Source: Thalassovita aquimarina (GTDB lineage Bacteria > Pseudomonadota > Alphaproteobacteria > Rhodobacterales > Rhodobacteraceae). Taken from it: DNA of 64,000 nt. Each line of letters starts with the position of its first letter. Within the stretch, counting starts at the first letter, position 1. Positions 1-64,000 of the stretch are shown here, piece by piece. The DNA is taken from NCBI RefSeq assembly GCF_018219815.1, contig NZ_JADMKU010000006.1:1-64000 (forward strand), in the 5' to 3' direction. The notes beneath the pieces were generated by a model. That model did not search any database, was not told the origin of the DNA, and saw only the letters and a program-made list of their open reading frames with translations. The position numbers were made by a program, and so were the translations under genes.

Positions 1-442
1 GCCAGAAAAGGTCAGACATTTTACCGCTCGTTTTTCGAACGGTGAATCACGCCACCCGGCGGAAATCAATGGGTCCTGACCCTAGCGTTCAACAGCTGTG
101 ATGCTGACGCTAAAGATGGTAGGCAAATTAATACGAAAGCGGCGACCTTAGCGAAATTCATCTTAAAACCTTAAATCTGGAGTTTTTGGATTCGGCTGAA
201 AAGCTAGGTAAAGAAGTCATAGCTGACTGTCACGCTATTTATGGTTGCTAGGCTTTGTGTGTTCGGCGCTTTGGGTTGTGAGGTGGTATTGGGTGATGGC
301 CGAGATTATTGCCTTGAAATAGGCGAAAGATTCGAAGACCGTTGGTCGAAAGCGGTTACAAGTATTAAATTAATACAAATACTCACTTTGTCCGCACCGC
401 AGACCATCAGGCGGGTGGAGAACACCCGCCTGACGTCAGGCC
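1..442. other. gene-poor, AT-rich stretch with no intact gene
   Basis: No intact gene is supported here. The composition is visibly more AT-rich than the rest of the window. Short open stretches lie in several plus-strand frames: one frame runs to a stop near 172-174, another to a stop near 240, and a third from about 241 into the antisense of pepF. They could be remnants of a frameshifted gene, but none matches a family I recognise. The end nearest pepF holds a hairpin described separately. Confidence 0.4.
408..432 (-). terminator. hairpin downstream of pepF
   Basis: A 10-bp perfect inverted repeat (arms 408-417 and 423-432) with a 5-nt loop lies just beyond the pepF stop codon. There is no clear U-run on the minus-strand side, so it is a terminator-like or 3'-end-stabilising hairpin rather than a textbook intrinsic terminator. 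Confidence 0.5.
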
Positions 443-2263
443 TCACCCTTCCATTGCCTCCAGCTCGTCGATCATGCCGGAAATCATCGACAGGCCCTTG
501 TCCCAGAACTTGGGATCGCTCGCATCCAGCCCGAACGGGGCCAGCAGTTCCTTGTGATGCTGCGAACCGCCGGCCTTCAGCAGGTCGAAATACTTGTCCT
601 GGAAGCCTTCGGGATTTTCCTCGTAGACCGCGTAGAGCGCATTCACCAGCCCGTCGCCGAACGCATAGGCATAGACGTAGAAGGGCGAGTGGACGAAATG
701 CGGGATATAGGCCCAGAAGGTTTCATAGCCTTCCATGAAATCGAACGCCCCGCCCAGGGATTCCGCCTGCACCGACATCCACAGCGCGTTGATGTCGTCG
801 GGGGTCAGTTCGCCCTCGCGCCGTGCCGCGTGCAGCTTGCATTCGAAATCGTAGAACGCGATCTGGCGCACCACGGTGTTGATCATGTCCTCGACCTTGC
901 CGGCCAGCAGGATCTTGCGCTCTTCCTGGGTGGATGCCTTTTCCAGCATCTTGCGGAAGGTCAGCATCTCTCCGAACACCGATGCCGTTTCGGCCAGGGT
1001 CAGCGGGGTGGAGGACAGCATTTCGCCCTGATCGGCGGCCAGCACCTGGTGCACGCCGTGGCCCAGCTCATGCGCCAGCGTCATCACGTCGCGCGGCTTG
1101 CCGAGGTAGTTCAGCATCACGTAGGGGTGCACTTCGGTCACGGTGGGATGGGCGAAGGCGCCGGGCGCCTTGCCGGGCTTCACGCCCGCATCGATCCAGC
1201 CCTTGTCGAAAAACGGCTGCGCGATCTCTCCCATGCGCGGATCGAAGGCTTCATAGGCTTCCATCACGATGGCGCGGGCGTCGTCCCAGCCCACGGTCTT
1301 GGTGACTTCCATCGGCAGCGGCGCGTTGCGGTCCCAGACCTGCATCCGGTCCAGTCCCAGCCATTTGCGCTTCAGTTCGTAATAACGGTGGCTCAGCTTC
1401 GGATAGGCCTCGACCACAGCGTTGCGCAGCGCTTCGACTACCTCGGGTTCGACGTCGTTGCTGAGGTGCCGGCCGGTCTGCGCGGTGGGCATCTTGCGCC
1501 AGCGGTCGACGACTTCCTTTTCCTTGGCCTGGGTGTTGTGGACCCGCGCGAAGGTCTTGATGTTCTCGCCGAAGACCCGCGCCAGTTCGCGCGACGCCGC
1601 TTCGCGCTTCGACCGGTCCTGTTCGGTCAGGAAATTCAGCGTGCCCTCGATATTGTGCTCTTCGCCATCGACGGTAAAGGTCAGCCCGGCGATGGTTTCA
1701 TCGAACAGCTTTTCCCAGGCATCGCCCACCACGCCCAGGTCGTGCAGGAACTTTTCCAGCTCGTCGCTGAGCTGGTAGGGCTTCATCGCGCGGATGCGGT
1801 CGAACACGGCCTTGTAGCGGCCCAGCTCGGCGTTTTCGGCCAGCATCGCGTCGAGCTTGGCATCCTCGATCCGGTTCAGTTCCAGCGTGAAGAACACCAG
1901 CGGCGTGGTGAAATTGGTGATCTTTTCCTGGCAATCGGACATGAACTTGGCGCGTTCGGCATCGATCGTCAGCTGGTAATAGCGCAGCCCCGCATAGGAC
2001 ATGACGCGGCCAGCCTTGGTGGAAATCTTTTCGTTGCGCTTGACGCATTCCAGCAACCCTGCGGCATCCAGATCGGCCAGCTTGCCCTCGTAGTCGGAGG
2101 CGAAGGCGGCGCATTCACCTTCCAGCCAGTCCAGATCGGCCTGCAATTCGGGCGCGTCGGGCGACGTGTAGAGGTCGCTCAGGTCCCATTCGGGCAGGTC
2201 GCCCAGGTCCTTGGCACCGGAACCGGCATTGGCGTCGCGGACGGGGAAGGGAAGTTGGAACAT
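443..2263 (-). CDS. pepF: M3 family oligoendopeptidase F
   Basis: Zinc metallopeptidase of family M3 (about 606 residues), expected to hydrolyse short peptides in the cytoplasm. The zinc site HELGH is at residues 398-402, followed by the downstream glutamate segment TLAETASVFGE. Length and N-terminal helical region fit the PepF subgroup. An in-frame GTG lies three codons upstream, at 2272. The ATG at 2263 is preferred because an AGAGGTG ribosome-binding site precedes it at normal spacing. It is followed on its 3' side by a hairpin at 408-432, and appears monocistronic. Confidence 0.9.
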   Translation of the reverse strand: MFQLPFPVRDANAGSGAKDLGDLPEWDLSDLYTSPDAPELQADLDWLEGECAAFASDYEGKLADLDAAGLLECVKRNEKISTKAGRVMSYAGLRYYQLTIDAERAKFMSDCQEKITNFTTPLVFFTLELNRIEDAKLDAMLAENAELGRYKAVFDRIRAMKPYQLSDELEKFLHDLGVVGDAWEKLFDETIAGLTFTVDGEEHNIEGTLNFLTEQDRSKREAASRELARVFGENIKTFARVHNTQAKEKEVVDRWRKMPTAQTGRHLSNDVEPEVVEALRNAVVEAYPKLSHRYYELKRKWLGLDRMQVWDRNAPLPMEVTKTVGWDDARAIVMEAYEAFDPRMGEIAQPFFDKGWIDAGVKPGKAPGAFAHPTVTEVHPYVMLNYLGKPRDVMTLAHELGHGVHQVLAADQGEMLSSTPLTLAETASVFGEMLTFRKMLEKASTQEERKILLAGKVEDMINTVVRQIAFYDFECKLHAARREGELTPDDINALWMSVQAESLGGAFDFMEGYETFWAYIPHFVHSPFYVYAYAFGDGLVNALYAVYEENPEGFQDKYFDLLKAGGSQHHKELLAPFGLDASDPKFWDKGLSMISGMIDELEAMEG

Positions 2264-2386
2264 CTGGGTCACCTCTTGTTCGTGTCGGTTCAGACATAGG
2301 CCGGGCGGGCCGGGGCCTCAAGGGGTATGGTCCGGGATGGTCCCGGCCTGGCCATCAACCGCGTCGCTCAGGCCGTGCAAAGCCTG

Positions 2387-3310
2387 CTATTGGGCAAAAT
2401 CCGGGAGCTCAGGATAGAGGCGCGCAATGACAGCCTGCCGCATCTGGATCGCCAGTGGATCATGAAAGATTGGTAAGGCCCGGCCGACCTGATCGTCCGA
2501 GAGCCAGTTATCGGACAGTCGCCAATGTCGGAAAAACATCCAGTCGAGCGTGTTACGCCGCTGAAAGGCGAGGCTCCGTCGGATTTCTGCGGCAGTTTTC
2601 GGCATGACTGCGCGCGCGTTCGGTGCACATTTTTCTCTCGGCTCTTTCAACGCGGCTTCATGGCTTGCCATTGAAGAAGCCACATCATCCTCAGTGATCG
2701 TCACCAGTTGGTCGAACTGTGTCTGAATGTTGCTCGGGACGGTATAGACGGTATTCTTCACTGCCTCGGCGAAGCGAGGATCAGACGCGATATCCATGCC
2801 CCAAGCGCGTGGTTGAATGCGCCAGAGCACGGTTTCTGCTTCGTCCGTCCAGCGCGCGACGGCAACCAGCCCCAAGGCATTCATTGCTGACATAACGGCC
2901 GGATCGGCCTGCGCGGCTCCAAGCCTGCGTGAGGGCGAATTGTTTGGCGGCGGTGGTGTGGGCTGCCTGCCAAGCGGAACGATCGTGAAGGCTGGAGCAA
3001 CTACGCTGGCGGGCGGCTTGTCGCCATTTTGAAGGCGATAGGACAACTTGTTCTGATGTTTGGCCAGCTTCAGGACCGCAATGCAGATGTCATCCCATCG
3101 AGGGAGCTTTTCGGGAAACTCGGGATTCGGTCGGGGGGTGGCACCATATTCTGTTTCGTCAGCCTGACCAAGCGCGACAAGGGCGCTGCATCCGATCTGA
3201 TAGGCCGTTGAGAAATCATGTTCCAATCCCTTGTCCAGGCGCGGGAGATTATCGGAGAGGAACGAGACTACCGCCGTCGCCCAATCAGAAACCGGCCCAT
3301 CCGCAGTCAA
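2387..3310 (-). CDS. hypothetical protein, orphan
   Basis: A 307-residue soluble protein that I do not recognise. It has no signal peptide or membrane segment. A proline-rich linker around residues 112-125 separates two apparently globular halves. The C-terminal half is rich in Trp, Arg and Asp. The only sensible start is TTG at 3310, preceded by GGAG at 8-nt spacing (no ATG fits). Base composition is more AT-rich than the flanking housekeeping genes, which suggests an acquired gene. It lies between pepF and a hydrolase, with no operon partner of obvious function. Confidence 0.6.
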   Translation of the reverse strand: MTADGPVSDWATAVVSFLSDNLPRLDKGLEHDFSTAYQIGCSALVALGQADETEYGATPRPNPEFPEKLPRWDDICIAVLKLAKHQNKLSYRLQNGDKPPASVVAPAFTIVPLGRQPTPPPPNNSPSRRLGAAQADPAVMSAMNALGLVAVARWTDEAETVLWRIQPRAWGMDIASDPRFAEAVKNTVYTVPSNIQTQFDQLVTITEDDVASSMASHEAALKEPREKCAPNARAVMPKTAAEIRRSLAFQRRNTLDWMFFRHWRLSDNWLSDDQVGRALPIFHDPLAIQMRQAVIARLYPELPDFAQ

Positions 3311-3332
3311 CTAATCATCTCCATTTTCGGCG

Positions 3333-4331
3333 TCAGGCGGATTTCAGGATGTGGTCGGCGGCGCGGCCGGGCGCGCCATAGGGCGGCTTGCCCGCCGCCA
3401 CGGCGGCATAGAACCCCTGGATTTCCGCGCAGGCCCGTTGCCGGATTTCGGGCTTTTCCATCAGGATTTCATGTTCCGCGCCGGGCACCTCGACAAGGTT
3501 TCCGCCGGGCCATGCGTTCATCCGGTCGCGGATGCGGTCTAGCGCGACGATGCGTTCATTGCCGCCCAGATAGGTCAGGCAGGGCAGGGCGGGCGAGGGC
3601 ATCCGCGACAAAGTCAGCATTTCGCGCAGCGCCCCGTGCAGCCAGTTCAGGCTCGGCCCGGCGAGGCCGAGTTCGGGATGCTTGACCAGCTGGTCGCGCA
3701 TCAGGTTCCACATGGCCGGGTCGGTGGTCAGCGTATTGTCCTCGAAGGGGGCGACGCTGACATAGGCTTCCTCCAGCGTGCTGGGCGCCAGATTTTCGGA
3801 GGTGCCAAGATAACGGCTGCTCCAGCTCAGCGCCCAGGCGACCGGGCGCTTGGTGGGGGCGATCTGCAGCCCCCACATCGGCGCGCTGAACACCGCCGCC
3901 TCGACCGGCAGGCCGTTGTGCAATGCGCGCAGCCCGATGCAGCCACCCATCGAATGCCCCAGCAGGAACCACGGTTTCGGCAGGTTCAGTTCCGCCGCCG
4001 CCGCGATCGCCGCCCGCACGTCATGCTGAAAATCGCTGAATGCGCCGACATGGCCGATCAGCGGATTGTCCAGGAACCGGTCGGCCAATCCCTGGCCGCG
4101 CCAATCCACCGCCAGGGTGGCATAGCCTGCACGGGCCATGTCGCCCGCGGTGTGGGCGTATTTCTCGATATATTCGCTGCGGCCGGGGAACAGCAGAACC
4201 GTGCCTTTCTCCGCCGTTTCGTTCCATCCTCCCATCCGGATGCGCACACCGTCTTCGGTATCTGCCCAAAAGGCCCGGCCGGGCATGAAATCTTCGATAC
4301 AATCGGTAAAGAAAGGCGCAGTCTGCATCAT
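3333..4331 (-). CDS. alpha/beta hydrolase, lysophospholipase-like
   Basis: A 332-residue serine hydrolase with the nucleophile elbow GHSMGG (Ser127) and an oxyanion region around VLLFPGRSEY. A C-terminal GAEHEILME segment supplies the likely catalytic His. The pattern matches monoacylglycerol lipase / lysophospholipase L2 (PldB-type) hydrolases, which release fatty acids from lysolipids or monoacylglycerol. There is no signal peptide, so it is probably cytoplasmic or membrane-peripheral. It sits 21 bp downstream of the SCP2 gene on the same strand, so the two may be cotranscribed lipid-related genes. The exact substrate cannot be read from the sequence. Confidence 0.82.
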   Translation of the reverse strand: MMQTAPFFTDCIEDFMPGRAFWADTEDGVRIRMGGWNETAEKGTVLLFPGRSEYIEKYAHTAGDMARAGYATLAVDWRGQGLADRFLDNPLIGHVGAFSDFQHDVRAAIAAAAELNLPKPWFLLGHSMGGCIGLRALHNGLPVEAAVFSAPMWGLQIAPTKRPVAWALSWSSRYLGTSENLAPSTLEEAYVSVAPFEDNTLTTDPAMWNLMRDQLVKHPELGLAGPSLNWLHGALREMLTLSRMPSPALPCLTYLGGNERIVALDRIRDRMNAWPGGNLVEVPGAEHEILMEKPEIRQRACAEIQGFYAAVAAGKPPYGAPGRAADHILKSA

Positions 4332-4352
4332 GTTTCTCGGTTCACGTTCAAA

Positions 4353-4643
4353 TCAGCTCAAGACCGAACCCAGCTTCATCGCCGTGCCCATATCGCCATC
4401 TAGCGCCAGCTTGCCGCTCATGAAGGCAGAGGTCGGGTTGATGTCGCCAGCCATCATCGATTCGAACGTTTCGGCATCCGCGGTCAGGGTCACGTCGGTT
4501 TCATCGTCGCCCGCGCGCACGCCGTCAGCATCGACCACGATGGAACCTTCGCCCTCGATCACGAATTTCGCCGAGCCGTCGAAATCCGCGCCTGCCAGCT
4601 TTTCGTTCAGGGCCTCGATGGCTGCTGTAATCTTGTCGCTCAT
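4353..4643 (-). CDS. SCP2 sterol-binding domain protein
   Basis: A 96-residue single-domain protein. The pattern of a short N-terminal helix, a beta-sheet with FVIEGEGSIVVDADG and DVTLTADAETFESMMAG, and a final helix matches the SCP2/UbiJ-like lipid-binding fold. Such proteins hold a hydrophobic ligand in a small cavity, and the ligand here is unknown. A good GGAAGG ribosome-binding site precedes the ATG at 4643. It lies upstream of the lysophospholipase-like gene and divergent from the TPR gene. Confidence 0.85.
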   Translation of the reverse strand: MSDKITAAIEALNEKLAGADFDGSAKFVIEGEGSIVVDADGVRAGDDETDVTLTADAETFESMMAGDINPTSAFMSGKLALDGDMGTAMKLGSVLS

Positions 4644-4714
4644 GTGAACCTTCCTTGCTTTGTGATCGGCGGGGTCTGTTATTTCCCCGGTAACGAACTA
4701 AATTGGTTCCTATT

Positions 4715-5284
4715 ATGAGCACAGTTTCGGTCAGACCAAAGCTTATCGTCGCGGCAGCCGCTGCAATAGTCATGTTTTCCCTGCCGCTCGCGGCGCAGGA
4801 ACCGGTGACGGACGGGATTGGCGAGCTGCTGAACCAGCTGGAACAGGCCGATCCGGCCGAGGCCAAGCGGATCGACCGGCAGATCAAGATGGAATGGTCC
4901 AAGTCCGGCTCCGCCGCGATGGACCTGCTGCTCAAGCGGGGCCGCGAAGCGATGGAACGCGGCGATCTGGAACTGGCCGCCGGTCACCTGACCGCGCTGA
5001 TCGATCATGCCCCCGATTTCGCCGAAGGCTGGCATCAGCGCGCCAGCGTCTGGTTCCAGCAGGGCCGCTACGGGCTGGCGCTGTCCGATCTGGAACACGT
5101 GCTGACGCTGAACCCGAATCATTACGAGGCTCTGTTTGGCCTCGCCGTCATGCTGGAAACGCTCGATCAGCCGGAACTGGCCTATCGCGCCTACACGCTT
5201 GTGCAACAGATGCACCCGCATTACGAGGAGGCCGCGGAAGCCTTGAAACGCCTCGAAACCCGGGTGCAGGGGCAGTCATTGTAA
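4715..5284 (+). CDS. secreted TPR-repeat protein
   Basis: A 189-residue protein with an N-terminal signal peptide (hydrophobic core about residues 10-25, probable cleavage after AAQ). About three TPR units follow in the second half (for example AEGWHQRASVWFQQGRYGLA). It is likely periplasmic and acts as a protein-protein scaffold. The ATG at 4715 is chosen over an upstream TTG at 4703 because it gives a cleaner signal peptide. It ends 16 bp before the helicase gene, so cotranscription with it is likely. Confidence 0.8.
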   Translation: MSTVSVRPKLIVAAAAAIVMFSLPLAAQEPVTDGIGELLNQLEQADPAEAKRIDRQIKMEWSKSGSAAMDLLLKRGREAMERGDLELAAGHLTALIDHAPDFAEGWHQRASVWFQQGRYGLALSDLEHVLTLNPNHYEALFGLAVMLETLDQPELAYRAYTLVQQMHPHYEEAAEALKRLETRVQGQSL

Positions 5285-5300
5285 ATCGGGGAAACGGCCA

Positions 5301-8156
5301 ATGGCCCAGAATGCCCGGATCGCGGCGGTCCTCGGACCGACGAATACCGGTAAGACCACCTATGCCATCGAACGTATGCTGGCACACCGCACGGGCATCA
5401 TCGGCCTGCCGCTGCGGCTGTTGGCGCGCGAGGTTTATGACAAGATCGTCGCCCTGCGCGGCCCCTCGGTGGTGGCGCTGATCACCGGCGAGGAACGCAT
5501 CGTGCCCGAGCGCGCGAAGTACTGGGTCTGCACGGTCGAGGCGATGCCCGAGGGCATGGGCTGCGATTTCCTCGCCGTCGATGAAATTCAGCTCTGCGCC
5601 GATCCCGAACGCGGCCATGTCTTCACCGACCGGTTGCTGCGATCGCGGGGGCTGCACGAAACGCTGTTCCTCGGCTCGGATTCGATGCGCGGCGCCATTG
5701 CGCAGCTGGTGCCGGGAGTGGAATTCGTCCGCCGCGAACGGATGTCGCAACTGAGCTATACCGGATCGAAGAAGATCAGCCGGATGAAACCGCGTAGCGC
5801 CATCGTGGGCTTCTCGGTCGAAGACGTTTATGCCATCGCCGAACTGTTGCGCCGACAGAAGGGCGGCGCGGCGGTCGTCATGGGGGCGCTTTCCCCACGT
5901 ACCCGCAACGCGCAGGTGGAACTCTACCAGAACGGCGATGTCGATTTCCTGGTGGCCACCGACGCGATCGGCATGGGGCTGAACCTCGACATCGACCATG
6001 TCGCGTTTTCCTCGCTGACGAAATTCGACGGCCGCCGGATGCGGTTCCTGATGCCCAACGAACTGGCGCAGATCGCCGGCCGGGCCGGGCGTGGCATGTC
6101 CGACGGCACTTTCGGGGTGACCGGCGAGGCCGGTCTGCTGGACGATGAAGTGGCGCGCGCCATCACCGATCACCGGTTCGCCCCGATCCGCAAACTCAAC
6201 TGGCGCAACGCGGCGCTGCAATTCGGTTCGATCGACGCGCTGGTCCGGTCGCTGGAAAAAGCACCGGACCACGAATTGCTGATGAAATCGCGCGATGCCG
6301 ACGACCTCATGGCGCTCAAGTCGCTGGGCCAGTCCGCCGAAATCCGCGCCCGCGCCAGCGACGGACCGTCGGTGAAACTGTTGTGGGATGTCTGCCGGAT
6401 TCCCGATTTTCGCGGCATCAGCCATGCCGAGCATGCCGCGATGCTGGAAGATATCTATGCCTTCCTGCACGAAAAGGGGCGGGTTCCGAACGATTGGCTG
6501 GCACAAAGGATACAGCGGCTAGATAGAACCGATGGCGACATTGACACATTGTCGAAACGTCTCGCATTTATTCGCACGTGGACATATGTCGCGCAAAGAT
6601 CGGGCTGGGTGGATGACGAAATCCATTGGCGCGGCGAAACGCGCGCTGTAGAAGACAGGTTGTCGGACGCTTTGCATGAACGTCTGACGCAAAGATTTGT
6701 GGACCGGCGCACATCCGTGTTGCTGCGCCGGCTCAAACAGAAGGAGGCCCTTTTGGCCGAAGTGAATGATCAGGGTGAAGTGACCGTCGAAGGCGAATTC
6801 GTTGGTCGTTTGGAAGGGTTCCGTTTCCGTCAGGACAAGGACGCAACAGGCCAGGAAGCCAAGACATTGCGTCAGGCCAGCCTGCAGGCGCTGGCGCCGC
6901 ATTTCAGCTTGCGCGCCGACCGGTTCTACAACGCCCCGGATACCGAGATCGACTACACCGAGCAGGGTGGCCTGATGTGGGGCACCGAGGCGGTGGGCAA
7001 GCTGGTTCCCGGTGCCGATCCGCTGAAACCCCAGGTCGAAGCCTTCGTCGACGAAGAGGCCGGGGCCGACGTCGCCCAGAAGGTGCAGCGCCGGTTGCAG
7101 CATTTCATCGACCGCAAGATCGCGGCGCTGTTCGAACCGCTGCTGGCGCTCAGCCGCGACGAGGCGCTGACCGGGCTGGCGCGCGGTTTCGCCTTCCGCA
7201 TGGTCGAAAACCTCGGGATCATCCCGCGCGCGCAGGTGGCCGACGAGGTCAAGGCGCTGGATCAGGACGCCCGCGGCGCGCTGCGCAAGCACGGTATCCG
7301 CTTCGGTCAGTTCACCATCTTCATGCCGCTGTTGCTGAAACCGGCGCCGACCCGTCTGCGGCTGGTGCTGTGGTCGCTGGCCAAGGGGCTCGACGTGTTC
7401 CCCGAAGCGCCGCCGCCGGGTCTGGTGACGGTGCCGACCGATACGCATGCGCCCGAAGGCTACGACACCATGTCGGGCTATCGGATTGCCGGCGAACGTG
7501 CGATCCGCATCGACATGCTGGAACGCCTCGCCGATCTGCTGCGCGCCGAGGACAGCCGCGGCGGGTTCGAGGCCAAGCCCGACATGCTGTCGATCACCGG
7601 CATGACGCTGGAACAGTTCGCCGACCTGATGCAGGGTCTGGGCTACAACGCCGAAAAGGGCGAGCGCGAGAAGGTCAAGCCGGTCGCGGCAGCGCCGGAA
7701 GCAGCCGAAACCCCGGTTGAAGAAACCCCGGCCGCCGAGGCTTCGGAAACCCCGGACGCACCGACCGAGGCCGATGCAGCCGCATCGGTTGAGGCCCCGC
7801 AGGAAGAAGCCAAGCCGGCAGAGGAAGCCGCCGCTCCCGAAGCGGAAACATCTTCCGAGGCATCCGAATCGCAGCCCGCCGAGGACGCGCCGGAAATGGA
7901 GGTCTTCTATACCTTCACCTGGGGCCGTCGGTCGCAGGGGCCGCGCAACCGCGGCAAGGGGCGCGGTCAGCAGGATCGTGGTCAGGGCAAGCCCGGTAGC
8001 AAGCCGCGCGGCAAGGGCAAACCGCAGGGCGGCAAGCCCCGTGGCGGTGCCAAGGGCGGCAAGAGCTACGAGGCCCGCCCGCCCAAGAAGGACAAGCCGA
8101 TCGATCCCGACAACCCCTTCGCCGCCGCGCTGATGGGTCTGAAGGGCAAATCCTGA
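5301..8156 (+). CDS. SUV3-like superfamily 2 RNA helicase
   Basis: A 951-residue helicase. The Walker A loop GPTNTGKT is at residues 12-19 and the DEIQ box at 94-97. The second RecA domain follows, with motif VI-like QIAGRAGRG. This matches the alphaproteobacterial relatives of mitochondrial SUV3, an RNA helicase working with RNA-degrading nucleases. The C-terminal quarter is unusual: an Ala/Glu/Pro-rich acidic segment (about 790-865), then a Gly/Lys/Arg-rich basic tail (about 875-951) likely to bind RNA. The next gene encodes an S4 RNA-binding protein, consistent with RNA metabolism. Confidence 0.85.
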   Translation: MAQNARIAAVLGPTNTGKTTYAIERMLAHRTGIIGLPLRLLAREVYDKIVALRGPSVVALITGEERIVPERAKYWVCTVEAMPEGMGCDFLAVDEIQLCADPERGHVFTDRLLRSRGLHETLFLGSDSMRGAIAQLVPGVEFVRRERMSQLSYTGSKKISRMKPRSAIVGFSVEDVYAIAELLRRQKGGAAVVMGALSPRTRNAQVELYQNGDVDFLVATDAIGMGLNLDIDHVAFSSLTKFDGRRMRFLMPNELAQIAGRAGRGMSDGTFGVTGEAGLLDDEVARAITDHRFAPIRKLNWRNAALQFGSIDALVRSLEKAPDHELLMKSRDADDLMALKSLGQSAEIRARASDGPSVKLLWDVCRIPDFRGISHAEHAAMLEDIYAFLHEKGRVPNDWLAQRIQRLDRTDGDIDTLSKRLAFIRTWTYVAQRSGWVDDEIHWRGETRAVEDRLSDALHERLTQRFVDRRTSVLLRRLKQKEALLAEVNDQGEVTVEGEFVGRLEGFRFRQDKDATGQEAKTLRQASLQALAPHFSLRADRFYNAPDTEIDYTEQGGLMWGTEAVGKLVPGADPLKPQVEAFVDEEAGADVAQKVQRRLQHFIDRKIAALFEPLLALSRDEALTGLARGFAFRMVENLGIIPRAQVADEVKALDQDARGALRKHGIRFGQFTIFMPLLLKPAPTRLRLVLWSLAKGLDVFPEAPPPGLVTVPTDTHAPEGYDTMSGYRIAGERAIRIDMLERLADLLRAEDSRGGFEAKPDMLSITGMTLEQFADLMQGLGYNAEKGEREKVKPVAAAPEAAETPVEETPAAEASETPDAPTEADAAASVEAPQEEAKPAEEAAAPEAETSSEASESQPAEDAPEMEVFYTFTWGRRSQGPRNRGKGRGQQDRGQGKPGSKPRGKGKPQGGKPRGGAKGGKSYEARPPKKDKPIDPDNPFAAALMGLKGKS

Positions 8157-8187
8157 CCCCGGCAAAGTCCGGGGAAAAGGAGGTCGC

Positions 8188-8562
8188 GTGAGCGAACCGA
8201 CGCCGAAGCAGAGACTTGATAAGTGGCTGTGGCATGCGCGTTTTTTCAAAACGCGCAGCCTCGCCGCCAAGCTGGTGTCGGGCGGTCACGTGCGGGTCAA
8301 CAGCGCCAAGACGTCGAAACCCGCGCAGGCCGTAGGGGCAGGGGACGTCCTGACCTTCCCGCAAGGCCGCGCCATCCGCGTGGTGCGGATCGAGGCCCTG
8401 GGGGAACGGCGCGGCCCCGCACCCGAGGCGCAAACGCTGTACACCGATCTCAGCGAACCGCGGGACAGCGTTCCGCCCGCGCCGCGCTTTGAGGGCAAGG
8501 GGCGCCCGACCAAGCGCGAAAGACGAAAGATCGACCTTGATCGCACGCGGGAGCTTGAATGA
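8188..8562 (+). CDS. hslR: S4-domain RNA-binding protein, HslR-like
   Basis: A 124-residue protein with an N-terminal S4 domain (about residues 9-55, including LDKWLWHARFFKTRSLAAKLV) and a basic C-terminal tail rich in Lys and Arg. HslR (Hsp15) binds stalled 50S subunits carrying nascent chains in E. coli, and the same role is inferred here. The start is GTG at 8188, with AAGGAGG at 5-nt spacing, a strong ribosome-binding site. It lies 31 bp behind the helicase gene and is probably cotranscribed with it. Confidence 0.88.
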   Translation: MSEPTPKQRLDKWLWHARFFKTRSLAAKLVSGGHVRVNSAKTSKPAQAVGAGDVLTFPQGRAIRVVRIEALGERRGPAPEAQTLYTDLSEPRDSVPPAPRFEGKGRPTKRERRKIDLDRTRELE

Positions 8563-8614
8563 TCGGGGGGGCTGATTTAACTCCTTCGGCGAGTTGTAAA
8601 GATGAGAGACTGAT

Positions 8615-8953
8615 ATGACTTACGTCGTGATCGATAACTGCATCGCCTGTAAATACACCGACTGCGTGGAAGTCTGCCCGGTGGACTGTTTCTACGAAGG
8701 CGAAAACATGCTGGTCATCCATCCGGATGAATGCATCGATTGCGGCGTCTGCGAACCGGAATGCCCGGCCGACGCGATCCGCCCCGATACCGAGCCGGAA
8801 ATGGAAAAATGGGTCGAGTTCAATCGCAAGTATTCCGAAGCTTGGCCGGTCATCATCGAGAAGAAAGACCCGCTGCCGGGCTACGAGGAACGCGACGGCG
8901 AGCCTGACAAGCTGAACAAGTACTTTTCGGAAAAACCCGGCGAGGGCAGCTGA
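8615..8953 (+). CDS. fdxA: 7Fe-8S ferredoxin FdxA
   Basis: A 112-residue ferredoxin. The N-terminal segment holds the Cys set [14 protein letters not shown] and a second [12 protein letters not shown] motif. The spacing is typical of bacterial ferredoxins with one [3Fe-4S] and one [4Fe-4S] cluster, and the C-terminal extension is normal for FdxA. It acts as a soluble electron carrier in the cytoplasm, and its partner is not identifiable from the context. It lies 52 bp after hslR and may have its own promoter. Confidence 0.93.
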
Positions 8954-9244
8954 GCCGGCCGATTCGCCGATTCGACGCGGATTTGCATCCGTTTGGTAAA
9001 ATCCTGGCGATTTACGGCCGATTCTCGCCGAGATTCGCGGCCTTCCCCGGTTGGGGTGCTTCCGAAAAGGCGATTTTTGTGCTATATGTCAGAAACATGA
9101 CGAAGACTGCCTAACCATTATCCTGCCGCGCCGCTGCCCGTGGAAGGATTTTCTTGCGCAAATTTTCCGTATGACGAGCGTATCCTGATACCTCGCCGGT
9201 TTTTTTGTCGCTCCGGTCCAGGCGTCCTTGCGAGGAAGGATTGC
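8954..9244 (+). promoter_or_regulatory. 291-bp leader region upstream of carD
   Basis: No gene is apparent. The stretch begins with short repeats of a CGATTC motif (around 8958-8975 and 9020-9035). An AT-rich segment with a TATAT core near 9080 is a plausible promoter -10 region, leaving a long 5' leader of about 150 nt before carD. An in-frame upstream extension of carD exists, but the ATG at 9245 matches the family N-terminus. Confidence 0.35.
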
Positions 9245-9754
9245 ATGAGCAAAACGAAGAAATCTGAATTCAGCCCGAACGATTACGTGGTTTACCCGGC
9301 GCATGGCGTCGGCCAGATCATGTCGATCGAGGAACAGGAAATCGCCGGCATCACGCTGGAGCTTTTCGTGATCTCCTTCGAAAAAGACAAGATGACCCTG
9401 CGAGTGCCGACCAACAAGGCCACCGAAATCGGCATGCGGTCGCTGTCCTCGCCCGACGTGGTGAGCCAGGCGATGAAGACGCTGAAGGGCAAGGCCAAGG
9501 TGAAGCGCGCGATGTGGTCGCGCCGGGCGCAGGAATACGAACAGAAGATCAACTCGGGCGACCTGATCGCCATCGCCGAAGTGGTGCGCGACCTGCACCG
9601 CACCGACGATCAGCGCGAACAGAGCTATTCCGAGCGCCAGCTTTACGAGGCCGCGCTGGAACGGCTGACCCGCGAAGTCGCCGCCGTCGCCGGTGGGGAC
9701 GAGGTCGCCGCAGCCAAGAAGGTCGACGACGTTCTGGTGTCGCGCGCCGCCTAA
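9245..9754 (+). CDS. carD: CarD family transcriptional regulator
   Basis: A 169-residue protein. The N-terminal Tudor-like RNA-polymerase-interacting domain is recognisable from NDYVVYPAHGVGQI, and a helical C-terminal DNA-binding domain follows. CarD/CdnL proteins bind the RNA polymerase beta subunit and stabilise open complexes at many promoters, including rRNA promoters. The ATG at 9245 is chosen, with AGGAAGGA just upstream. The gene ends before a clear intrinsic terminator at 9779-9807. Confidence 0.93.
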   Translation: MSKTKKSEFSPNDYVVYPAHGVGQIMSIEEQEIAGITLELFVISFEKDKMTLRVPTNKATEIGMRSLSSPDVVSQAMKTLKGKAKVKRAMWSRRAQEYEQKINSGDLIAIAEVVRDLHRTDDQREQSYSERQLYEAALERLTREVAAVAGGDEVAAAKKVDDVLVSRAA

Positions 9755-9778
9755 GCGCCGGGCTATTGGAAACGAAAG

Positions 9779-9807
9779 GCCGCGGTCCTCCGGGAGCGCG
9801 GCTTTTT
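9779..9807 (+). terminator. intrinsic terminator of carD
   Basis: A GC stem with arms GCCGCG (9779-9784) and CGCGGC (9797-9802) is followed directly by five T residues, 25 bp after the carD stop. This is a good Rho-independent terminator. Confidence 0.8.
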
Positions 9808-9964
9808 CTTTGGGAGTTTACTTCGCTTGGAAGGGCACCAACTTTCTGGCGATTGGAATAAAATAAACGATTGCTTTGGTTGTTGTGATTTTCTATCCAA
9901 GTTTGTGCTCTGGAAGGGCATTTAGTCTTAATATTTGAAAACGTGGTGATAGCCACGGAACAAC

Positions 9965-10582
9965 ATGACAGACGTCACTGCTACGGTAGAGCAGTTGTTG
10001 GCCGCATACTGGCTGCAAGACGATCCGAAAATCCTAGATGAAAGAAGAGGTATCGAATGCCTGAGGCAGTTTGCCGAAGGAAAACGCCTATTGGTTTTCG
10101 ATGCTGTTCTTCAGCAAGCCGTTCATCACCTGAATAGTGGCTTGGCCAAGGGTGATGTTGGACAATGGATCGTTTTGGTTTGTTTTTGGGGGCACCCCCA
10201 TGCCATCTGGGATTTCATGCTCGACGCGTTATCGGTGGCTGAAAACGACGAACACTTGGTCAAGATTGCGACAGGTCTTGCTGAACATATTCTCGCGCAT
10301 TACGGATCAATGATGCCTCACTTTGAGGCACGGGCGCGTACAGATTGCCGCTTCAAGCGTATGTTAACCGGCGTTTGGCGGCATCGCATGAGCGATGATG
10401 TCTGGATGCGTCTGCGCGCGATGCAGGCCGAAGTTCCCGATCCTTTGTCCACGATGATTCCGCTCGAACATGGTGTGGAGTATATGGCTCACTCTCTCAG
10501 CCGAGAGGATCGAGTAAACGAAGATAAAAGCCGATGCCGCTACCGCCGTGATGCCGAGGGGAATTGGAGGAAAGTAAGGTGA
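9965..10582 (+). CDS. hypothetical protein, DUF6869-like
   Basis: A 205-residue soluble protein. The central segment, with PHAIWDFML, a helix with LAEHILAHYGS, then RFKRMLTGVWRH, resembles the DUF6869 pattern of small bacterial proteins of unknown function. That assignment is from memory and tentative. The coding region and its 150-bp upstream flank are clearly more AT-rich than carD and cobS on either side. It has its own AT-rich upstream region and converges on cobS. It looks like a horizontally acquired single gene. Confidence 0.65.
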   Translation: MTDVTATVEQLLAAYWLQDDPKILDERRGIECLRQFAEGKRLLVFDAVLQQAVHHLNSGLAKGDVGQWIVLVCFWGHPHAIWDFMLDALSVAENDEHLVKIATGLAEHILAHYGSMMPHFEARARTDCRFKRMLTGVWRHRMSDDVWMRLRAMQAEVPDPLSTMIPLEHGVEYMAHSLSREDRVNEDKSRCRYRRDAEGNWRKVR

Positions 10583-10638
10583 CAGCGACTTGAAAAGGAA
10601 ACAGCACAGCCATGCTGAATTTCCTCCCGAAAACCTTT

Positions 10639-11397
10639 TCAGACGCTCAGCGCCAGCAACAGTGCGATTTCGCAAACCTGCTGGCTGGCCCCCAGCACAT
10701 CCCCGGTCTGCCCTCCGATCTTGACCTTGGCCAACAACCCAACCCCTGCCACCGCCAAACCCGCCAAAACCGCCAACCCGATCACCGCCCAGCCGGTGCA
10801 CAACACCGCCACAGCCAGGGCCACGCCGCATCCGATCAGCGCCACCCGCGCCTCGGGCCGCCCCTGCGCCTTCGACAGCCCGCCGTCGCGCGCATTGGGC
10901 AGCCATGCCATCAGAACCGGCATACCCGCCCGCGACAGCGCCGCCACCGCCACCAGCGCCCACAGCCCGCCGTCCTGTCCCAACAGCGCCGACAGGCCCC
11001 ACCAGCGCGCCGCAAGCCCCAGGATCAGGGCGATCACACCGTAGGACCCGATATGGCTGTCGTTCATGATCTCCAGCCGCCGCTCGCGGGTCCAGCCGCC
11101 CCAGAACCCGTCGGCCATGTCGGCCAGACCGTCCTCGTGCATCGCGCCGGTCACCATCACCAGTGCCAGCAGCACCAGCAAAGCCGTTGGTTCCGCCGCC
11201 AGCCCCAGCCACAGCGTCCCGGCAGCCACCAAAGCGGCGACAGCGCCGACGGCCACCCCGGCCAGCGGATAGGCCCAGGCGGCGCGCGCCCCGCGCGCAT
11301 AGGCGGCATCGGGCAGGCGCAGCGGCAGCCGGGTCAGCAATCCCGTTGCCACCGCGATATCCCGCAACGCCGTTCTGACCGTGTCGCTTTTGCGCAT
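10639..11397 (-). CDS. cobS: adenosylcobinamide-GDP ribazoletransferase
   Basis: Cobalamin-5'-phosphate synthase of about 252 residues, a multi-pass membrane enzyme. It joins adenosylcobinamide-GDP with alpha-ribazole (phosphate) in the last step of B12 assembly. Family marks are [26 protein letters not shown] near the N-terminus (read as overlapping short pieces), the acidic [15 protein letters not shown] motif and several Ala/Leu-rich helices. Start ATG at 11397, because upstream in-frame starts run into cobT. It is divergent from cobT with an 81-bp gap. Confidence 0.92.
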
Positions 11398-11478
11398 CGA
11401 ATGGGTCCAATCTATTCCTTGCCCCCCGATAGCATTGGGATAAACAGGCAGGCAACAAAGGAAAAAGGACCCGAGCAC

Positions 11479-12492
11479 ATGACCCAAGCCTTCCGCAGCC
11501 TCGACGAATTCCGCGCGCTTCTGGCACAGGCCCCCGCCGCCGACCTGACCGCCCGCAAAGAGGCGGAGGCGCGCAACGGCCAGCTGACCAAGCCCCCCGG
11601 CGCGCTCGGGCGGCTGGAAGACCTTGCGATCTGGTATGCCGGCTGGCGCGGCACCGCGCGGCCGGAGCTCGCCGCGCCGCAGGTCGTGGTCTTCGCCGGC
11701 AATCACGGCGTGACCGCGCAGGGCGTGTCAGCCTTCCCGGCGGAAGTGACCGAACAGATGGTGCTGAACTTCGAACATGGCGGCGCCGCGATCAACCAGC
11801 TGTCGAAAGCCTTTGGCGCCTCGATGGACGTGCATGCGCTGTCGCTCGATACCCCGACCGCCGATTTCACCCAGGGCCCCGCGATGAGCGAGCAGGAACT
11901 GGTCGCGGCCCTGCTGACCGGCTGGAGCGCCGTTGGTGACGAAACCGACCTGCTGGTCACTGGCGAAATGGGCATCGGCAACACCACCTCGGCGGCGGCC
12001 ATCGCGCACGCGCTCTATGGTGGCGCGGCGGATGACTGGACCGGGCGGGGCACCGGTGTCGACGATGCGGGGCTCGCCAACAAGACCCGCGTCGTGGCCG
12101 AGGCGAGCGCCCTGCATGGCGGTCAGGGCGACGGGATCGAGGTGCTGCGCCGTCTCGGCGGCCGCGAAGTCGCGGCGATGGCCGGGGCCATCGCGCGGGC
12201 GCGGTCCTTGCGCATCCCGGTGATCCTCGACGGTTTCATCTGCTGCGCCGCCGCCGCCTGCCTCGCCGCCACCGAGGATGGCGCGCTCGACCATTGCGTC
12301 GCGGGCCATGCCAGCGCCGAGGCCGCGCATCAGGCGCTTCTGGGCAAACTGGGCAAGGAACCGCTGCTCTCGCTCGGGTTGCGCCTCGGCGAAGGGTCGG
12401 GCGCGGCACTGGCCATCGGCGTGCTGAAAGGCGCCATCGCCTGCCATTCCGGCATGGCCACCTTCGCCGAAGCTGGCGTCTCGGACGGCTAG
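11479..12492 (+). CDS. cobT: nicotinate-nucleotide-dimethylbenzimidazole phosphoribosyltransferase
   Basis: A 337-residue enzyme that makes alpha-ribazole phosphate from nicotinate mononucleotide and dimethylbenzimidazole, supplying the substrate of CobS next door. Recognised from [30 protein letters not shown] and the C-terminal [13 protein letters not shown] segment, whose glutamate is the catalytic base in the family. Length is normal. The 81-bp gap to cobS is too short for a cobalamin riboswitch, and none is seen. Confidence 0.95.
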
Positions 12493-12568
12493 GGTCTTCT
12501 TCTTTTTGAAAATATCCCGGGGGAGCCGCTGAAAATCACCGATTTTCAGCGGCGGGGGCAGCGCCCCC
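12493..12568 (+). repeat. intergenic repeat element, copy 1
   Basis: This begins with GGTCTTCT and a TTTTTGAAAA-TATCCCGGGGG arm, and ends with GGGGGCAGCGCCCCC. Between the arms lies a private hairpin with 13-bp perfect arms and a 3-nt loop (12525-12553). A second copy with the same arms but a different hairpin is at 59225-59292. It sits directly after the cobT stop and before the convergent antiporter gene, so it may also act in transcript 3'-end formation. Confidence 0.7.
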
Positions 12569-12607
12569 AATGCCCGGTACAGCCCGCCCTATACCGGCGC
12601 GTGCGGC

Positions 12608-14482
12608 TCACTCCCGCTCCGCCTCGCGCTTTTCCAGCTGCGCCAGAAGCGCGGTTTCCAGATCCTTTTCCAGTTCCTGCGCCCGTTTCACATAGGCTGG
12701 GTTCTGCGCCGAGGGCACATTCGGATCCCAGACCTGCGCCAGTTCCCGGATCGCCACCCGGTCGTGGCGGTAAAACACCTTCTCGGCCTCGGCGGCCTCG
12801 AATTCGGTCAGGCCGATGTTTTCCAGCACGTAGCGCCCGGCGCGCAGCGAGCTGTCGAAGGTTTCGCGCACGATGTCGTTGGCCCCGGCCGCATAAAGCT
12901 GGAACACGTGGGTGCGGTCGCGGGCGCGGGCGATGATGTGCAGGTCGGGCCGTTCGCGCCGGGCAAAAGTCACCAACCGCGTCGCCGCCGCCTGATCGTC
13001 CAGCGCCACCACCAGCACCCGCGCGTCCTTCAGCCCCGCCGCATGCAGCAGCTCAGGCCGGGTTGGATCGCCGAAGAACCCCTTGAAGCCGAACTGCCGC
13101 ATCAGCCGGATGGTTTCCATGTCGTGGTCCAGTACCACCGTCTTGAACCCGCTCGATTGCACCAGCCGGTTGACGATCTGACCGAACCGGCCGATCCCGG
13201 CGATGATCACCGGCCCCTGTTCGTCGATCAGGTCGGGTTCCTGCGCCTCGCCCTCGCCGCTCAGCCGCGACAGGACGTCATAAAGGATGAACAAAAGCGG
13301 CGTCGCCAGCATCGACAGTGCCACCACAAGCGACAACCGGTCGACCAGCCCTTCGGGCAACACGTGCTGCTGGCGCGAAAACGACAGCAGCACGAAACCG
13401 AATTCCCCCGCTTGCGCCAGCGACAGGGTGAACAGCCACTTGCTGCGTCCCTTCAGCCGGAACAGCAGCCCCAGCAGGTACAGCACCGCCCCCTTGATCA
13501 GCAGGACGGTCAGCGTCAGCCCGATCAGGTCCAGCGGTTCGCGCAGGAATACCTCGAAATCGATGCCGGCACCGACGGTGATGAAAAACAGGCCCAGCAA
13601 AAGCCCCTTGAACGGTTCGATATCGCTTTCCAGCTCGTGGCGGAATTCGCTGTTGGCCAGAACCACGCCGGCCAGGAAGGTGCCAAGCGCCGGCGACAGC
13701 CCGACCGAGGCCATCACCAGCGCGATCCCCAGCACCATCAGCAGCGCCAGCGCGGTATACATCTCGCGCAACCGCGCGTGATGGATGAAGGCAAACAGCG
13801 GCCGGGTCAGGAAAATCCCCGCCAGGATGACCGCCGCAACCGCCGCCAGCGTGACCAGAGTCACGCCCCAGCCCGGCAGGCCTTCGACGAGCGACAGCGC
13901 GTTATGCGCCGCCTCGCCGTGGTCGCCGCCGCGCGCGATCGATCCGTCTTGCTGCAGGCTGACCGCGGGCTTCAGCGCCAGAAGAGGCAGCAGCGCCAGC
14001 ATCGGGATCACTGCGATATCCTGCGTCAGCAGCACCGAAAAGGCCGATCGTCCGCCGCCGGTCTGCATCAATCCCTTTTCCGACAGGGTCTGCAGCACGA
14101 TCGCGGTCGAGGACAGCGCGAAGATCAGCCCCACCGCCAGCGCCGGGCGCCAATCCAGCCCCAGCACCATCGACAGCACCATGATCGCCGCCGTCGACAG
14201 CCCGATCTGCAGCCCGCCCAGCCCGATCAGCTTGTGCCGCATGTCCCACAGCGCGCGCGGTTCCAGTTCCAGCCCGATCAGGAACAGCATCATCACCACG
14301 CCGAATTCGGCGAAATGCTGCAGGTCGCGGGTTTCGGCACCGACCAGCCCCAGGACCGGGCCGATCACGATGCCGGCGGTCAGGTAGCCCAGCACCGATC
14401 CCAGCCCCAGCCGGGCGGCCAAGGGCACCGCGATCACGGCGGCCAGAAGGTAGATGGTGGCGGCAAACAGAAACTCATGCAT
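12608..14482 (-). CDS. CPA2 monovalent cation:proton antiporter with RCK domain
   Basis: A 624-residue membrane protein. About 12 helices of the Na+/H+ exchanger fold occupy residues 1-390 (for example LTAGIVIGPVLGL and LPGWGVTLVTLAA). A cytosolic RCK/TrkA-N nucleotide-binding domain starts near residue 412 with VIIAGIGRFGQIVNRL. This is the KefB/KefC layout of potassium efflux antiporters. The C-terminus is acidic and helical. A separate KefF/KefG-like flavin partner is not adjacent. It ends on the far side of the repeat element behind cobT. Confidence 0.88.
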   Translation of the reverse strand: MHEFLFAATIYLLAAVIAVPLAARLGLGSVLGYLTAGIVIGPVLGLVGAETRDLQHFAEFGVVMMLFLIGLELEPRALWDMRHKLIGLGGLQIGLSTAAIMVLSMVLGLDWRPALAVGLIFALSSTAIVLQTLSEKGLMQTGGGRSAFSVLLTQDIAVIPMLALLPLLALKPAVSLQQDGSIARGGDHGEAAHNALSLVEGLPGWGVTLVTLAAVAAVILAGIFLTRPLFAFIHHARLREMYTALALLMVLGIALVMASVGLSPALGTFLAGVVLANSEFRHELESDIEPFKGLLLGLFFITVGAGIDFEVFLREPLDLIGLTLTVLLIKGAVLYLLGLLFRLKGRSKWLFTLSLAQAGEFGFVLLSFSRQQHVLPEGLVDRLSLVVALSMLATPLLFILYDVLSRLSGEGEAQEPDLIDEQGPVIIAGIGRFGQIVNRLVQSSGFKTVVLDHDMETIRLMRQFGFKGFFGDPTRPELLHAAGLKDARVLVVALDDQAAATRLVTFARRERPDLHIIARARDRTHVFQLYAAGANDIVRETFDSSLRAGRYVLENIGLTEFEAAEAEKVFYRHDRVAIRELAQVWDPNVPSAQNPAYVKRAQELEKDLETALLAQLEKREAERE

Positions 14483-14499
14483 GATGTCGGGTCGGCCTT

Positions 14500-14955
14500 T
14501 CAGGTCGGCAGGGGGGCGTCTTGTTTGAACTGGTCCATCACGATCTGGCTTTGAACACGGGACACGGCGGGATGGGGCAGCAGAACTTCGTGGATCAGGG
14601 TGTTGAGCGCGGTCAGGTCGGTGCAGAATATCCGCAGCAGGTAATCGGCATCCCCGGTCAGGGTCCAGGCGCTGGTGATCTCGGGGCGCAGCCCCACCAG
14701 CCGGGCGAAGCTCTTCGACTGGTCCGGCCCGTGCGTGCCCAGTTGCACCTGCACGAAGGCCTGCACGTTCAATCCCAGCCGCTTCGGATCGAGCTTCGCG
14801 GCGTAGTTGACGATATAGCCCTCCGCCTCCAGCCGCTGCCGCCGCCGCCCGGCCTGGCTCGGCGACAGGTTCAGCATCTCCGACAGTTCCTGCGCGGTCA
14901 GATGGGCGTTTTTCTGCAGCGCGGACAGCAGCCGCTGATCGGTTTCATCAAGCAT
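14500..14955 (-). CDS. Lrp/AsnC family transcriptional regulator
   Basis: A 151-residue regulator with an N-terminal winged-helix (LSALQKNAHLTAQELSEMLN) and a C-terminal RAM/ligand-binding domain (GDADYLLRIFCTDLTAL). It ends 17 bp before the antiporter gene and is divergent from hppD. That position makes an amino-acid-responsive role at hppD (tyrosine/phenylalanine catabolism) the most natural inference. The 141-bp shared intergenic region is AT-rich, as expected for Lrp-type sites. Confidence 0.9.
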   Translation of the reverse strand: MLDETDQRLLSALQKNAHLTAQELSEMLNLSPSQAGRRRQRLEAEGYIVNYAAKLDPKRLGLNVQAFVQVQLGTHGPDQSKSFARLVGLRPEITSAWTLTGDADYLLRIFCTDLTALNTLIHEVLLPHPAVSRVQSQIVMDQFKQDAPLPT

Positions 14956-15096
14956 ATGCGTGGTTTTTCCATTTTTCTCAAAGCTAATGCAAATTCACCG
15001 CATGGCAACCGCGAAATTATACAAATAATGCGCAAATTTCCGGCCAGTTAGCTCCTATCTTCGGCGCGACAACACAGCGAACAGGAGGATACGCGC
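14956..15096. promoter_or_regulatory. divergent promoter region, Lrp-type gene / hppD
   Basis: An AT-rich 141-bp region between the two start codons, containing ATTATACAAATAATGCGC and a TATCTT box about 40 bp before hppD. An AGGAGG ribosome-binding site lies immediately upstream of hppD. It probably carries both promoters and the regulator's operator. The exact site cannot be fixed by eye. Confidence 0.4.
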
Positions 15097-16194
15097 ATGG
15101 GACCTTTCCCACATGACGCCCCGCAGGCCAAGATAACCCCCGAAAACCCCGCCGGCACCGACGGGTTCGAATTCGTCGAATTCGCCCACCCGAATGCCGA
15201 TGAACTGCGCGAGCTCTTCACCAAGATGGGCTACACCAAGGTCGCCAAGCACAAGACCAAGAACGTCGAGCTTTGGCAGCAGGGCGACATCACCTACATC
15301 ATCAACGACGAACCGGGCAGCTTCGCCAGCAAGTTCGTCGAGGAACACGGCCCCTGTGCCCCGGCGATGGGCTGGCGCGTAGTGGACGCGCAGCACGCCT
15401 TCGATCACGCGGTGAAAATGGGGGCGGAGCCCTATGAAGGCGACGACAAGACGCTGGACTGGCCCGCGATCAAGGGCATCGGCGGATCGCTGATCTATTT
15501 CACCGACCAGTATCACGATACCTCGCCCTATAACGAGGAATTCGACTGGCTGTGCGATTCCAAGCCCGAAGGCGTCGGCTTCTATTACCTCGACCACCTG
15601 ACTCACAACGTGTTCAAGGGCAACATGGACAAGTGGTTCAAGTTCTACGGCGACCTGTTCAACTTCCGTGAAATCCGCTTCTTCGATATCGAGGGCAAGT
15701 TCACCGGCCTGTTCAGCCGCGCGCTGACCTCGCCCTGCGGCCGTATCCGCATCCCGATCAACGAAGACCGTGGCGAAACCGGCCAGATCGTTGCCTATCT
15801 GAAAAAATACAACGGCGAAGGCATTCAGCACATCGCGGTCGGGTCGGACGATATCTATTCCGCGACCGATACCATTGCCGAAAACGGCATCAAGTTCATG
15901 CCCGGCCCCAACGATGCTTATTACGACCTGTCGAAGGAACGGGTCGTGGGGCACGATGAACCGCTCGACCGGATGAAGAAACACGGCATCCTGATCGACG
16001 GCGAAGGCGTGGTCGATGGCGGCGAAACCAAGATTCTGCTGCAGATCTTCTCGAAAACCGTGATCGGGCCGATCTTCTTCGAGTTCATTCAGCGCAAGGG
16101 CGATGACGGCTTCGGCGAGGGCAACTTCAAGGCGCTGTTCGAATCGATCGAACGCGAACAGATCGAAAGCGGCGAGATTCAGGCCGCGGAATAG
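15097..16194 (+). CDS. hppD: 4-hydroxyphenylpyruvate dioxygenase
   Basis: A 365-residue non-haem iron enzyme that converts 4-hydroxyphenylpyruvate to homogentisate in tyrosine breakdown. It has two vicinal-oxygen-chelate halves. The C-terminal half has the iron-ligand histidine segments (YYLDHLTHNVFKG, GIQHIAVGSDDI) and the terminal LLQIFSKTVIGPIFFEFIQR region with the glutamate ligand. Length is normal for bacterial HPPD. An AGGAGG site precedes the ATG. The gene is divergent from an Lrp-type regulator and ends before a strong bidirectional hairpin. Confidence 0.95.
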   Translation: MGPFPHDAPQAKITPENPAGTDGFEFVEFAHPNADELRELFTKMGYTKVAKHKTKNVELWQQGDITYIINDEPGSFASKFVEEHGPCAPAMGWRVVDAQHAFDHAVKMGAEPYEGDDKTLDWPAIKGIGGSLIYFTDQYHDTSPYNEEFDWLCDSKPEGVGFYYLDHLTHNVFKGNMDKWFKFYGDLFNFREIRFFDIEGKFTGLFSRALTSPCGRIRIPINEDRGETGQIVAYLKKYNGEGIQHIAVGSDDIYSATDTIAENGIKFMPGPNDAYYDLSKERVVGHDEPLDRMKKHGILIDGEGVVDGGETKILLQIFSKTVIGPIFFEFIQRKGDDGFGEGNFKALFESIEREQIESGEIQAAE

Positions 16195-16214
16195 GGGTGT
16201 CCGCATCCGGTTTT

Positions 16215-16242
16215 GAAAGTCCCTGCGCATGCAGGGACTTTC
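16215..16242. terminator. bidirectional hairpin between hppD and the repeat protein gene
   Basis: A 12-bp perfect stem (16215-16226 with 16231-16242) and a 4-nt GCAT loop. Short T-rich or A-rich flanks lie on both sides. It sits between two convergent genes, so it can serve both strands. Confidence 0.65.
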
Positions 16243-16263
16243 ATACCGCGCCGGGTGGCGCAT

Positions 16264-17988
16264 TCAGCATGTGCTGGCAAACGCCGCGATCGGGCCAAAT
16301 ATGGCGCTGATCCAGGCGAGAGCTATGGCGCTGAAGCAGGCGCCGAGCCCGGGTATACCGACCAGCGCCCCAAGCACGGGCAGGATAACGCCGCCGATGA
16401 CCTTGGTGATTTCCTTCGCTAGGTCGCAGATCGACTTGTCGCATTTCCTGCGCCACCATTCCAACAATCCCAATCCGGAAACGGCCAGCCCGAGACCTGC
16501 CCAAAGCACCCAGGGGCAGCAGCCGGAAAGGACAATAGCGACTACGCCCGCGGCCAAGGTCGACTGACCCGATATAAGCAAGGCCACGTTGCACGGCTTG
16601 TTGGGGCAGAAAATCGCATAGATGATCCCGCCTACAAGCGCTGCGATGGCCGCTGCGGCGGCCGCAATCCAAAGCGCTGTCGCGGCAGGCGGCACGCAAA
16701 GGGCAAGCAGCCCGGCCAGTATCGCGAGCGCCGCAGCGATCGCCACCAGAAGCCTCAGCAAGCCACAGCCGAACCCTTCGTCATCCGTAGGCGGTGTCGT
16801 CGGCGGCTCTGAAGGCTCACAGGACGGGACCTGCACCTGCAGGCTGCCGCCGTCGCATCCCGCCGGGGACGTGACAACCACGTTGAAAGTCTGGTTCGTG
16901 TTTCCGGAATACGGCCCGGTATGCGAAAGAGTCTGGCTTCCCGATCCGGACACCTGGTCCAGAACCGTGCCGTTCGAATCCTGCAGTTCCGCATCGAACT
17001 GTGCTGGCGCGGTTAACGTCGCCTGGATCGTCACGCTGCGCCGTCCCTGATCGTCGCATTTTTCGCCGACAACATGGAAGAATGATATTTCCGGGCACAC
17101 ACATGGCGGTATGTCGATGGTGATTTCGTGGTCGGTATTGCAGTGGGCCGGATCGGTTACCACGACCTTGAAAACCACAGAGCTGCCTCCGGGCGCCATC
17201 TGTGTGTGGGTCAGCACCAGTGTGCCTGTTCCGGATTGTTGTGCGAGAACATTGCCCACCGCATCACGGAGTTCCGCGGCATAGGGATCGCCCGATGCTG
17301 GCGTTAGGGTAGCGGTAACTGTGAGTTCCCTATTCCCGTCTTCATCGCACGGTCCGATTTCATAATCGGAACTGATCGTGTCCGGGCAGGGCTGGCAACT
17401 GGGGAATGACAGCGGAATGGAAATGCCGGGGCAATTCGCCGGCGATGTCACCTCAACGGTGAATGTCTCGCTGCCGGAATAATCACCGACGACAGACAGG
17501 GTCTGTGCGCCCGGTCCGGCCACGGTATCCAGGACGGTCCCGCCCGAGTCTTTCAAATCGGCCGAATATGCCCCCGCGGAATTCAGCTGCGCAGAAATGT
17601 TGACCGTGGATGTGCCGTTGGCATTGCAGTCTCCAATCGAGATGCCGGTCCACTGAACCGTGGGGCACATCCCCACCGTGGGGGGACAATCAAGATTGAA
17701 CTCGGCCTTGTTATCGCAGTTTCCTTCGCCATCGTCACATTTGACGACCAGATCGATACGGCTGCCACAGGCGCAGGTATCCAGGGCGGGATCAAATTCG
17801 AACTCCCATGTGTTCGGCGTCACACCCGTATCGACCGGTATACCCGATTTCGTTTTGCTTTGATTTTGGCAGAAAATGGTAACCGATACGGAGCGGCATC
17901 CTTCCGCAGTGCCGGATACTTTTATCTTGTCCAGCACGCCGCCAGTTGAAGACCCAATCGGAGGATTGATAGTGATGCTGCAGGCCAC
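16264..17988 (-). CDS. Cys-rich triple-repeat protein with C-terminal membrane segments
   Basis: A 574-residue protein of unknown function with no N-terminal signal peptide. After a distinct Cys-rich N-terminal domain (1-105) come three diverged repeats of about 90-97 residues (108-198, 201-297, 299-390). Each shows the order CP..., an acidic Cys turn, a strand, ...ELxD..G.VL...G.G, YSG-like, VxVTSPAxC and a closing C. They look like small beta-sandwich (Ig/PKD-like) domains. A Pro/Thr/Asp linker (391-404) leads to about five hydrophobic helices (409-573) with interspersed Cys pairs. GTG start at 17988, with GGAAGGA 6 nt upstream. No partner gene is obvious. Confidence 0.7.
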   Translation of the reverse strand: MACSITINPPIGSSTGGVLDKIKVSGTAEGCRSVSVTIFCQNQSKTKSGIPVDTGVTPNTWEFEFDPALDTCACGSRIDLVVKCDDGEGNCDNKAEFNLDCPPTVGMCPTVQWTGISIGDCNANGTSTVNISAQLNSAGAYSADLKDSGGTVLDTVAGPGAQTLSVVGDYSGSETFTVEVTSPANCPGISIPLSFPSCQPCPDTISSDYEIGPCDEDGNRELTVTATLTPASGDPYAAELRDAVGNVLAQQSGTGTLVLTHTQMAPGGSSVVFKVVVTDPAHCNTDHEITIDIPPCVCPEISFFHVVGEKCDDQGRRSVTIQATLTAPAQFDAELQDSNGTVLDQVSGSGSQTLSHTGPYSGNTNQTFNVVVTSPAGCDGGSLQVQVPSCEPSEPPTTPPTDDEGFGCGLLRLLVAIAAALAILAGLLALCVPPAATALWIAAAAAAIAALVGGIIYAIFCPNKPCNVALLISGQSTLAAGVVAIVLSGCCPWVLWAGLGLAVSGLGLLEWWRRKCDKSICDLAKEITKVIGGVILPVLGALVGIPGLGACFSAIALAWISAIFGPIAAFASTC

Positions 17989-18222
17989 ATTCTATCCTTC
18001 CATAATGATTTTGTTTGAAATCTCCGTATGAGGGTATCATCAAATCGAAAAAACGCCAAATGCGGGTTTCATTGATTCCCTGCGGGCGTTGGTGACCCCG
18101 TCATCTATCTGCTGTTTCAGCCACCCTGGCGGCATTGACGGAATCCGAAGCGTTTCGTCCTGCAAAATGCACAAATGGCCACAAAAGCATGCGGCATGGT
18201 GGTTGGAGGTTGTGGTGGGAAA

Positions 18223-18438
18223 TCAGCCTTTGGGCATGGTCAGGGTGATGCTACGCCCCGACTTCGCATAGTGCAGTTCGGTCTCGCCGATGGCGGCGAT
18301 CTTGCTGCCGTCGATACGGTCGCCGACCTTGATCTTCTTGTAGCGGCCATTGGAAAGCCGCACCAGCGCGCGCGCATGGCCCGGAACAAGGCGCTTTACG
18401 CCGCCGGACCACCAATCGCCCCCCGATTTGACCCGCAT
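18223..18438 (-). CDS. orphan PilP/GspC-like C-terminal domain (possible gene fragment)
   Basis: A 71-residue protein that is nearly all one domain. Its last 49 residues match the end of the 875-residue protein at 27521-30148 in about 40 of 49 positions, including VKVGDRI-type, AAIGE and KSGRSITL cores and the terminal MPKG. No convincing ribosome-binding site precedes the ATG at 18438, and there is no signal peptide. It may be a truncated duplicate rather than a working gene. The reading frame is open upstream to the start region of the divergent HemG-like gene. Similarity to its paralogue continues past the stop codon. Confidence 0.55.
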   Translation of the reverse strand: MRVKSGGDWWSGGVKRLVPGHARALVRLSNGRYKKIKVGDRIDGSKIAAIGETELHYAKSGRSITLTMPKG

Positions 18439-18497
18439 CAATGCGCCCGCCGCGCGCCCATGCGTAATACGCCCGTGAAACGCATAGGAGGGACGTC

Positions 18498-19025
18498 ATG
18501 AAAGTTCTGGTCAGCTACGCCACCAGCGAGGGGCACACCCGCAAGATCGCCCGCACACTCGCCGACCGGATCGCCGACAGCGGTCACATGGTCGAACTCC
18601 TCCATATCGACGACGCCGACGATATCGATCTGGACCGGTTCGATCGAGTCATCGTCGCCGCCTCGGTCCATGCCGGCCATTACCAGCGCGCGGTGTCCGA
18701 GTTCGCGGCCAAACACGCGGCGCAGCTGGGCGCGAAGCCGTCGCTGTTCCTGTCGGTCTCGCTTGCCGCAGCGGGCCACGATGCCGAGGACTGGCGCGGG
18801 CTCGACAAGATCCTCGCCGATTTCCAGGACGCCACCGGCTGGACGCCGGGCCGGGTGGAACAGATCGCCGGCGCTTACATGCCGTCGCAATACGACGTGT
18901 TCCGCCGCTTTGTCATGCGCCGCATCCTGGCCCAAAAGGACCCCGAGGCCGACCTGGATCAGGACAAGGAATATACCGACTGGCCCGCGCTCGACGCCCT
19001 GATCGCGGAGTGGCTGGGGGCGTGA
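18498..19025 (+). CDS. hemG: flavodoxin-domain protein, HemG-like
   Basis: A 175-residue flavodoxin-fold protein. It opens with the FMN phosphate-binding loop SYATSEGHTRKIA and has VIVAASVHAGHYQRAV in the second binding loop. This pattern matches HemG-type protoporphyrinogen oxidases, which use quinone to oxidise protoporphyrinogen IX. Related flavodoxins of unknown function share it, so the haem role is an inference. A GGAGGG ribosome-binding site precedes the ATG. The gene stands alone, divergent from the small PilP-like gene. Confidence 0.75.
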   Translation: MKVLVSYATSEGHTRKIARTLADRIADSGHMVELLHIDDADDIDLDRFDRVIVAASVHAGHYQRAVSEFAAKHAAQLGAKPSLFLSVSLAAAGHDAEDWRGLDKILADFQDATGWTPGRVEQIAGAYMPSQYDVFRRFVMRRILAQKDPEADLDQDKEYTDWPALDALIAEWLGA

Positions 19026-19134
19026 CGGACGGGCAGTCGGGTGCCGGTAAACAGCGCTTCGCGGATTGATCCCATACCGAAAACCAAACTAACTTCGTCC
19101 GAAGTTCTGAGGCTTTGCTTTTGCAAAGCGTGGG

Positions 19135-19491
19135 ATGAAAAGGAAGTATTTTTGCGGAATGGCTGTTTTTAGTAATTTCGAAAAACAGGTCGTCGACCTT
19201 CTGACCGAAGGCAGTCTCTCACGAGGCTTGAGGTCGAGGCTGAACGACGAAGCAACTCGCGTCGATCTCCGGGTTTCGGGAACGGATTATTTTCTCACGG
19301 TTCGCCATGACGACCTGCCGGTCGAGAGAGCGGTGTTTGATCAGCCTTTACTTGTCGGTGAAGCTGACGAAATACTGACCGGATTTATAATTTTCGTCGA
19401 AAACCATGAGCTTACGATCGAGTGCCATTCATGGGGCGGTTGTGATGTTCCAAAAGGATACAGAGACCTCGACGTTCAGATAACGTCCTAG
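19135..19491 (+). CDS. hypothetical small protein, orphan
   Basis: A 118-residue soluble protein that I do not recognise. A second possible ATG at 19159 (residue 9) may be the true start, and neither has a strong ribosome-binding site. The C-terminal pattern, hydrophobic strand FIIFVENHELTIECHSWGG, recalls the closing strands of small immunity-type proteins, but this is only a resemblance. The DNA is more AT-rich than its neighbours. Two perfect small hairpins (19091-19106 and 19112-19129) lie immediately upstream. Confidence 0.55.
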   Translation: MKRKYFCGMAVFSNFEKQVVDLLTEGSLSRGLRSRLNDEATRVDLRVSGTDYFLTVRHDDLPVERAVFDQPLLVGEADEILTGFIIFVENHELTIECHSWGGCDVPKGYRDLDVQITS

Positions 19492-19540
19492 CGCTCCCGC
19501 TCAATCCCGCGACCCAATCCCGGCGATCTGCGCTCCCGCC

Positions 19541-20392
19541 TCACCCGTCGAAATAATGCGCCCGGCACTCCGCCTCGCGGCCGCGCACCACGCGGGACCC
19601 TTCCAGCGGCCCGTGGGTTTCGGTGACCACCGTGCGCACATGTTCGCGCCCGCCGGATTTGGCGAAGTAGATCACCACCCAGTCACGGGTCCGCCCCAGC
19701 TCATGCGCCAGCGCGGTGTTGGAATAAAGCGCGGTGAAATCCCAGCCGTCGCGTTCCTCGTGCAGGATCGGCAGCCAGGCCTCGCCGTCCGGATTGAACC
19801 GGCGCGGCGCGATCATCCGCAGGGTGCCCGCTTCGGCCTGCCGCCGGTAACTGCGGTCGATCTCCAGAAGCGCCGCGACCGGCGGTTCCTCGTGTTCCTC
19901 CTCGCCCCGCCGCGACCGCCGCGCCAGCATCGCCGTCAAGGACGCCCGGATCGCCGCCGCCTTGCGCGGCCCGATGCCGTGGACGTCCTCCAGGCTGCCG
20001 TCATGGGCGGCGATTTCCAGCGCCTCCAGCGTGTCCACATGCAGCGCGTCATGGATGCGCTGCGCGGTATCCGGCCCGACGCCCGGAATGGCCTGAAACA
20101 GCTCTTCGGGTTCCGCCTCGCCGCGCATCCGCTCCAGCTGCACCCAGCGGCCGGTATAGGACATCTCGTCGATGGCGCGCGCCAGCCGCTCGCCGATCCC
20201 GGGCAGCTTCACCAGCCCGTCGAAACCTTCCCGCGCAAGGATCTCCGCCGGCTCCTCCGCCAACTGCCGCACCGTGTCGGCCGCCACGCGATAGGCGCGC
20301 ACCCTAAACCGGTTCGCGCCCTGCGCTTCCAGCAGTTCGCCCGCCTCGTCCAACCGATCCGCGATCTGCTCGCGCGACAATCCTCTTGCCAT
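19541..20392 (-). CDS. helix-hairpin-helix protein related to PolX N-terminus
   Basis: A 283-residue protein. Residues 1-70 resemble the 8-kDa domain of family X DNA polymerases (LDEAGELLEAQGANRFRVRAY). Two helix-hairpin-helix units follow (LVKLPGIGERLARAI and FQAIPGVGPDTAQRIH, then VHGIGPRKAAAIRASL). No polymerase palm motif or PHP exonuclease domain is present. The last 110 residues form a separate mixed domain I do not recognise. It probably binds DNA without regard to sequence, and the enzymatic role, if any, is unknown. Confidence 0.75.
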   Translation of the reverse strand: MARGLSREQIADRLDEAGELLEAQGANRFRVRAYRVAADTVRQLAEEPAEILAREGFDGLVKLPGIGERLARAIDEMSYTGRWVQLERMRGEAEPEELFQAIPGVGPDTAQRIHDALHVDTLEALEIAAHDGSLEDVHGIGPRKAAAIRASLTAMLARRSRRGEEEHEEPPVAALLEIDRSYRRQAEAGTLRMIAPRRFNPDGEAWLPILHEERDGWDFTALYSNTALAHELGRTRDWVVIYFAKSGGREHVRTVVTETHGPLEGSRVVRGREAECRAHYFDG

Positions 20393-20537
20393 GGCTCCCC
20401 CAAGCTGGCCGGAATGGCCGGGATCAGACTATCAGCCTTACCCGGCTTGTAAATCCGCACCGCTTCCCTTGCGTCCCCCGGCCACCTATCCTTGCCCCAA
20501 GGCCGGAAGGATAGACCGCGAAAGGACCCGACCCGCG

Positions 20538-21524
20538 ATGAGCGTTCTCGTGCAGCCCCGCCTGATCAACGATCCCGCCGGCGATCCGGGGCTTTACTTG
20601 GATTTCCATTTCGGGCGCCGGGCGATCCTGTTCGATCTGGGCGACACCGCGCCGCTGTCGGCGCGGGAATTGCTGCGCGTTTCGCATGTCTTCGTCAGCC
20701 ACGCCCACATGGATCACATTGCCGGGCTCGACCGTCTGTTGCGGCTGCGGCTGCACCGGCCGCGCCCGCTGCTCCTGCTCGGGCCGGCCGGGTTCGTGGA
20801 CCAGATGCAGAACAGGCTCGGCTCCTTCACCTGGAACCTGCTCAATGAGGCCTCGGTCGACTTCCGGCTCACCGTGCAAAGTTTCGACGGCGAAACGATC
20901 ACAGAAGCCGCCGAATTCCGCGCCCGGGAACAATACCGCCGCCGCGGCCTGCCGCCGCCGGACCTGCCGCCGGGCACCGTGCTGCGCGAACCGGAATTCG
21001 ACATTCGCGCCGCGGCGCTCGATCACGGCACGCCATCGCTTGCCTTCGCCTTCCGTCAATCGCGGCGGTTCAACGTCCTGCGCAACCGGCTGGACGATCT
21101 GGGCCTGCCGGTGGGCCCGTGGATCGACACCGCCAAGCAGGCGATGCGCGACGGGCTGCCGGACGATCAGGTCATCGTCGTGCCCGGGGCGGGGCAGGTG
21201 ACGCTCGCCGTCCTGCGTGACGGCGCGTTCCAATCCGCCCGGGGCCAGCATTTCGCCTATGTCGCGGATGCCGCCGACACGGGTGAAAACCGCGCCCTGA
21301 TCGCGGATCTGGCCCGCGGCGCCGATCACCTGTTCATCGAATCCGCCTTTCTCGACCGTGACCGCGACCTTGCCACCGCCACCCGCCACCTGACAGCGCG
21401 GGCGGCTGGCGAAATCGCCCGTGCCACCGGGGTGCGGCGGGTCACGCTGTTTCACCATTCGGCGCGCTACGATGACTATTCAGGCTTCGAAACCGAGATG
21501 CGGGCGGCTTTCGATCACGCCTGA
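20538..21524 (+). CDS. RNase Z-like metallo-beta-lactamase fold hydrolase
   Basis: A 328-residue metal-dependent hydrolase. The zinc motif HAHMDHIAG, preceded by VSHVFVS, and a late HHSARYDDY segment place it in the beta-lactamase-fold group near ribonuclease Z. Whether it processes tRNA 3' ends cannot be told, since the family also includes arylsulphatase-like members. The ATG at 20538 follows GAAAGGA. It is divergent from the helix-hairpin-helix gene and overlaps the 3' end of the convergent LysR gene by 10 bp. Confidence 0.8.
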   Translation: MSVLVQPRLINDPAGDPGLYLDFHFGRRAILFDLGDTAPLSARELLRVSHVFVSHAHMDHIAGLDRLLRLRLHRPRPLLLLGPAGFVDQMQNRLGSFTWNLLNEASVDFRLTVQSFDGETITEAAEFRAREQYRRRGLPPPDLPPGTVLREPEFDIRAAALDHGTPSLAFAFRQSRRFNVLRNRLDDLGLPVGPWIDTAKQAMRDGLPDDQVIVVPGAGQVTLAVLRDGAFQSARGQHFAYVADAADTGENRALIADLARGADHLFIESAFLDRDRDLATATRHLTARAAGEIARATGVRRVTLFHHSARYDDYSGFETEMRAAFDHA

Positions 21525-22441
21525 TCCAGCGGCTTCAGCAGGTCGAACACCCGCTGCCGCATCCATGCGGCCATTGGCGTGCGGTCGGCCCGCTTGTGCC
21601 AGACCCCGACGATCAGCGCCGGGGCGATCAGCATCGGCGGCCGGAACACCTGCAACCCGAACCCTGCCGCCACCTTGCGCGCCAACTGGTCCGGGATCAG
21701 CGCGATCAGGTCGCTTTCGCTGACCACCCGGCACACCCCGGAAAACACCGGCATCGTCATCGCGACGTGCCGTGCCCTGCCAACCCGGGCCAGCGCATCG
21801 TCGCCCATCGCGCTCAGCTTGCCCTCGGGCGAAAACAGCACATGGGGCAGGGCGCAAAAGGTCTCCATCGGCATGGTGTCGCCATCGGTGGCCCCGATGC
21901 CGGGATGTCCCGCCCGCGCGATGACCGAAAAGGGCGATCGGAACAGCGGTTCCCGATTGGCCCAGTCCGGCAGCTCGGTGTCGGGGATCAGCGCCAGATC
22001 GGCGCCGTATCGTTCCAGGCTGTTGATGTAATCATGCGGCACCAGGTCGATCAGCTGCGCCCTGAGGCTGGGGGCCGTCTTGTTCAGCAGATCGCCCAGC
22101 GGCGGCATCAGCAGTTCGGCCATGAAATCGCTGGCGGCGATCTTGAAGGCCCCGGTGGCGGTGGCCGGATCGAAGGTGCCGGGCGGCGAAAGCAGGATCT
22201 CGATCCGCTCGAGCTCATCGCGCAGCCCGTCACGTAGCGTTTCGGCGTAATCCGTCGCGACAAGCCGGTTGCTGTGGCGCACGAACAACGGATCGTCCAG
22301 CGCATGCCTGAGACGCGACAGCGCCCCCGATACCGCCGATTGCGACAGGCCCAGCCGCGCGCCCGCCTTCACCGTCGATCCTTCGCGAAACAGCGCATCC
22401 AGCACCCGCAGCAGGTTGAGGTCGAGCGTCGCGAAATTCAT
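21515..22441 (-). CDS. LysR family transcriptional regulator
   Basis: A 308-residue regulator. The N-terminal helix-turn-helix (LDLNLLRVLDALFREGSTVKA, read in pieces) and a C-terminal periplasmic-binding-like effector domain are typical. ATG at 22441 is chosen, as the longer version adds only seven residues. It is divergent from the cupin/GST pair, which it probably controls. The gap contains TATC-3 nt-GATA near 22441-22451 and a GATACC direct repeat (22448 and 22479, 31 bp apart), possible binding sites. Confidence 0.9.
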   Translation of the reverse strand: MNFATLDLNLLRVLDALFREGSTVKAGARLGLSQSAVSGALSRLRHALDDPLFVRHSNRLVATDYAETLRDGLRDELERIEILLSPPGTFDPATATGAFKIAASDFMAELLMPPLGDLLNKTAPSLRAQLIDLVPHDYINSLERYGADLALIPDTELPDWANREPLFRSPFSVIARAGHPGIGATDGDTMPMETFCALPHVLFSPEGKLSAMGDDALARVGRARHVAMTMPVFSGVCRVVSESDLIALIPDQLARKVAAGFGLQVFRPPMLIAPALIVGVWHKRADRTPMAAWMRQRVFDLLKPLDQA

Positions 22442-22552
22442 ATCAGCGATACCTTCTATCAAATATAACGGTTTGCCTGATACCGTGTGCCGCCGCTAGG
22501 CTCCTGTCAACGGAAGCGCTTTCGTTTCATCCCGAACAAGACGGAGGAAACG

Positions 22553-22996
22553 ATGAAAGACCTGACGACCGACCCGGCCAGCATCGATTGGAACGGCGTG
22601 ATATACAAAACCATCCTCGGCCCCGATGAATCCGGCGGCGCCATGTCCATCGTGGACAGCCTGTCGCCGGTGGGCAGCGGCCCGCCGCGTCACATCCATC
22701 ATGCCGAGGACGAAGTCTTCGTCATGATCACCGGCAGTTGCCGGGTGTGGATCGCCGGACGGGAACGGATCGCCGGGCCGGGCGACAGCATGTTCATCCC
22801 GCGCGGCACCGAACACACCTTCAAGGTGGTGGGCGACGAACCCTCGCGCCACCTCGTCATCCTGACCCCCGGCGGGTTCGAAGGTTTCTTCGCCGACATG
22901 GCCGCCGGCCAATACGTTATCCCGCGGGACATGGCCGCGATCGGGGACGCGGCCAGACGTCACAACATGTCCTTCACCGGCCCCCCTTTGGATTGA
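22553..22996 (+). CDS. cupin domain protein
   Basis: A 147-residue single-cupin protein. The metal-binding pattern is visible as PPRHIHHAEDEVFVMITG and later GTEHTFKVV. The likely metal ligands are the two His and the Glu of the first motif and the His of the second. Proteins of this size are often small dioxygenases, isomerases or sensors, so no reaction is assigned. A GGAGG site precedes the ATG at 22553. It lies 5 bp before the GST gene, so both form a unit divergent from the LysR regulator. Confidence 0.85.
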   Translation: MKDLTTDPASIDWNGVIYKTILGPDESGGAMSIVDSLSPVGSGPPRHIHHAEDEVFVMITGSCRVWIAGRERIAGPGDSMFIPRGTEHTFKVVGDEPSRHLVILTPGGFEGFFADMAAGQYVIPRDMAAIGDAARRHNMSFTGPPLD

Positions 22997-23001
22997 ACAG
23001 C

Positions 23002-23799
23002 ATGACAGCAAAACACATCGTCCATCACATCCCGGTCTGCCCGTTTTCGCAGCGCCTTGAAATCCTGCTGGCCCAAAGGGGGCTGACCGGCGCGGTCGAA
23101 TTCCGGGTGGTCGACATCACCAAACCGCGCGATCCGGCGCTGCTGGCGAAAACCCGTGGCACCACGGCCCTGCCGGTGCTGGAAACCCCCGACGGTACGA
23201 TCCTGAAGGAAAGCCTCGTCATCCTGCGTTATCTCGACGAAATCCTGCCCGGCCCGCCGCTGCGGCGCATCGATGCCGCCGAACATGCCGTCGAATCGAT
23301 GTTGATCGCGCAGGAAGGGCCATTCACCATGGCCGGTTACCTCTACGTGATGAATCAGGATCCAGGTCAGCGCGACGCCCACCGCGACAAGCTCCTCGGC
23401 CTCTATCGTGGCCTCGACGCGTTCCTGACGCAGTACAGCCCGGACCGGACCTTCCTGTTCGACGATTTCGGACTGGCCGAGGCGGTCTACACCCCGCTCT
23501 TCAAACGGTTCTGGTTCCTCGACTACTACGAACGCTTCGACCTGCCGCCGGACGATGCCTATGCCCGCGTGCGGCGCTGGCGCGAGGCCTGCATGGCGCA
23601 TCCCTGGACCGATCAGGTCAGCCGCGAAGAAATCGTCAAGCTCTACTACGACTACGCGCTGGGCGCCGGCAACGGCGCTCTGGTCGCGGGCCGGGCCGTG
23701 TCCAGCTTCACCTTCGACCCGCGCTGGCAGGGCCGCCCCTGGCCACCGCGCGACAAATATGCCGGAACGGTGTCGGACGCGGCGCTGGGGCTCCTCTAG
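23002..23799 (+). CDS. glutathione S-transferase family protein
   Basis: A 265-residue protein. An N-terminal thioredoxin-fold domain carries CPFSQR at residues 11-16, and a helical C-terminal domain follows. The cysteine in this motif suggests a Cys-type (omega/glutaredoxin-like) GST rather than a Ser/Tyr type. It is translationally close to the upstream cupin (5-bp gap), hinting at a joint detoxification or catabolic task under the LysR regulator. Substrate unknown. Confidence 0.82.
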   Translation: MTAKHIVHHIPVCPFSQRLEILLAQRGLTGAVEFRVVDITKPRDPALLAKTRGTTALPVLETPDGTILKESLVILRYLDEILPGPPLRRIDAAEHAVESMLIAQEGPFTMAGYLYVMNQDPGQRDAHRDKLLGLYRGLDAFLTQYSPDRTFLFDDFGLAEAVYTPLFKRFWFLDYYERFDLPPDDAYARVRRWREACMAHPWTDQVSREEIVKLYYDYALGAGNGALVAGRAVSSFTFDPRWQGRPWPPRDKYAGTVSDAALGLL

Positions 23800-23891
23800 G
23801 GCGGCGCCGTCGCCCGCCCGGCCCCGGGGAACAGCAGACGGGATCATCGCAGGCGGGCGGGGAGGCCCGTTAAGCTTGGATCTGTCAGCGT

Positions 23892-24836
23892 CTATGCAGC
23901 GTTCTGGTCCTCCAACCAGTTCAAGATCGCGCGGGTCGTTTCTTCGGGCTTTTCCTGCTGAATCCAATGGCCGCAATCAAGGCTGACCACGTCTACATTG
24001 GGCACGAATTCTGTAAGGTTTTCTGACTTCGGAATCGTATCCCGGTCGCCATAGATCATGAGCGCAGGCTGTTGGATGATCGGGTTCACGTCCGCCAATA
24101 TGTGCCAGTTGCGGTCAAGGTTCCTGTACCAGTTGATGCTGCCCGTGAACCCGACTTTTTCAAAGGCAGAGACGAAGACGGCCAGTTCGTCATCACGCAT
24201 CAAGGGATCGCCAAGCGATGCTTCCGCCCTGGCGAGGTTGATCATCATCATGCCGGGTTCCGGCGGTGCGGGGGGAACATTCTTGCGGAACAAATTGCGC
24301 AGGAACCGGGACGTGTTTTGGTCCAGCACGGCGTCGGCAACGCCCGGCTGTCGATTGAAGTGAACGAAATAATAGTCGCTTCCGAGAAATTCCTCCAGGA
24401 ACTCGATCCAGGGTTTTTCCGTGCGCGCTTGGTAAGGCAGGGCCAGGCTTATGACTTTGCTTACCCGGTCCGGATGCAATAGCGTCAGCCCCCAAACGAC
24501 ATTCGCACCCCAGTCATGGCCGACGAAGATGGCATCTTCGTACCCGTAGTGGTCGAGAAGCACGACGAGGTCACCAGACAACTGTTCAATGTCATAGTCC
24601 GTCACGTCCGCCGGGCGGGATGAATTGCCATAACCCCGCTGGTTCGGAACGATGACATGATAGCCCGCTGCGGCGAGGGCGGGCATCTGATAGCGCCAGG
24701 AAAAGGCATGCTCTGGCCAACCATGACAAAGCACAATCGGGTTTCCGGCATTTTCCTGTCCGGTTTCAAAAACTTCAAGTTCGACGCCGTTCACCGAAAC
24801 AAGTGTGGGCGTGGGAAAATCTGCGGGGCTGAACAT
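23892..24836 (-). CDS. alpha/beta hydrolase, epoxide hydrolase-like
   Basis: A 314-residue alpha/beta hydrolase. HGWPEHAFSW forms the oxyanion region, GHDWGANVVWG carries the nucleophile Asp of the epoxide hydrolase / haloalkane dehalogenase type, and DCGHWIQQEKPEE supplies the catalytic His near the end. The acid/base pattern fits a soluble epoxide hydrolase best. Lower GC than the nearby core genes and a divergent dedicated regulator (next gene) suggest an acquired two-gene catabolic or detoxification unit. Confidence 0.85.
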   Translation of the reverse strand: MFSPADFPTPTLVSVNGVELEVFETGQENAGNPIVLCHGWPEHAFSWRYQMPALAAAGYHVIVPNQRGYGNSSRPADVTDYDIEQLSGDLVVLLDHYGYEDAIFVGHDWGANVVWGLTLLHPDRVSKVISLALPYQARTEKPWIEFLEEFLGSDYYFVHFNRQPGVADAVLDQNTSRFLRNLFRKNVPPAPPEPGMMMINLARAEASLGDPLMRDDELAVFVSAFEKVGFTGSINWYRNLDRNWHILADVNPIIQQPALMIYGDRDTIPKSENLTEFVPNVDVVSLDCGHWIQQEKPEETTRAILNWLEDQNAA

Positions 24837-24923
24837 TGCTTTGTCTCCTTGTTTAACAATTCAACAGCCGCTTAGAATGGAATGGTGCCAAAAATTGGCA
24901 CCTTTGTGTGGTGGTTTGCTGAA

Positions 24924-25643
24924 ATGAATACTCGCCTCCGACATGACGCCATCGTGCGCAGCCTTCGCCGCAACGGCACTTCGACGGTCGCTGAGCTGGC
25001 GGAGGAAGTTGGCGCATCCCGGCGCACCGTCTTGCGTGACATCGCGGCGTTGCGGGACGAAGGGTATGTCATTCATTCCGAACCGGGCCGTGGGGGCGGT
25101 CTGCAACTCGATCCGCAATCGGTTCAGACCACGGCACGTCTGTCGGTGGCCGAAGTCTTTGCGCTTCTCATCAGTGTTGCGAGCATGCGCGCTGCCGGAA
25201 ACCTTCCATTTTCGGGTCTGGCCGACGCCGGGCTTGCCAAGATCGAGAAATCCCTGCCGTCTGACAAGGTCCGGGACCTGCGCCGGTTTCTGGATTGCCT
25301 TTACGTCGGAACGCTCGCGCCACAAGTCGACATATCCGATATGGGGACGATGGATCCCGCACTCCTGCCCGCATTCGAACCCGCTTTTCTCAAGCGGCTG
25401 TATTTGCGCTTCCGTTATCGCGACGCGAAGGGAATTGAATCCACGCGACAGGTCGAACCGCAAGCCATGCTAATCTTGCCGCCACTTTGGTATTTGGTTG
25501 CCTGGGACCCGTCGCGCCAGGACTTTCGGCATTTCCGAATGGACCGGATCAGCGAACCGGCATTCATGGACGGCACAACATTTCGCCGCCGGCATGTGCC
25601 CTTCGACGATAACGTCCGCCCAATTCGACACACATCTGGCTGA
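24924..25643 (+). CDS. YafY/DeoR-type regulator with WYL domain
   Basis: A 239-residue regulator. The N-terminal helix-turn-helix (TVAELAEEVGASRRTVLRDIA) is followed by a WYL ligand-sensing domain (VEPQAMLILPPLWYLVAW and a closing RMDRISEP). WYL domains bind small ligands or nucleic acids and control many stress and defence genes. Here the gene is divergent from the epoxide hydrolase, and the 87-bp gap points to direct control of it. ATG at 24924 is chosen over one at 24882 that adds a non-conserved 14-residue lead. Confidence 0.85.
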   Translation: MNTRLRHDAIVRSLRRNGTSTVAELAEEVGASRRTVLRDIAALRDEGYVIHSEPGRGGGLQLDPQSVQTTARLSVAEVFALLISVASMRAAGNLPFSGLADAGLAKIEKSLPSDKVRDLRRFLDCLYVGTLAPQVDISDMGTMDPALLPAFEPAFLKRLYLRFRYRDAKGIESTRQVEPQAMLILPPLWYLVAWDPSRQDFRHFRMDRISEPAFMDGTTFRRRHVPFDDNVRPIRHTSG

Positions 25644-25790
25644 CCTTCGACTGGGTGCAGAAAACAAAAGCTCCCGGCCGCTTGTTGTGCCGGCCGCAAT
25701 GCACGGAAAACGGGTCTTCCGCTGCGGGTCATCCGCATGTGCGCCGTGGCCTTGCTGACGAAAGGGGCCAAGCGGCGCAATGCGACCGTT

Positions 25791-26357
25791 TCAGCTGTCA
25801 TCGTCGCGGGCGTGGCGACCTGCGGCGAAGATGCTCGTGATGTCGGTTCGAAAACGCCGCAAGCGCAGCGTGACAAGCAGCGACTCGATATTCGCCAGGA
25901 TCCCGAGAACGACGACGGCAAGGAAGATCTGGCGCGAATAGTCGATCAGGTAAAGCCAGGCGAAAAACACCGCCGCGCAAAACGCGGCGGTCTTTGACAG
26001 GTACAGGTGGTAGGCCGGCAGCCCGCCGAACTTCGCCAGCGAAGCAAGCGCGGCGGCGGCATAACTGGCGAGGAACAGGTAGAGCCACGCGCGTTCGGAC
26101 CCAAGGTTGTGACCCTCGAAGATGAAGAGCCCGAAAATCCCGGCAAGCAATGTGCACGCGTCGGCGATCGTGTCGAGCTTCGCCCCGAGGCGCGATTCCT
26201 GTCCCAACCATCGGGCCAGCGGCCCGTCGACCAGGTCGGTCAGCAGACTGAGGCCCAGAAGGATGAAGAAGGCGTCGCGCTGTCCGGCGGCGGCCAGCCA
26301 AGCCGTGACCGGAGCGGCTGCAAGCCTGCAATAGGACAACTGGTCTGAGATGTTCAT
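25791..26357 (-). CDS. CDP-alcohol phosphatidyltransferase family protein
   Basis: A 188-residue integral membrane enzyme. The complete CDP-alcohol signature is visible in DLVDGPLARWLGQESRLG followed by AKLDTIADA, that is D(2)DG(2)AR(8)G(3)D(3)D. Several hydrophobic helices span the rest. It transfers a phosphoalcohol from a CDP-activated donor in phospholipid synthesis. Which lipid it makes (phosphatidylglycerol phosphate, cardiolipin-type or other) cannot be read. ATG at 26357. Divergent from the secreted protein at 26579. Confidence 0.85.
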   Translation of the reverse strand: MNISDQLSYCRLAAAPVTAWLAAAGQRDAFFILLGLSLLTDLVDGPLARWLGQESRLGAKLDTIADACTLLAGIFGLFIFEGHNLGSERAWLYLFLASYAAAALASLAKFGGLPAYHLYLSKTAAFCAAVFFAWLYLIDYSRQIFLAVVVLGILANIESLLVTLRLRRFRTDITSIFAAGRHARDDDS

Positions 26358-26578
26358 GCGAGAAACGCCTTTCACCTTCTTTATACCGACGCGGTCCGTT
26401 CGCGACCCCGGACAATCCGTGCCAAGCTGCGCGATCATCGCCAGGCAAAACTGCGCAGCAGAACCGGTCGCACAGGAATGCAAGCTTGCGCCATGACATG
26501 TGTCAATGCCGGTTAGGCTGTGGCGGGATCACATACATCCGGCGATGACTGATGCCATACCCGCCCGAGGAGAGAATT

Positions 26579-27358
26579 ATGCTGCCTGCTTTTCCCAAAC
26601 GCGTGGTCGCGCGAACCGTGTTGGCGCTGGTGATGGCGCTGACAGGTGCGCCCGCATTCGCGGAAACCAAGGTCGGATCGGTCGTGGACAGCCGAACGAT
26701 GCTCGGCTTCAAGATAGACGATGCAGCACTTGAGGATTTGCTGCCCGGTGGCTGGGACAGCTTTACCCTGCCGCAAGGCCCGATTGCAGGGGCGAACCTG
26801 ATCGTGGCGCTGATCGACCGGCACATCATCCTCGATGGCGCGGGCGCACCGGAAAACCCGGCGTCCGGGCCGATCGTGGTGTTGCTTGCCTATGCGCGCA
26901 AGAACGGCGCAAAGGACGTGCGGGCATTTGTGATCCGCGTCTACGAAGAACCGCCCCTGGTCGACCCCTATGGCAATTCGGTCCCCGCCGATGTCGATCG
27001 TCACGCAGCGTACAGGGACGCCGGGGGCGGCGACCGGGTGCAATCCGAAGTCTGGACCGTTCGGACACGAACGGGGGGTGAACTGAAGCTCGATCTGGAA
27101 CACCGGTTGGGGGAACTGCAATGGTCGACCGGGGTGGAAAGCCGGCCCTTTTCCGCCCAGACACCGGACGCATTCCGTATCTTCAGGTACGATCAGTTGA
27201 CGGGTCTTGCGATGAGCACGGCGATGGGGAAGGCGCTGGAGGGGCGGATCAGTTTTTCGGTGAACGACCCGGCGCTGGAGGCGGTTTTCGACGGGCGCGA
27301 AGTTTTGGTATCGGTGCTGCAGGTGCCGATCCAGATCCGGGAGGTTTTTTCTCAATAA
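26579..27358 (+). CDS. hypothetical secreted protein
   Basis: A 259-residue protein with a classical signal peptide (residues 1-28, ending APAFA before ETK). The mature part is mixed alpha/beta and I do not recognise its family. The ATG at 26579 is favoured because GAGGAGAG precedes it at good spacing. It is likely periplasmic. It sits between a CDP-alcohol transferase and the PilM/PilP-like gene, with no shared operon. Confidence 0.7.
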   Translation: MLPAFPKRVVARTVLALVMALTGAPAFAETKVGSVVDSRTMLGFKIDDAALEDLLPGGWDSFTLPQGPIAGANLIVALIDRHIILDGAGAPENPASGPIVVLLAYARKNGAKDVRAFVIRVYEEPPLVDPYGNSVPADVDRHAAYRDAGGGDRVQSEVWTVRTRTGGELKLDLEHRLGELQWSTGVESRPFSAQTPDAFRIFRYDQLTGLAMSTAMGKALEGRISFSVNDPALEAVFDGREVLVSVLQVPIQIREVFSQ

Positions 27359-27520
27359 CCACCATCGGCGATGCCGCGGGGCACAGGGTTCATGCCCGTA
27401 AATTCGACCGGAAACCGCACTGCGCACCGGTTGGGGGTATACGTACCGTTTGCCGCTGCAAAAGGCGCAAATGTCTCTGAAAAAGTGCAGCGGAAGCGGT
27501 CGCTGGACTGCCGGGGCGGA

Positions 27521-30148
27521 TCAGCCCTTGGGCATCTTCAGGGTGATGCTGCGGCCCGATTTCACGTAGCGCAGTTCGCTTTCGCCGATGGCCGCGACCT
27601 TGCCGCCATTGATGCGGTCGCCGACCTTCACCTTCTTGTAGCGCCCCGACGACAACCGCACCAGCGCGCGCCGGTTGCTGGGTTGGCCATAGACGCCTAT
27701 CAGGTTGATTTTGCGAAGGTTTATCTGGTTCTTGACGGTTGCCTGGCGGGCCACCGAGGCCTTGGTCGGCAGCGCGGGCTGCACCGCCTCCGGCTTGAAG
27801 ATCGACCCGGTGGCCAGCTGGACCTCGGACTGCTTTTCGGTCCGCGCCACGATGTCGGAGAAATTCGTCGGCCGGTTTTTCGGCAGCAGCGACGCCACCA
27901 CCGCGTTCGCCGTCGGCTTGTCATCCGCCGCCTGTTCCTGCGCGCTCTCCGGCCGCAGCCGCGGCCGCAGCGCGGCCAGTTCCACCCGGGTGCGGCCGCC
28001 GAGGTTGTTGCGCTCGGTCTGTTCGATCAGGTCCTCGGGGCGTGTCCTGGGGCGCAGGGCGGCCAGGCGCGTGTTCTCTAACTCGTTGACTTCACTGCGG
28101 CCTTCCTGCCGTTCTGGCCATTTCGGCGGGGTCGCGGGCGGTTTGCCGGAATAGATCACTATGCCTTCGGGGGTCAGCGATCCTTCGGGGGAAGCCTTGA
28201 CCAGTCCGCGCTGATCGAAATCGAAGCGGGTCCCTGCGGCGACCGGATCGGAGGGCATCGCCGGGGAGGCATCGCCGCTCATCAGCTTCGGGTCGGGCAG
28301 GGCAACGGCATCGAAGGCCAGCACCGGATGGTCGATGGAAGCGACGTAAAGATCGTCCAGCGCGGACGTTCCCGGCACGTCGGGTTGATCCGGGGCCGCC
28401 TGCCAGATGCCGGTGGTGGCATAGCGTTCCTCGGTACTCTGCAGCGTCGGCAGGGCCGCCGGATCGGGCGTGTCCTGCAGAGCGTCGGGCAGGTCGGGTT
28501 CCGGTTCCAGTTCCGGCGCGGGCAGGGCGATCGCTTCGTCCAACGGCGGTTCGGTGGTTGCCGTGGCCGGAGTACCGGCTTCGGCCAGTTCTTCCTCGGT
28601 GGCCATTTCGGGGGACAGAGCCGCCGCCACGCTGTCGCCGGCATCGCGGCGGAACAGGGAGGCAAGCCCGTCCGTGCTGAAAGAGGCCCAGGCCGCCATG
28701 ACAACCAGGAACACTAGAAGCAGCGCGGTCAGAACGAGCCCCAGGTAACGCGGTTTGCCGCCGACGGCATCACCTTCGCGAGCGCCGAACACGGTCAGGC
28801 GTTCCGCTTCGGTTTCGGGTTCAGGCACCGAAACCGGTGCGGTGGCGGGCAGGCTATCGGGCAATGGTTCCTTCCGCGTGGCGGTTTTGTTGCCACGGTC
28901 GGAAGTGGCGCCGCTGCGCTTGCCACGGTTAAAGAACGACTTGCGGCTGCTGCGTGCCGGTTCCTGCGGTTCGGTCGGGCGCAGGCTTGCGGCCATGTCC
29001 AGAATCGCGGCCGAAGGATCGTCCGCCTGGGTTTCTGCCACCGGGATCGGTTTGGAAACGTCAGGCCCTTGGTTGTCGGGATCCTTTGCTTCGGCCAAGC
29101 CACGCTGCGCCCCGCTGAGCGGCGGCGCGCTGTCCGGGGCCTCGTCCCGCTTGGCCCGGACGGTCGAGAAGGACAACGGCGGAGTGGTGGTGCCGTCGGG
29201 GTTTTCCGCTTCCGGCGCTGGTTTGATCGATGCCGGCGTTTCCGCCGCGGGCGGTTCGGACGATGGGGCAGCCGGCAGATCCGCCGTCGCGTCGGCCGCT
29301 TCCGCTTCGAACGCCTTCAGCATCTCTTCTTCTTCCGGCGTCAGCGGCCGGTCTGGTCCCAGTTCCTGTTCCGCCAGCCGGGCGGCTTCTTCGTAGTCCT
29401 CGGGTTCGCTGGTCGCGTCGGTGGCCGGTTCCGGGGATGCTTCCGGCGCCTGTTCCGGCCCGTTGATGATGTCGAAACTGGGAACGCCGATTTCCTCGAT
29501 CAGCGGTGCCTGTTTCGGCGTTTTGGGCTTGGGCGCGGGATCCGCGGCGGTTTCCGGTTGTTCTGCACGGGTCGGTTCCGGGGCCGTTTCCGGTTCGGAC
29601 GGCCGGGCGCTGCCGATGATCTTGATCGGTTCCTTGTCCGGGGTGACCGGGCCGCCGAACAATTCGGTTGCCGCGTGGGTGCCGCCGAAGAACGGTTCGC
29701 CGAAAAAGACACCGTCGCTCGTCCGGGCGACGAAACTGACCGGATTGAACTGGTGTTCATGCGCAAAGGCTTCGGCCTCGGCCAGGGTTTCGCGGGCGAC
29801 GGCGGCGATCTGCAACTGGCCGTCTTTTTCAACCCAGTCGATGGCGAGTTCGGACAGATCGTAGGGGGAAGCCCCTTCCATCGCGCGATTTGCCATCGCT
29901 TCATAGCTGTTCGGACCTGCGCCGCCGACTGGTATGTCGAGATACTTGATCTGCTCGTCGGGCAGGACCAGCTTGCTGGTCAACCCGTCCGGTTCGAGCC
30001 GGAACGCGGCTTCGCGAAGGTCGTCCAGCGCCCCGGTCAGGTCGTCATCGTCGAAGCGGACCGAGCCGACAAGATGCCAGCCCGTTGGCACGCGATGCAA
30101 CAGGTCAATGCCTTCAAACGAGAGCTTTAAAGCAAAGTTCGGCTTCAT
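27521..30148 (-). CDS. PilM/PilP-like inner-membrane assembly protein
   Basis: An 875-residue protein. Residues 1-170 form a cytoplasmic domain with a beta-rich start (LKLSFEGIDLLHRV) that resembles PilM/GspL-type actin-like domains. A long acidic Pro/Glu-rich linker follows (about 175-465), with one membrane helix around 469-491 (LVLTALLLVFLVVMAAW). A second disordered segment leads to a short C-terminal domain (827-875) of PilP/GspC type (RALVRLSSGRYKKVKVGDRI). The layout suggests one chain bridging cytoplasm and periplasm. The family link is inferred from architecture, so treat it as tentative. A 71-residue paralogue of the last domain is encoded at 18223-18438. Confidence 0.6.
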   Translation of the reverse strand: MKPNFALKLSFEGIDLLHRVPTGWHLVGSVRFDDDDLTGALDDLREAAFRLEPDGLTSKLVLPDEQIKYLDIPVGGAGPNSYEAMANRAMEGASPYDLSELAIDWVEKDGQLQIAAVARETLAEAEAFAHEHQFNPVSFVARTSDGVFFGEPFFGGTHAATELFGGPVTPDKEPIKIIGSARPSEPETAPEPTRAEQPETAADPAPKPKTPKQAPLIEEIGVPSFDIINGPEQAPEASPEPATDATSEPEDYEEAARLAEQELGPDRPLTPEEEEMLKAFEAEAADATADLPAAPSSEPPAAETPASIKPAPEAENPDGTTTPPLSFSTVRAKRDEAPDSAPPLSGAQRGLAEAKDPDNQGPDVSKPIPVAETQADDPSAAILDMAASLRPTEPQEPARSSRKSFFNRGKRSGATSDRGNKTATRKEPLPDSLPATAPVSVPEPETEAERLTVFGAREGDAVGGKPRYLGLVLTALLLVFLVVMAAWASFSTDGLASLFRRDAGDSVAAALSPEMATEEELAEAGTPATATTEPPLDEAIALPAPELEPEPDLPDALQDTPDPAALPTLQSTEERYATTGIWQAAPDQPDVPGTSALDDLYVASIDHPVLAFDAVALPDPKLMSGDASPAMPSDPVAAGTRFDFDQRGLVKASPEGSLTPEGIVIYSGKPPATPPKWPERQEGRSEVNELENTRLAALRPRTRPEDLIEQTERNNLGGRTRVELAALRPRLRPESAQEQAADDKPTANAVVASLLPKNRPTNFSDIVARTEKQSEVQLATGSIFKPEAVQPALPTKASVARQATVKNQINLRKINLIGVYGQPSNRRALVRLSSGRYKKVKVGDRINGGKVAAIGESELRYVKSGRSITLKMPKG

Positions 30149-30340
30149 GGCTTCGTTTATTCACCTTCTCCCTGAGAGCGGGAGTACTGTTTCTATCGCG
30201 GCGGATACTAAAGCAGCTTCCGCTGCAGGGGAAGGGATAGCGAACCATCCTCCTGTTCCTACGGGGAAAACCGCCGATGGGTGCCCCGGACCGGCAGCGC
30301 GAGCTGGTCCGGGGCTAGGTGTAAGGGGGCGTGGCCCGGA

Positions 30341-31633
30341 TCAGACCGAGGCCTTGTCCAGCGCCTGGCCAAGGTCGCGGATCAGGTCGTCCGCATCCTC
30401 GATCCCGATGGAAATCCGCACCACGTTGGGGCCTGCGCCTGCCGCGATCTGCTGCTCCTCGGTCAGTTGGCGGTGGGTGGTGCTGGCCGGGTGGATGACC
30501 AGCGAGCGGGTGTCGCCCAGGTTGGCGACATGGCTGAACAGGTCCAGGCTGCCGACGAATTTCACGCAGGCGTCATAGCCGTCCTTGAGCGCCACGGTGA
30601 ACAGCCCGCCCGTGCCCTTGGGGAACAGCGCCTTGGCGCGCGCATTGTACGGGGAGCTTTCGAGCCCGGCATAGGTGACCTTTTCCACATGCGGGTTGGC
30701 TTCGAGCCATTCGGCCACTTTCTGGGCGTTCTGGCTGTGCCGTTCCATCCGCAGCGACAGGGTTTCGATCCCCATCAGAGTGTAATGCGCCGCCTGCGGG
30801 TTCAGCGTCATGCCCAGATCACGCAGCCCGATGGCGATGCCGTGGAAGGTAAAGGCCAGCGGCCCGAAGGTTTCGTGGAATTTCAGCCCGTGATAGGCGG
30901 GTTCGGGTTCGGAAAGCGACGGGAACTTGCCGCTGGCGGACCAGTCGAAATTGCCCGAATCCACCACCACGCCGCCGGTGACGGTGCCGTTGCCGGTCAG
31001 GTACTTGGTCATCGAATGCACCACCAGCGTCGCGCCGTGTTCGATCGGGCGGCACAGGTAGGGCGTGGCCGAGGTGTTGTCGACGATAAGCGGCAGCCCC
31101 GCCTTGTCGGCAATGGCGGCCACCGCGGGCAGGTCGGTGACATAGCCGCCCGGGTTGGCGATGGATTCACAGAAGATCGCGCGGGTGTCGTCGTCGATCG
31201 CCGCTTCGATGGCGGCGGTGTCTTCGAAATCGACGAACTTGGCGGACCAGCCGAAGCGCTTGATGGTCTGGCTGAACTGGGTGATCGACCCGCCGTAAAG
31301 CCGGGTCGACACCACCACGTTGAGCCCCGGCGCCATCAGCGGGAACAGCGCCATGATCTGCGCCGCGTGGCCCGAGGAACAGCAGACCGCACCGACGCCG
31401 CCTTCCATCGTCGCCACCCGTTCCTGCAGCACCGCCACGGTCGGGTTGGTCAGGCGCGAGTAGATATATCCGACCTCTTGCAGATTGAACAACGCGGCGG
31501 CATGTTCGGCGTCGCGGAACACATAGGCCGTGCTCTGGTAGATCGGCGTCTGCCGCGCGCCGGTGGCCGGATCGGGCCTGCTGCCGGCGTGAATTTGCAG
31601 GGTGTCGAAGCCGTAGCTGGGGGTGTCGGTCAT
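30341..31633 (-). CDS. metY: O-acetylhomoserine aminocarboxypropyltransferase / cysteine synthase
   Basis: A 430-residue PLP-dependent enzyme of the Cys/Met family. It has PIYQSTAYVFRDAEHAAALF near the N-terminus, SSGHAAQIMAL, DNTSATPYLCRP, and the PLP-lysine segment HSMTKYLTGNGT. It makes homocysteine from O-acetylhomoserine and sulphide. ATG at 31633, preceded by GAGGAGG. A good promoter lies upstream at 31686-31714. It is divergent from a VOC protein. Confidence 0.92.
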   Translation of the reverse strand: MTDTPSYGFDTLQIHAGSRPDPATGARQTPIYQSTAYVFRDAEHAAALFNLQEVGYIYSRLTNPTVAVLQERVATMEGGVGAVCCSSGHAAQIMALFPLMAPGLNVVVSTRLYGGSITQFSQTIKRFGWSAKFVDFEDTAAIEAAIDDDTRAIFCESIANPGGYVTDLPAVAAIADKAGLPLIVDNTSATPYLCRPIEHGATLVVHSMTKYLTGNGTVTGGVVVDSGNFDWSASGKFPSLSEPEPAYHGLKFHETFGPLAFTFHGIAIGLRDLGMTLNPQAAHYTLMGIETLSLRMERHSQNAQKVAEWLEANPHVEKVTYAGLESSPYNARAKALFPKGTGGLFTVALKDGYDACVKFVGSLDLFSHVANLGDTRSLVIHPASTTHRQLTEEQQIAAGAGPNVVRISIGIEDADDLIRDLGQALDKASV

Positions 31634-31685
31634 GGGGTGTCCTCCTCGAAAGCCGCGTTCGGCGATGGGTTCCGAAATTGGATAG

Positions 31686-31714
31686 GGCATAGAAATGGCC
31701 CCCACAACAGTCAA
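31686..31714 (-). promoter_or_regulatory. sigma70-type promoter of metY
   Basis: On the minus strand, TTGACT (31709-31714) and TATGCC (31686-31691) are separated by 17 bp. The implied start point leaves a leader of about 45 nt before metY. No SAM-II riboswitch core could be fitted to this leader. Confidence 0.5.
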
Positions 31715-31732
31715 ATATCGAAAGGTCTGCCG

Positions 31733-32146
31733 ATGCGATCCGTTTTCCACCTTGCCTATCACGTGCGCGATCTGGACGAGGCGCGCGCCTTCTATGGTGA
31801 TCTTCTGGGCGCGCGCGAAGGCCGCAGCACTGACACCTGGGTGGATTTCGATTTCTTCACCCATCAGCTCAGCCTGCATCTGGGCGAACCCTTCGCCACC
31901 GCCAAGACCGGCAAGGTCGGCGATCACATGGTGCCGATGCCGCATCTGGGCGTGGTTCTGGAACTGCCCGAATGGAAGCAGCTGGCGCATCGGCTGGAAG
32001 CGGCGGGGATCGATTTCGAAATCCCGCCCTCGGTCCGGTTCGAAGGTGAGCCGGGCGAGCAATGGACGATGTTTTTCCGCGATCCGTCCGGCAACCCGAT
32101 CGAGATCAAGGGGTTTGCCGATTTCGACCAGGTCTTCGCAAGCTAG
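31733..32146 (+). CDS. VOC family (glyoxalase-like) protein
   Basis: A 137-residue vicinal-oxygen-chelate protein. The start FHLAYHVRDLDEARAFYGDLLG, read in short pieces, and the end MFFRDPSGNPIEIKGF mark the paired beta-alpha-beta-beta-beta halves. The potential metal ligands are His in the first motif and Glu in the last. Similar proteins are small dioxygenases or glyoxalases. No substrate is assigned. It is divergent from metY. Confidence 0.85.
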   Translation: MRSVFHLAYHVRDLDEARAFYGDLLGAREGRSTDTWVDFDFFTHQLSLHLGEPFATAKTGKVGDHMVPMPHLGVVLELPEWKQLAHRLEAAGIDFEIPPSVRFEGEPGEQWTMFFRDPSGNPIEIKGFADFDQVFAS

Positions 32147-32167
32147 GGAATTGATGGCGCGCGCGCC

Positions 32168-33172
32168 CTAGCGCAGCCACAGCCCGTTTTTCTTCAGCTG
32201 CTGGCGGATCTGCTGTTCGCGCCGTGGCAGGTGATCGCGGTCGAACAGGGCGCGGGCCTTTTCGCCCTTGCCCTGAAAGACGAAGCGCTTGATCGGCTCG
32301 TATTGCTTCAGCACTTTTTTCACCCTGTTGGGGGCGGCGATGTCTTCGAGCAGGTCCACCACCTTGTCGCTTTCGCGGGCGTAAAGCAGCGGCATCGTCC
32401 GGTAATGGCAGCTGTAATCGCCATCCAGGTACCCGTCGGGCAGCGCATCGCGCCCGCCGCCGAAACTGTGGATCACAAGCGGCAGGGCGATCTGATCGAG
32501 CCAGGGATTGAGTGACTGGCAGGCCAGTTCCTCCGGCGGGTCGGTCTTGATGTCGACCGCGTAGTCGGCAAATCGATCGCCGAACAGTTTCGGGCATTTG
32601 TAGTAGAAGAACCCGGCGTTGAAATAAAGGTAGCGGCGCCAGTATTCGTCGGGCTGGCCGAGGTCGAGAGAGCTTTCGAAATCCAATCCGAATCGGTCAT
32701 AAAGCGATTTCCAGATCGCCGTATATCCGGGGCCGTAGAGTTCCGGCTTGGGCCAAGTGCCTTCGACCTTATTCGACGCCGACGGGCGGTCGAAATCGAA
32801 CGGTACCTCGGTCAGGTCACCGGTGATCAAAGTATCGGTGTCGAAGAAAACGAAGGGTTCGCCCGTGGGCAGGGCGGCGAGCGCCTCGATCTTGTTGCCA
32901 TGGGGATATTTCTGTCCGAAATACCGGTTTTCGAACGGCAGGATTTCCGCGCCGAATTCTGCAAGCAGGTCCAGCACGTGGGCGTTGGTGATCCTCGGGT
33001 CGTCCTGCCATAGCGATCCGGGCTGCGGTTCGGCGACGAAAAACCGCCCCGGGAAATCGGGATTGGTGGCGTGCAGCGAGGCGGCGAACAGTAATGCTTC
33101 GTATTGCAGGCGGTTGGTTTGACCGACGATGACGATGTTGAAAGGTTGGATTTTTTCGTCCGTTTTGGTCAT
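32168..33172 (-). CDS. glycosyltransferase-like protein
   Basis: A 334-residue soluble protein. The N-terminal Rossmann-like strand FNIVIVGQTNRLQYEAL leads to a FDTDTLITGDL segment that fits the DxD sugar-nucleotide/metal site of GT-A glycosyltransferases (compare GT8). YLYFNAGFFYYKCP resembles the acceptor-side segment of the same fold. The C-terminal tail is basic. There is no signal peptide. The sugar and acceptor are unknown, and no polysaccharide genes lie nearby. It is divergent from a small secreted protein. Confidence 0.65.
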   Translation of the reverse strand: MTKTDEKIQPFNIVIVGQTNRLQYEALLFAASLHATNPDFPGRFFVAEPQPGSLWQDDPRITNAHVLDLLAEFGAEILPFENRYFGQKYPHGNKIEALAALPTGEPFVFFDTDTLITGDLTEVPFDFDRPSASNKVEGTWPKPELYGPGYTAIWKSLYDRFGLDFESSLDLGQPDEYWRRYLYFNAGFFYYKCPKLFGDRFADYAVDIKTDPPEELACQSLNPWLDQIALPLVIHSFGGGRDALPDGYLDGDYSCHYRTMPLLYARESDKVVDLLEDIAAPNRVKKVLKQYEPIKRFVFQGKGEKARALFDRDHLPRREQQIRQQLKKNGLWLR

Positions 33173-33265
33173 ACTCGGGCTGCCCTGACCTCATTTCATT
33201 TCACTATAGGGGCAAGGCGGTGCCGACAGAAGGGGCCGCGGCAGATTTTGCGAAAGGGGATTTTC

Positions 33266-33796
33266 ATGCTCGACGTATTTCTGATGCTGGTGGCGATGGC
33301 GGCCCAGGGGGGCGGCGATGGCAAGACGACGTCGCGTACCGCGGTGGATCCCGCGCCGATGACCGAAAGCGCCACGCAAATGACACAGGCCGCGCCGCAG
33401 GCCACCACCCAGACACCCCAGCCCAGTACCGAGGTGCCCAGCGGCAAGTTCACCACCGCGCAGGAGGTGAAGCCAATATTAGGGATGACCAAGTCCAGCT
33501 GGATTGCGGTGCGCGAATATAATGGTCAGGACATCGTCTACTTCACCCAGTTGCTCAGCTGGCGCTGCGGGTTGAACGCGATTCGATATTCGTTCAATGA
33601 CGGGCCGATCCAGGTCTATCCGCTGCCAGCTTGCCACGAAGACACCGCCTCGCCCAACGCTCTGGTCGATGACGAGGCGATGCCGATCATGGGATTGGCA
33701 CCGAATTCGGTGCAGAAGGTCTATGTCGAAATTTTCTATGACGACATGACCACGGATTCGGCCACCTTCGATCGCAAATCGGTGCTGATGCCCTGA
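33266..33796 (+). CDS. hypothetical protein with N-terminal hydrophobic segment
   Basis: A 176-residue protein. A short N-terminal hydrophobic stretch (MLDVFLMLVAMAAQ) is probably a signal sequence. A Thr/Gln/Pro-rich linker (residues 20-65) precedes a folded domain of about 110 residues with two Cys (in WRCGLN and PACHED) that could pair. It is likely exported. I do not recognise the family. Divergent from the glycosyltransferase-like gene, and upstream of tRNA-Tyr on the other strand. Confidence 0.6.
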   Translation: MLDVFLMLVAMAAQGGGDGKTTSRTAVDPAPMTESATQMTQAAPQATTQTPQPSTEVPSGKFTTAQEVKPILGMTKSSWIAVREYNGQDIVYFTQLLSWRCGLNAIRYSFNDGPIQVYPLPACHEDTASPNALVDDEAMPIMGLAPNSVQKVYVEIFYDDMTTDSATFDRKSVLMP

Positions 33797-33869
33797 TCAT
33801 CTTTCCGCAATCCCGAAAACCACACGGTCCCGAAAGGGTTTCATGTCGCTTGTTTTGCTGGGGGGGAAG

Positions 33870-33953
33870 TGGTGGGCGACCCTGGAATCGAACCAGGCGT
33901 GCGTCTCCGCGAGGGAGTTACAGTCCCCTGCCACACCTTGCGGCCTGTCGCCC
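33870..33953 (-). tRNA. tRNA-Tyr (anticodon GTA)
   Basis: A class II tRNA of 84 nt with the long variable arm expected for tyrosine. The 7-bp acceptor stem GGGCGAC/GTCGCCC, discriminator A and an encoded CCA end are visible. The anticodon loop CTGTAAC gives anticodon GTA, and the T-loop GGTTCGATTCC is standard. No second tRNA was found nearby. Confidence 0.96.
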
Positions 33954-34086
33954 ACTTCCGACGGCACTGCCGTCTGGTGATGGGCTGATTACTGTGCTCT
34001 GAAACGGGCGTCAACCAGAAAATCCCTTGCAGGCGACGATGTCCCGGCGCATTAACGCGGCCACGCTTCTGGGAAAGGATCGGGGC

Positions 34087-34863
34087 ATGAAAAAACCGAA
34101 ATGGGTCGTCGCCAAGGAGCAGGCGAAAAGGGCCGCCGCGTCGGAAACGGTGTGGCTGTTCGGCTTGCATGCGGTACGCGATGCGTTGCTGAACCCGAAC
34201 CGTGAAAAGCTGCGGCTGATCGTGACCAAGAACGCGCTGGACAAGTTGGCCGACGCAGTGGACGAAGCGGGTATCGAACCGGAAATGGCGGATCCGCGCA
34301 AATTCACCGCCCCGATCGATCCGCAGTCGGTGCATCAGGGCGTGGCGCTCGAGGTCAAACCACTTGATTGGGGCCGGCTGAATCAGGTCTGTGCCGGTCA
34401 GCCGGGGCTGGTGCCGCGGGTGGTGATGCTGGACCGGGTGACCGATCCGCATAACGTCGGCGCGATATTGCGTTCGGCCGAGGTGTTCGGCGCTTCCGCG
34501 GTGATTGGACCGCGCCATCACAGCGCGCCGGAAACCGGGGCGCTGGCCAAGACAGCAAGCGGCGCACTGGAGCGCCAGCCCTATCTGCGGGTGAAAAACC
34601 TGGCCGAGGCGATGCAGGAACTGCGCGACATGGGCTACCTGATCCTGGGGCTGGATGGCGAGGCAGAGGTGACCATCGACGCGGCGGTCGAGGGGCATCG
34701 CGATCGCCCCATTGCGCTGGTGCTGGGTGCCGAGGGGCCGGGGCTGCGGCAGAAGACCAAGGAAACCTGCGACCAGCTGGTGCGGATCGATTTCGCCCGC
34801 AGTTTCGGATCGCTCAACGTGTCCAACGCGGCGGCCGTGGCGCTCTACGCCGCGAGAGGGTGA
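34087..34863 (+). CDS. rlmB: 23S rRNA (guanosine-2'-O-)-methyltransferase RlmB
   Basis: A 258-residue SpoU/TrmH family enzyme that 2'-O-methylates G2251 of 23S rRNA using SAM. The three knot motifs are clear: NVGAILRSAEVFGASAV, LVLGAEGPGLR and SLNVSNAAAVALYA. An N-terminal RNA-binding segment precedes the knot. ATG at 34087 is chosen over an in-frame upstream start because the shorter version gives the usual basic MKKPKW start. The gene follows tRNA-Tyr on the opposite strand. Confidence 0.93.
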   Translation: MKKPKWVVAKEQAKRAAASETVWLFGLHAVRDALLNPNREKLRLIVTKNALDKLADAVDEAGIEPEMADPRKFTAPIDPQSVHQGVALEVKPLDWGRLNQVCAGQPGLVPRVVMLDRVTDPHNVGAILRSAEVFGASAVIGPRHHSAPETGALAKTASGALERQPYLRVKNLAEAMQELRDMGYLILGLDGEAEVTIDAAVEGHRDRPIALVLGAEGPGLRQKTKETCDQLVRIDFARSFGSLNVSNAAAVALYAARG

Positions 34864-34867
34864 GGCG

Positions 34868-35701
34868 TCAGACCGCTTCCAGCAGGCCCTGTTTTTCCGT
34901 CACAACGGGCAGGAAGCGGCCCTTCACCATCCAGGAAAGGCCAAAGGCAAACAGGGCGATTGCTTCGAAGGTGAAGACGGGCGGCAGGATCGCGGAGGTG
35001 CCGAAGGGGGCACCCTTGGTCACGCCGATCGCCGCCATGCAGGCCAGGATCGTCAGGCCGCAGAACAGATAGGTCGTATTCCTGATTTTCTTGGCCAAGG
35101 ACATTTCCGTCTCGCCCCGGGCGCTTGTCACGACGCCTTGGCCATTGTCGCGGCGGAAGGCGTAAAGCGCGAAATAGGCCAGGATCGAAAACAGCACGAA
35201 GGCGCCCAGGAAGTGGAAGAACTGGGAATTGAACGGCTGGCCGAAGACCCGGATCACCACATAGTCATAACTGGCCTGCGTCGTGATGGTCAGCGGATTG
35301 TCGGGCTGGGGGGCGTAGGCGACGAAGGCGCGGCCCGAATAGGCCTTGACGCAGCCGGGGCCCAGCGTGGGGAATACGGCGATGCACAGCGCGCCCACGG
35401 CGCCGCCGGTGGAAAAATAATTGTCCCACTTCGTGTGTCCCCTGTAGCAAAACAGGAACACGGCGATGAATCCCATGCATCCGACGAAGAAACTGCCCCA
35501 GAAGGGGATGTAGTAATAATGGCTGATCGAACTCATCCGGCAGAAGTCGCCGATGAACGAGGAGGCGTAGAGCAGGCAGGGCAGAGCAAAGGCGATCACC
35601 CCGACATAGAGAGCGATCCGTTTCTGATCGAGCGGAACCGGCGAAGGATTTCCCGTCCGTGTCAGCGGGCCTTTGGTGACCATATTCACTATGCTTTGCA
35701 T
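34868..35701 (-). CDS. hypothetical multi-pass membrane protein
   Basis: A 277-residue membrane protein with six hydrophobic helices, starting near LYVGVIAFALPCLLYAS and ending near FTFEAIALFAFGLSWM. Conserved polar spots between helices include ISHYYYIPFWGSFFVG and a Cys-containing GPGCVKAY loop. I do not recognise a named family. ATG at 35701 is preferred because a GGAGGA site precedes it. It converges on rlmB with only a 4-bp gap. Confidence 0.65.
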   Translation of the reverse strand: MQSIVNMVTKGPLTRTGNPSPVPLDQKRIALYVGVIAFALPCLLYASSFIGDFCRMSSISHYYYIPFWGSFFVGCMGFIAVFLFCYRGHTKWDNYFSTGGAVGALCIAVFPTLGPGCVKAYSGRAFVAYAPQPDNPLTITTQASYDYVVIRVFGQPFNSQFFHFLGAFVLFSILAYFALYAFRRDNGQGVVTSARGETEMSLAKKIRNTTYLFCGLTILACMAAIGVTKGAPFGTSAILPPVFTFEAIALFAFGLSWMVKGRFLPVVTEKQGLLEAV

Positions 35702-35801
35702 CGGCTGTCCTCCGCGTTTGGGAATGCACCTCATGGTAGCATGAAACGAAGGTGACAAGAACGGTCTTGCGCTCGGGGCATCGGTGTCTATCTGTGATCG
35801 G

Positions 35802-36101
35802 ATGCCTCACAGTCGAAAAATAGCCACCTGCTGTTATTGCGGCCGCCGCGCCGAGTTGGTCCTGTCCGGGGAAGTCCGGCACGAACTGAGCTGCGCCTCC
35901 TGCGGCGCGCCTTTGCATGATCTCAAGCGGTTGCGCTCGGATGCCGTGCAGCCACGGTCAAGGTCGCAGAAGCCGGCGAGGGTCAAGCCGGACAGGCGCA
36001 AACCGCAGAAGTTCAAGGCAAAGAGCTACAAGCGGCGCAAGGGCTTCGGCGCCAGGCTGCTGGATGAACTGTTCGATGCGGTGGAAGACATATTCGATTG
36101 A
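35802..36101 (+). CDS. small zinc-ribbon-like basic protein
   Basis: A 99-residue protein. Two CxxC pairs (CCYCGRR near residue 10 and CASCGAPL near residue 32) suggest one zinc ribbon. A strongly basic Lys/Arg-rich middle follows, and the tail is acidic (LLDELFDAVEDIFD). It may bind RNA or DNA, but no function is known to me. A GTG six codons upstream (35784) is an alternative start. Candidate regulatory repeats and a small-RNA candidate lie directly downstream. Confidence 0.65.
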   Translation: MPHSRKIATCCYCGRRAELVLSGEVRHELSCASCGAPLHDLKRLRSDAVQPRSRSQKPARVKPDRRKPQKFKAKSYKRRKGFGARLLDELFDAVEDIFD

Positions 36102-36111
36102 TGCCTGGGTC

Positions 36112-36164
36112 CGTTCACATTTCGTTCACGGCTTTTTGACAGGCTCTGGAAAAATCCGGATTCG
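36112..36164 (+). promoter_or_regulatory. direct-repeat element and promoter-like boxes
   Basis: CGTTCAC is repeated exactly at 36112-36118 and 36123-36129 with a 4-nt ATTT spacer. This 7-4-7 layout and 11-bp period are typical of PhoB boxes. A perfect TTGACA follows at 36136-36141, with a weak -10 candidate at 36159-36164. It would drive the structured RNA candidate or the CoA-binding gene downstream. Confidence 0.4.
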
Positions 36165-36169
36165 CACCT

Positions 36170-36267
36170 ATCTGTTGTAGCAGAGACGCGAAACCGGAAC
36201 TTTGCGATCTCATTCACTGTCCCTCGTTCCGACACTGGCGCCCAAGCTCGCTTGGGCGCTTTTCTTT
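36170..36267 (+). ncRNA. candidate small regulatory RNA
   Basis: The non-coding stretch between the zinc-ribbon gene and the CoA-binding gene holds a bulged hairpin (36183-36211: GAGA/TCTC, CGC/GCG, AAA/TTT with single bulges). A C-rich single-stranded run (CCCTCGTTCC) and a strong intrinsic terminator (36238-36267) follow. With the TTGACA box upstream, this would make an RNA of roughly 95-100 nt. Expression is not shown by sequence alone. Confidence 0.4.
36238..36267 (+). terminator. strong intrinsic terminator
   Basis: A 10-bp perfect GC-rich stem (36238-36247 with 36250-36259), a tight loop and a T-rich tail (36260-36267). It lies 137 bp after the nearest coding gene, which is why a separate short transcript is suspected. 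Confidence 0.85.
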
Positions 36268-36316
36268 GCGCTCAAAGAGTCTTCCCCTGACGCGGCGGGC
36301 GCGGTATCGCTTGGGT

Positions 36317-36790
36317 ATGAGCGAACAGTATACCGACGAATTCCTGAAAAAGGTCCTGACCCAAAGCAAGCGCGTTGCTGTTGTGGGCGTGTCGATGAAT
36401 CCCGTAAGGCCGAGCTACTACGTGGCGCGTTACCTTTCGCTGAAGGGGTTCAAGGTGGTGCCGGTCAATCCCGGCCATGCTGGCGAGACCCTGTTCGGCA
36501 GCACCGTCATCGGATCGCTGCGGGATATCGAGGGACAGATCGACATGGTCGATATCTTCCGCCGCTCGGATCACGTGCCGCCAATTGTCGACGAGGCGCT
36601 GGATTGTTTTCCGAATTTGAAAACGATTTGGATGCAGATCGGGGTCGAACATCCGCAAGCCGCTGAAAAGGCGCGCGCGCGCGGGGTGGACGTGATCATG
36701 AACCGCTGCCCCAAGATCGAATATCAGCGGCTTTATGGCGAACTGCGCATGGGTGGTTTCGCAACCGGGGTGATCTCGTCGAAGCTTTGA
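36317..36790 (+). CDS. CoA-binding domain protein
   Basis: A 157-residue Rossmann-fold protein of the YccU-like CoA-binding family. KRVAVVGVSMNPVRPSYYVA at the start is the dinucleotide-type loop, and VVPVNPGHAGETLFGS and TIWMQIGVEHPQAAEKA complete the domain. These resemble the CoA-binding part of acyl-CoA synthetases but lack a catalytic partner, and the role is unclear. ATG at 36317. It starts 50 bp after the intrinsic terminator. Confidence 0.85.
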   Translation: MSEQYTDEFLKKVLTQSKRVAVVGVSMNPVRPSYYVARYLSLKGFKVVPVNPGHAGETLFGSTVIGSLRDIEGQIDMVDIFRRSDHVPPIVDEALDCFPNLKTIWMQIGVEHPQAAEKARARGVDVIMNRCPKIEYQRLYGELRMGGFATGVISSKL

Positions 36791-36814
36791 AGCGTCGATG
36801 ACTGGGGCAGGGGC

Positions 36815-38137
36815 TCAGGCCACCTTGTCACCCTTTCTGCCGGCTCCGATACTCACCTCGACCCGGTTTCTGCCGTTGAGTTTCGCTTCGTAGAGCGCGG
36901 AATCGGCCGCCTCGACAAGGCTTGTCCGGTCCATTTCGGTGTTCGTGGTCGCCACGCCCAGGCTCACCGTGACATCTATTCGATCGGTGCCATACCGGAA
37001 CTGATGATTTTCGATCGCCTTGCGCAGACGTTCGGCGGTTTCGCGGGCCGTGGCGATCGTCGTGCCTGGCAGCAGGACCGAAAACTCTTCCCCTCCAACG
37101 CGGAAAGGGCGGTCGAACGACCGCAGGTTCTTGCCCAGGACAACGCCGATTTCCTGAAGCACGACGTCCCCGGCGGCATGCCCGTAAGTATCGTTGATGG
37201 ACTTGAAATGATCGATGTCCAGCGCCAGAAGCGCGGTGGTTTCGCCAAGCCGCTGAACCCGGTCGAAGGTTTCCGTCAGCGCATTCTCGAACGCGCGGCG
37301 ATTGAGCAGCCGCGTGAGGCTGTCGCGGACGGCAAGATCGGCCAACGCTGTTTCGGACATTTTGATACGACCGATCATCCGGTTAAATTCTTCGGCTACG
37401 CGACGCAGTTCTGGCGGCACCTGGATTTCGATCCGGTAATCACGTTCGCCCTGGGCAAACCGTTCCGCCCCGTCGACCAGGCGGTTCACGCTGCGCGTCA
37501 TGATCCGGCCGACAAGGAAAATCCCGCTGAGCGTCGTTATAAAGGACGCGGCACCGGCGATTCCCATGATCCAGATCGACCGTTCATAATATAAAACCGC
37601 CTTGTCGTGATCGGCTGAAATCGCGACGGAAATCAACCTGTAGACCGCCGACAGCTTGTCGGAAGCGGCGGCGATATGGCCATGGAACTGCCGCATGAGC
37701 CGGCCCGCATCTTTCTCCATGGCCGATGGGGATAACGAAATCAGCTCCGTCGCGCTGCGGTCCGCTGCGATCCAGTCCTCGCGGGCGCGCTGCAGCAGGT
37801 CTCTCGCACCGGTCTCGATATGAAAGTGCGGTTCGAGAATCGCGAATTCCGCTTCGATCTGTTCTCGCAACCGTCGATAGGTGAGGGGCCCGGTAGGATT
37901 GGCGCCACTCGCGAACTCATCCACCGGGGCGAGAGTATCTTTCATCAAGATGCTTAGTTGTTGCGTCGGCCCGGCATGATAGCGCTGTTGCTCCGCAACA
38001 TTCTCGAACGGCACGATAACGCTTTGATTGAGGAGCACGAAACCGGCAATGGCGGAGACCGCGATCGGCAAAAGGGCCAGGACGGCGTAAAGTCCAATCC
38101 AAAACCGGAACGATCTGGTTTTCAACAAGCCGATCAC
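36815..38137 (-). CDS. membrane-bound diguanylate cyclase
   Basis: A 440-residue sensor cyclase. The first membrane helix is near residues 12-32 and a helical extracytoplasmic sensor runs to about 180. The second helix is near 190-212, then a HAMP linker (about 210-262) and a GGDEF domain (about 265-435). The active-site motif is GGEEF, competent for making cyclic di-GMP. A canonical RxxD inhibition site just before it is not obvious. GTG start at 38137. No EAL domain is present. Confidence 0.88.
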   Translation of the reverse strand: MIGLLKTRSFRFWIGLYAVLALLPIAVSAIAGFVLLNQSVIVPFENVAEQQRYHAGPTQQLSILMKDTLAPVDEFASGANPTGPLTYRRLREQIEAEFAILEPHFHIETGARDLLQRAREDWIAADRSATELISLSPSAMEKDAGRLMRQFHGHIAAASDKLSAVYRLISVAISADHDKAVLYYERSIWIMGIAGAASFITTLSGIFLVGRIMTRSVNRLVDGAERFAQGERDYRIEIQVPPELRRVAEEFNRMIGRIKMSETALADLAVRDSLTRLLNRRAFENALTETFDRVQRLGETTALLALDIDHFKSINDTYGHAAGDVVLQEIGVVLGKNLRSFDRPFRVGGEEFSVLLPGTTIATARETAERLRKAIENHQFRYGTDRIDVTVSLGVATTNTEMDRTSLVEAADSALYEAKLNGRNRVEVSIGAGRKGDKVA

Positions 38138-38416
38138 ATCACTGCCTTTCCGAATGTCCGCCGCGTGTCCTGCCCCATTGAAAACAGTTCGGATTTAAAT
38201 GTGGTTAAGAAGTGCTGTTTGCTGCGACCGTTTCGAGGAGGATCAAGTCGGGATGACGCGGCGGTCGGTTGCCGCGTGCCGCAGCTCCTGCAACGAAAGG
38301 GGATGCGGATCAGGAGCGGGAAATAACCGAATTCTGCCGCATTGGCAGCGTGCGTTGCCCCTCTGCTGTTGCAACGCATTCACGCACAAGGAAGTGTTTT
38401 GTTGCGACGCCCCCGA

Positions 38417-38728
38417 TCAGGGTTTGCGCGCGGCCTTTTCGGCGATGCCCGAGGTGCCCTGGCGGCGGGCCAGTTCGGCCATGACATCCGCCAGCGGCAC
38501 GTTGCGCGATTGCAGCATCACCAGCAGGTGGAACAGCACGTCGGCGGCTTCGGAGGTCAGCCGCGCGCGGTCGCCCTTGACCGCCTCGATGATCGCCTCG
38601 ACGGCTTCCTCGCCGAACTTCTCGGCGCATTTTTCCGGGCCCTTGGACAGCAGTTTCGCGGTCCAGCTGGTGTCGGGATCGGCCGCTGCGCGCGCGGCGA
38701 TGGTCTGTGCGAGATCGTCGAGTGTCAT
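38417..38728 (-). CDS. hisE: phosphoribosyl-ATP diphosphatase
   Basis: A 103-residue all-alpha MazG-like enzyme that hydrolyses phosphoribosyl-ATP to phosphoribosyl-AMP in histidine synthesis. The metal-binding acidic helix [14 protein letters not shown] and [14 protein letters not shown] are clear. Its start overlaps the hisF stop by 4 bp (ATGA), so the two are translationally coupled. HisI is not in the window, so HisE is a separate protein here. Confidence 0.93.
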
Positions 38729-39504
38729 TCGATCCTCATCGGAATGCCCGCTTGCGCCATGTGTTCCTTGGCTTCGCGGATGGTGTAATCGCCGAAATGG
38801 AAGATCGAAGCTGCCAGAACGGCGCTGGCGCCGCCCTTGGTGACGCCTTCGACCAGGTGGTCGAGATTGCCGACGCCTCCGCTTGCGATGACTGGGATAT
38901 CCACCGCGTCGCTGATCGCCTTGGTCAGGGGCAGGTTGAATCCTGCGCGGGTGCCGTCGCGATCCATCGAGGTCAGCAGGATTTCACCGGCGCCCTTTTC
39001 CGCCACAAGCTTGGCGAATTCGACCGCGTCGATCCCGGTGGATTTGCGCCCCCCGTGGGTGAAGATTTCCCAGCGGATGCCGTTGCCGTCGGCATCGGTT
39101 TCCACGGTCTTGGCGTCGATCGCCACCACGATGCATTGGCTGCCGAACTGGTCGGCGGCTTCGGCTACCACGTCGGGGTTGGCCACGGCCGCCGAATTGA
39201 AGCTAACCTTGTCGGCTCCTGCCAGCAGCAGCTTGCGCACGTCCTGCACGCTGCGCACGCCGCCGCCCACGGTCAGCGGCACGTAGCATTGTTCCGCCGT
39301 CCGCTGCACGACGTCGAGCATCACGCCGCGGTTTTCGTGCGTTGCGTGGATGTCTAGGAAACAGATTTCGTCGGCACCTGCCGCGTCATAGGCCTTGGCC
39401 GATTCCACCGGATCGCCGGCATCGACAAGGTCGACGAAATTCACGCCTTTGACGACGCGGCCATCGGCGACGTCGAGGCAGGGGATGATGCGGGTTTTCA
39501 GCAT
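38725..39504 (-). CDS. hisF: imidazole glycerol phosphate synthase cyclase subunit
   Basis: A 259-residue TIM-barrel protein that, with HisH, uses glutamine-derived ammonia to form imidazole glycerol phosphate and AICAR. The N-terminal [18 protein letters not shown] contains the catalytic Asp, and the second Asp is in [15 protein letters not shown]. It lies 33 bp after the DUF2867 gene and overlaps hisE. Confidence 0.95.
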
Positions 39505-39537
39505 GTCGGAGCACCTTCGGGCGGGATTGCCCCGTCT

Positions 39538-40008
39538 TTACTCCGCGGTCGGGCCGGATGCAACGCGGGCGATGCGGCGCATGGTGCTGCGGGCGATCAG
39601 GATGTGAAACGGTTTGATCAGCGTCAGGTAGGCGGTGCCGAACGCATTGTTGCGGTGCACCCAGGTCGCCATATGAAGCCGCCCGCCATCCTGCATCAGG
39701 CAGATGCGGAAATCGAGATGGCGGTCATCGGTGCCGAGGATCAGCTCGTCTTCGCCCTCGTATTCGACCGGGAAGATCGCCCCGTCGCCGCTATCGCTGT
39801 TCTCCGTCTTCAGGCCGAAGGGTTTCATCAGCGTGTTGCGCAGGTTCATCAGGGCCTTGGTCCAGCCGGGCATGGTGAAGCCGATATCCGCCGCCGCGCG
39901 CGGGGAAAGCGGGCTGTCCACCGCGTAGCCGTCAATGAAATCGCCCTTTCGCACCTTGGACCACAGGCGGGACTTCGCGGGCAGGGGGGTGGTAGTGATG
40001 TGTTGCAT
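39538..40008 (-). CDS. DUF2867 domain protein
   Basis: A 156-residue protein. Patterns such as WTKALMNLRNTLMKPFGL and LDFRICLMQDGG, with a terminal NAFGTAYLTLIKPFHILIAR, match the DUF2867 family of unknown function. It lies inside the his operon between the small membrane protein and hisF, and is probably cotranscribed. A role in histidine synthesis is not implied. Confidence 0.8.
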   Translation of the reverse strand: MQHITTTPLPAKSRLWSKVRKGDFIDGYAVDSPLSPRAAADIGFTMPGWTKALMNLRNTLMKPFGLKTENSDSGDGAIFPVEYEGEDELILGTDDRHLDFRICLMQDGGRLHMATWVHRNNAFGTAYLTLIKPFHILIARSTMRRIARVASGPTAE

Positions 40009-40113
40009 CGGTGGCCTCGATCGTTACCTGCGGCGATATTTGCCGAAAACGACAAATTCAGGGCTGTGGTGCAGTGTCTCATGCACGTCCTGCGTGTGTG
40101 CGGGTGGCGCGGT

Positions 40114-40404
40114 TCAGCGGCGGATGACACGCCGGATCAGGTTGAAGGCGGCTTTCAGGGTCAACACGAGCAGAATGGTCGCCGCCACGGGCAAGGTCAG
40201 CATCATCAGCCAGCCCATGACGAAAGCGGTATAGAGCGTTTCGCCCCAATCCTTGCCGCCCACGATGCAGGGATTGACGTATCCTTCATGCAGGACGCAA
40301 TCGTGGCGTTCGGCGAACCAACTGGCCCAGAACATGCTGATCGCCGGGGCGAGGCTAATCAGCAGGACGATGGATATCAGCAGGGTGCGCCGCCGCCGGA
40401 TCAT
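40114..40404 (-). CDS. small two-helix membrane protein
   Basis: A 96-residue protein with one N-terminal helix ([20 protein letters not shown]) and a second longer hydrophobic stretch ([19 protein letters not shown]). Two Cys lie in the loop between them. The ends are basic, so both termini are probably cytoplasmic. Its ATG overlaps the hisA stop (ATGA), giving tight coupling to hisA. Function unknown. Confidence 0.7.
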
Positions 40405-41123
40405 TCCTTCAGCAGCTCCAGTGCCTCTTTCAGGTCGATGGCACCGTCGTAAAGCGCCCGGCCCGAGATCGCACCGTTGAGCGGCGCGCCGCAGTTCTTC
40501 AGCGCCCGCAGGTCGTCGAGCGAGCTGACCCCGCCGGAGGCGATCACCGGGATGGAAACGGCATTGGCCAGCGCCGCGGTGGCCTCGACATTGGGGCCCT
40601 GCATCGCGCCGTCGCGGTTGATGTCGGTATAGATGATCGCCGCCACGCCCGCGTCCTCGAAGGATTTGGCCAGATCGGTGACCATGACGTCGGTTTCCTC
40701 GGCCCAGCCCTTGGTGGCGACGCGGCCGTCGCGCGCATCGATGCCGACGGCGACATGGCCGGGGAATTCACGTGCCGCTTCGCGCACCAGAGCGGGGTTT
40801 TCCACCGCAACGGTGCCCAGGATCACCCGCGCCAAACCCTTGGACAGCCAGTTTTCGATCGTGGCCATGTCGCGGATACCGCCGCCCAGCTGCGCCGGCA
40901 CCTTGGTGCGCTTCAGGATCGCTTCGACCGGGGCGGCATTGACGGGCTCGCCGGCGAAGGCGCCGTTCAAGTCGACGAGGTGCAGCCATTCGCAACCCGC
41001 TTCGACGAATTCCATCGCCTGCGCGGCAGGGTCGTCGTTGAACACGGTGGCCTGATCCATTTCGCCTTTGTACAGCCTGACGGCATTGCCATCCTTGAGG
41101 TCAATCGCGGGGTAGAGGATCAT
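40401..41123 (-). CDS. hisA: phosphoribosyl-formimino-AICAR ribotide isomerase
   Basis: A 240-residue TIM barrel performing the Amadori isomerisation of histidine synthesis. [20 protein letters not shown] holds the first catalytic Asp, and [14 protein letters not shown] holds the second. ATG at 41123 matches the family start, and longer in-frame versions were rejected. It heads the unit hisA-membrane protein-DUF2867-hisF-hisE. Upstream is a DUF2147 gene on the other strand. Confidence 0.95.
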
Positions 41124-41278
41124 GGCGCGGCCTTTCACAATAATCGTTGGGCGGTCTTTTGCATGGGCGGACGGAAAATGCAACGCGGGTGGCATGATGA
41201 CCCGGTTTGACCCGATGTCAGGCTTGATCGGAATCGGTGGCTTGGGTCAGGATCACCCCGTCCAAGGGAGGGATATGA

Positions 41279-41662
41279 ATGAAGAAGCTCATCTTCGCAG
41301 CCGTGCTGGGGCTTGCCAGCGCTGGCGCGGCATCTGCCGATCCGGTCGAAGGCATCTGGAAAACGCAGGTGGATGACGGGGCCTATGCCCATGTCACCAT
41401 TTCGCCCTGCGGCGAAAATATCTGCGGCGTCATTTCGCGCACCTTCAATTCCGGCGGCGAATATCAGTCCGAGAATGTCGGCAAGAAGCTTGTCTGGGAT
41501 ATGCAGGCAAGGGGTGGAGGCAGCTACAAGAAGGGCAAGATCTGGCAGCCCTCGACCGGCAAGATCTACAGTTCGAAAATGTCGCTGAATGGCGATGTTC
41601 TGAAGGTGTCGGGCTGCATCGGGCCGATCTGCAAGAAACAGACCTGGAGCCGGGTGAAATAG
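41279..41662 (+). CDS. DUF2147 secreted protein, first of a tandem pair
   Basis: A 127-residue exported protein. The signal peptide (KKLIFAAVLGLASAGAASA) precedes a DUF2147 domain starting GIWKTQVDDGAYAHV, with a conserved CG-type Cys pair (PCGENICGVI). A second Cys pair is near the end (GCIGPICKKQTW), so two disulphides are likely. It is a paralogue of the next gene. It is inserted between hisA and hisH on the opposite strand. Confidence 0.82.
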   Translation: MKKLIFAAVLGLASAGAASADPVEGIWKTQVDDGAYAHVTISPCGENICGVISRTFNSGGEYQSENVGKKLVWDMQARGGGSYKKGKIWQPSTGKIYSSKMSLNGDVLKVSGCIGPICKKQTWSRVK

Positions 41663-41767
41663 GCCATAGATCCGCCGATCTGCGCCGTGTCGTGAATAGC
41701 GTTAAGTGATTATGTTAAGAAATGCGCCTATCTTGGAGCGATGACATAATCCAAAGCGAGGTACGGC

Positions 41768-42163
41768 ATGTTTCGCGGATTACTGATTTGCGCCGTGCTG
41801 ACTGGGGCGGCGGGGCCGGTCTGGGCCGAACCCGCCCTGGGCACATGGCTGACGCCCCCGGACGGCAAGGGACAGACCGCCCATATCGAGGCGCGCCGCT
41901 GCGGCGACGCGGTTTGCGGCAGGATCGTGCGGACCTATGACAAGACGGGCAAAACGATCACCACGCCCAATCTAGGCAAACGGTTGTTCTGGGACATGAA
42001 GCAGGTGGCGCCGGGCGAATATCAGGGGACCGGCTGGGTGCCGCTGCTCGATGCCACCTTTCACGGCAAGATGAAGGTCAAGGGCGATCGTATGGTGGTC
42101 CGGGGCTGCATCGCCTTCGTTTGCCAGTCGCAGACCTGGCGCCGGATCAGGGCTTCCAGTTAA
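41768..42163 (+). CDS. DUF2147 secreted protein, second of the pair
   Basis: A 131-residue protein. A signal peptide (about residues 1-19) is followed by a DUF2147 domain with the same Cys layout as its neighbour (RRCGDAVCGRI and RGCIAFVCQSQTW). The two proteins share the core GK(R/K)L(F/V)WDM segment but are well diverged. Its 3' end overlaps the end of hisH by 17 bp on the opposite strand. Confidence 0.82.
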   Translation: MFRGLLICAVLTGAAGPVWAEPALGTWLTPPDGKGQTAHIEARRCGDAVCGRIVRTYDKTGKTITTPNLGKRLFWDMKQVAPGEYQGTGWVPLLDATFHGKMKVKGDRMVVRGCIAFVCQSQTWRRIRASS

Positions 42164-42785
42164 GGAAATTGGCGATCAGCCGCAGCCCGGTCTTCTGGCT
42201 TTTTTCCGGGTGGAACTGCATGCCCAGCATGTTGTCGCGCCCGACGATGGCGGTGATCGGGCCGCCGTAATCGACATGCGCCAGCAGATGCGCCGGATCG
42301 GTCACCTGCATGTGATAGGAATGCACGAAATAGGCGTGATTACCGGTTTCGATCCCGTCGAAAACCGGGTGCGGCTGGTCGATCACAAGGTCGTTCCAGC
42401 CCATGTGCGGCACTTTCAGCGCCGGGTCGCTTGGTTCGATTTTGATCACGTCGCCACCGATCCAGTCGAAGCCGGGAGTTTCGGTATATTCCAGCCCGCG
42501 AGTGGCCATCATCTGCATGCCGATGCAGATGCCCAGGAACGGCTTGCCCCCCTTGATCACGACTTCTTCCATCGCTTCGAATACGCCGCGATGATCGAAC
42601 AGCGCCTCGCGGCAGGCCGGGAAGGCGCCGTCGCCGGGCAGCAGGATGCGGTCGGCGGTGCGGATCACCTCGGGGTCGGAGGTCACGGTCACCTCGCCGG
42701 CGCCGGTTTCCGCCGCCATGCGCTGAAACGCCTTTTCCGCCGAATGCAGGTTGCCGCTTTCGTAATCCACAATCGCTGTCAGCAT
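42147..42785 (-). CDS. hisH: imidazole glycerol phosphate synthase glutaminase subunit
   Basis: A 212-residue class I glutamine amidotransferase. The nucleophile Cys87 lies in GICIGMQMM, and the His/Glu pair lies in MQFHPEKSQKTG near the end. It supplies ammonia to HisF. It converges with the DUF2147 gene by a 17-bp overlap, so the two mRNAs are antisense at their ends. Confidence 0.95.
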   Translation of the reverse strand: MLTAIVDYESGNLHSAEKAFQRMAAETGAGEVTVTSDPEVIRTADRILLPGDGAFPACREALFDHRGVFEAMEEVVIKGGKPFLGICIGMQMMATRGLEYTETPGFDWIGGDVIKIEPSDPALKVPHMGWNDLVIDQPHPVFDGIETGNHAYFVHSYHMQVTDPAHLLAHVDYGGPITAIVGRDNMLGMQFHPEKSQKTGLRLIANFLNWKP

Positions 42786-42916
42786 GGGCCGGTATCCTTT
42801 GTCGTTCCGTCCTTCACCTGAAACGAAACGCCGGCGGGGTCAAGGGGCAGGGCGCCCCGGCGCTCTGCCGCCGGGGGTGTTTGCGGTGTGACACGGCCCC
42901 CGGACATCGCGCCGGA

Positions 42917-43453
42917 TCAGACCGGACCGGTGTATTCGCCGCGCGCGGGGTAGTCGTTGGCAATGGCGAAATCCAGCGCGCCGACCAGTTCGGCGAAATG
43001 CGGGCGCACGAACGGCATGGTCTGCACCGATCCGTAATAGAGCGTCTGCTCCGGCGTGATCATGAACAGGCCCGGTTCGGAAAACAGCGCAGGTTCCTCG
43101 ATCCCGATCGAGGTCTTGCCGCGCGAAGTCGAGATGTACAAACCCCAGTCCCGGGCGACGCTCAGCGGCAGGTCATACCCGAAACGCAAGGACGTGGCGC
43201 CGATCTTTTCGGCCATCGCGCGGGTGCGGTCCTCACCGTCCGAACTGACCGCGATGCAGTTGACACCGCGTTCGGCGAATTCGCTGACGCGCTTTTCCAG
43301 CTCTTTCAGGTAGTTTGCACAGATCGGGCAGTGCAGCCCGCGATAGAAGCAGATGAGCGTGCCGCGCTCGCTTTGTTCCGTGGCGAGGTCAAAACGGCCG
43401 TGGTCCAACGTCGGGAGCGTCAGGTTCGGCGTCTTCTGGCGGGGAATCAGCAT
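42917..43453 (-). CDS. peroxiredoxin-like (AhpC/TSA) protein
   Basis: A 178-residue thioredoxin-fold protein. The motif FYRGLHCPICANYLKEL places a CxxC where AhpC/TSA proteins carry their peroxidatic Cys, as in the peroxiredoxin-like group. It likely reduces peroxides or repairs thiols, and its electron donor is unknown. It is divergent from an AraC-type regulator across 93 bp, a likely control point. Confidence 0.82.
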   Translation of the reverse strand: MLIPRQKTPNLTLPTLDHGRFDLATEQSERGTLICFYRGLHCPICANYLKELEKRVSEFAERGVNCIAVSSDGEDRTRAMAEKIGATSLRFGYDLPLSVARDWGLYISTSRGKTSIGIEEPALFSEPGLFMITPEQTLYYGSVQTMPFVRPHFAELVGALDFAIANDYPARGEYTGPV

Positions 43454-43546
43454 TTGGAGTTCCTTCCGGTTTAGCTTGCTTCTCTCTTATTGCAGGTGTT
43501 ATCATCTAATAAGTCTTGAAAATCTGACAATAAACCCGATTATGCT

Positions 43547-44284
43547 ATGGATCGTCTGACGACATTGGTGGAACGCTTTCATCTGTCGGTGCAAATCGCG
43601 CCGCTGGGAGGGGCCAACCTGATCATACTGAAGGCGCCGGATGGAACGCCGCTGCGCGTTTTGTTCTTTCCCCGCGACGGTCATCAGGGCGGGGCGGCGG
43701 GTGATGTGCTGCTGGCCGCCCGTGTCGACTGGGCGGGTCCCGGCAATCCGCTCTTGGCGGCATTGCCGGAAGTCGTAGATTTCAACCTGACAGACGATGC
43801 TGAAACTCAAGGCCTAGTGCGTCTGATGTATCGCGAAGCGCGGGCCAACCGTTGCGGGGCGCAATCGGTGGTCAACCGGCTGGGGGACGTGCTGATGGTG
43901 CGCCTGCTGCGCGATCAGATCGAACGCGGCGCGACGGAACCCGGGTTGCTTGCCGGGCTGGCCGATCCGCGCCTCAGCCGGGCGATCGTTGCTATGCACG
44001 ACCATCCGGGGCGGTTGTGGTCCAACGCCGACCTCGCACAGGAGGCGGGCCTATCGCTGTCGCGGTTCTGCGAATTGTTCGCGCAACAGGTGGGCGAAAC
44101 CCCGATGGGATACCTGCGGCGCTGGCGCCTCATCCTGGCGCGGCAGGACATGCTGCGCGGCGACCGGGTCGATGCCGTGGCGCGCCGCTATGCCTACGGC
44201 TCTCCCGAGGGATTCAGCCGCGCCTTCCGTCGCGCCTACGGCATCGCGCCGACGGCGCTGCGCACCGGCCGCGAAGCCGCCTGA
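43547..44284 (+). CDS. AraC family transcriptional regulator
   Basis: A 245-residue regulator. The N-terminal cupin-like domain (for example LIILKAPDGTPLRVLFF) is followed by two C-terminal helix-turn-helix units (LWSNADLAQEAGLSLSRF and GSPEGFSRAFRRAYGIAP). It most likely controls the divergent peroxiredoxin-like gene. It is an insertion on the plus strand between hisB and hisH. Confidence 0.9.
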   Translation: MDRLTTLVERFHLSVQIAPLGGANLIILKAPDGTPLRVLFFPRDGHQGGAAGDVLLAARVDWAGPGNPLLAALPEVVDFNLTDDAETQGLVRLMYREARANRCGAQSVVNRLGDVLMVRLLRDQIERGATEPGLLAGLADPRLSRAIVAMHDHPGRLWSNADLAQEAGLSLSRFCELFAQQVGETPMGYLRRWRLILARQDMLRGDRVDAVARRYAYGSPEGFSRAFRRAYGIAPTALRTGREAA

Positions 44285-44332
44285 GCGCCTCGCCGTCGCG
44301 TGAGGCGGATCATGCGCGGGGGCTGGCCCCGA

Positions 44333-44920
44333 TCACAGCGCCCCTTTGGTCGAGGGAATCGCATCGGCCTTGCGCGGATCGGTTTCCACCGCCAGCCGCA
44401 GCGCGCGCGCCACCGCCTTGAACGCGGCTTCGGCCACGTGGTGGGCGTTGAAGCCGTGAATCTGGTCGACATGCAGGGTGATGCCGCCGTGGGTGCTGAT
44501 CGCCTGGAAGAACTCGCGCACCAGTTCGGTGTCGAACGTGCCGATCTTGGGGCTTTGGAAATCCACGTTCCAGATCAGGTAGGGGCGCGCCGACAGGTCC
44601 AGCGCACAGCGCACCTGGGCGTCGTCCATCGGCAGATGGCATTCGCCATAACGCCGGATGCCCTTCTTGTCGCCGAGGGCCTGGGTCAGCGCCTGGCCCA
44701 AAGCGATGCCGGTATCTTCGACCGTGTGGTGATCGTCGATGTGGTAATCGCCCTTGGCGCGGATGGTCATGTCGATCAGCGAATGACGCGCCAGCTGGTC
44801 CAGCATGTGGTCGAAGAATCCCACGCCGGTCTGGTTGTCATAGGAACCGGTCCCGTCGAGATTGATTTCGACCGAGATATCGGTTTCCGCCGTCTTGCGC
44901 GTGATCTGGGACGTCCGCAT
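44333..44920 (-). CDS. hisB: imidazoleglycerol-phosphate dehydratase
   Basis: A 195-residue single-function HisB that dehydrates imidazole glycerol phosphate with Mn2+. The two His-rich metal motifs, [15 protein letters not shown] and [15 protein letters not shown], are both present, and [13 protein letters not shown] supplies an active-site His. ATG at 44920. It is the upstream-most his gene of the window. Confidence 0.95.
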
Positions 44921-45065
44921 GTCGTTCTCCGTGTGCTGTCGCGGGTTTATAGGCCGCGGCGGGGGCATTTCCAAGGCTGCAATGCGGCGCCGCGCGGGAA
45001 TGCAAATGACCGTTGCAGCGGGGGCGCGGACGTGACAGCTTGGCGCAAAGACGAACGAGGCCGAC

Positions 45066-45305
45066 ATGACCACTTGCGTATTTGTACAGATCCGCTGCAA
45101 ACCCGGCACGACCTATGACGTGGCCGAAGAAATCGCGCTGCGCGAAATTCATTCCGAGCTCTATTCGACCAGCGGCGAATACGATCTGCTGATGAAGCTC
45201 TATATCCCCGAGGGCGAGGATATCGGCAAATACATCAACGAAAACGTTCGGAATATCGCAGGGATAGAACGCACGCTGACGACGCTGACGTTCAAGGCGT
45301 TCTGA
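45066..45305 (+). CDS. stand-alone Lrp/AsnC ligand-binding (RAM) domain protein
   Basis: A 79-residue protein that is only the RAM (alpha-beta sandwich) half of an Lrp regulator: [32 protein letters not shown], and a final [11 protein letters not shown]. No DNA-binding helix-turn-helix is present. Such proteins bind amino acids and may oligomerise with full Lrp proteins. Its stop codon abuts the stop of the convergent hybrid kinase gene with no gap. Confidence 0.88.
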
Positions 45306-48008
45306 TCAGCTCTGACCGGCGTCCAGCCGGTCGAGCGCGTCGAGCGTATCCTGCAGCAGGATGGGCAGCATTTCGCGCCGCACCGCCATGACCGCGATAT
45401 CGCCTTTCTTGCCGGCGATTTCGATGTCCAGCAGCGCTTGGCGCAGTCTCTCGGCCCCGAAAAGCGCCGCGCTTGATGCGAATTTGTGGCATCGCGCGGC
45501 GATTTCCATCGTGTCGCCGCATTCCTCCTGCAGCCAGTCGACAAGCGAGGTCAGTTCCTCGGTCAGCTGCGCGCGCAGGGTGGCATAGCCATCCCCGACG
45601 CTGTCGCGCAGGGCGCCGTTGGTTTCGGCGTTGATCAGTTGCTGACCCGGGGCGTCGGGGCAGGAACCGGAAGTCTCGGGGGCGACCTCTTCGGGTTGGG
45701 CCTGGGTATAGGTGGCGATGATGCGTTGCAGGTCCCGCCGCATCAGCGGTTTGGGCAGAACGTCCTGCATGCCGTCCTGCAGGAATTCGGACACGTTTTC
45801 GGGCAGCACGTGCGCGGTCAGGGCGATGATCGGCGTGTCGCTCGATTTGCCATTGCCCGCGCGGATGCGCCTCGTGGCTTCGCGCCCGTCGAGGATCGGC
45901 ATCGAAATATCCATCAGGATCAGGTCGTATTTCTTGGCCGCGGCCTGGGTGACGCCTCTTTGACCGTCGGGGGCTTCGCTGATCCCGTGGCCATCGCGCG
46001 ACAGCATGGCGCGCACGACGTTGCGGTTGATTTCGTTGTCCTCGACCACGAGAATGTCGAGCTTCCGCCCGGCAACTCCGTCTTCCGGCGCGGGACGGTT
46101 CCTGTCGATCACTTCCGCTGCGCGGGGCCGTGCCTGATCTGGCGGTTCTTCGGCATCTTCCATCGGAATCCTGACCCAGAAGGTCGAACCTTCGCCAAGG
46201 GTGCTGTCAACGCCCAGTTCGCCGCCAAGCAGCGAGGTGATGCGCTTGACGATCCCCAGGCCCAGCCCGGTGCCGCCCGCTTCGCGGTTGTAGGCGCTGT
46301 CGCTGGTCACGAAATCGTCGAAGATCATCGCCAGGTCGTCGTTCGAAATGCCCATGCCGGTATCGGCGACCTTGAATTCGATGACATCGGTTCCGGGTTC
46401 TGCGATGACTTCGACGGTGATTTCCCCGTCCTTGGTGAACTTGATCGCGTTGCTAACGAGGTTGATCAGGATCTGTTGGATCCGGCCCGGATCGGTTTTG
46501 ACCCATTTCCGTTCCGGCCCCAGGAAGTAGCTGTTGATGGTGTTGCCGCGCTTGTCGGCGTGGTCCCTGAGATTGTTCAGCGCCGTATCGACGACATCGG
46601 GCAGGTTCGTGGGGCGGTTGCGCAGGATCGGTTTGCCCGCCTCGTAACGGGCGATATCCAGCACGTCGTTGATGTGATCCATTAGCAGCCGGCCCGAGGT
46701 GGACATGTTGTCCACGTAAGCATTTTGACTGCCCGTCAGCGGCGTTTCCTGAAGCAGCGACAGGTTGCCCATCAGGCCGTTCAGCGGCGTGCGGATTTCA
46801 TGGCTCATCACGGCCAGGAACCGGGCCTTGGCCTTTTCACCGGCCAGCGCCTGGTCGCGGGCTTCGATCAGGTCCTGTTCGGCGCGTACCCGGAAGGAAA
46901 TGTCGCGGATGAAGGCAATGAAGAACAGGCGGCCGTGCAGATCGCTTTTCTGTAGCGCCAGTTCGACCGGGAACGTTTCGCCATTGGAGCGCTTGGCATC
47001 CAGCCGAACCCGCCCCTTGCTGACGATGTGGAACGGACCGCCGCTGCGGATGCGCTTCATCGCTGTGTTATGCGAGTCGGCATATTGTTCCGGAACGATC
47101 AGGTCGGCCACGTTGCGGCCGATCGCTTCCTTGTAGGAGTAGCCGAAGATTTCCACCGCGGCATTGTTGAATTCCTCGATGACACCGTCTGAATCGGTCA
47201 CGATCACGGCATCCAGCGCGGTCGAGATCACGGCCCGGGTTCTCTGGCTGGCCTCGATAACCTGGCGGCGGCGTTCTTCGGACCGGCGATTGAGCGTATT
47301 GAAGTAATAGGCCAGCAGCAGCAGCGTTCCCATCAACAGGGCCGACGTGGCCGTTAGGATCAGCAGGGTCGATGCGATTTCGGTGCGCCGGGTTTCGCGG
47401 GCCTGTGCGAATTGGGCGACGCCCACCTGCGCCAATCGATACAGGTCGGGTGCGACTTCAGCCGCGTCTTGATCCAGGGCCGCCATCCCGGCCGCCAACT
47501 GCGCATCTTCCGCATCGATCAGGGGCAGGGTGCGATCCAGGAAACCGCTGACGGCTTCGGTCGACGTCCGGAACGTTTCGATATCGCGCAGGAATTCGTA
47601 GGAAGAGGATTCCCTGAATATGCTGATCCTGCTGTAGAGGATGTCGAACTGAAGCCGCACCGCGTCGAGGCTTTCGGCATCTCCGGCTTCTGCCTGGAGC
47701 ACGCTGTTGCGGAACCTCAGGAATTCGTTTTCGGCCCGGCCAAGCGACCATTGCACCTCTTCGGCATTCGCGATGCGCAGTTCCCGGACTTTGTTGATGA
47801 CGTCAATTGTTTGAAAAACAACCAACATGAAACTGACGGCCGCAATTGCCATCAGTAATCGGGTACTGCCCATATTGAACCGGTTCCCCATGCCGACCGT
47901 CTTTTCGCCCAAGGCGTTTTCAGGCGATGCTTTGGCGGTCAATCTATGCGGTGAATCCGGTGCTGTCGAGCGCTCAGTGGGGTGGGTGTAGAATGATGAA
48001 TCGGGCAC
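45306..48008 (-). CDS. hybrid sensor histidine kinase with receiver and Hpt domains
   Basis: A 900-residue kinase. It has a membrane helix around residues 50-70, a helical periplasmic sensor and a second helix around 215-240. A PAS domain (about 255-370), HisKA with the phospho-His in MSHEIRTPLNG, an ATPase domain (NLVSNAIKFTKDGE, GTGLGLGIVKRI), a receiver with the phospho-Asp in LILMDISMP and a C-terminal Hpt domain with the His in CHKFASSAALFGA follow. The full H-D-H chain is in one protein. A GTG start at 48008 is used, with an ATG at 47891 possible. A 259-bp gap separates it from the NahK-type kinase. Confidence 0.88.
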   Translation of the reverse strand: MPDSSFYTHPTERSTAPDSPHRLTAKASPENALGEKTVGMGNRFNMGSTRLLMAIAAVSFMLVVFQTIDVINKVRELRIANAEEVQWSLGRAENEFLRFRNSVLQAEAGDAESLDAVRLQFDILYSRISIFRESSSYEFLRDIETFRTSTEAVSGFLDRTLPLIDAEDAQLAAGMAALDQDAAEVAPDLYRLAQVGVAQFAQARETRRTEIASTLLILTATSALLMGTLLLLAYYFNTLNRRSEERRRQVIEASQRTRAVISTALDAVIVTDSDGVIEEFNNAAVEIFGYSYKEAIGRNVADLIVPEQYADSHNTAMKRIRSGGPFHIVSKGRVRLDAKRSNGETFPVELALQKSDLHGRLFFIAFIRDISFRVRAEQDLIEARDQALAGEKAKARFLAVMSHEIRTPLNGLMGNLSLLQETPLTGSQNAYVDNMSTSGRLLMDHINDVLDIARYEAGKPILRNRPTNLPDVVDTALNNLRDHADKRGNTINSYFLGPERKWVKTDPGRIQQILINLVSNAIKFTKDGEITVEVIAEPGTDVIEFKVADTGMGISNDDLAMIFDDFVTSDSAYNREAGGTGLGLGIVKRITSLLGGELGVDSTLGEGSTFWVRIPMEDAEEPPDQARPRAAEVIDRNRPAPEDGVAGRKLDILVVEDNEINRNVVRAMLSRDGHGISEAPDGQRGVTQAAAKKYDLILMDISMPILDGREATRRIRAGNGKSSDTPIIALTAHVLPENVSEFLQDGMQDVLPKPLMRRDLQRIIATYTQAQPEEVAPETSGSCPDAPGQQLINAETNGALRDSVGDGYATLRAQLTEELTSLVDWLQEECGDTMEIAARCHKFASSAALFGAERLRQALLDIEIAGKKGDIAVMAVRREMLPILLQDTLDALDRLDAGQS

Positions 48009-48267
48009 TGTTTACCATAACCAGGGTTTAACTAACCATACGCTGTACTTTTGTTCGGCTCGGAACCTTCCTGAATGCGCGATCCGTTTCCGTTTGGATA
48101 AGTGAACCGAAAAGGTCCTGACTTCAAGCCGCTGGGCAAAAAGCGGGCCACATAGGCCAAGTCTTTCCTATCAGTCTAGCGTTTACCAGCGATCATGTCT
48201 GTTCCTCAAAAGAATGATTGATGAAATAAGACGGAGGGAAGCTCGTCCTAAGTATGGGGTGGCGGTT

Positions 48268-50487
48268 TCAGGGCGTTTCGGATTGCCGCAACGATCGCAT
48301 CAGGAAAGTGCGCAATTCCCGCGGCGCGATCGGTTTGTGCAGCAAGTGCAGCCCTGCCTCCTGGCAAATCTGTGTGACTGCGACCTCGCGTGTCGCGGTG
48401 GCGATGCAGGCGGGGACCGGGCCCAGGTCGCGGCGCAGCGCGGCGATCAGATCGGTGCCCAGTTCGCCGTCGTCAAGTTGATAATCGGCGACGATCGCAT
48501 CCGGGGTGACGCCGAATTCCTCGATCAATCCGCGTGCCTCGACCTCGTCGGCGCAGGCCAGGACGGTGACGTCCCAGCTGTCCATCACAACGGTCAGCGC
48601 ATTGCGAAGCTCGGCATCATTTTCCGCCAGCAGCACGATCATGTTTTCAAGGCTGTCGGTCTTTGCCGCATGTTGCGGTCCCACTGCGCGCCCGGGGTCT
48701 CGTTCGGCCGGCGCCCGGGGGATTTCGACGGCGAACATCGTGCCCCGGCCGGGCCTTGAGCGGACCTGCAGCGGGTGTTGCAGCAATGCGCAGGCGCGTT
48801 CGACGATGGCCAATCCCAATCCCAGCCCTTCGCTGGCGCTGCTCGGGCTGTCGACGCGGTGGAATTCGTTGAAGATCAGCTCCTGCTGGTCTTCGGGGAT
48901 GCCGGGGCCGGTATCGTGCACTTCGATCCGGACGGAGTGTTTCAGATGCCGCACCCCGACAAGGACGCGGCCGGTCTGGGTATAGCGGACCGCGTTGGCC
49001 ATCAGGTTCTGCAGAATGCGGCGCAGATAGGTGGCGTCGCTGGCGACCACCGCCGATGACGCGACCAGCCGCAGGTCCAGCCCTTTTTTCTGCGCCAGCG
49101 GGGCCATTTCATCGAGAAGCTGGATCATCATCCTTCGCAACGGCACCTGTCCGACATGCACCGAGGCCCGGCCTGAATCCAGTTTCGAGATATCCAGCAG
49201 CGCCCCGAGAATATTCTCGACGCTGATCAGCGCGTTGTTTGCGCGGCCCAATACCGAACGCACCTGATCGTCGGGATGATCGGCCGCGACCGACCCGACA
49301 TAGAGCTTGGCCGCCGACAACGGTTGCAGCAGGTCATGGCTCGCCGCCGCCACGAAACGGGATTTCGACGCGTTCGCCCGTTCCGCATCGGCCAGCGCAT
49401 CTTCGAGTTCCAGCGTGCGTTCGATCACCCGCTGTTCCAGTTGTTCATTGGCCTCGTAAACCGCCTGCACCGCAGCACGTTCGGCGCTGATATCGGTGAA
49501 GGAAAACACGAACCCCTTGTCGGGCATTTCCTGCGCCGACACGGTCAGGGTTTTGGAGTTGCGGTGCAGGACTTCGAATGACAGCGGCGGGCGCTGTTTT
49601 TCGGTTTGAACCCAGTCTTCCACCTCTTGCGCCGATATTCCCTCCTCGAAGGCAAGTTCGTGACGGAACCGTTCGAACAGCATGTTGAAGCCGATGCCGA
49701 TGCGGAACCGCCCCAGCGGGATCGACAGCAGTTCGCTGGCACGTTCGTTCCAGCCGACCAGCCGCGCCTGGCTGTCGAAGATGCACACGCCCTGATCGAG
49801 GTGGTCCAGCGTGGCGCGGATCAGCTTGGCCTGATCGTCCAGCATCCGGTCGCGTTCGCGCCGTTCCAGCCGCATGATGTCGGTCACGTCGGTCTGCAGG
49901 ATCACCGTGCCGCCATCGGGCGTGCGGTGTTCGCTGACCTGCACCCAGCGGTTCCAGATCATGCGGACGTTGAAAATGACATGGCTGTCGGTGTGTCGTT
50001 CCATCCGCCGTGCCGCCCAAGTCTCCGGCGTTTCGTCCTGGCGTAGCGATAGGAATTTCGAGTGGCTGACCAGGCGGATGTACTCGGCAAAGCTAAGCCC
50101 CGGTACCATCTTGTCGCGGATATCGGGCATGTGCATGCCGAAGCGGCTGTTGCACATGACCAGCCGTTCGTCCGAATTGAACAGCGCGAAACCTTCCTGC
50201 ACCGTCTCGATCGCGTTGGTCAGGTTGGCGCGGGCGGCTTCGGTTTCGCGGTTGGCCTGCGCCAGCTTGGCGTTGGATTCGTTCAGCAATTCGAGCGCGC
50301 GGCCCAGGTCGCGGGTGCGCGCGCGGACCTCTTCCTCAAGGATGACGGCGCGCTGGAACTGGGCATAGGCGGCGTCGGACGCGTCGCCGCCCTGTTCCAC
50401 CCGGCGCATCAGCGCATCGGCGATCTTGACCAGTTTCTGGTTCTGCCGCTCGATGGAATCGTGGGGATCGATCAGGGGATGGGTCAT
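48268..50487 (-). CDS. nahK: NahK/ErcS-type hybrid histidine kinase
   Basis: A 739-residue cytoplasmic kinase without membrane helices. A coiled coil (about 20-105) is followed by two to three PAS domains (VQEGFALFNSDERLVMCNS and LDQGVCIFDSQARLVGWNE). Then come HisKA with AASHDLLQPLSAAKL, an ATPase domain (NLMANAVRYTQTG, DTGPGIPEDQ) and a C-terminal receiver with the Asp in AIVADYQLDDG. The DLLQPL form of the H box is typical of NahK/ErcS kinases. It starts 4 bp after the FIST gene, so the two are coupled. The symbol is a family-level name. Confidence 0.85.
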   Translation of the reverse strand: MTHPLIDPHDSIERQNQKLVKIADALMRRVEQGGDASDAAYAQFQRAVILEEEVRARTRDLGRALELLNESNAKLAQANRETEAARANLTNAIETVQEGFALFNSDERLVMCNSRFGMHMPDIRDKMVPGLSFAEYIRLVSHSKFLSLRQDETPETWAARRMERHTDSHVIFNVRMIWNRWVQVSEHRTPDGGTVILQTDVTDIMRLERRERDRMLDDQAKLIRATLDHLDQGVCIFDSQARLVGWNERASELLSIPLGRFRIGIGFNMLFERFRHELAFEEGISAQEVEDWVQTEKQRPPLSFEVLHRNSKTLTVSAQEMPDKGFVFSFTDISAERAAVQAVYEANEQLEQRVIERTLELEDALADAERANASKSRFVAAASHDLLQPLSAAKLYVGSVAADHPDDQVRSVLGRANNALISVENILGALLDISKLDSGRASVHVGQVPLRRMMIQLLDEMAPLAQKKGLDLRLVASSAVVASDATYLRRILQNLMANAVRYTQTGRVLVGVRHLKHSVRIEVHDTGPGIPEDQQELIFNEFHRVDSPSSASEGLGLGLAIVERACALLQHPLQVRSRPGRGTMFAVEIPRAPAERDPGRAVGPQHAAKTDSLENMIVLLAENDAELRNALTVVMDSWDVTVLACADEVEARGLIEEFGVTPDAIVADYQLDDGELGTDLIAALRRDLGPVPACIATATREVAVTQICQEAGLHLLHKPIAPRELRTFLMRSLRQSETP

Positions 50488-50491
50488 GCGG

Positions 50492-51673
50492 TCAGGCCGT
50501 TTTCGGCGGCTGTTCGGGCGGGTAGATCGCGACCCCGGTGAGCGTCTGGTTCACATGCATCGAATTCAGCTGCTCGCCGTAGGTGGAAAATCCGACGACA
50601 TGGTTTGACGCCAGAATGTCGGACAGCTTGCCCTTGAGTTGCTTCTGTTCCGCTTCCAGCCTTCTCAACAGGCAATCGCAGGCAAGGATCGCGTCCGGGG
50701 CGCCGTTTGCCGACAGGTTTCGGATTTCCCCTTCCAGATGTCCCACCATGTCCATCGGTTCGGCCAGCGACAGCACGAGCCCTTCGCCGATCGCCGAGAA
50801 GAAGACCAGATCGCCGTTATCCGCCACCCGCTGGATCGACCGGACGTGATGCTGTTCGCCGATCCGCACCACCACCGGGTGGGCGGCAAAGGTGAACGTG
50901 TCGAGCTGTTCAGGGTCCTTGCCCAGTACCCGGGCATATTCGCGCGCCGCCGGTTCGGCGTTGATTTCGTGCACGATGCGGCGGTCTGGATCGGCGCCGG
51001 TCACCACCATGCGCCGTTCGGTCGGCACCAGATGGTCGCTCTTGAACACCTTGATCGGGCAGATGGTGCGGATTTGCGCCACGATGGCGGCATTGCGCAT
51101 CGCGCGGCCGTTCGCGATCACGAAAGTGGTCTCGAAACTTTCGCCATCGCCGGCCGACCCGCCGAACAGCGGCACCGGGCCAAGCCCGAGCGCAAGGTCG
51201 GCGGTCAGCTTGTCTTCGCAGCGCGACAATCCATCGATCATCAGGAAATTGAATTCGTAATCCCAGTCGGGCACGTCGCGCATCAAGGCGTTGCGGCTCT
51301 GGACCATCCGCCCGATCAGCGCCTGCGGATCGTATGCGTCCAGATCTTCCACCAGCAGCATCCGGGCACGGAAATATGCCCGCGGAAATCCCACCGCGAC
51401 GATATTGCCGTCTGAATAGCCCTCGCTTGTCAGTTCCCCCGCCGTGGTGCAGCCCAGGACAAGGCTGTCGGGAAGCAGTTCGGCCGCGCGCGCGGCCACG
51501 TTTTCGATATCGGCCTGCGGCGACACGAACAGAAGCACAAGGTCGAACGCCTCATCGCCAAGCTCACGCGACAGGGTCAGCACGGGATCGGGGGCGGTGC
51601 AGGCGATATTGGCGGTGCGCATGATTTCAGGCGCACAGCGCACCGAATGCGACGGACCCGCGAACTGGTCCAT
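50492..51673 (-). CDS. nosP: FIST-domain sensor protein, NosP-like
   Basis: A 393-residue protein with FIST_N (LPDSLVLGCTTAGELTSEG) and FIST_C (ILACDCLLRR, then VVGFSTYGEQLNSMHVNQTL) domains. In Pseudomonas the FIST protein NosP binds haem and nitric oxide and controls the kinase NahK encoded beside it. This gene has the same neighbour, 4 bp downstream. Haem binding here is inferred from that context, not visible directly. ATG at 51673 is chosen because GGGAGG precedes it. A start 15 bp upstream would include that site. Confidence 0.82.
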   Translation of the reverse strand: MDQFAGPSHSVRCAPEIMRTANIACTAPDPVLTLSRELGDEAFDLVLLFVSPQADIENVAARAAELLPDSLVLGCTTAGELTSEGYSDGNIVAVGFPRAYFRARMLLVEDLDAYDPQALIGRMVQSRNALMRDVPDWDYEFNFLMIDGLSRCEDKLTADLALGLGPVPLFGGSAGDGESFETTFVIANGRAMRNAAIVAQIRTICPIKVFKSDHLVPTERRMVVTGADPDRRIVHEINAEPAAREYARVLGKDPEQLDTFTFAAHPVVVRIGEQHHVRSIQRVADNGDLVFFSAIGEGLVLSLAEPMDMVGHLEGEIRNLSANGAPDAILACDCLLRRLEAEQKQLKGKLSDILASNHVVGFSTYGEQLNSMHVNQTLTGVAIYPPEQPPKTA

Positions 51674-51715
51674 CCTTTGTCCTCCCATGTTTCCTCCGGC
51701 GGCGATTGTTGCCGG

Positions 51716-52405
51716 TTAACCGCCGTCTTGCAAGATCGCGCGGAAGCTCGTTTCCTTGGCGATCAGAACCGCCTGGGTGCGGCTTTGCACGCCCAGCTTG
51801 CGCATGATCGCGGTGACATGCGCCTTCACGGTGGTTTCGGCGATCGACAGGTCGAAGGCGATCTGCTTGTTCAGCTTGCCCTCGCAGATCAGCTGCAGGA
51901 TGCGCGCCTGCTGATTGGTCAGCGTCGCCAGCCGCGCGCTGGCATCCTCGCAGCCCATATCGTTGTCATCGTCCAGCAGGTCGTACCCGTCGGGGACATA
52001 AACGGTGCCGCGGCGGATCGCGTCGAAGGCGGCGGCGAAGACATCGCGCTGGCTGTGCTTGGGTACGAACCCCGCCGCGCCCGCCCTGATGGCCGAACTG
52101 ATCACCCTGCTGTCGCTCATCGAAGACACGATGATCACAGGTGCCCGTGTCGCGGTTTTCAACCGGATCAGCCCGTCGAACCCGTTCACGTCCGGCAGGT
52201 TCAGGTCCAGCACGACGATATCGGGGCTGCCGTTCTGGGCGATTTCGTCCAGCGCCGCCTGCAGGTGCGCGGTGGCGCGGATCTCGGCGGTGCCGGTCAC
52301 AGCCTGCAGGGTCATCGCCAACGCGTCGCAGAACAGAGGGTGATCGTCCACGACCAGTGCCGACTTGATTTCGGTCGGCGCGGAAGGCGCGGCGCTGTCG
52401 GACAT
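51716..52405 (-). CDS. LuxR-type response regulator
   Basis: A 229-residue regulator. A receiver (LVVDDHPLFCDALAMTL, phospho-Asp in IVVLDLNLPDVNGF) is followed by a LuxR/NarL helix-turn-helix (KLNKQIAFDLSIAETTVKAH). It is the first gene of the minus-strand unit with nosP (42-bp gap) and the NahK-type kinase. It is divergent from coxG across 178 bp. ATG at 52405, with GGAAGGGA upstream. It is the obvious output protein of the signalling cluster. Confidence 0.92.
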   Translation of the reverse strand: MSDSAAPSAPTEIKSALVVDDHPLFCDALAMTLQAVTGTAEIRATAHLQAALDEIAQNGSPDIVVLDLNLPDVNGFDGLIRLKTATRAPVIIVSSMSDSRVISSAIRAGAAGFVPKHSQRDVFAAAFDAIRRGTVYVPDGYDLLDDDNDMGCEDASARLATLTNQQARILQLICEGKLNKQIAFDLSIAETTVKAHVTAIMRKLGVQSRTQAVLIAKETSFRAILQDGG

Positions 52406-52583
52406 GGAATTCCCTTCCGGTCGGTCAGATCTGAGGATCAGACTAGCAATCTGCGCGGTCACGGGAAAGTGGGCGAAAGTCGTATGCGAGGGTGCTTGCG
52501 CAATCGCCGGTCTACGCCGATAGTCGAATAGCCTTATGGCTGCGAATGCGCCTAGGATTTCGAAACATCAGGAGGGCTCGCAA
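52406..52583. promoter_or_regulatory. divergent regulatory region between the response regulator and coxG
   Basis: Two structures stand out. A near-palindrome GTCAGATC-TGAG-GATCAGAC (52424-52443) has 7 of 8 arm positions complementary. A 12-bp direct repeat of pattern CGAWAGTCGWAT occurs at 52474-52485 and 52518-52529, starts 44 bp apart (about four helical turns), on the coxG side. These are candidate binding sites for the response regulator. An AGGAGGG ribosome-binding site for coxG ends the region. Confidence 0.45.
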
Positions 52584-53108
52584 ATGCAAATGACAGATTC
52601 CCGCGAAATCGCCGCGGACCGGCAAACCGTCTGGGCCGCGTTGCTTTCGGCGGATGTACTGAAGGAATGCGTCCCCGGCTGTCAGGCCATGGCCGGTTCG
52701 CCCGAGGAAGGGTTCGAAGCCACCGTGGTTCAGAAGGTCGGGCCGGTGAAGGCCACCTTCAAGGGCGCTGTCAGCCTGTCGGATATCGTCGAGGGCGAAA
52801 GCCTGACCCTGACCGGCGAAGGCAAGGGTGGCGCGGCCGGCTTTGCCAAGGGCGGCGCCAAGGTGACGCTGTCCGACCTGCCCGATGGCGGCACGCTGCT
52901 GGGCTATGACGTCGACGCCAAGGTCGGCGGCAAGCTGGCGCAGCTGGGCAGCCGGATCATCGACGGTGTCGCGCGCAAGATGGCGGACCAGTTCTTCGAA
53001 CGGTTCCAGACCGTCGTGGAAGGGCCCTCGGAAACCGGCGAGGATACCGAGCCGGGCGCGGAGGGCGAACAGAAAAAAGGCTGGATGAAAAAGGTTTTCG
53101 GGGCATAA
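52584..53108 (+). CDS. coxG: CoxG-like SRPBCC protein
   Basis: A 174-residue protein of the carbon monoxide dehydrogenase subunit G family. The START/SRPBCC fold is seen in VWAALLSADVLKECVPGCQAM and the glycine-rich GKGGAAGFAKGGAKV region. A short acidic, then basic C-terminal tail probably anchors the enzyme at the membrane. In CO oxidisers CoxG recruits the dehydrogenase to the membrane. Here it is the first gene of the coxGSLM operon. Confidence 0.9.
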   Translation: MQMTDSREIAADRQTVWAALLSADVLKECVPGCQAMAGSPEEGFEATVVQKVGPVKATFKGAVSLSDIVEGESLTLTGEGKGGAAGFAKGGAKVTLSDLPDGGTLLGYDVDAKVGGKLAQLGSRIIDGVARKMADQFFERFQTVVEGPSETGEDTEPGAEGEQKKGWMKKVFGA

Positions 53109-53162
53109 TTCCCGATATTCATTCACGAAATTGAAGGCGCTTATCGGCTTAGGGAGGGCACG

Positions 53163-53648
53163 ATGACAGAAGTAAGAATGACAGTGAACGGCCGCGAGGT
53201 ATCGGGCGATGTCGAGGGGCGCACGCTGCTTTCGACATTCCTGCGCGAAAACCTGGGTCTGACCGGGACCCATGTCGGTTGCGACACCTCGCAATGCGGC
53301 GCCTGCGTGGTGCATGTCAACGGCAACGCGGTGAAATCCTGCACCATGTTCGCGCAGGAAGCGGCGGGCGCCGACGTGGCGACCATCGAAGGCCAGGCCA
53401 ATGCGGACGGGTCGCTGAACGCGATCCAGCAGGCGTTCCAGGATTACCACGGCCTGCAATGCGGTTTCTGCACCCCGGGCATGGTGATGTCTGCGGCGGC
53501 CCTGCTGAAGGAAAACCCCAAGCCGAGCGAAGCGGAAATCCGCAATTACCTCGAAGGTAACATCTGCCGCTGTACCGGCTATCACAACATCGTTCGCGCG
53601 ATCATGGCCGCCAGCGGTCAGGACGTGCCGGCAGTTGCCGCGGAATGA
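53163..53648 (+). CDS. coxS: CO dehydrogenase-like small subunit, 2x[2Fe-2S]
   Basis: A 161-residue iron-sulphur subunit of the xanthine oxidase family. The plant-type cluster Cys are in [11 protein letters not shown] plus a later Cys in VKSC, and the second cluster's in CGFCTPGMV and CRCTGYHN. It passes electrons from the Mo site to FAD. A 7-bp GC hairpin (53655-53673) follows its stop codon within the 94-bp gap to coxL. Confidence 0.95.
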
Positions 53649-53742
53649 TCGCCACCGCGCGGGTTTCGCGCGGGGAAACGTATTTTCAGAACGATGAAAG
53701 GGCAGGGGGCGACCCCGGACCCGATCACAGGGAGGATTTGAA

Positions 53743-56118
53743 ATGCCGAAAGATCATGGCATCGGCGCCAGCCCGAAGCGGCGCGAAGACGTGCGGTTCC
53801 TGACCGGAGCCGGAAATTACACCGACGACATCAATGTGCATGGGCAGACCTATGTCCATTTCCTGCGCTCTGACGTGGCGCATGGGACGATCAACAGCAT
53901 CGACGCCTCGGAAGCCGAGGCGATGGATGGGGTGCTGAAGGTTTTCACCGCCAAGGATTTCGAAGCGGTGGGCGGACTGCCCTGCGGCTGGCAGGTGACC
54001 GACCGGTTCGGCGAGGTGATGCAGGAACCGAAACACCCGATCCTGGCCGAGGGCAAGGTGCGCCATGTCGGCGATCCGATCGCCGCTGTGGTGGCCGAAA
54101 CGCCCGAACTGGCGCGCGACGCGGCCGAGGCGATCGTGGTGGACATCGATGAACTGCCCGCCGTGGTCGACATGAAGGCGGCTCTGGAAGACGGTGCCAC
54201 CAAGGTGCATGACGATCTGACCTCCAACCTTTGCTATGACTGGGGCTTCGTCGAGGAAAACAAGGAAGCGGTGAACGAGGCGTTCAAAAACGCCGCCCAT
54301 GTCACCACGCTTGAACTGGTGAACAACCGCCTGGTCGCGAACCCGATGGAACCGCGCGTGGCGATCGGCGATTACAGCCGCGCCAACGATGAACACACGC
54401 TTTATACCACGTCGCAGAACCCGCATGTGATCCGCCTGCTGATGGGCGCTTTCGTGCTGGGTATTCCCGAACACAAGCTGCGTGTGGTGGCTCCCGATGT
54501 GGGCGGCGGGTTCGGCACCAAGATCTTCCATTATGCCGAAGAAGCCTTCGTCACCTTCGCCGCCAAGGCGCTGAACCGTCCGGTCAAATGGACCTCCAGC
54601 CGGTCCGAGGCGTTCATTTCGGACGCGCACGGCCGCGATCACGTGACCAAGATCGAACTGGCGCTGGATGCCGACAACAAGTTCACCGCGCTGCGCACCG
54701 ATACCTATGCCAATATGGGGGCCTACCTGTCGACCTTCGCGCCTTCGGTTCCGACCTGGCTTCACGGGACGCTGATGGCCGGCAACTACACCACGCCGCT
54801 GATCTATGTGAACGTGAAGGCGGTGTTCACCAACACCGTGCCGGTCGATGCCTATCGCGGCGCGGGTCGCCCCGAGGCGACCTTCCAGCTGGAGCGGGTG
54901 ATCGACAAGGCGGCGCGCGAACTGGGCGTCGATCCGGCCGAACTGCGTCGGATCAACTTCATCAAGCCGGAACAGTTCCCCTATGAAACCCCGGTCGCGG
55001 TTGCCTACGACACCGGTAATTACCACGCCACGCTCGACAAGGCGCTGGAGATGACCGACTACGCCAATTTCGACCAGCGCGCGGCAGAGAGCAAGGCGCG
55101 CGGCAAGCTGCGTGGTTTCGGGATTGCCCACTACATCGAGGCCTGCGGCATCGCGCCGTCGAACCTGGTGGGGCAACTGGGTGCACGTGCCGGCCTTTAC
55201 GAAAGCGCCACGGTGCGGGTCAACGCCACCGGATCGATCAGCGTGATGACAGGGTCACACAGCCATGGGCAGGGGCATGAAACCACCTTCCCGCAGGTGA
55301 TCGCCGAAATGATCGGGATCGACGAAAGCCAGGTCGATATCGTTCATGGCGACACGTCGAAAACGCCGATGGGCATGGGCACCTACGGGTCGCGGTCGAT
55401 CGCGGTCGGCGGGTCGGCCATGTTCAAGGCGGCGGAAAAGGTGATCAACAAGGCGAAGAAGATCGCCGCCCACCTGATGGAGGCCTCGGAGGCAGATATC
55501 GAACTGGCCGACGGTCAGTTCAGCGTCGCGGGCACCGACAAGTCGGTCGCCTGGGGTGATGTTTGCCTGGCCGCCTACGTGCCGCACAACTACCCGCTGG
55601 AAGACCTTGAGCCGGGGCTTGAGGAAACCGCCTTCTACGACCCGTCGAACTTCACCTATCCCTCGGGCGCCTATTTCTGCGAAGTGGAAGTGGATCCCGA
55701 TACCGGTTCGATCGATATCCTGTCGTTCAGCGCGGCGGACGATTTCGGCAACGTGATCAACCCGATGATCGTCGAAGGTCAGGTTCATGGCGGCGTGGCA
55801 CAGGGCATCGGACAGGCGATGCTGGAAAACGCGGCCTATGATGAAAACGGTCAGCTGCTCACCGGGTCCTACATGGACTACGCGATGCCGCGGGCCGCGG
55901 ACCTGCCGAGCTTCAGCGTCGACCATTCCTGCCAGACACCGTGCACCCACAACCCGCTTGGGGTGAAGGGTTGCGGCGAGGCCGGGGCCATCGGGTCGCC
56001 GCCGGCGCTGGTCAACGCGGTGATCGACGCGCTGCATCGTGGTGGTTACCCTGTCGAACATATCGACATGCCGCTCAGCCCGTCGCGGGTCTGGAACGCG
56101 ATCCAGTCGGCGAAGTGA
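53743..56118 (+). CDS. coxL: CO dehydrogenase-like large (molybdopterin) subunit, form II
   Basis: A 791-residue molybdenum hydroxylase subunit. The active-site loop reads AYRGAGR at residues 370-376, which defines form II; form I (true CO dehydrogenase) has AYxCSFR with the Cu-binding Cys. The conserved catalytic Glu746 lies in [15 protein letters not shown]. Form II enzymes are widespread in roseobacters and their physiological substrate is unclear. Gene order S-L-M is also the form II order, and maturation genes (coxD/E/F) are not in the window. Confidence 0.93.
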
Positions 56119-56169
56119 TATCAACCTCGGGGCGGGGTATTCCCCCGCACCCTCAGGGGAGGAACAAGG

Positions 56170-56952
56170 ATGTATAATTTCGATTTCGAACAACCGGCCA
56201 GCGTTGACGCGGCCGTGGCGGCGCTCAAGGACGAGGACGCATTGCCGCTGAGCGGCGGTCAGACCCTGATCCCGTCGATGAAACAGCGGCTGAACGCGCC
56301 GTCGAAGCTGGTCAGCCTGACCGCGATCGAGGCGCTCAAGGGCGTGTCGGCGGCGGGCGGTGCCTTGACCATCGGTGCCGCGACCACCCATGCCACCGTG
56401 GCGGCCGAGGCTTCGGCCTATCCGGCGCTGGCGGCGCTGGCGGGCGGCATTGGCGATCCGGCGGTGCGCAATCGCGGCACCATCGGCGGGTCGCTGGCCA
56501 ACAACGACCCGTCGGCCTGCTATCCGGCGGCGGTGCTGGGATCGGGCGCGACCATCGTGACCAACGCGCGCGAAATCGCGGCGGATGACTTCTTCGACGG
56601 GGTGTTCACCACCGCGCTGGAGGAAGGCGAAATCGTCACCGCGGTGAAATTCCCGATCCCGGAAAAGGCCAATTACCAGAAGTTCGAACAGCCCGCATCG
56701 CGGTTCGCGCTGACCGGGGTGTTCGTGGCCAAGACCGCCGACGGCGTACGCGTCGCGGTGACCGGTGCCTCGGAAGAAGGCGTGTTCCGCTGGACCGAGG
56801 CGGAAGAGGCCCTGTCGGCCAATTTCGCGCCCGAAGCGGTGGACGGCCTCAGCGCCTCTGCCGACGGGTTGATCAGCGACCTGCACGGCACGCCGGAATA
56901 CCGCGCCAACCTGATCAAGACGCTGACCAAACGGGCGGTGGCCGCGGCCTGA
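56170..56952 (+). CDS. coxM: CO dehydrogenase-like medium (FAD) subunit
   Basis: A 260-residue FAD-binding subunit. The SGGQTLIPSMKQRL and RNRGTIGGSLANNDPSACYP loops bind FAD, as in the xanthine oxidase family. It accepts electrons from CoxS and hands them to the respiratory chain. It is the last gene of the operon, 51 bp after coxL and followed by a strong terminator. Confidence 0.93.
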   Translation: MYNFDFEQPASVDAAVAALKDEDALPLSGGQTLIPSMKQRLNAPSKLVSLTAIEALKGVSAAGGALTIGAATTHATVAAEASAYPALAALAGGIGDPAVRNRGTIGGSLANNDPSACYPAAVLGSGATIVTNAREIAADDFFDGVFTTALEEGEIVTAVKFPIPEKANYQKFEQPASRFALTGVFVAKTADGVRVAVTGASEEGVFRWTEAEEALSANFAPEAVDGLSASADGLISDLHGTPEYRANLIKTLTKRAVAAA

Positions 56953-56977
56953 GCCATGTTCCGGATGCAGGAACAGC

Positions 56978-57002
56978 AAAGGCGCCCCGCGGGGCGCCTT
57001 TT
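56978..57002 (+). terminator. intrinsic terminator of the cox operon
   Basis: A perfect 24-bp palindrome (56978-57001) with GGCGCCCC arms is followed by a run of four T residues, 25 bp after the coxM stop. The A-run on the other side lets it also serve the convergent J-domain gene. Confidence 0.85.
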
Positions 57003-57049
57003 CTCATTGCGGTGATCCCGGTGGCGGGCGGGCCGGCCCCGAGAACCGC

Positions 57050-57673
57050 TCACTTGAAGTTGCGGCTGTCCTTGATCTGGTCCCAAGCCCACATGACTTC
57101 CTGCAGCTGTTCTTCCTGGCTGCGGTCGCCGCCGTTCATGTCCGGGTGCAGCACCTTGATCAGCTTCTTGTAGGCCTTGCGAATCGCCGCCTTTTCCCAG
57201 TGAACCTCGGCTTCGAGGATCTCGATCGCGCGCTTTTCGGTCGGCGGCAGGCGGCGGCCGCCGCCGTTTGACTTGCCCGGGTTCTGGGTCGCGTTTTCAC
57301 CCAGCACCTGATGCGGGTCCTCGATGCCCAGCCGGGCCCAAGCGCGCGCCTCGGGATCGTCCATCCGTTTGGTTTGCCGTTCCCAGACCTTGTCCTTGGA
57401 ATGCTGCGCGTTCATCTCCGCTTCGGTCTTGCCTTCGAAGAAGCTCCATTTCTGGTTATATTCGCGCACGTGATCCTTGCAGAACCAGCGGAATTCATCC
57501 AGCACGTCGGGCGCCTTGGGGGCGCGGTACTTGCCGGCCTCCTCGCATCCTTCATGCTCGCAGACGCGGGTGGATGTCTCGGTGGCGCCGGACATGCTGC
57601 GGCGGCCACGGGGATTCTTCTTCTTGGCCGACTTGATCGACATATCGAACCCAAAGGGGTCTGACTTTACCAT
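57050..57673 (-). CDS. J-domain protein
   Basis: A 207-residue protein with a C-terminal J domain: AAIRKAYKKLIKVLHPDMN carries the HPD tripeptide that stimulates DnaK's ATPase. The N-terminal half holds CEHEGCEEAGKYRAPKAPD, a possible small metal site, and a WFCKDHVREYNQKWSFF segment. Domain order differs from DnaJ, so it is a specialised co-chaperone. It is divergent from bolA, a common pairing in this bacterial group. Confidence 0.88.
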   Translation of the reverse strand: MVKSDPFGFDMSIKSAKKKNPRGRRSMSGATETSTRVCEHEGCEEAGKYRAPKAPDVLDEFRWFCKDHVREYNQKWSFFEGKTEAEMNAQHSKDKVWERQTKRMDDPEARAWARLGIEDPHQVLGENATQNPGKSNGGGRRLPPTEKRAIEILEAEVHWEKAAIRKAYKKLIKVLHPDMNGGDRSQEEQLQEVMWAWDQIKDSRNFK

Positions 57674-57747
57674 TCTGGATCACCTTTTCGACTCGGACCG
57701 TGGAGTTTAGACCATCTGCCACCAGATTGAAGGGGCAATGATTGAAA

Positions 57748-58005
57748 ATGAGCAGAAAATCGCAGATCGAGTCGCGTTTGAGCGCGGCGTTCTCTCCCGA
57801 CTTTCTGGCCGTGACCGACGAAAGCGAAATGCATCGCGGTCACGCCGGATATGGACCCGGCGGCGAAAGCCATTTCCGGGTCAAAATCCGCGCGGCGGCA
57901 CTTGCGGACTTGTCACGGATCGACCGGCACCGGGCCATTCACCGGGTTCTGGGCGCGGACCTGATCAGTCAGATCCACGCCTTGGCGCTCGAGGTCGAAC
58001 CATAG
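57748..58005 (+). CDS. bolA: BolA family protein
   Basis: An 85-residue BolA/IbaG-type protein. The conserved SHFRVKI strand and RIDRHRAIHRVLG helix are present. BolA proteins act with monothiol glutaredoxins in iron-sulphur trafficking and stress response. ATG at 57748 is used; a TTG two codons upstream has a better-spaced ribosome-binding site and may be the real start. Confidence 0.88.
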   Translation: MSRKSQIESRLSAAFSPDFLAVTDESEMHRGHAGYGPGGESHFRVKIRAAALADLSRIDRHRAIHRVLGADLISQIHALALEVEP

Positions 58006-58116
58006 GTAGGAAGCCGCCGGGCCATCCGCAAGCCCCGTCGGGGCGCATGGGGTCGCGGACTGTGGTGTCAGCCGCTCCGTACCGCGGGTTCAACGCGCGG
58101 CCGGGGCCTCTGCCGC

Positions 58117-58482
58117 CTAGGTTTCCCCGGATTGACTTGCAGCGCCTTCTTCCTCCCGCGAAGCGGCCGGGTCGGACAGGTTCTGGCGCGCGTCCGGGGC
58201 CATCTCGGCGCCTTCCGGCGGACGCGGTGCAAAAGCGTCGATATCCCCGCGCCGGGGGCGCCGGAACACCAGGAAGGTGCGGAAGGTGGTGCTGGAATGG
58301 GTCAGGCCCTGGCGTTCCTCGCTCGGCAGGGTTTCGGCACGCTGGAATTCCCAGCCATCGCCGGCCATGTCGTTCAGCAGCGTTTCGAAACTGTGGCCCA
58401 GCCGGGCGCCCGGCCCTTTGAGGCCGCGCGCCCTTGCGCCCTTGGTGGGCGCGGGCACGACTTTGTAATCATAGATGGTCAT
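58117..58482 (-). CDS. DUF4177-like small protein
   Basis: A 121-residue protein. The opening MTIYDYKVVPAPTKGAR and FETLLNDMAGDGWEFQRAE resemble the DUF4177 pattern of small beta-alpha proteins. The last 40 residues are a disordered, acidic tail. No signal peptide. ATG at 58482 matches the family start. Function unknown. It lies downstream of the thioesterase gene on the same strand. Confidence 0.7.
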   Translation of the reverse strand: MTIYDYKVVPAPTKGARARGLKGPGARLGHSFETLLNDMAGDGWEFQRAETLPSEERQGLTHSSTTFRTFLVFRRPRRGDIDAFAPRPPEGAEMAPDARQNLSDPAASREEEGAASQSGET

Positions 58483-58566
58483 CGCGAAATCCGTTCTTGA
58501 AATCGCGCCCAGACTAGCAGTGCATCGGTCCCGCTTCAAACTGCCCTGATCCGGGCTCGCGCGGGG

Positions 58567-59052
58567 TCAGCCGGATTTTCGCCGGATTCCGATCGGCTTG
58601 CCAACGAAGTCGGGTATGGGAAGCCCTGCATGCGCTTCTTTCAGCGCCGCGACCTTGTCTGCCACGTCTTGCGGGTAGGGGGCGACGCGCGGGCCCGACA
58701 TGTCGATATGCAGCCCCAGCCCCTCGCCGGTGGCCGACAGCCAGCCATCTTCGTGATAGAGCCACTGGCAGAAATGGAACCTCTTGTCGTCGGCATCAAG
58801 CAACTGAAACGCGACCCGAACCTTGTCACCTTCATGCAACTCGCGCAGGTAGCGGACATGGAATTCCGCCGAATAGGTCGTCATCTTGCGCTCGGCCGCA
58901 TACTCGGGACCGAACCCCATCTGCGCGAAAGCCTCGTCGGCTCCGCGGTCGAACAACACGTTGTAATAGGCCATGTTCAGGTGGCCATTATAATCGATCC
59001 ATTCGGGCAGAACCTCCTGCAGGGAGGACATGAACGGGGTGGCGGTCGTCAT
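58567..59052 (-). CDS. hotdog-fold acyl-CoA thioesterase
   Basis: A 161-residue hotdog-fold protein. The N-terminal VLPEWIDYNGHLNMAYYNVLF carries the catalytic Asp/His region of the 4-hydroxybenzoyl-CoA thioesterase group. Its length and HEDGWLSATGEGLGLHIDM resemble the betainyl-CoA thioesterase used in carnitine breakdown, but no carnitine genes are nearby, so the substrate is left open. Confidence 0.8.
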   Translation of the reverse strand: MTTATPFMSSLQEVLPEWIDYNGHLNMAYYNVLFDRGADEAFAQMGFGPEYAAERKMTTYSAEFHVRYLRELHEGDKVRVAFQLLDADDKRFHFCQWLYHEDGWLSATGEGLGLHIDMSGPRVAPYPQDVADKVAALKEAHAGLPIPDFVGKPIGIRRKSG

Positions 59053-59360
59053 CGGGCGCTATCCTTCGGTCGTGCATTTCCGCCGCCGACCCTAGCCCCA
59101 TTCCGGCCTGCTGCGCAAAGGGAAAGCCCGTTTCGATTGTGCGCCCGTTCCGGTCGCGCTTCATATCTCAAGAAAATGCCTCCGGCGGGGACACTTGAAA
59201 ACAGGAGAGGACTTGAAACTAACAGGTCTTCTCCTTTTGAAAAATATCCCGGGGGGTGTCGCCGCTTGCGGCGACGGGGGGCAGCGCCCCCGCACCGCTT
59301 TGCCCGTGGGCAAAGCTCACCCTGCGCGCCCTGAAAGGGCGCACCGCTTGATCAGATTGA
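59053..59360. other. intergenic stretch of 308 bp holding a repeat element
   Basis: No gene is supported. The middle holds copy 2 of the intergenic repeat (59225-59292). The portion next to the thioesterase start is its presumed promoter region. The part next to gatB is short and without a clear terminator for that gene. Confidence 0.5.
59225..59292 (+). repeat. intergenic repeat element, copy 2
   Basis: Same outer arms as the copy at 12493-12568: GGTCTTCT, a TTTTGAAAA-ATATCCCGGGGG arm and a closing GGGGGCAGCGCCCCC. The inner hairpin is different (TCGCCGC with GCGGCGA, loop of two). The retained arms and changed inner stem suggest a family of mobile or selected repeats. Confidence 0.7.
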
Positions 59361-60872
59361 TCAGAGGCCGAGTTTCTGCGCCACCAACTGGTTGACTGCC
59401 TTCGGATTGGCCTTGCCTCCGGTGGCCTTCATCACCTGACCGACGAACCAGCCCGCAAGTTTCGGGTTTTGCTTAGCTTTTTCGACCTGATCGGGGTTGG
59501 TGGCGATCACCTCGTCCACCGCGGCCTCGATCGCGCCGGTGTCGGTGACCTGTTTCATGCCGCGGTCTTCGACGATCTTTTCCGGATCGCCGCCCTCGGT
59601 ATAGACGATTTCAAACAGGTCCTTGGCGATCTTGCCGGAAATCGCGTCCGAGCTGATCAGCCCGATGATCTCGCCCAGTTGTTCGGGGCTGACCGGGCTG
59701 TCGGTGATGTCCCTGTCGTCCTTCTTCAGCCGGCCGAAGAGTTCGTTGATCACCCAGTTCGCGGCCATCTTGCCGTCGCGGCCCGCGGCCACCTTTTCGA
59801 AGTAATCGGCGGCTTCCACCTCGGCGGTCAGAACGCTGGCGTCGTATTCGCTGAGGCCGAAATCGGTGACGAAACGGGCCTTTTTCTCGTCCGGCAGTTC
59901 GGGCAGCGACTTGGCGATATCATCGACCCAGCCCTGTTCGATTTCCAGCGGCAGCAGGTCGGGGCAGGGGAAGTAGCGATAATCGTGCGCTTCCTCCTTC
60001 GACCGCATCGAACGGGTTTCGTTCTTGTCCGGATCGTAGAGCCGGGTTTCCTGTTCGACCTCGCCGCCGGCTTCGACAATGGCGATCTGGCGCCGCGCCT
60101 CGACCTCGATCGCGGCCTGGATGAAGCGCATCGAGTTCATGTTCTTGATTTCGCAGCGGGTGCCGAGATGCGAGAAATCTTGGGTTTCCATGTATTTTTC
60201 GTAAGCGCCGGGGCGGCAGATCGATACGTTCACGTCGGCGCGCAGGTTGCCGTTCTGCATGTTGCCGTCGCAGGTGCCCAGGTAGCGCAGGATCTGGCGC
60301 ATCTTGGTGACATAGGCGGCGGCTTCCTCGGGGCCGCGGATATCGGGGCGGCTGACGATTTCCATCAGCGCCACGCCGGTGCGGTTGAGGTCGACGAAGG
60401 ACATGTTCGGGTCCATGTCGTGGATCGACTTGCCGGCATCCTGTTCCAGGTGGATGCGTTCGATGCGCACCTTGCGCGCCACGCCCGGACCCATGTCGAC
60501 GAGGATTTCACCTTCGCCCACGATCGGGTGGTAGAGCTGGCTGATCTGATAACCCTGCGGCAGGTCGGGATAGAAATAGTTTTTCCGGTCGAAGGCGGAC
60601 CACAGGTGAATTTCGGCCTTCAGCCCCAAGCCGGTGCGCACCGCCTGTTCGACGCAGAATTCGTTGATCACCGGCAGCATGCCGGGCATCGCGGCGTCGA
60701 CGAAGGACACGTTGGAATTGGGCTCGGCGCCGAATTTGGTCGAGGCGCCGGAGAACAGCTTCGCGTTTGAGCTGACCTGGGCATGGACCTCCATGCCGAT
60801 CACAAGTTCCCAGTCATGTTTCGCCCCGGCGATCACCTTGGGCTTGGGGGTCTCATAGGTCAGGTCCAACAT
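59361..60872 (-). CDS. gatB: aspartyl/glutamyl-tRNA amidotransferase subunit B
   Basis: A 503-residue subunit of the GatCAB complex, which amidates mischarged Glu-tRNA(Gln) or Asp-tRNA(Asn). [12 protein letters not shown], the [19 protein letters not shown] segment and the [13 protein letters not shown] metal site are diagnostic. The C-terminal tail domain, with [19 protein letters not shown], binds tRNA. gatA and gatC are not in the window. Confidence 0.95.
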
Positions 60873-60937
60873 CGCGTCCGTCCTTTGTCACGGGGTTAGA
60901 ACCGCCTTCTAGGACAGGGGCGCGGAGGGGGCAAGGG

Positions 60938-60960
60938 GGCAGGCGGGTTTCGCGCCTGCC
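60938..60960 (-). terminator. hairpin between the 431-residue gene and gatB
   Basis: An 8-bp perfect stem (GGCAGGCG with CGCCTGCC) and a 7-nt loop sit 8 bp after the stop of the minus-strand gene at 60969. No T-run follows, so termination is uncertain. Confidence 0.45.
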
Positions 60961-60968
60961 GGATGCGT

Positions 60969-62264
60969 TTAGCGCGGCGAAATCACCATCGGGCCGCTTT
61001 CGTCGAACACGATGCGGGCGCCTTGGCGGATTTCGGCGGCGAAATGGCTGGCGATGCGGCGCAGGGCGCGTTTTTCGCCGTCGCGGGCGATGCTGTCCAG
61101 GGCCGCGGGGCCGGAGGCCCGCGTCGGGTCTTCGTGCGCCATCGCCCAGATCACCGGGTGCACTTCGCGCAGGTGATCGCGCAGAATCCAGTCGAAGGCG
61201 CGGGCCAGTTGCGTGGCCTGCGACGACGGGAACCTGTCCTGCTGCAGCGTCACCGCGCAGAAGGCGGCGAAGGTGTTGACGATGTGCTGATCGGGCCGGC
61301 GCTGAAGGATGTCGCGCATCGCGTCGAGGAAGAAGTCGACGTCCAGCATTTCGATTGCCGTCGGGTCCACCGCCAGCGCATCCAGGTAGGTCCAGGCATA
61401 ACCGCCCATGCCCCAGATGTCCCGGGTCAGGACCGCGCTGCGGCGGGCGCCGATTTCCAGTTGCTGGTAGCTCCCGAACCAGCGCGGCAGCAGGTGATTG
61501 CCGAAAGCGCGCATGTGGCGGGGATTGGCCGGGTCGAGTTCGATCAGGTCCTCGTAATCGTCGACGATGCGCTGATCGGCACCGGCCTGGGCGGCCAGCA
61601 ATGCGCAGCGCGTCGCGGCGAGCGCCGGGCTGTCATGTTCGAACGGGCTGAAACGGTCGAGGATATCGGCGGCCCGGGCCATCTTGGTTTCGAATTCGCG
61701 GCGCCGGTCGGCGGGAATGTCGGCAATCCCGCCGTCGCCGCGCCAGGCCCAGGCGATGTCGATATAGGCGTTGATCACCACCAGCGCGACACCGTAATCG
61801 TGCGGGTGGTCGTCAAGAACGCCTTCGAGGTCGCGCAGCCCGTGGCGCGGGGCGTGCTGGGGCATCAGCCCGGGATCGGCAAAGGCGGCCAGCACCGGGG
61901 CCGTGACATCACTGCGGGCACCAAGCGCCAGCAGGTCGGCCTTGGACATGCCGCCGGCGGTCACCGCGCGTTCCCGGTCGAGGTCACGGATTTCCCGGCC
62001 CAGTATTTCCCACATGTCCTGCCGGGCCAGGAACTGACCGCGCTGTTCCAGTGCCCGGCGTTCGGCTTCTTCGAGGCTGATGTCGCTGACGGGAATATCC
62101 AACGCGTCTGTTCGCAGCGGCTTGGCGACGTGGGAAGAGGCTTCAGTGCCTGTGCGTTTCAGGCCCCGCGACGCGGATGACAGCCGACGCGACAGGGCCA
62201 GCGCCCGACCGGAGATTTTCGACAGGTTTCTGATCTGTTGGGATATCGGGGTTTTCAGGGGCAT
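60969..62264 (-). CDS. hypothetical helical protein
   Basis: A 431-residue soluble protein with no signal peptide. It is almost wholly helical, with Ala/Asp-rich repeats reminiscent of TPR-like arrays (AATRCALLAAQAGADQRIV, LIELDPANPRHMRAFG). A basic N-terminal extension (1-45) precedes them. I do not recognise a family. It lies upstream of gatB on the same strand, with a hairpin between, so it is probably a separate unit. Confidence 0.65.
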   Translation of the reverse strand: MPLKTPISQQIRNLSKISGRALALSRRLSSASRGLKRTGTEASSHVAKPLRTDALDIPVSDISLEEAERRALEQRGQFLARQDMWEILGREIRDLDRERAVTAGGMSKADLLALGARSDVTAPVLAAFADPGLMPQHAPRHGLRDLEGVLDDHPHDYGVALVVINAYIDIAWAWRGDGGIADIPADRRREFETKMARAADILDRFSPFEHDSPALAATRCALLAAQAGADQRIVDDYEDLIELDPANPRHMRAFGNHLLPRWFGSYQQLEIGARRSAVLTRDIWGMGGYAWTYLDALAVDPTAIEMLDVDFFLDAMRDILQRRPDQHIVNTFAAFCAVTLQQDRFPSSQATQLARAFDWILRDHLREVHPVIWAMAHEDPTRASGPAALDSIARDGEKRALRRIASHFAAEIRQGARIVFDESGPMVISPR

Positions 62265-62467
62265 CGCGTCTCTGTTTCAGCTTGGTTGTCGTCGTCGTTC
62301 CTTGAAGAATGACGGCGATTTCAGGCCGAAAAATGGCGCAGACGCGGTGATAGAGGGATCAAATCTGTCCCGAATATTCTGATGAATTCGGGATTTAGGA
62401 ACAAACCCCGGCGCGGTATCTCGATTGTTTCCGGATCAGTCGGATATCGTCGGCAGGCCGACGATCG

Positions 62468-63208
62468 TCAACGGCCCGCCGACACATCGAGGATGCTCCG
62501 GGTGACATAAGATGCCTTGTCCGACAGCAGCCACAGAATCGCCTCCGCCACCTCTTCGGGATGACCAGCGCGTTTCATCGGCACCATGTGGACCAACCGT
62601 TCAAGCCGGTCGGGTTCGCCGCCCTTGGCGTGAATTTCGGTTTCGATCAGCCCGGGCCGGACCGCGTTCACCCGGATGCCTTCGGCAGCGACCTCGTCCG
62701 CGAGGCCGAGGGTGAAAGTGTCGATTGCGGCCTTGCTGGCGGCATAGTCGACATATTGGTTGGCCGATCCCAGCCGCGCGGCGGTCGAGGAGACGTTGAC
62801 GATATTGCCCGGCTTGCCGGCGCGACGCATGTGCAGCACGGCCTGCTTGGCGACAAGGAAGGCACCGATCACGTTGACGCCGAACATTCGGGTCAGCCGC
62901 TCGGGCGTCATGTCGGTGACCGGGGCGGCGGGGGCGACGATCCCCGCGTTGTTGATCAAGTCGATGGCAGTGTTGGGCGGGATGGCGTCGAACAACGCGT
63001 CGATCTGGGCCGGGTCTGAAACATCGCATTGAACGATCTGCGCCTCGCGCCCGGCGGCACGGACATCCGCCGCGACCGCTTCGGCCCCGGCACGATCCGA
63101 GTTGTAGGTCAGGATCACATCGGCGCCATACGCCGCCGCAAGTCGGGCGCAGGCCGCGCCGATACCAGCGCTGCCGCCGGTGATCAGGATGGTTCGGGAA
63201 AGGTTCAT
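62468..63208 (-). CDS. short-chain dehydrogenase/reductase
   Basis: A 246-residue classical SDR. The dinucleotide loop TGGSAGIGAACARLAA, the NNAG motif (LINNAGIVAP) and the catalytic YAASK tyrosine/lysine pair are all present. The Ser precedes them in VNVSSTAARLG. The cofactor could be NADH or NADPH. Sequence gives no substrate. It stands between a hypothetical gene and a membrane protein. Confidence 0.88.
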   Translation of the reverse strand: MNLSRTILITGGSAGIGAACARLAAAYGADVILTYNSDRAGAEAVAADVRAAGREAQIVQCDVSDPAQIDALFDAIPPNTAIDLINNAGIVAPAAPVTDMTPERLTRMFGVNVIGAFLVAKQAVLHMRRAGKPGNIVNVSSTAARLGSANQYVDYAASKAAIDTFTLGLADEVAAEGIRVNAVRPGLIETEIHAKGGEPDRLERLVHMVPMKRAGHPEEVAEAILWLLSDKASYVTRSILDVSAGR

Positions 63209-63238
63209 CTGTTCCGCCCTTGTTGTCGGGCGGAAGTA

Positions 63239-63682
63239 TCAGGTGGCGTTGCGCAGGGCGTCAACCCGGATCGCACTGTGGGCGAACCAGAGTCGCAACT
63301 GCCGCGCCGGGGGCAGGGCAGTGACCGGCAAGCGCACCTTGCGGCCACCGGTCAGTTCAAGGCTGGGCGAGGCGACCGAAAACGGTCCGCCGCGGCCACT
63401 GATCGATACGATTCCCGACAGCGGGAACGCCCAGTGCTTGTCACCGTAATAGACTTGGAAATGGCTGCTGGTCAGCCAGCATCCCGACCGGGTGCTGCTG
63501 ACGATTCCGCGCCAGACCAGCGCGGTGAAGAAAGACGTGCAGGACACCATGGCGATGCCTTCCGGAACCGACAGATATCGCGCGGTGACGAACAGCAGGA
63601 TCCACAGCAGGCTCAGCGCCGCCATCTTGGCCCATTGCAACGGATCCAGCCCGTCAAAATGATATTCTTCAATACGCAACAT
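63239..63682 (-). CDS. hypothetical membrane protein
   Basis: A 147-residue protein. Two hydrophobic segments near the N-terminus (ALSLLWILLFVTARYL and a following VSCTSFFTALVW) are followed by a beta-rich soluble domain that resembles a PH-like small domain (FQVYYGDKHWAFPLSGIVSI). Unknown function. It lies 30 bp upstream of the SDR on the same strand, so cotranscription is possible. Confidence 0.6.
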   Translation of the reverse strand: MLRIEEYHFDGLDPLQWAKMAALSLLWILLFVTARYLSVPEGIAMVSCTSFFTALVWRGIVSSTRSGCWLTSSHFQVYYGDKHWAFPLSGIVSISGRGGPFSVASPSLELTGGRKVRLPVTALPPARQLRLWFAHSAIRVDALRNAT

Positions 63683-63782
63683 GCTTATACCCTATTCGAA
63701 TATTACGCCGAAAATGGGGCAAAGTTTAGTATCCCGTTGGGAATCTATCCCAACGGGTAGCGGTCTTCGGGTTGCGTGTGGA

Positions 63783-64000
63783 TCACGCGTTCCGGATGCG
63801 GGTGACCATTTCCGTGGTGTCGCGGCTCAGCCCGTCCTGGGCCAGAATCCGGTCCAGTTGGGCCAGGATCTTGCCTTGCCGGTCCTTGTCGTAGCGTTTC
63901 CATGTTTCGAACGCCGAACACATGCGCGCGGTGGTCTGCGGATTGACTGGGTCGAGCTTCAGCAGCCAGTCGGTCAGCAATGCGTAGCCGGCGCCGCTTG
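63783..64000 (-). CDS. pepN: aminopeptidase N, C-terminal part (gene continues beyond window)
   Basis: Only about 72 residues are inside the window. The pattern YALLTDWLLKLDPVNPQTTA, then ETWKRYD and SRDTTEMVTRI at the end, is the last helical repeat region of the M1-family alanyl aminopeptidase PepN. The catalytic HEXXH domain and the start lie beyond base 64000. Confidence 0.8.
   Translation of the reverse strand, partial: SGAGYALLTDWLLKLDPVNPQTTARMCSAFETWKRYDKDRQGKILAQLDRILAQDGLSRDTTEMVTRIRNA

Follow-up and report, generated by a model that had tools for sequence, protein, structure and literature searches.

The closest described relatives of the locus analysed here come from Pseudomonas. 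In the ped cluster of Pseudomonas putida, as presented in the excerpts of PMC12997753, a nosP-like gene (PP_2663), pedS1/nahK (PP_2664) and agmR (PP_2665) lie together, and the Pseudomonas nosP-pedS1-agmR set adjoins PQQ alcohol-dehydrogenase genes. For the CrbS/CrbR (ErdR) system of Pseudomonas fluorescens, excerpts of PMC5715377 describe an imperfect palindrome, ACTU, just upstream of the sigma-70 promoter, at -52 to -36 in the case of acs. On the enzyme side, the activity of form II CO dehydrogenases, which are widespread in marine bacteria, is called unresolved in an excerpt of PMC13240472, and CO is doubted as their substrate in one of PMC6794299. No regulator or operator of the kind described below was found for form II cox genes in the literature searched.

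The window, a stretch of 64,000 nucleotides of Thalassovita aquimarina (contig NZ_JADMKU010000006.1, positions 1 to 64,000), carries a trio of response regulator (RR), FIST protein and NahK-like kinase on the minus strand, divergent from coxG-coxS-coxL-coxM; this arrangement had been pointed out in an earlier note and is borne out by the ORFs, translations and Pfam matches.

48268..50487, minus strand, NahK/ErcS'-like cytoplasmic hybrid histidine kinase (PAS_7 in two stretches, HisKA, HATPase_c, REC)
50492..51673, minus strand, FIST protein, NosP-like (Pfam FIST and FIST_C; alignment of 16 orthologues)
51716..52405, minus strand, LuxR-type response regulator, ErdR/CrbR-like (Pfam REC and GerE)
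52512..52531, no strand assigned, near-palindromic putative operator of 20 bp, ACTU-like, CTACGCCGATAGTCGAATAG (EM motif)
52553..52558, plus strand, -10-like element TAGGAT, at conserved spacing 3' of the operator
52584..53108, plus strand, coxG (Pfam COXG)
53163..53648, plus strand, coxS, 2Fe-2S subunit (Pfam Fer2/Fer2_2)
53743..56118, plus strand, coxL, form II molybdenum subunit (AYRGAGR; Pfam Ald_Xan_dh/MoCoBD)
56170..56952, plus strand, coxM, FAD subunit (Pfam FAD_binding_5)

The RR ORF (51716-52462) opens with GTG at 52462, and the ATG at 52405 is the more probable start. For coxG, whose ORF runs from 52536, the probable start is the ATG at 52584, preceded by AGGAGGG at 52570-52576. The FIST ORF opens at 51688, and with the start taken at 51673 the intergenic gaps of 42 and 4 bp given previously hold. 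Position 45306, at which the earlier note lets its region start, belongs to a separate TorS/BarA-like hybrid kinase (45306-48008), which we rejected as a member of the trio because it was seen beside the trio only in Thalassovita gelatinovora (L132). A relative of this kinase in genome G076 adjoins cox without the trio (L068).

FIST and NahK occur together in all 80 named loci. The FIST protein shows the domains and context of the NosP type, with FIST_N and FIST_C and a gene beside that of a NahK-type kinase (domain order PAS_7-HisKA-HATPase_c-REC), and its similarity to NCBIfam NosP (NF041558, an equivalog) is strong, at 386 bits and 1.7e-115, but below the curated cut-off of 450, as is that of four orthologues (369-397 bits). 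The kinase falls narrowly short of near_NosP_CTERM (NF041832; 372.8 bits, cut-off 400). As both scores lie under the curated cut-offs, the name NosP is, on this measure, a resemblance. The passages on NosP in the literature consulted give no haem-ligand residue. The best NCBIfam match of the RR is ErdR (NF041830; 161 bits, below the cut-off of 390), and among the four ErdR matches of the genome it ranks first, the others scoring 113.8, 85.1 and 76.6 bits.

The CoxL loop reads AYRGAGR instead of (A/S)YRCS(F/L)R, so the earlier assignment to form II is correct, and AYRGAGR recurs in 150 of 150 CoxL proteins examined. Against the aerobic CO dehydrogenase model TIGR02416 the window protein scores 657 bits, below the cut-off of 991 (991.15), and its best NCBIfam match is the glyceraldehyde dehydrogenase alpha subunit (NF041018; 670 bits, below the cut-off of 790). 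A paralogue in the same genome (L003) carries the form I motif SYRCSFR and is therefore another candidate for CO oxidation. Based on the sub-cut-off best match to glyceraldehyde dehydrogenase and on the company of the regulon described below, we propose that CoxGSLM is probably a quinone-linked aldehyde (or related) dehydrogenase and not a CO dehydrogenase. One may suppose instead that the FIST protein is a haem sensor of NO (or CO) and that the trio switches a CO-oxidising enzyme in response to a gas or redox signal; the FIST and NahK-type domains, the strong NosP similarity, the binding of NO through haem reported for NosP proteins (excerpts of PMC12570481 and PMC11784011) and the support for the regulator-enzyme link itself would all fit. 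We nevertheless regard this as unlikely, given the NosP cut-off missed by the protein and its orthologues, the form II loop and low TIGR02416 score of an enzyme class for which CO is doubted, and the neighbours of the trio in relatives.

These neighbours point elsewhere. In 39 of the 80 named loci the trio adjoins PQQ alcohol-dehydrogenase (ped-like) genes, and in 20 the available DNA, some of it on short contigs, holds no coxL, PQQ gene or exaC. As the trio adjoins PQQ-alcohol genes both in relatives and in Pseudomonas (PMC12997753, in excerpt), it appears to belong to the type found alongside PQQ-alcohol (ped/exa) clusters, which suggests alcohol or aldehyde oxidation and not gas chemistry. 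The PQQ-ADH and PQQ genes that mark a ped/exa regulon in a genome are present in many relatives; in the window genome, the profile search gave no PQQ-ADH or PqqB above cut-off and TIGR03863 was unmatched at E 1e-60.

The pairing with cox extends well beyond this strain, as the earlier note had required of its proposal, and is conserved across genera. With the limit for a FIST orthologue placed at 47% identity, after a gap in the matches (47% to 44%) had been seen, coxL lies within 20 kb of FIST in at least 36 of 83 family genomes and within 5 kb in at least 23 (16 divergent, 7 in the same direction). As coxL positions cover 150 of the 194 matching genomes the linkage count is a lower bound, and an adjacent coxL in G135 (L121) falls outside those 150. 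On the coxL tree, the linkage of FIST and cox requires a minimum of 23 changes. In the search of the wider order, the matches listed came from the window's own family only; beyond the family, a Cohaesibacter locus (L204) was seen separately. Of the 150 coxL genomes listed, 72 lack both a FIST hit of at least 34% identity and the operator described below, so control of cox by the trio would be specific to a lineage and no general property of form II enzymes.

The same neighbourhoods could also be historical, with coxGSLM surviving from the border of a ped cluster that has since been lost and the trio having no control over it. Linkage of the trio to PQQ genes is seen in many relatives, coxL (among those listed) lies within 20 kb of a PQQ ABC gene in 18 genomes, and 47 of the 83 FIST genomes have no coxL, among those listed, within 20 kb. 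Against this stand 24 FIST-cox linkages without a PQQ ABC gene nearby, 16 of them in genomes without any TIGR03863 match. Together with the distribution of the operator, to which we now turn, they make such a historical remnant very unlikely.

The operator motif was learned de novo by EM from 19 RR-coxG intergenic regions, each of which holds a site of 16.2-29.1 bits; the log-likelihood (LL) was 198, compared with 60-72 in six shuffled sets, which were given fewer EM starts. The 20-bp near-palindromic candidate operator between RR and coxG is new. In the window it scores 24.1 bits. The second-best site (45161-45180, 13.3 bits) was dismissed as a chance match inside a plus-strand ORF (45066-45305); that ORF looks AsnC-like by eye only. 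Across the 4.33 Mb genome the exact pattern occurs once, before coxG, whereas allowing one mismatch gives 10 matches versus 18 for the reversed control. The operator lies 52 bp from the coxG ATG here; this spacing was measured in 19 of 33 genomes and is 48-55 bp in all 19. TANNNT follows the operator at an offset of 20-23 in 29 of the 33 (shuffled mean 0.85). Scored in register, the published acs ACTU site reaches 17.2 bits, a value equalled by none of 50,000 random 17-mers; one of the five published ACTU-type sites scored was weak (0.5 bits). The ACTU-like candidate site has the position and spacing to be expected if the RR acts through it in the manner of ErdR/CrbR.

A site was counted as present at 15 bits or more, a limit set by eye before 150 genomes were compared with one coxL per genome. 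The operator stands before cox in 36 of the 68 evaluable genomes that have FIST and in 0 of 72 that lack it (Fisher 7e-15; 3e-8 for trans cases only), and the second count stays at 0 of 72 at cut-offs from 11 to 20. By distance, it is found in 19 of 23 genomes where the trio is near, in 4 of 13 at 5-20 kb and in 13 of 32 with the trio elsewhere; of the genomes whose only FIST is a distantly related one, 1 of 8 has it (G088). It is missing from 32 of the 68 genomes with FIST, among them 4 of the 23 adjacent cases and 9 of the 13 at 5-20 kb; in these 9, transcription of coxG may start at the upstream PedF promoter. Among held-out genomes with FIST, 28 of 60 carry the operator; as training genomes could be removed only where their handle was known, a held-out genome may share its species with a training record. 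When only genomes bearing coxG are compared, 24 of 42 held-out genomes with FIST carry the operator versus 0 of 11 without (p 5e-4), so some of the contrast across all genomes goes with coxG. The coxL tree gives 23 independent pairs, of which 9.9 place the operator with FIST, 0.0 against and 13.1 show no difference (median p 0.002). In the sister species G076, which lacks FIST, the best site before coxG reaches only 8.3 bits. Sites in trans, the lack of any site in the 72 genomes without FIST, the tree-controlled pairs and G076 all speak against a historical remnant.

The matrix was also run over other upstream regions, where some species are present twice. At the same limit, the operator is found upstream of PedF in 42 of 57 loci and upstream of coxG in 13 of 16 other trio loci, and is less frequent before exaC (5 of 16; median 13.1 bits, null -1.6) and PQQ-ADH (9 of 62; median 11.8 bits, null -1.1); it was found before coxS in 0 of 19 loci without the trio. 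A site shared with PQQ-alcohol genes again argues against gas sensing. The operator might be real and yet bound by another regulator co-inherited with the trio, as the genome holds three further ErdR matches and binding by the RR is a prediction from sequence. As those three are weaker than the RR, which leads the ErdR matches of the genome, and as the site, which resembles the ACTU of the CrbR/ErdR family, is placed between the RR and the adjoining gene, we hold this to be highly improbable.

Because the pairing is conserved across genera and an operator is shared before coxG, the trio very probably controls coxGSLM. Conservation of gene order, the shared operator, its co-occurrence with the regulator in cis and in trans, the likeness to ACTU and the absence of the PQQ system were all computed here; the regulatory link that they suggest is strong, albeit computational, and signal and substrate are inferred. 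The idea that a sensor switches the enzyme and hints at its role thus survives in the link, through the operator, but the hint is of alcohol or aldehyde and not of gas.

We propose that the trio is the Rhodobacteraceae form of the NosP/NahK plus LuxR-type regulator set of ped/exa clusters. The FIST protein would set the activity of NahK, which would pass phosphate to the ErdR/CrbR-like RR directly or through an Hpt protein, and the phosphorylated RR would activate coxGSLM by binding the ACTU-like palindrome (52512-52531), which lies a short way upstream of a weak sigma-70 promoter; we infer the activation over repression, as well as the phosphorelay route, the signal sensed and the substrate. 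In relatives the same site also stands before PQQ-alcohol-dehydrogenase system genes and, in a weaker form, before exaC (acetaldehyde dehydrogenase). In the window genome the regulon appears reduced to the coxGSLM operon, as the PQQ system is absent and coxGSLM is the only target with an exact match. That such a ped/exa-type set activates coxGSLM, likely an aldehyde dehydrogenase, through an ACTU-like site is in our judgement a likely explanation of the locus.

A broader reading, which we offer tentatively, as slightly less likely than not, is that the coxG-bearing form II 'CO dehydrogenases' of Rhodobacteraceae are quinone-linked aldehyde dehydrogenases of a FIST-NahK-ErdR alcohol/aldehyde regulon with an ACTU-type operator, and that this regulon shrank to cox alone where PQQ was lost. 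If true, it would be a mistake to take such coxL genes as a sign of CO oxidation in Rhodobacteraceae. With a regulator, an operator and co-regulated genes defined, the activity of form II enzymes becomes a testable question, for which the operator at 52512-52531 offers one single promoter; FIST-NahK control, known for biofilm and PQQ genes, would also reach a molybdenum hydroxylase.

Compared with known systems, the window trio has the FIST protein, NahK-type hybrid kinase and LuxR-type regulator of P. putida ped, as far as the excerpts of PMC12997753 go, and its relatives carry the PQQ alcohol dehydrogenase, PedF, PedB/PedC ABC transporter and beta-propeller genes of that set. Unlike ped, the RR is ErdR-like by NCBIfam, the predicted target is a form II molybdenum hydroxylase and no PQQ system scores over cut-off. 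With CrbS/CrbR, as excerpted from PMC5715377, it shares a LuxR-family RR and an imperfect palindrome upstream of a predicted sigma-70 promoter, the acs ACTU site scoring 17.2 bits with the matrix learned here, but CrbS has an SLC5 domain and acetate-gene targets, whereas here a NahK-like kinase with FIST is associated with cox and PQQ genes as predicted targets. A FIST gene beside its kinase is likewise found in NosP-NahK of Pseudomonas aeruginosa and NosRPK of Burkholderia pseudomallei (excerpts of PMC11784011 and PMC12570481), whose outputs are HptB/Rsm or an HD-GYP-type regulator; in the window the FIST protein is under the NosP cut-off and a LuxR-type RR stands beside enzyme genes. With the form II CO dehydrogenases described in part in the sources above, the locus shares AYRGAGR and the S, L and M subunits, to which it adds CoxG.

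The genes, strands, order and gaps that the earlier note had described at this locus were all borne out by open reading frames, translations and Pfam matches. A LuxR-type response regulator (RR), a FIST protein and a NahK-like kinase, hereafter the trio, make up one minus-strand unit, and a 20-bp near-palindrome, hereafter the operator, lies between RR and coxG.

44333-45109, minus strand, HisB (imidazoleglycerol-phosphate dehydratase, by Pfam), the start of the ORF being probably too far upstream
45306-48008, minus strand, TorS/BarA-like hybrid kinase with PAS, HisKA and REC domains
48268-50487, minus strand, NahK-like kinase, same unit as RR and FIST
50492-51673, minus strand, FIST protein, same unit as RR
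51716-52405, minus strand, RR, first gene of the unit
52512-52531, operator, 24.1 bits, sole site of the window (next best 13.3 bits)
plus strand, coxG-coxS-coxL-coxM, divergent from the RR-FIST-NahK unit

The window CoxL carries the form II motif AYRGAGR. Its best NCBIfam match is glyceraldehyde dehydrogenase alpha, at 670 bits (cut-off 790), followed by aerobic CO dehydrogenase at 657 bits (cut-off 991), both falling under their cut-offs. Two other CoxL-like proteins are encoded in the T. aquimarina genome, one with the form I motif SYRCSFR (L003) and one with AYRGAGR that is 44% identical to the window CoxL (L002). As the window FIST protein (386 bits) and four orthologues (369-397 bits) score below the NosP cut-off of 450, FIST proteins of this type seem to form a sister group to NosP. 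Against near_NosP_CTERM (cut-off 400) the kinase reaches 372.8 bits, and RR, with 161 bits against ErdR (cut-off 390), is ErdR-like as judged by this profile; the three further ErdR matches in the genome are all weaker.

The family sample comprised 248 genomes from 247 genera, i.e., almost one genome per genus. FIST matches were found in 99 of them, 83 at ≥47% identity, and window-type coxL (E≤1e-180) in 194. Counting the co-occurrence of FIST with form II coxL, a check proposed in the earlier note, placed the two within 20 kb in at least 36 of the 83 genomes and within 5 kb in at least 23 (16 divergent, 7 in one direction), these being lower bounds as coxL places were taken from 150 of the 194 genomes. 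Members of a second FIST group (34-44% identical, 28 genomes) have a TIGR03863 gene within 25 kb in 19 genomes, and in no genome is one of the listed coxL genes closer to them than 20 kb. Among the genus-mates searched, FIST is present in G320 and G446 and absent from G076 and G285.

Reading 60 fetched stretches revealed three layouts: the trio directly divergent from coxGSLM, as in the window; trio and cox ~8-16 kb apart, with PQQ-alcohol genes nearby in 12 genomes; and RR-FIST-NahK-coxGSLM in one direction (e.g., L087, L121, L126, L127). The genes between trio and cox match, in NCBIfam, PQQ alcohol dehydrogenase (TIGR03075), the ABC binding protein TIGR03863, cytochrome PedF, PedC, TIGR03864 and TIGR03866. 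Among the best 80 of 532 loci the trio is complete in 78, and the closest is that of Thalassovita gelatinovora (L132, FIST 80%); the stretch examined holds PQQ-system genes in 39, coxL in 20, exaC (acetaldehyde dehydrogenase) in 12, and none of these in 20, some of which are short contigs. In five stretches (L111, L113, L114, L118, L193) coxG lies near the trio without coxS/coxL, some perhaps being contig ends, and in four (L156, L157, L163, L189) genes resembling those of an Fds-type formate dehydrogenase and a LysR regulator lie near the trio, as read from Pfam for two L156 proteins and clustering for the rest.

In the T. aquimarina genome neither PQQ alcohol dehydrogenase nor PqqB exceeds its cut-off and TIGR03863 has no match, and there are 24 FIST-cox linkages with no TIGR03863 ABC gene close by, in 16 of which the whole genome lacks a TIGR03863 match (E≤1e-60). 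Therefore, the trio and coxGSLM are kept together without the PQQ system.

Expectation-maximisation on 19 RR-coxG intergenic regions yielded one strong motif, ~CTACGCCCAAGGTCGAATAG, with a site in all 19 and a log-likelihood of 198 versus 60-72 in six shuffled sets, which were given fewer starts. At ≥15 bits against this matrix, some species being counted twice, sites were detected upstream of PedF (42/57 loci), of coxG in other trio loci (13/16) and in PQQ-context loci (8/22), of exaC (5/16), of PQQ alcohol dehydrogenase (9/62) and, in part of the loci, of RR itself; in no-trio loci none was detected upstream of coxS (0/19) or coxG (0/5). The exact pattern, chosen with the window site in view, is unique in the 4.33 Mb genome. 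With one mismatch it has 10 matches versus 18 for the reversed control, and thus weaker targets are indistinguishable from chance.

The operator and the regulator co-occur. One coxL was scored in each of 150 genomes. Where FIST lies within 5 kb, the operator stands upstream of cox in 19 of 23 genomes, and where FIST lies 5-20 kb away, in 4 of 13. Of the evaluable genomes with the trio elsewhere, 13 of 32 have it, as does 1 of 8 whose sole FIST is a distant one. None of the 72 genomes lacking a FIST of ≥34% has it, at any cut-off from 11 to 20 bits. Removing the eight training genomes known by handle left 28/60 versus 0/72, and coxG-bearing genomes alone gave 24/42 held-out versus 0/11 (p 5e-4). 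Kinship was controlled on the coxL tree, where among 23 independent pairs differing in FIST the operator followed FIST in a mean of 9.9 and went against it in 0.0 (median p 0.002). Counting against this co-occurrence, the operator is absent upstream of cox in 32 of 68 FIST-positive genomes. In G076 the best site upstream of coxG reaches only 8.3 bits.

We propose that FIST would set the activity of NahK, which has a receiver domain of its own and would phosphorylate RR directly or via an Hpt protein, and that phosphorylated RR would bind the operator and bring RNA polymerase to the coxG promoter. The hybrid kinase at 45306-48008 could supply the Hpt domain; its Hpt match is weak (24.0 bits, cut-off 24.6). 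In T. gelatinovora a relative of it (L132, 65%) adjoins the trio, and in G076 one (L068, 48%) adjoins cox without the trio. The position of the operator suggests activation of coxGSLM by RR rather than repression. Of 33 genomes with coxG and an operator site, 19 have a recognisable coxG start, and in all 19 a distance of 48-55 bp separates the end of the operator from the ATG; 29 of the 33 have a TANNNT element at offset 20-23 after the operator (0.85 in shuffles). As an alcohol dehydrogenase and exaC share the operator, an aldehyde is suggested as the Cox substrate. CoxG is reported to bind quinone (PMC13240472), and in Azospirillum brasilense PqqB/C/D and CoxM/L/S are reportedly raised together by fructose (PMC11837500), which is a lead only.

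In searches of open-licence PMC papers, form II cox was nowhere described, among the matches listed, as being under FIST/NahK control. FIST domains are described as possibly binding NO and/or haem by a mechanism that is little known (PMC8846402). The ped cluster of P. putida begins with a NosP-like protein, PedS1 of the NahK type and the LuxR-type AgmR, for which a review suggests that the NosP-like protein and PedS1 sense NO instead of, or besides, alcohol (PMC12997753); these genes adjoin the same ped set as the trio does in the window's relatives. The coxG promoter, with its operator and TANNNT spacing, has the layout of the P. fluorescens acs promoter, in which an ACTU palindrome at -52 to -36 is needed for CrbR-dependent activation (PMC5715377), and published ACTU-type sites score 17.2, 16.0, 10.9, 7.1 and 0.5 bits in register with our matrix. 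CrbR is another name of ErdR (PMC12997753), the regulator that the window RR resembles.
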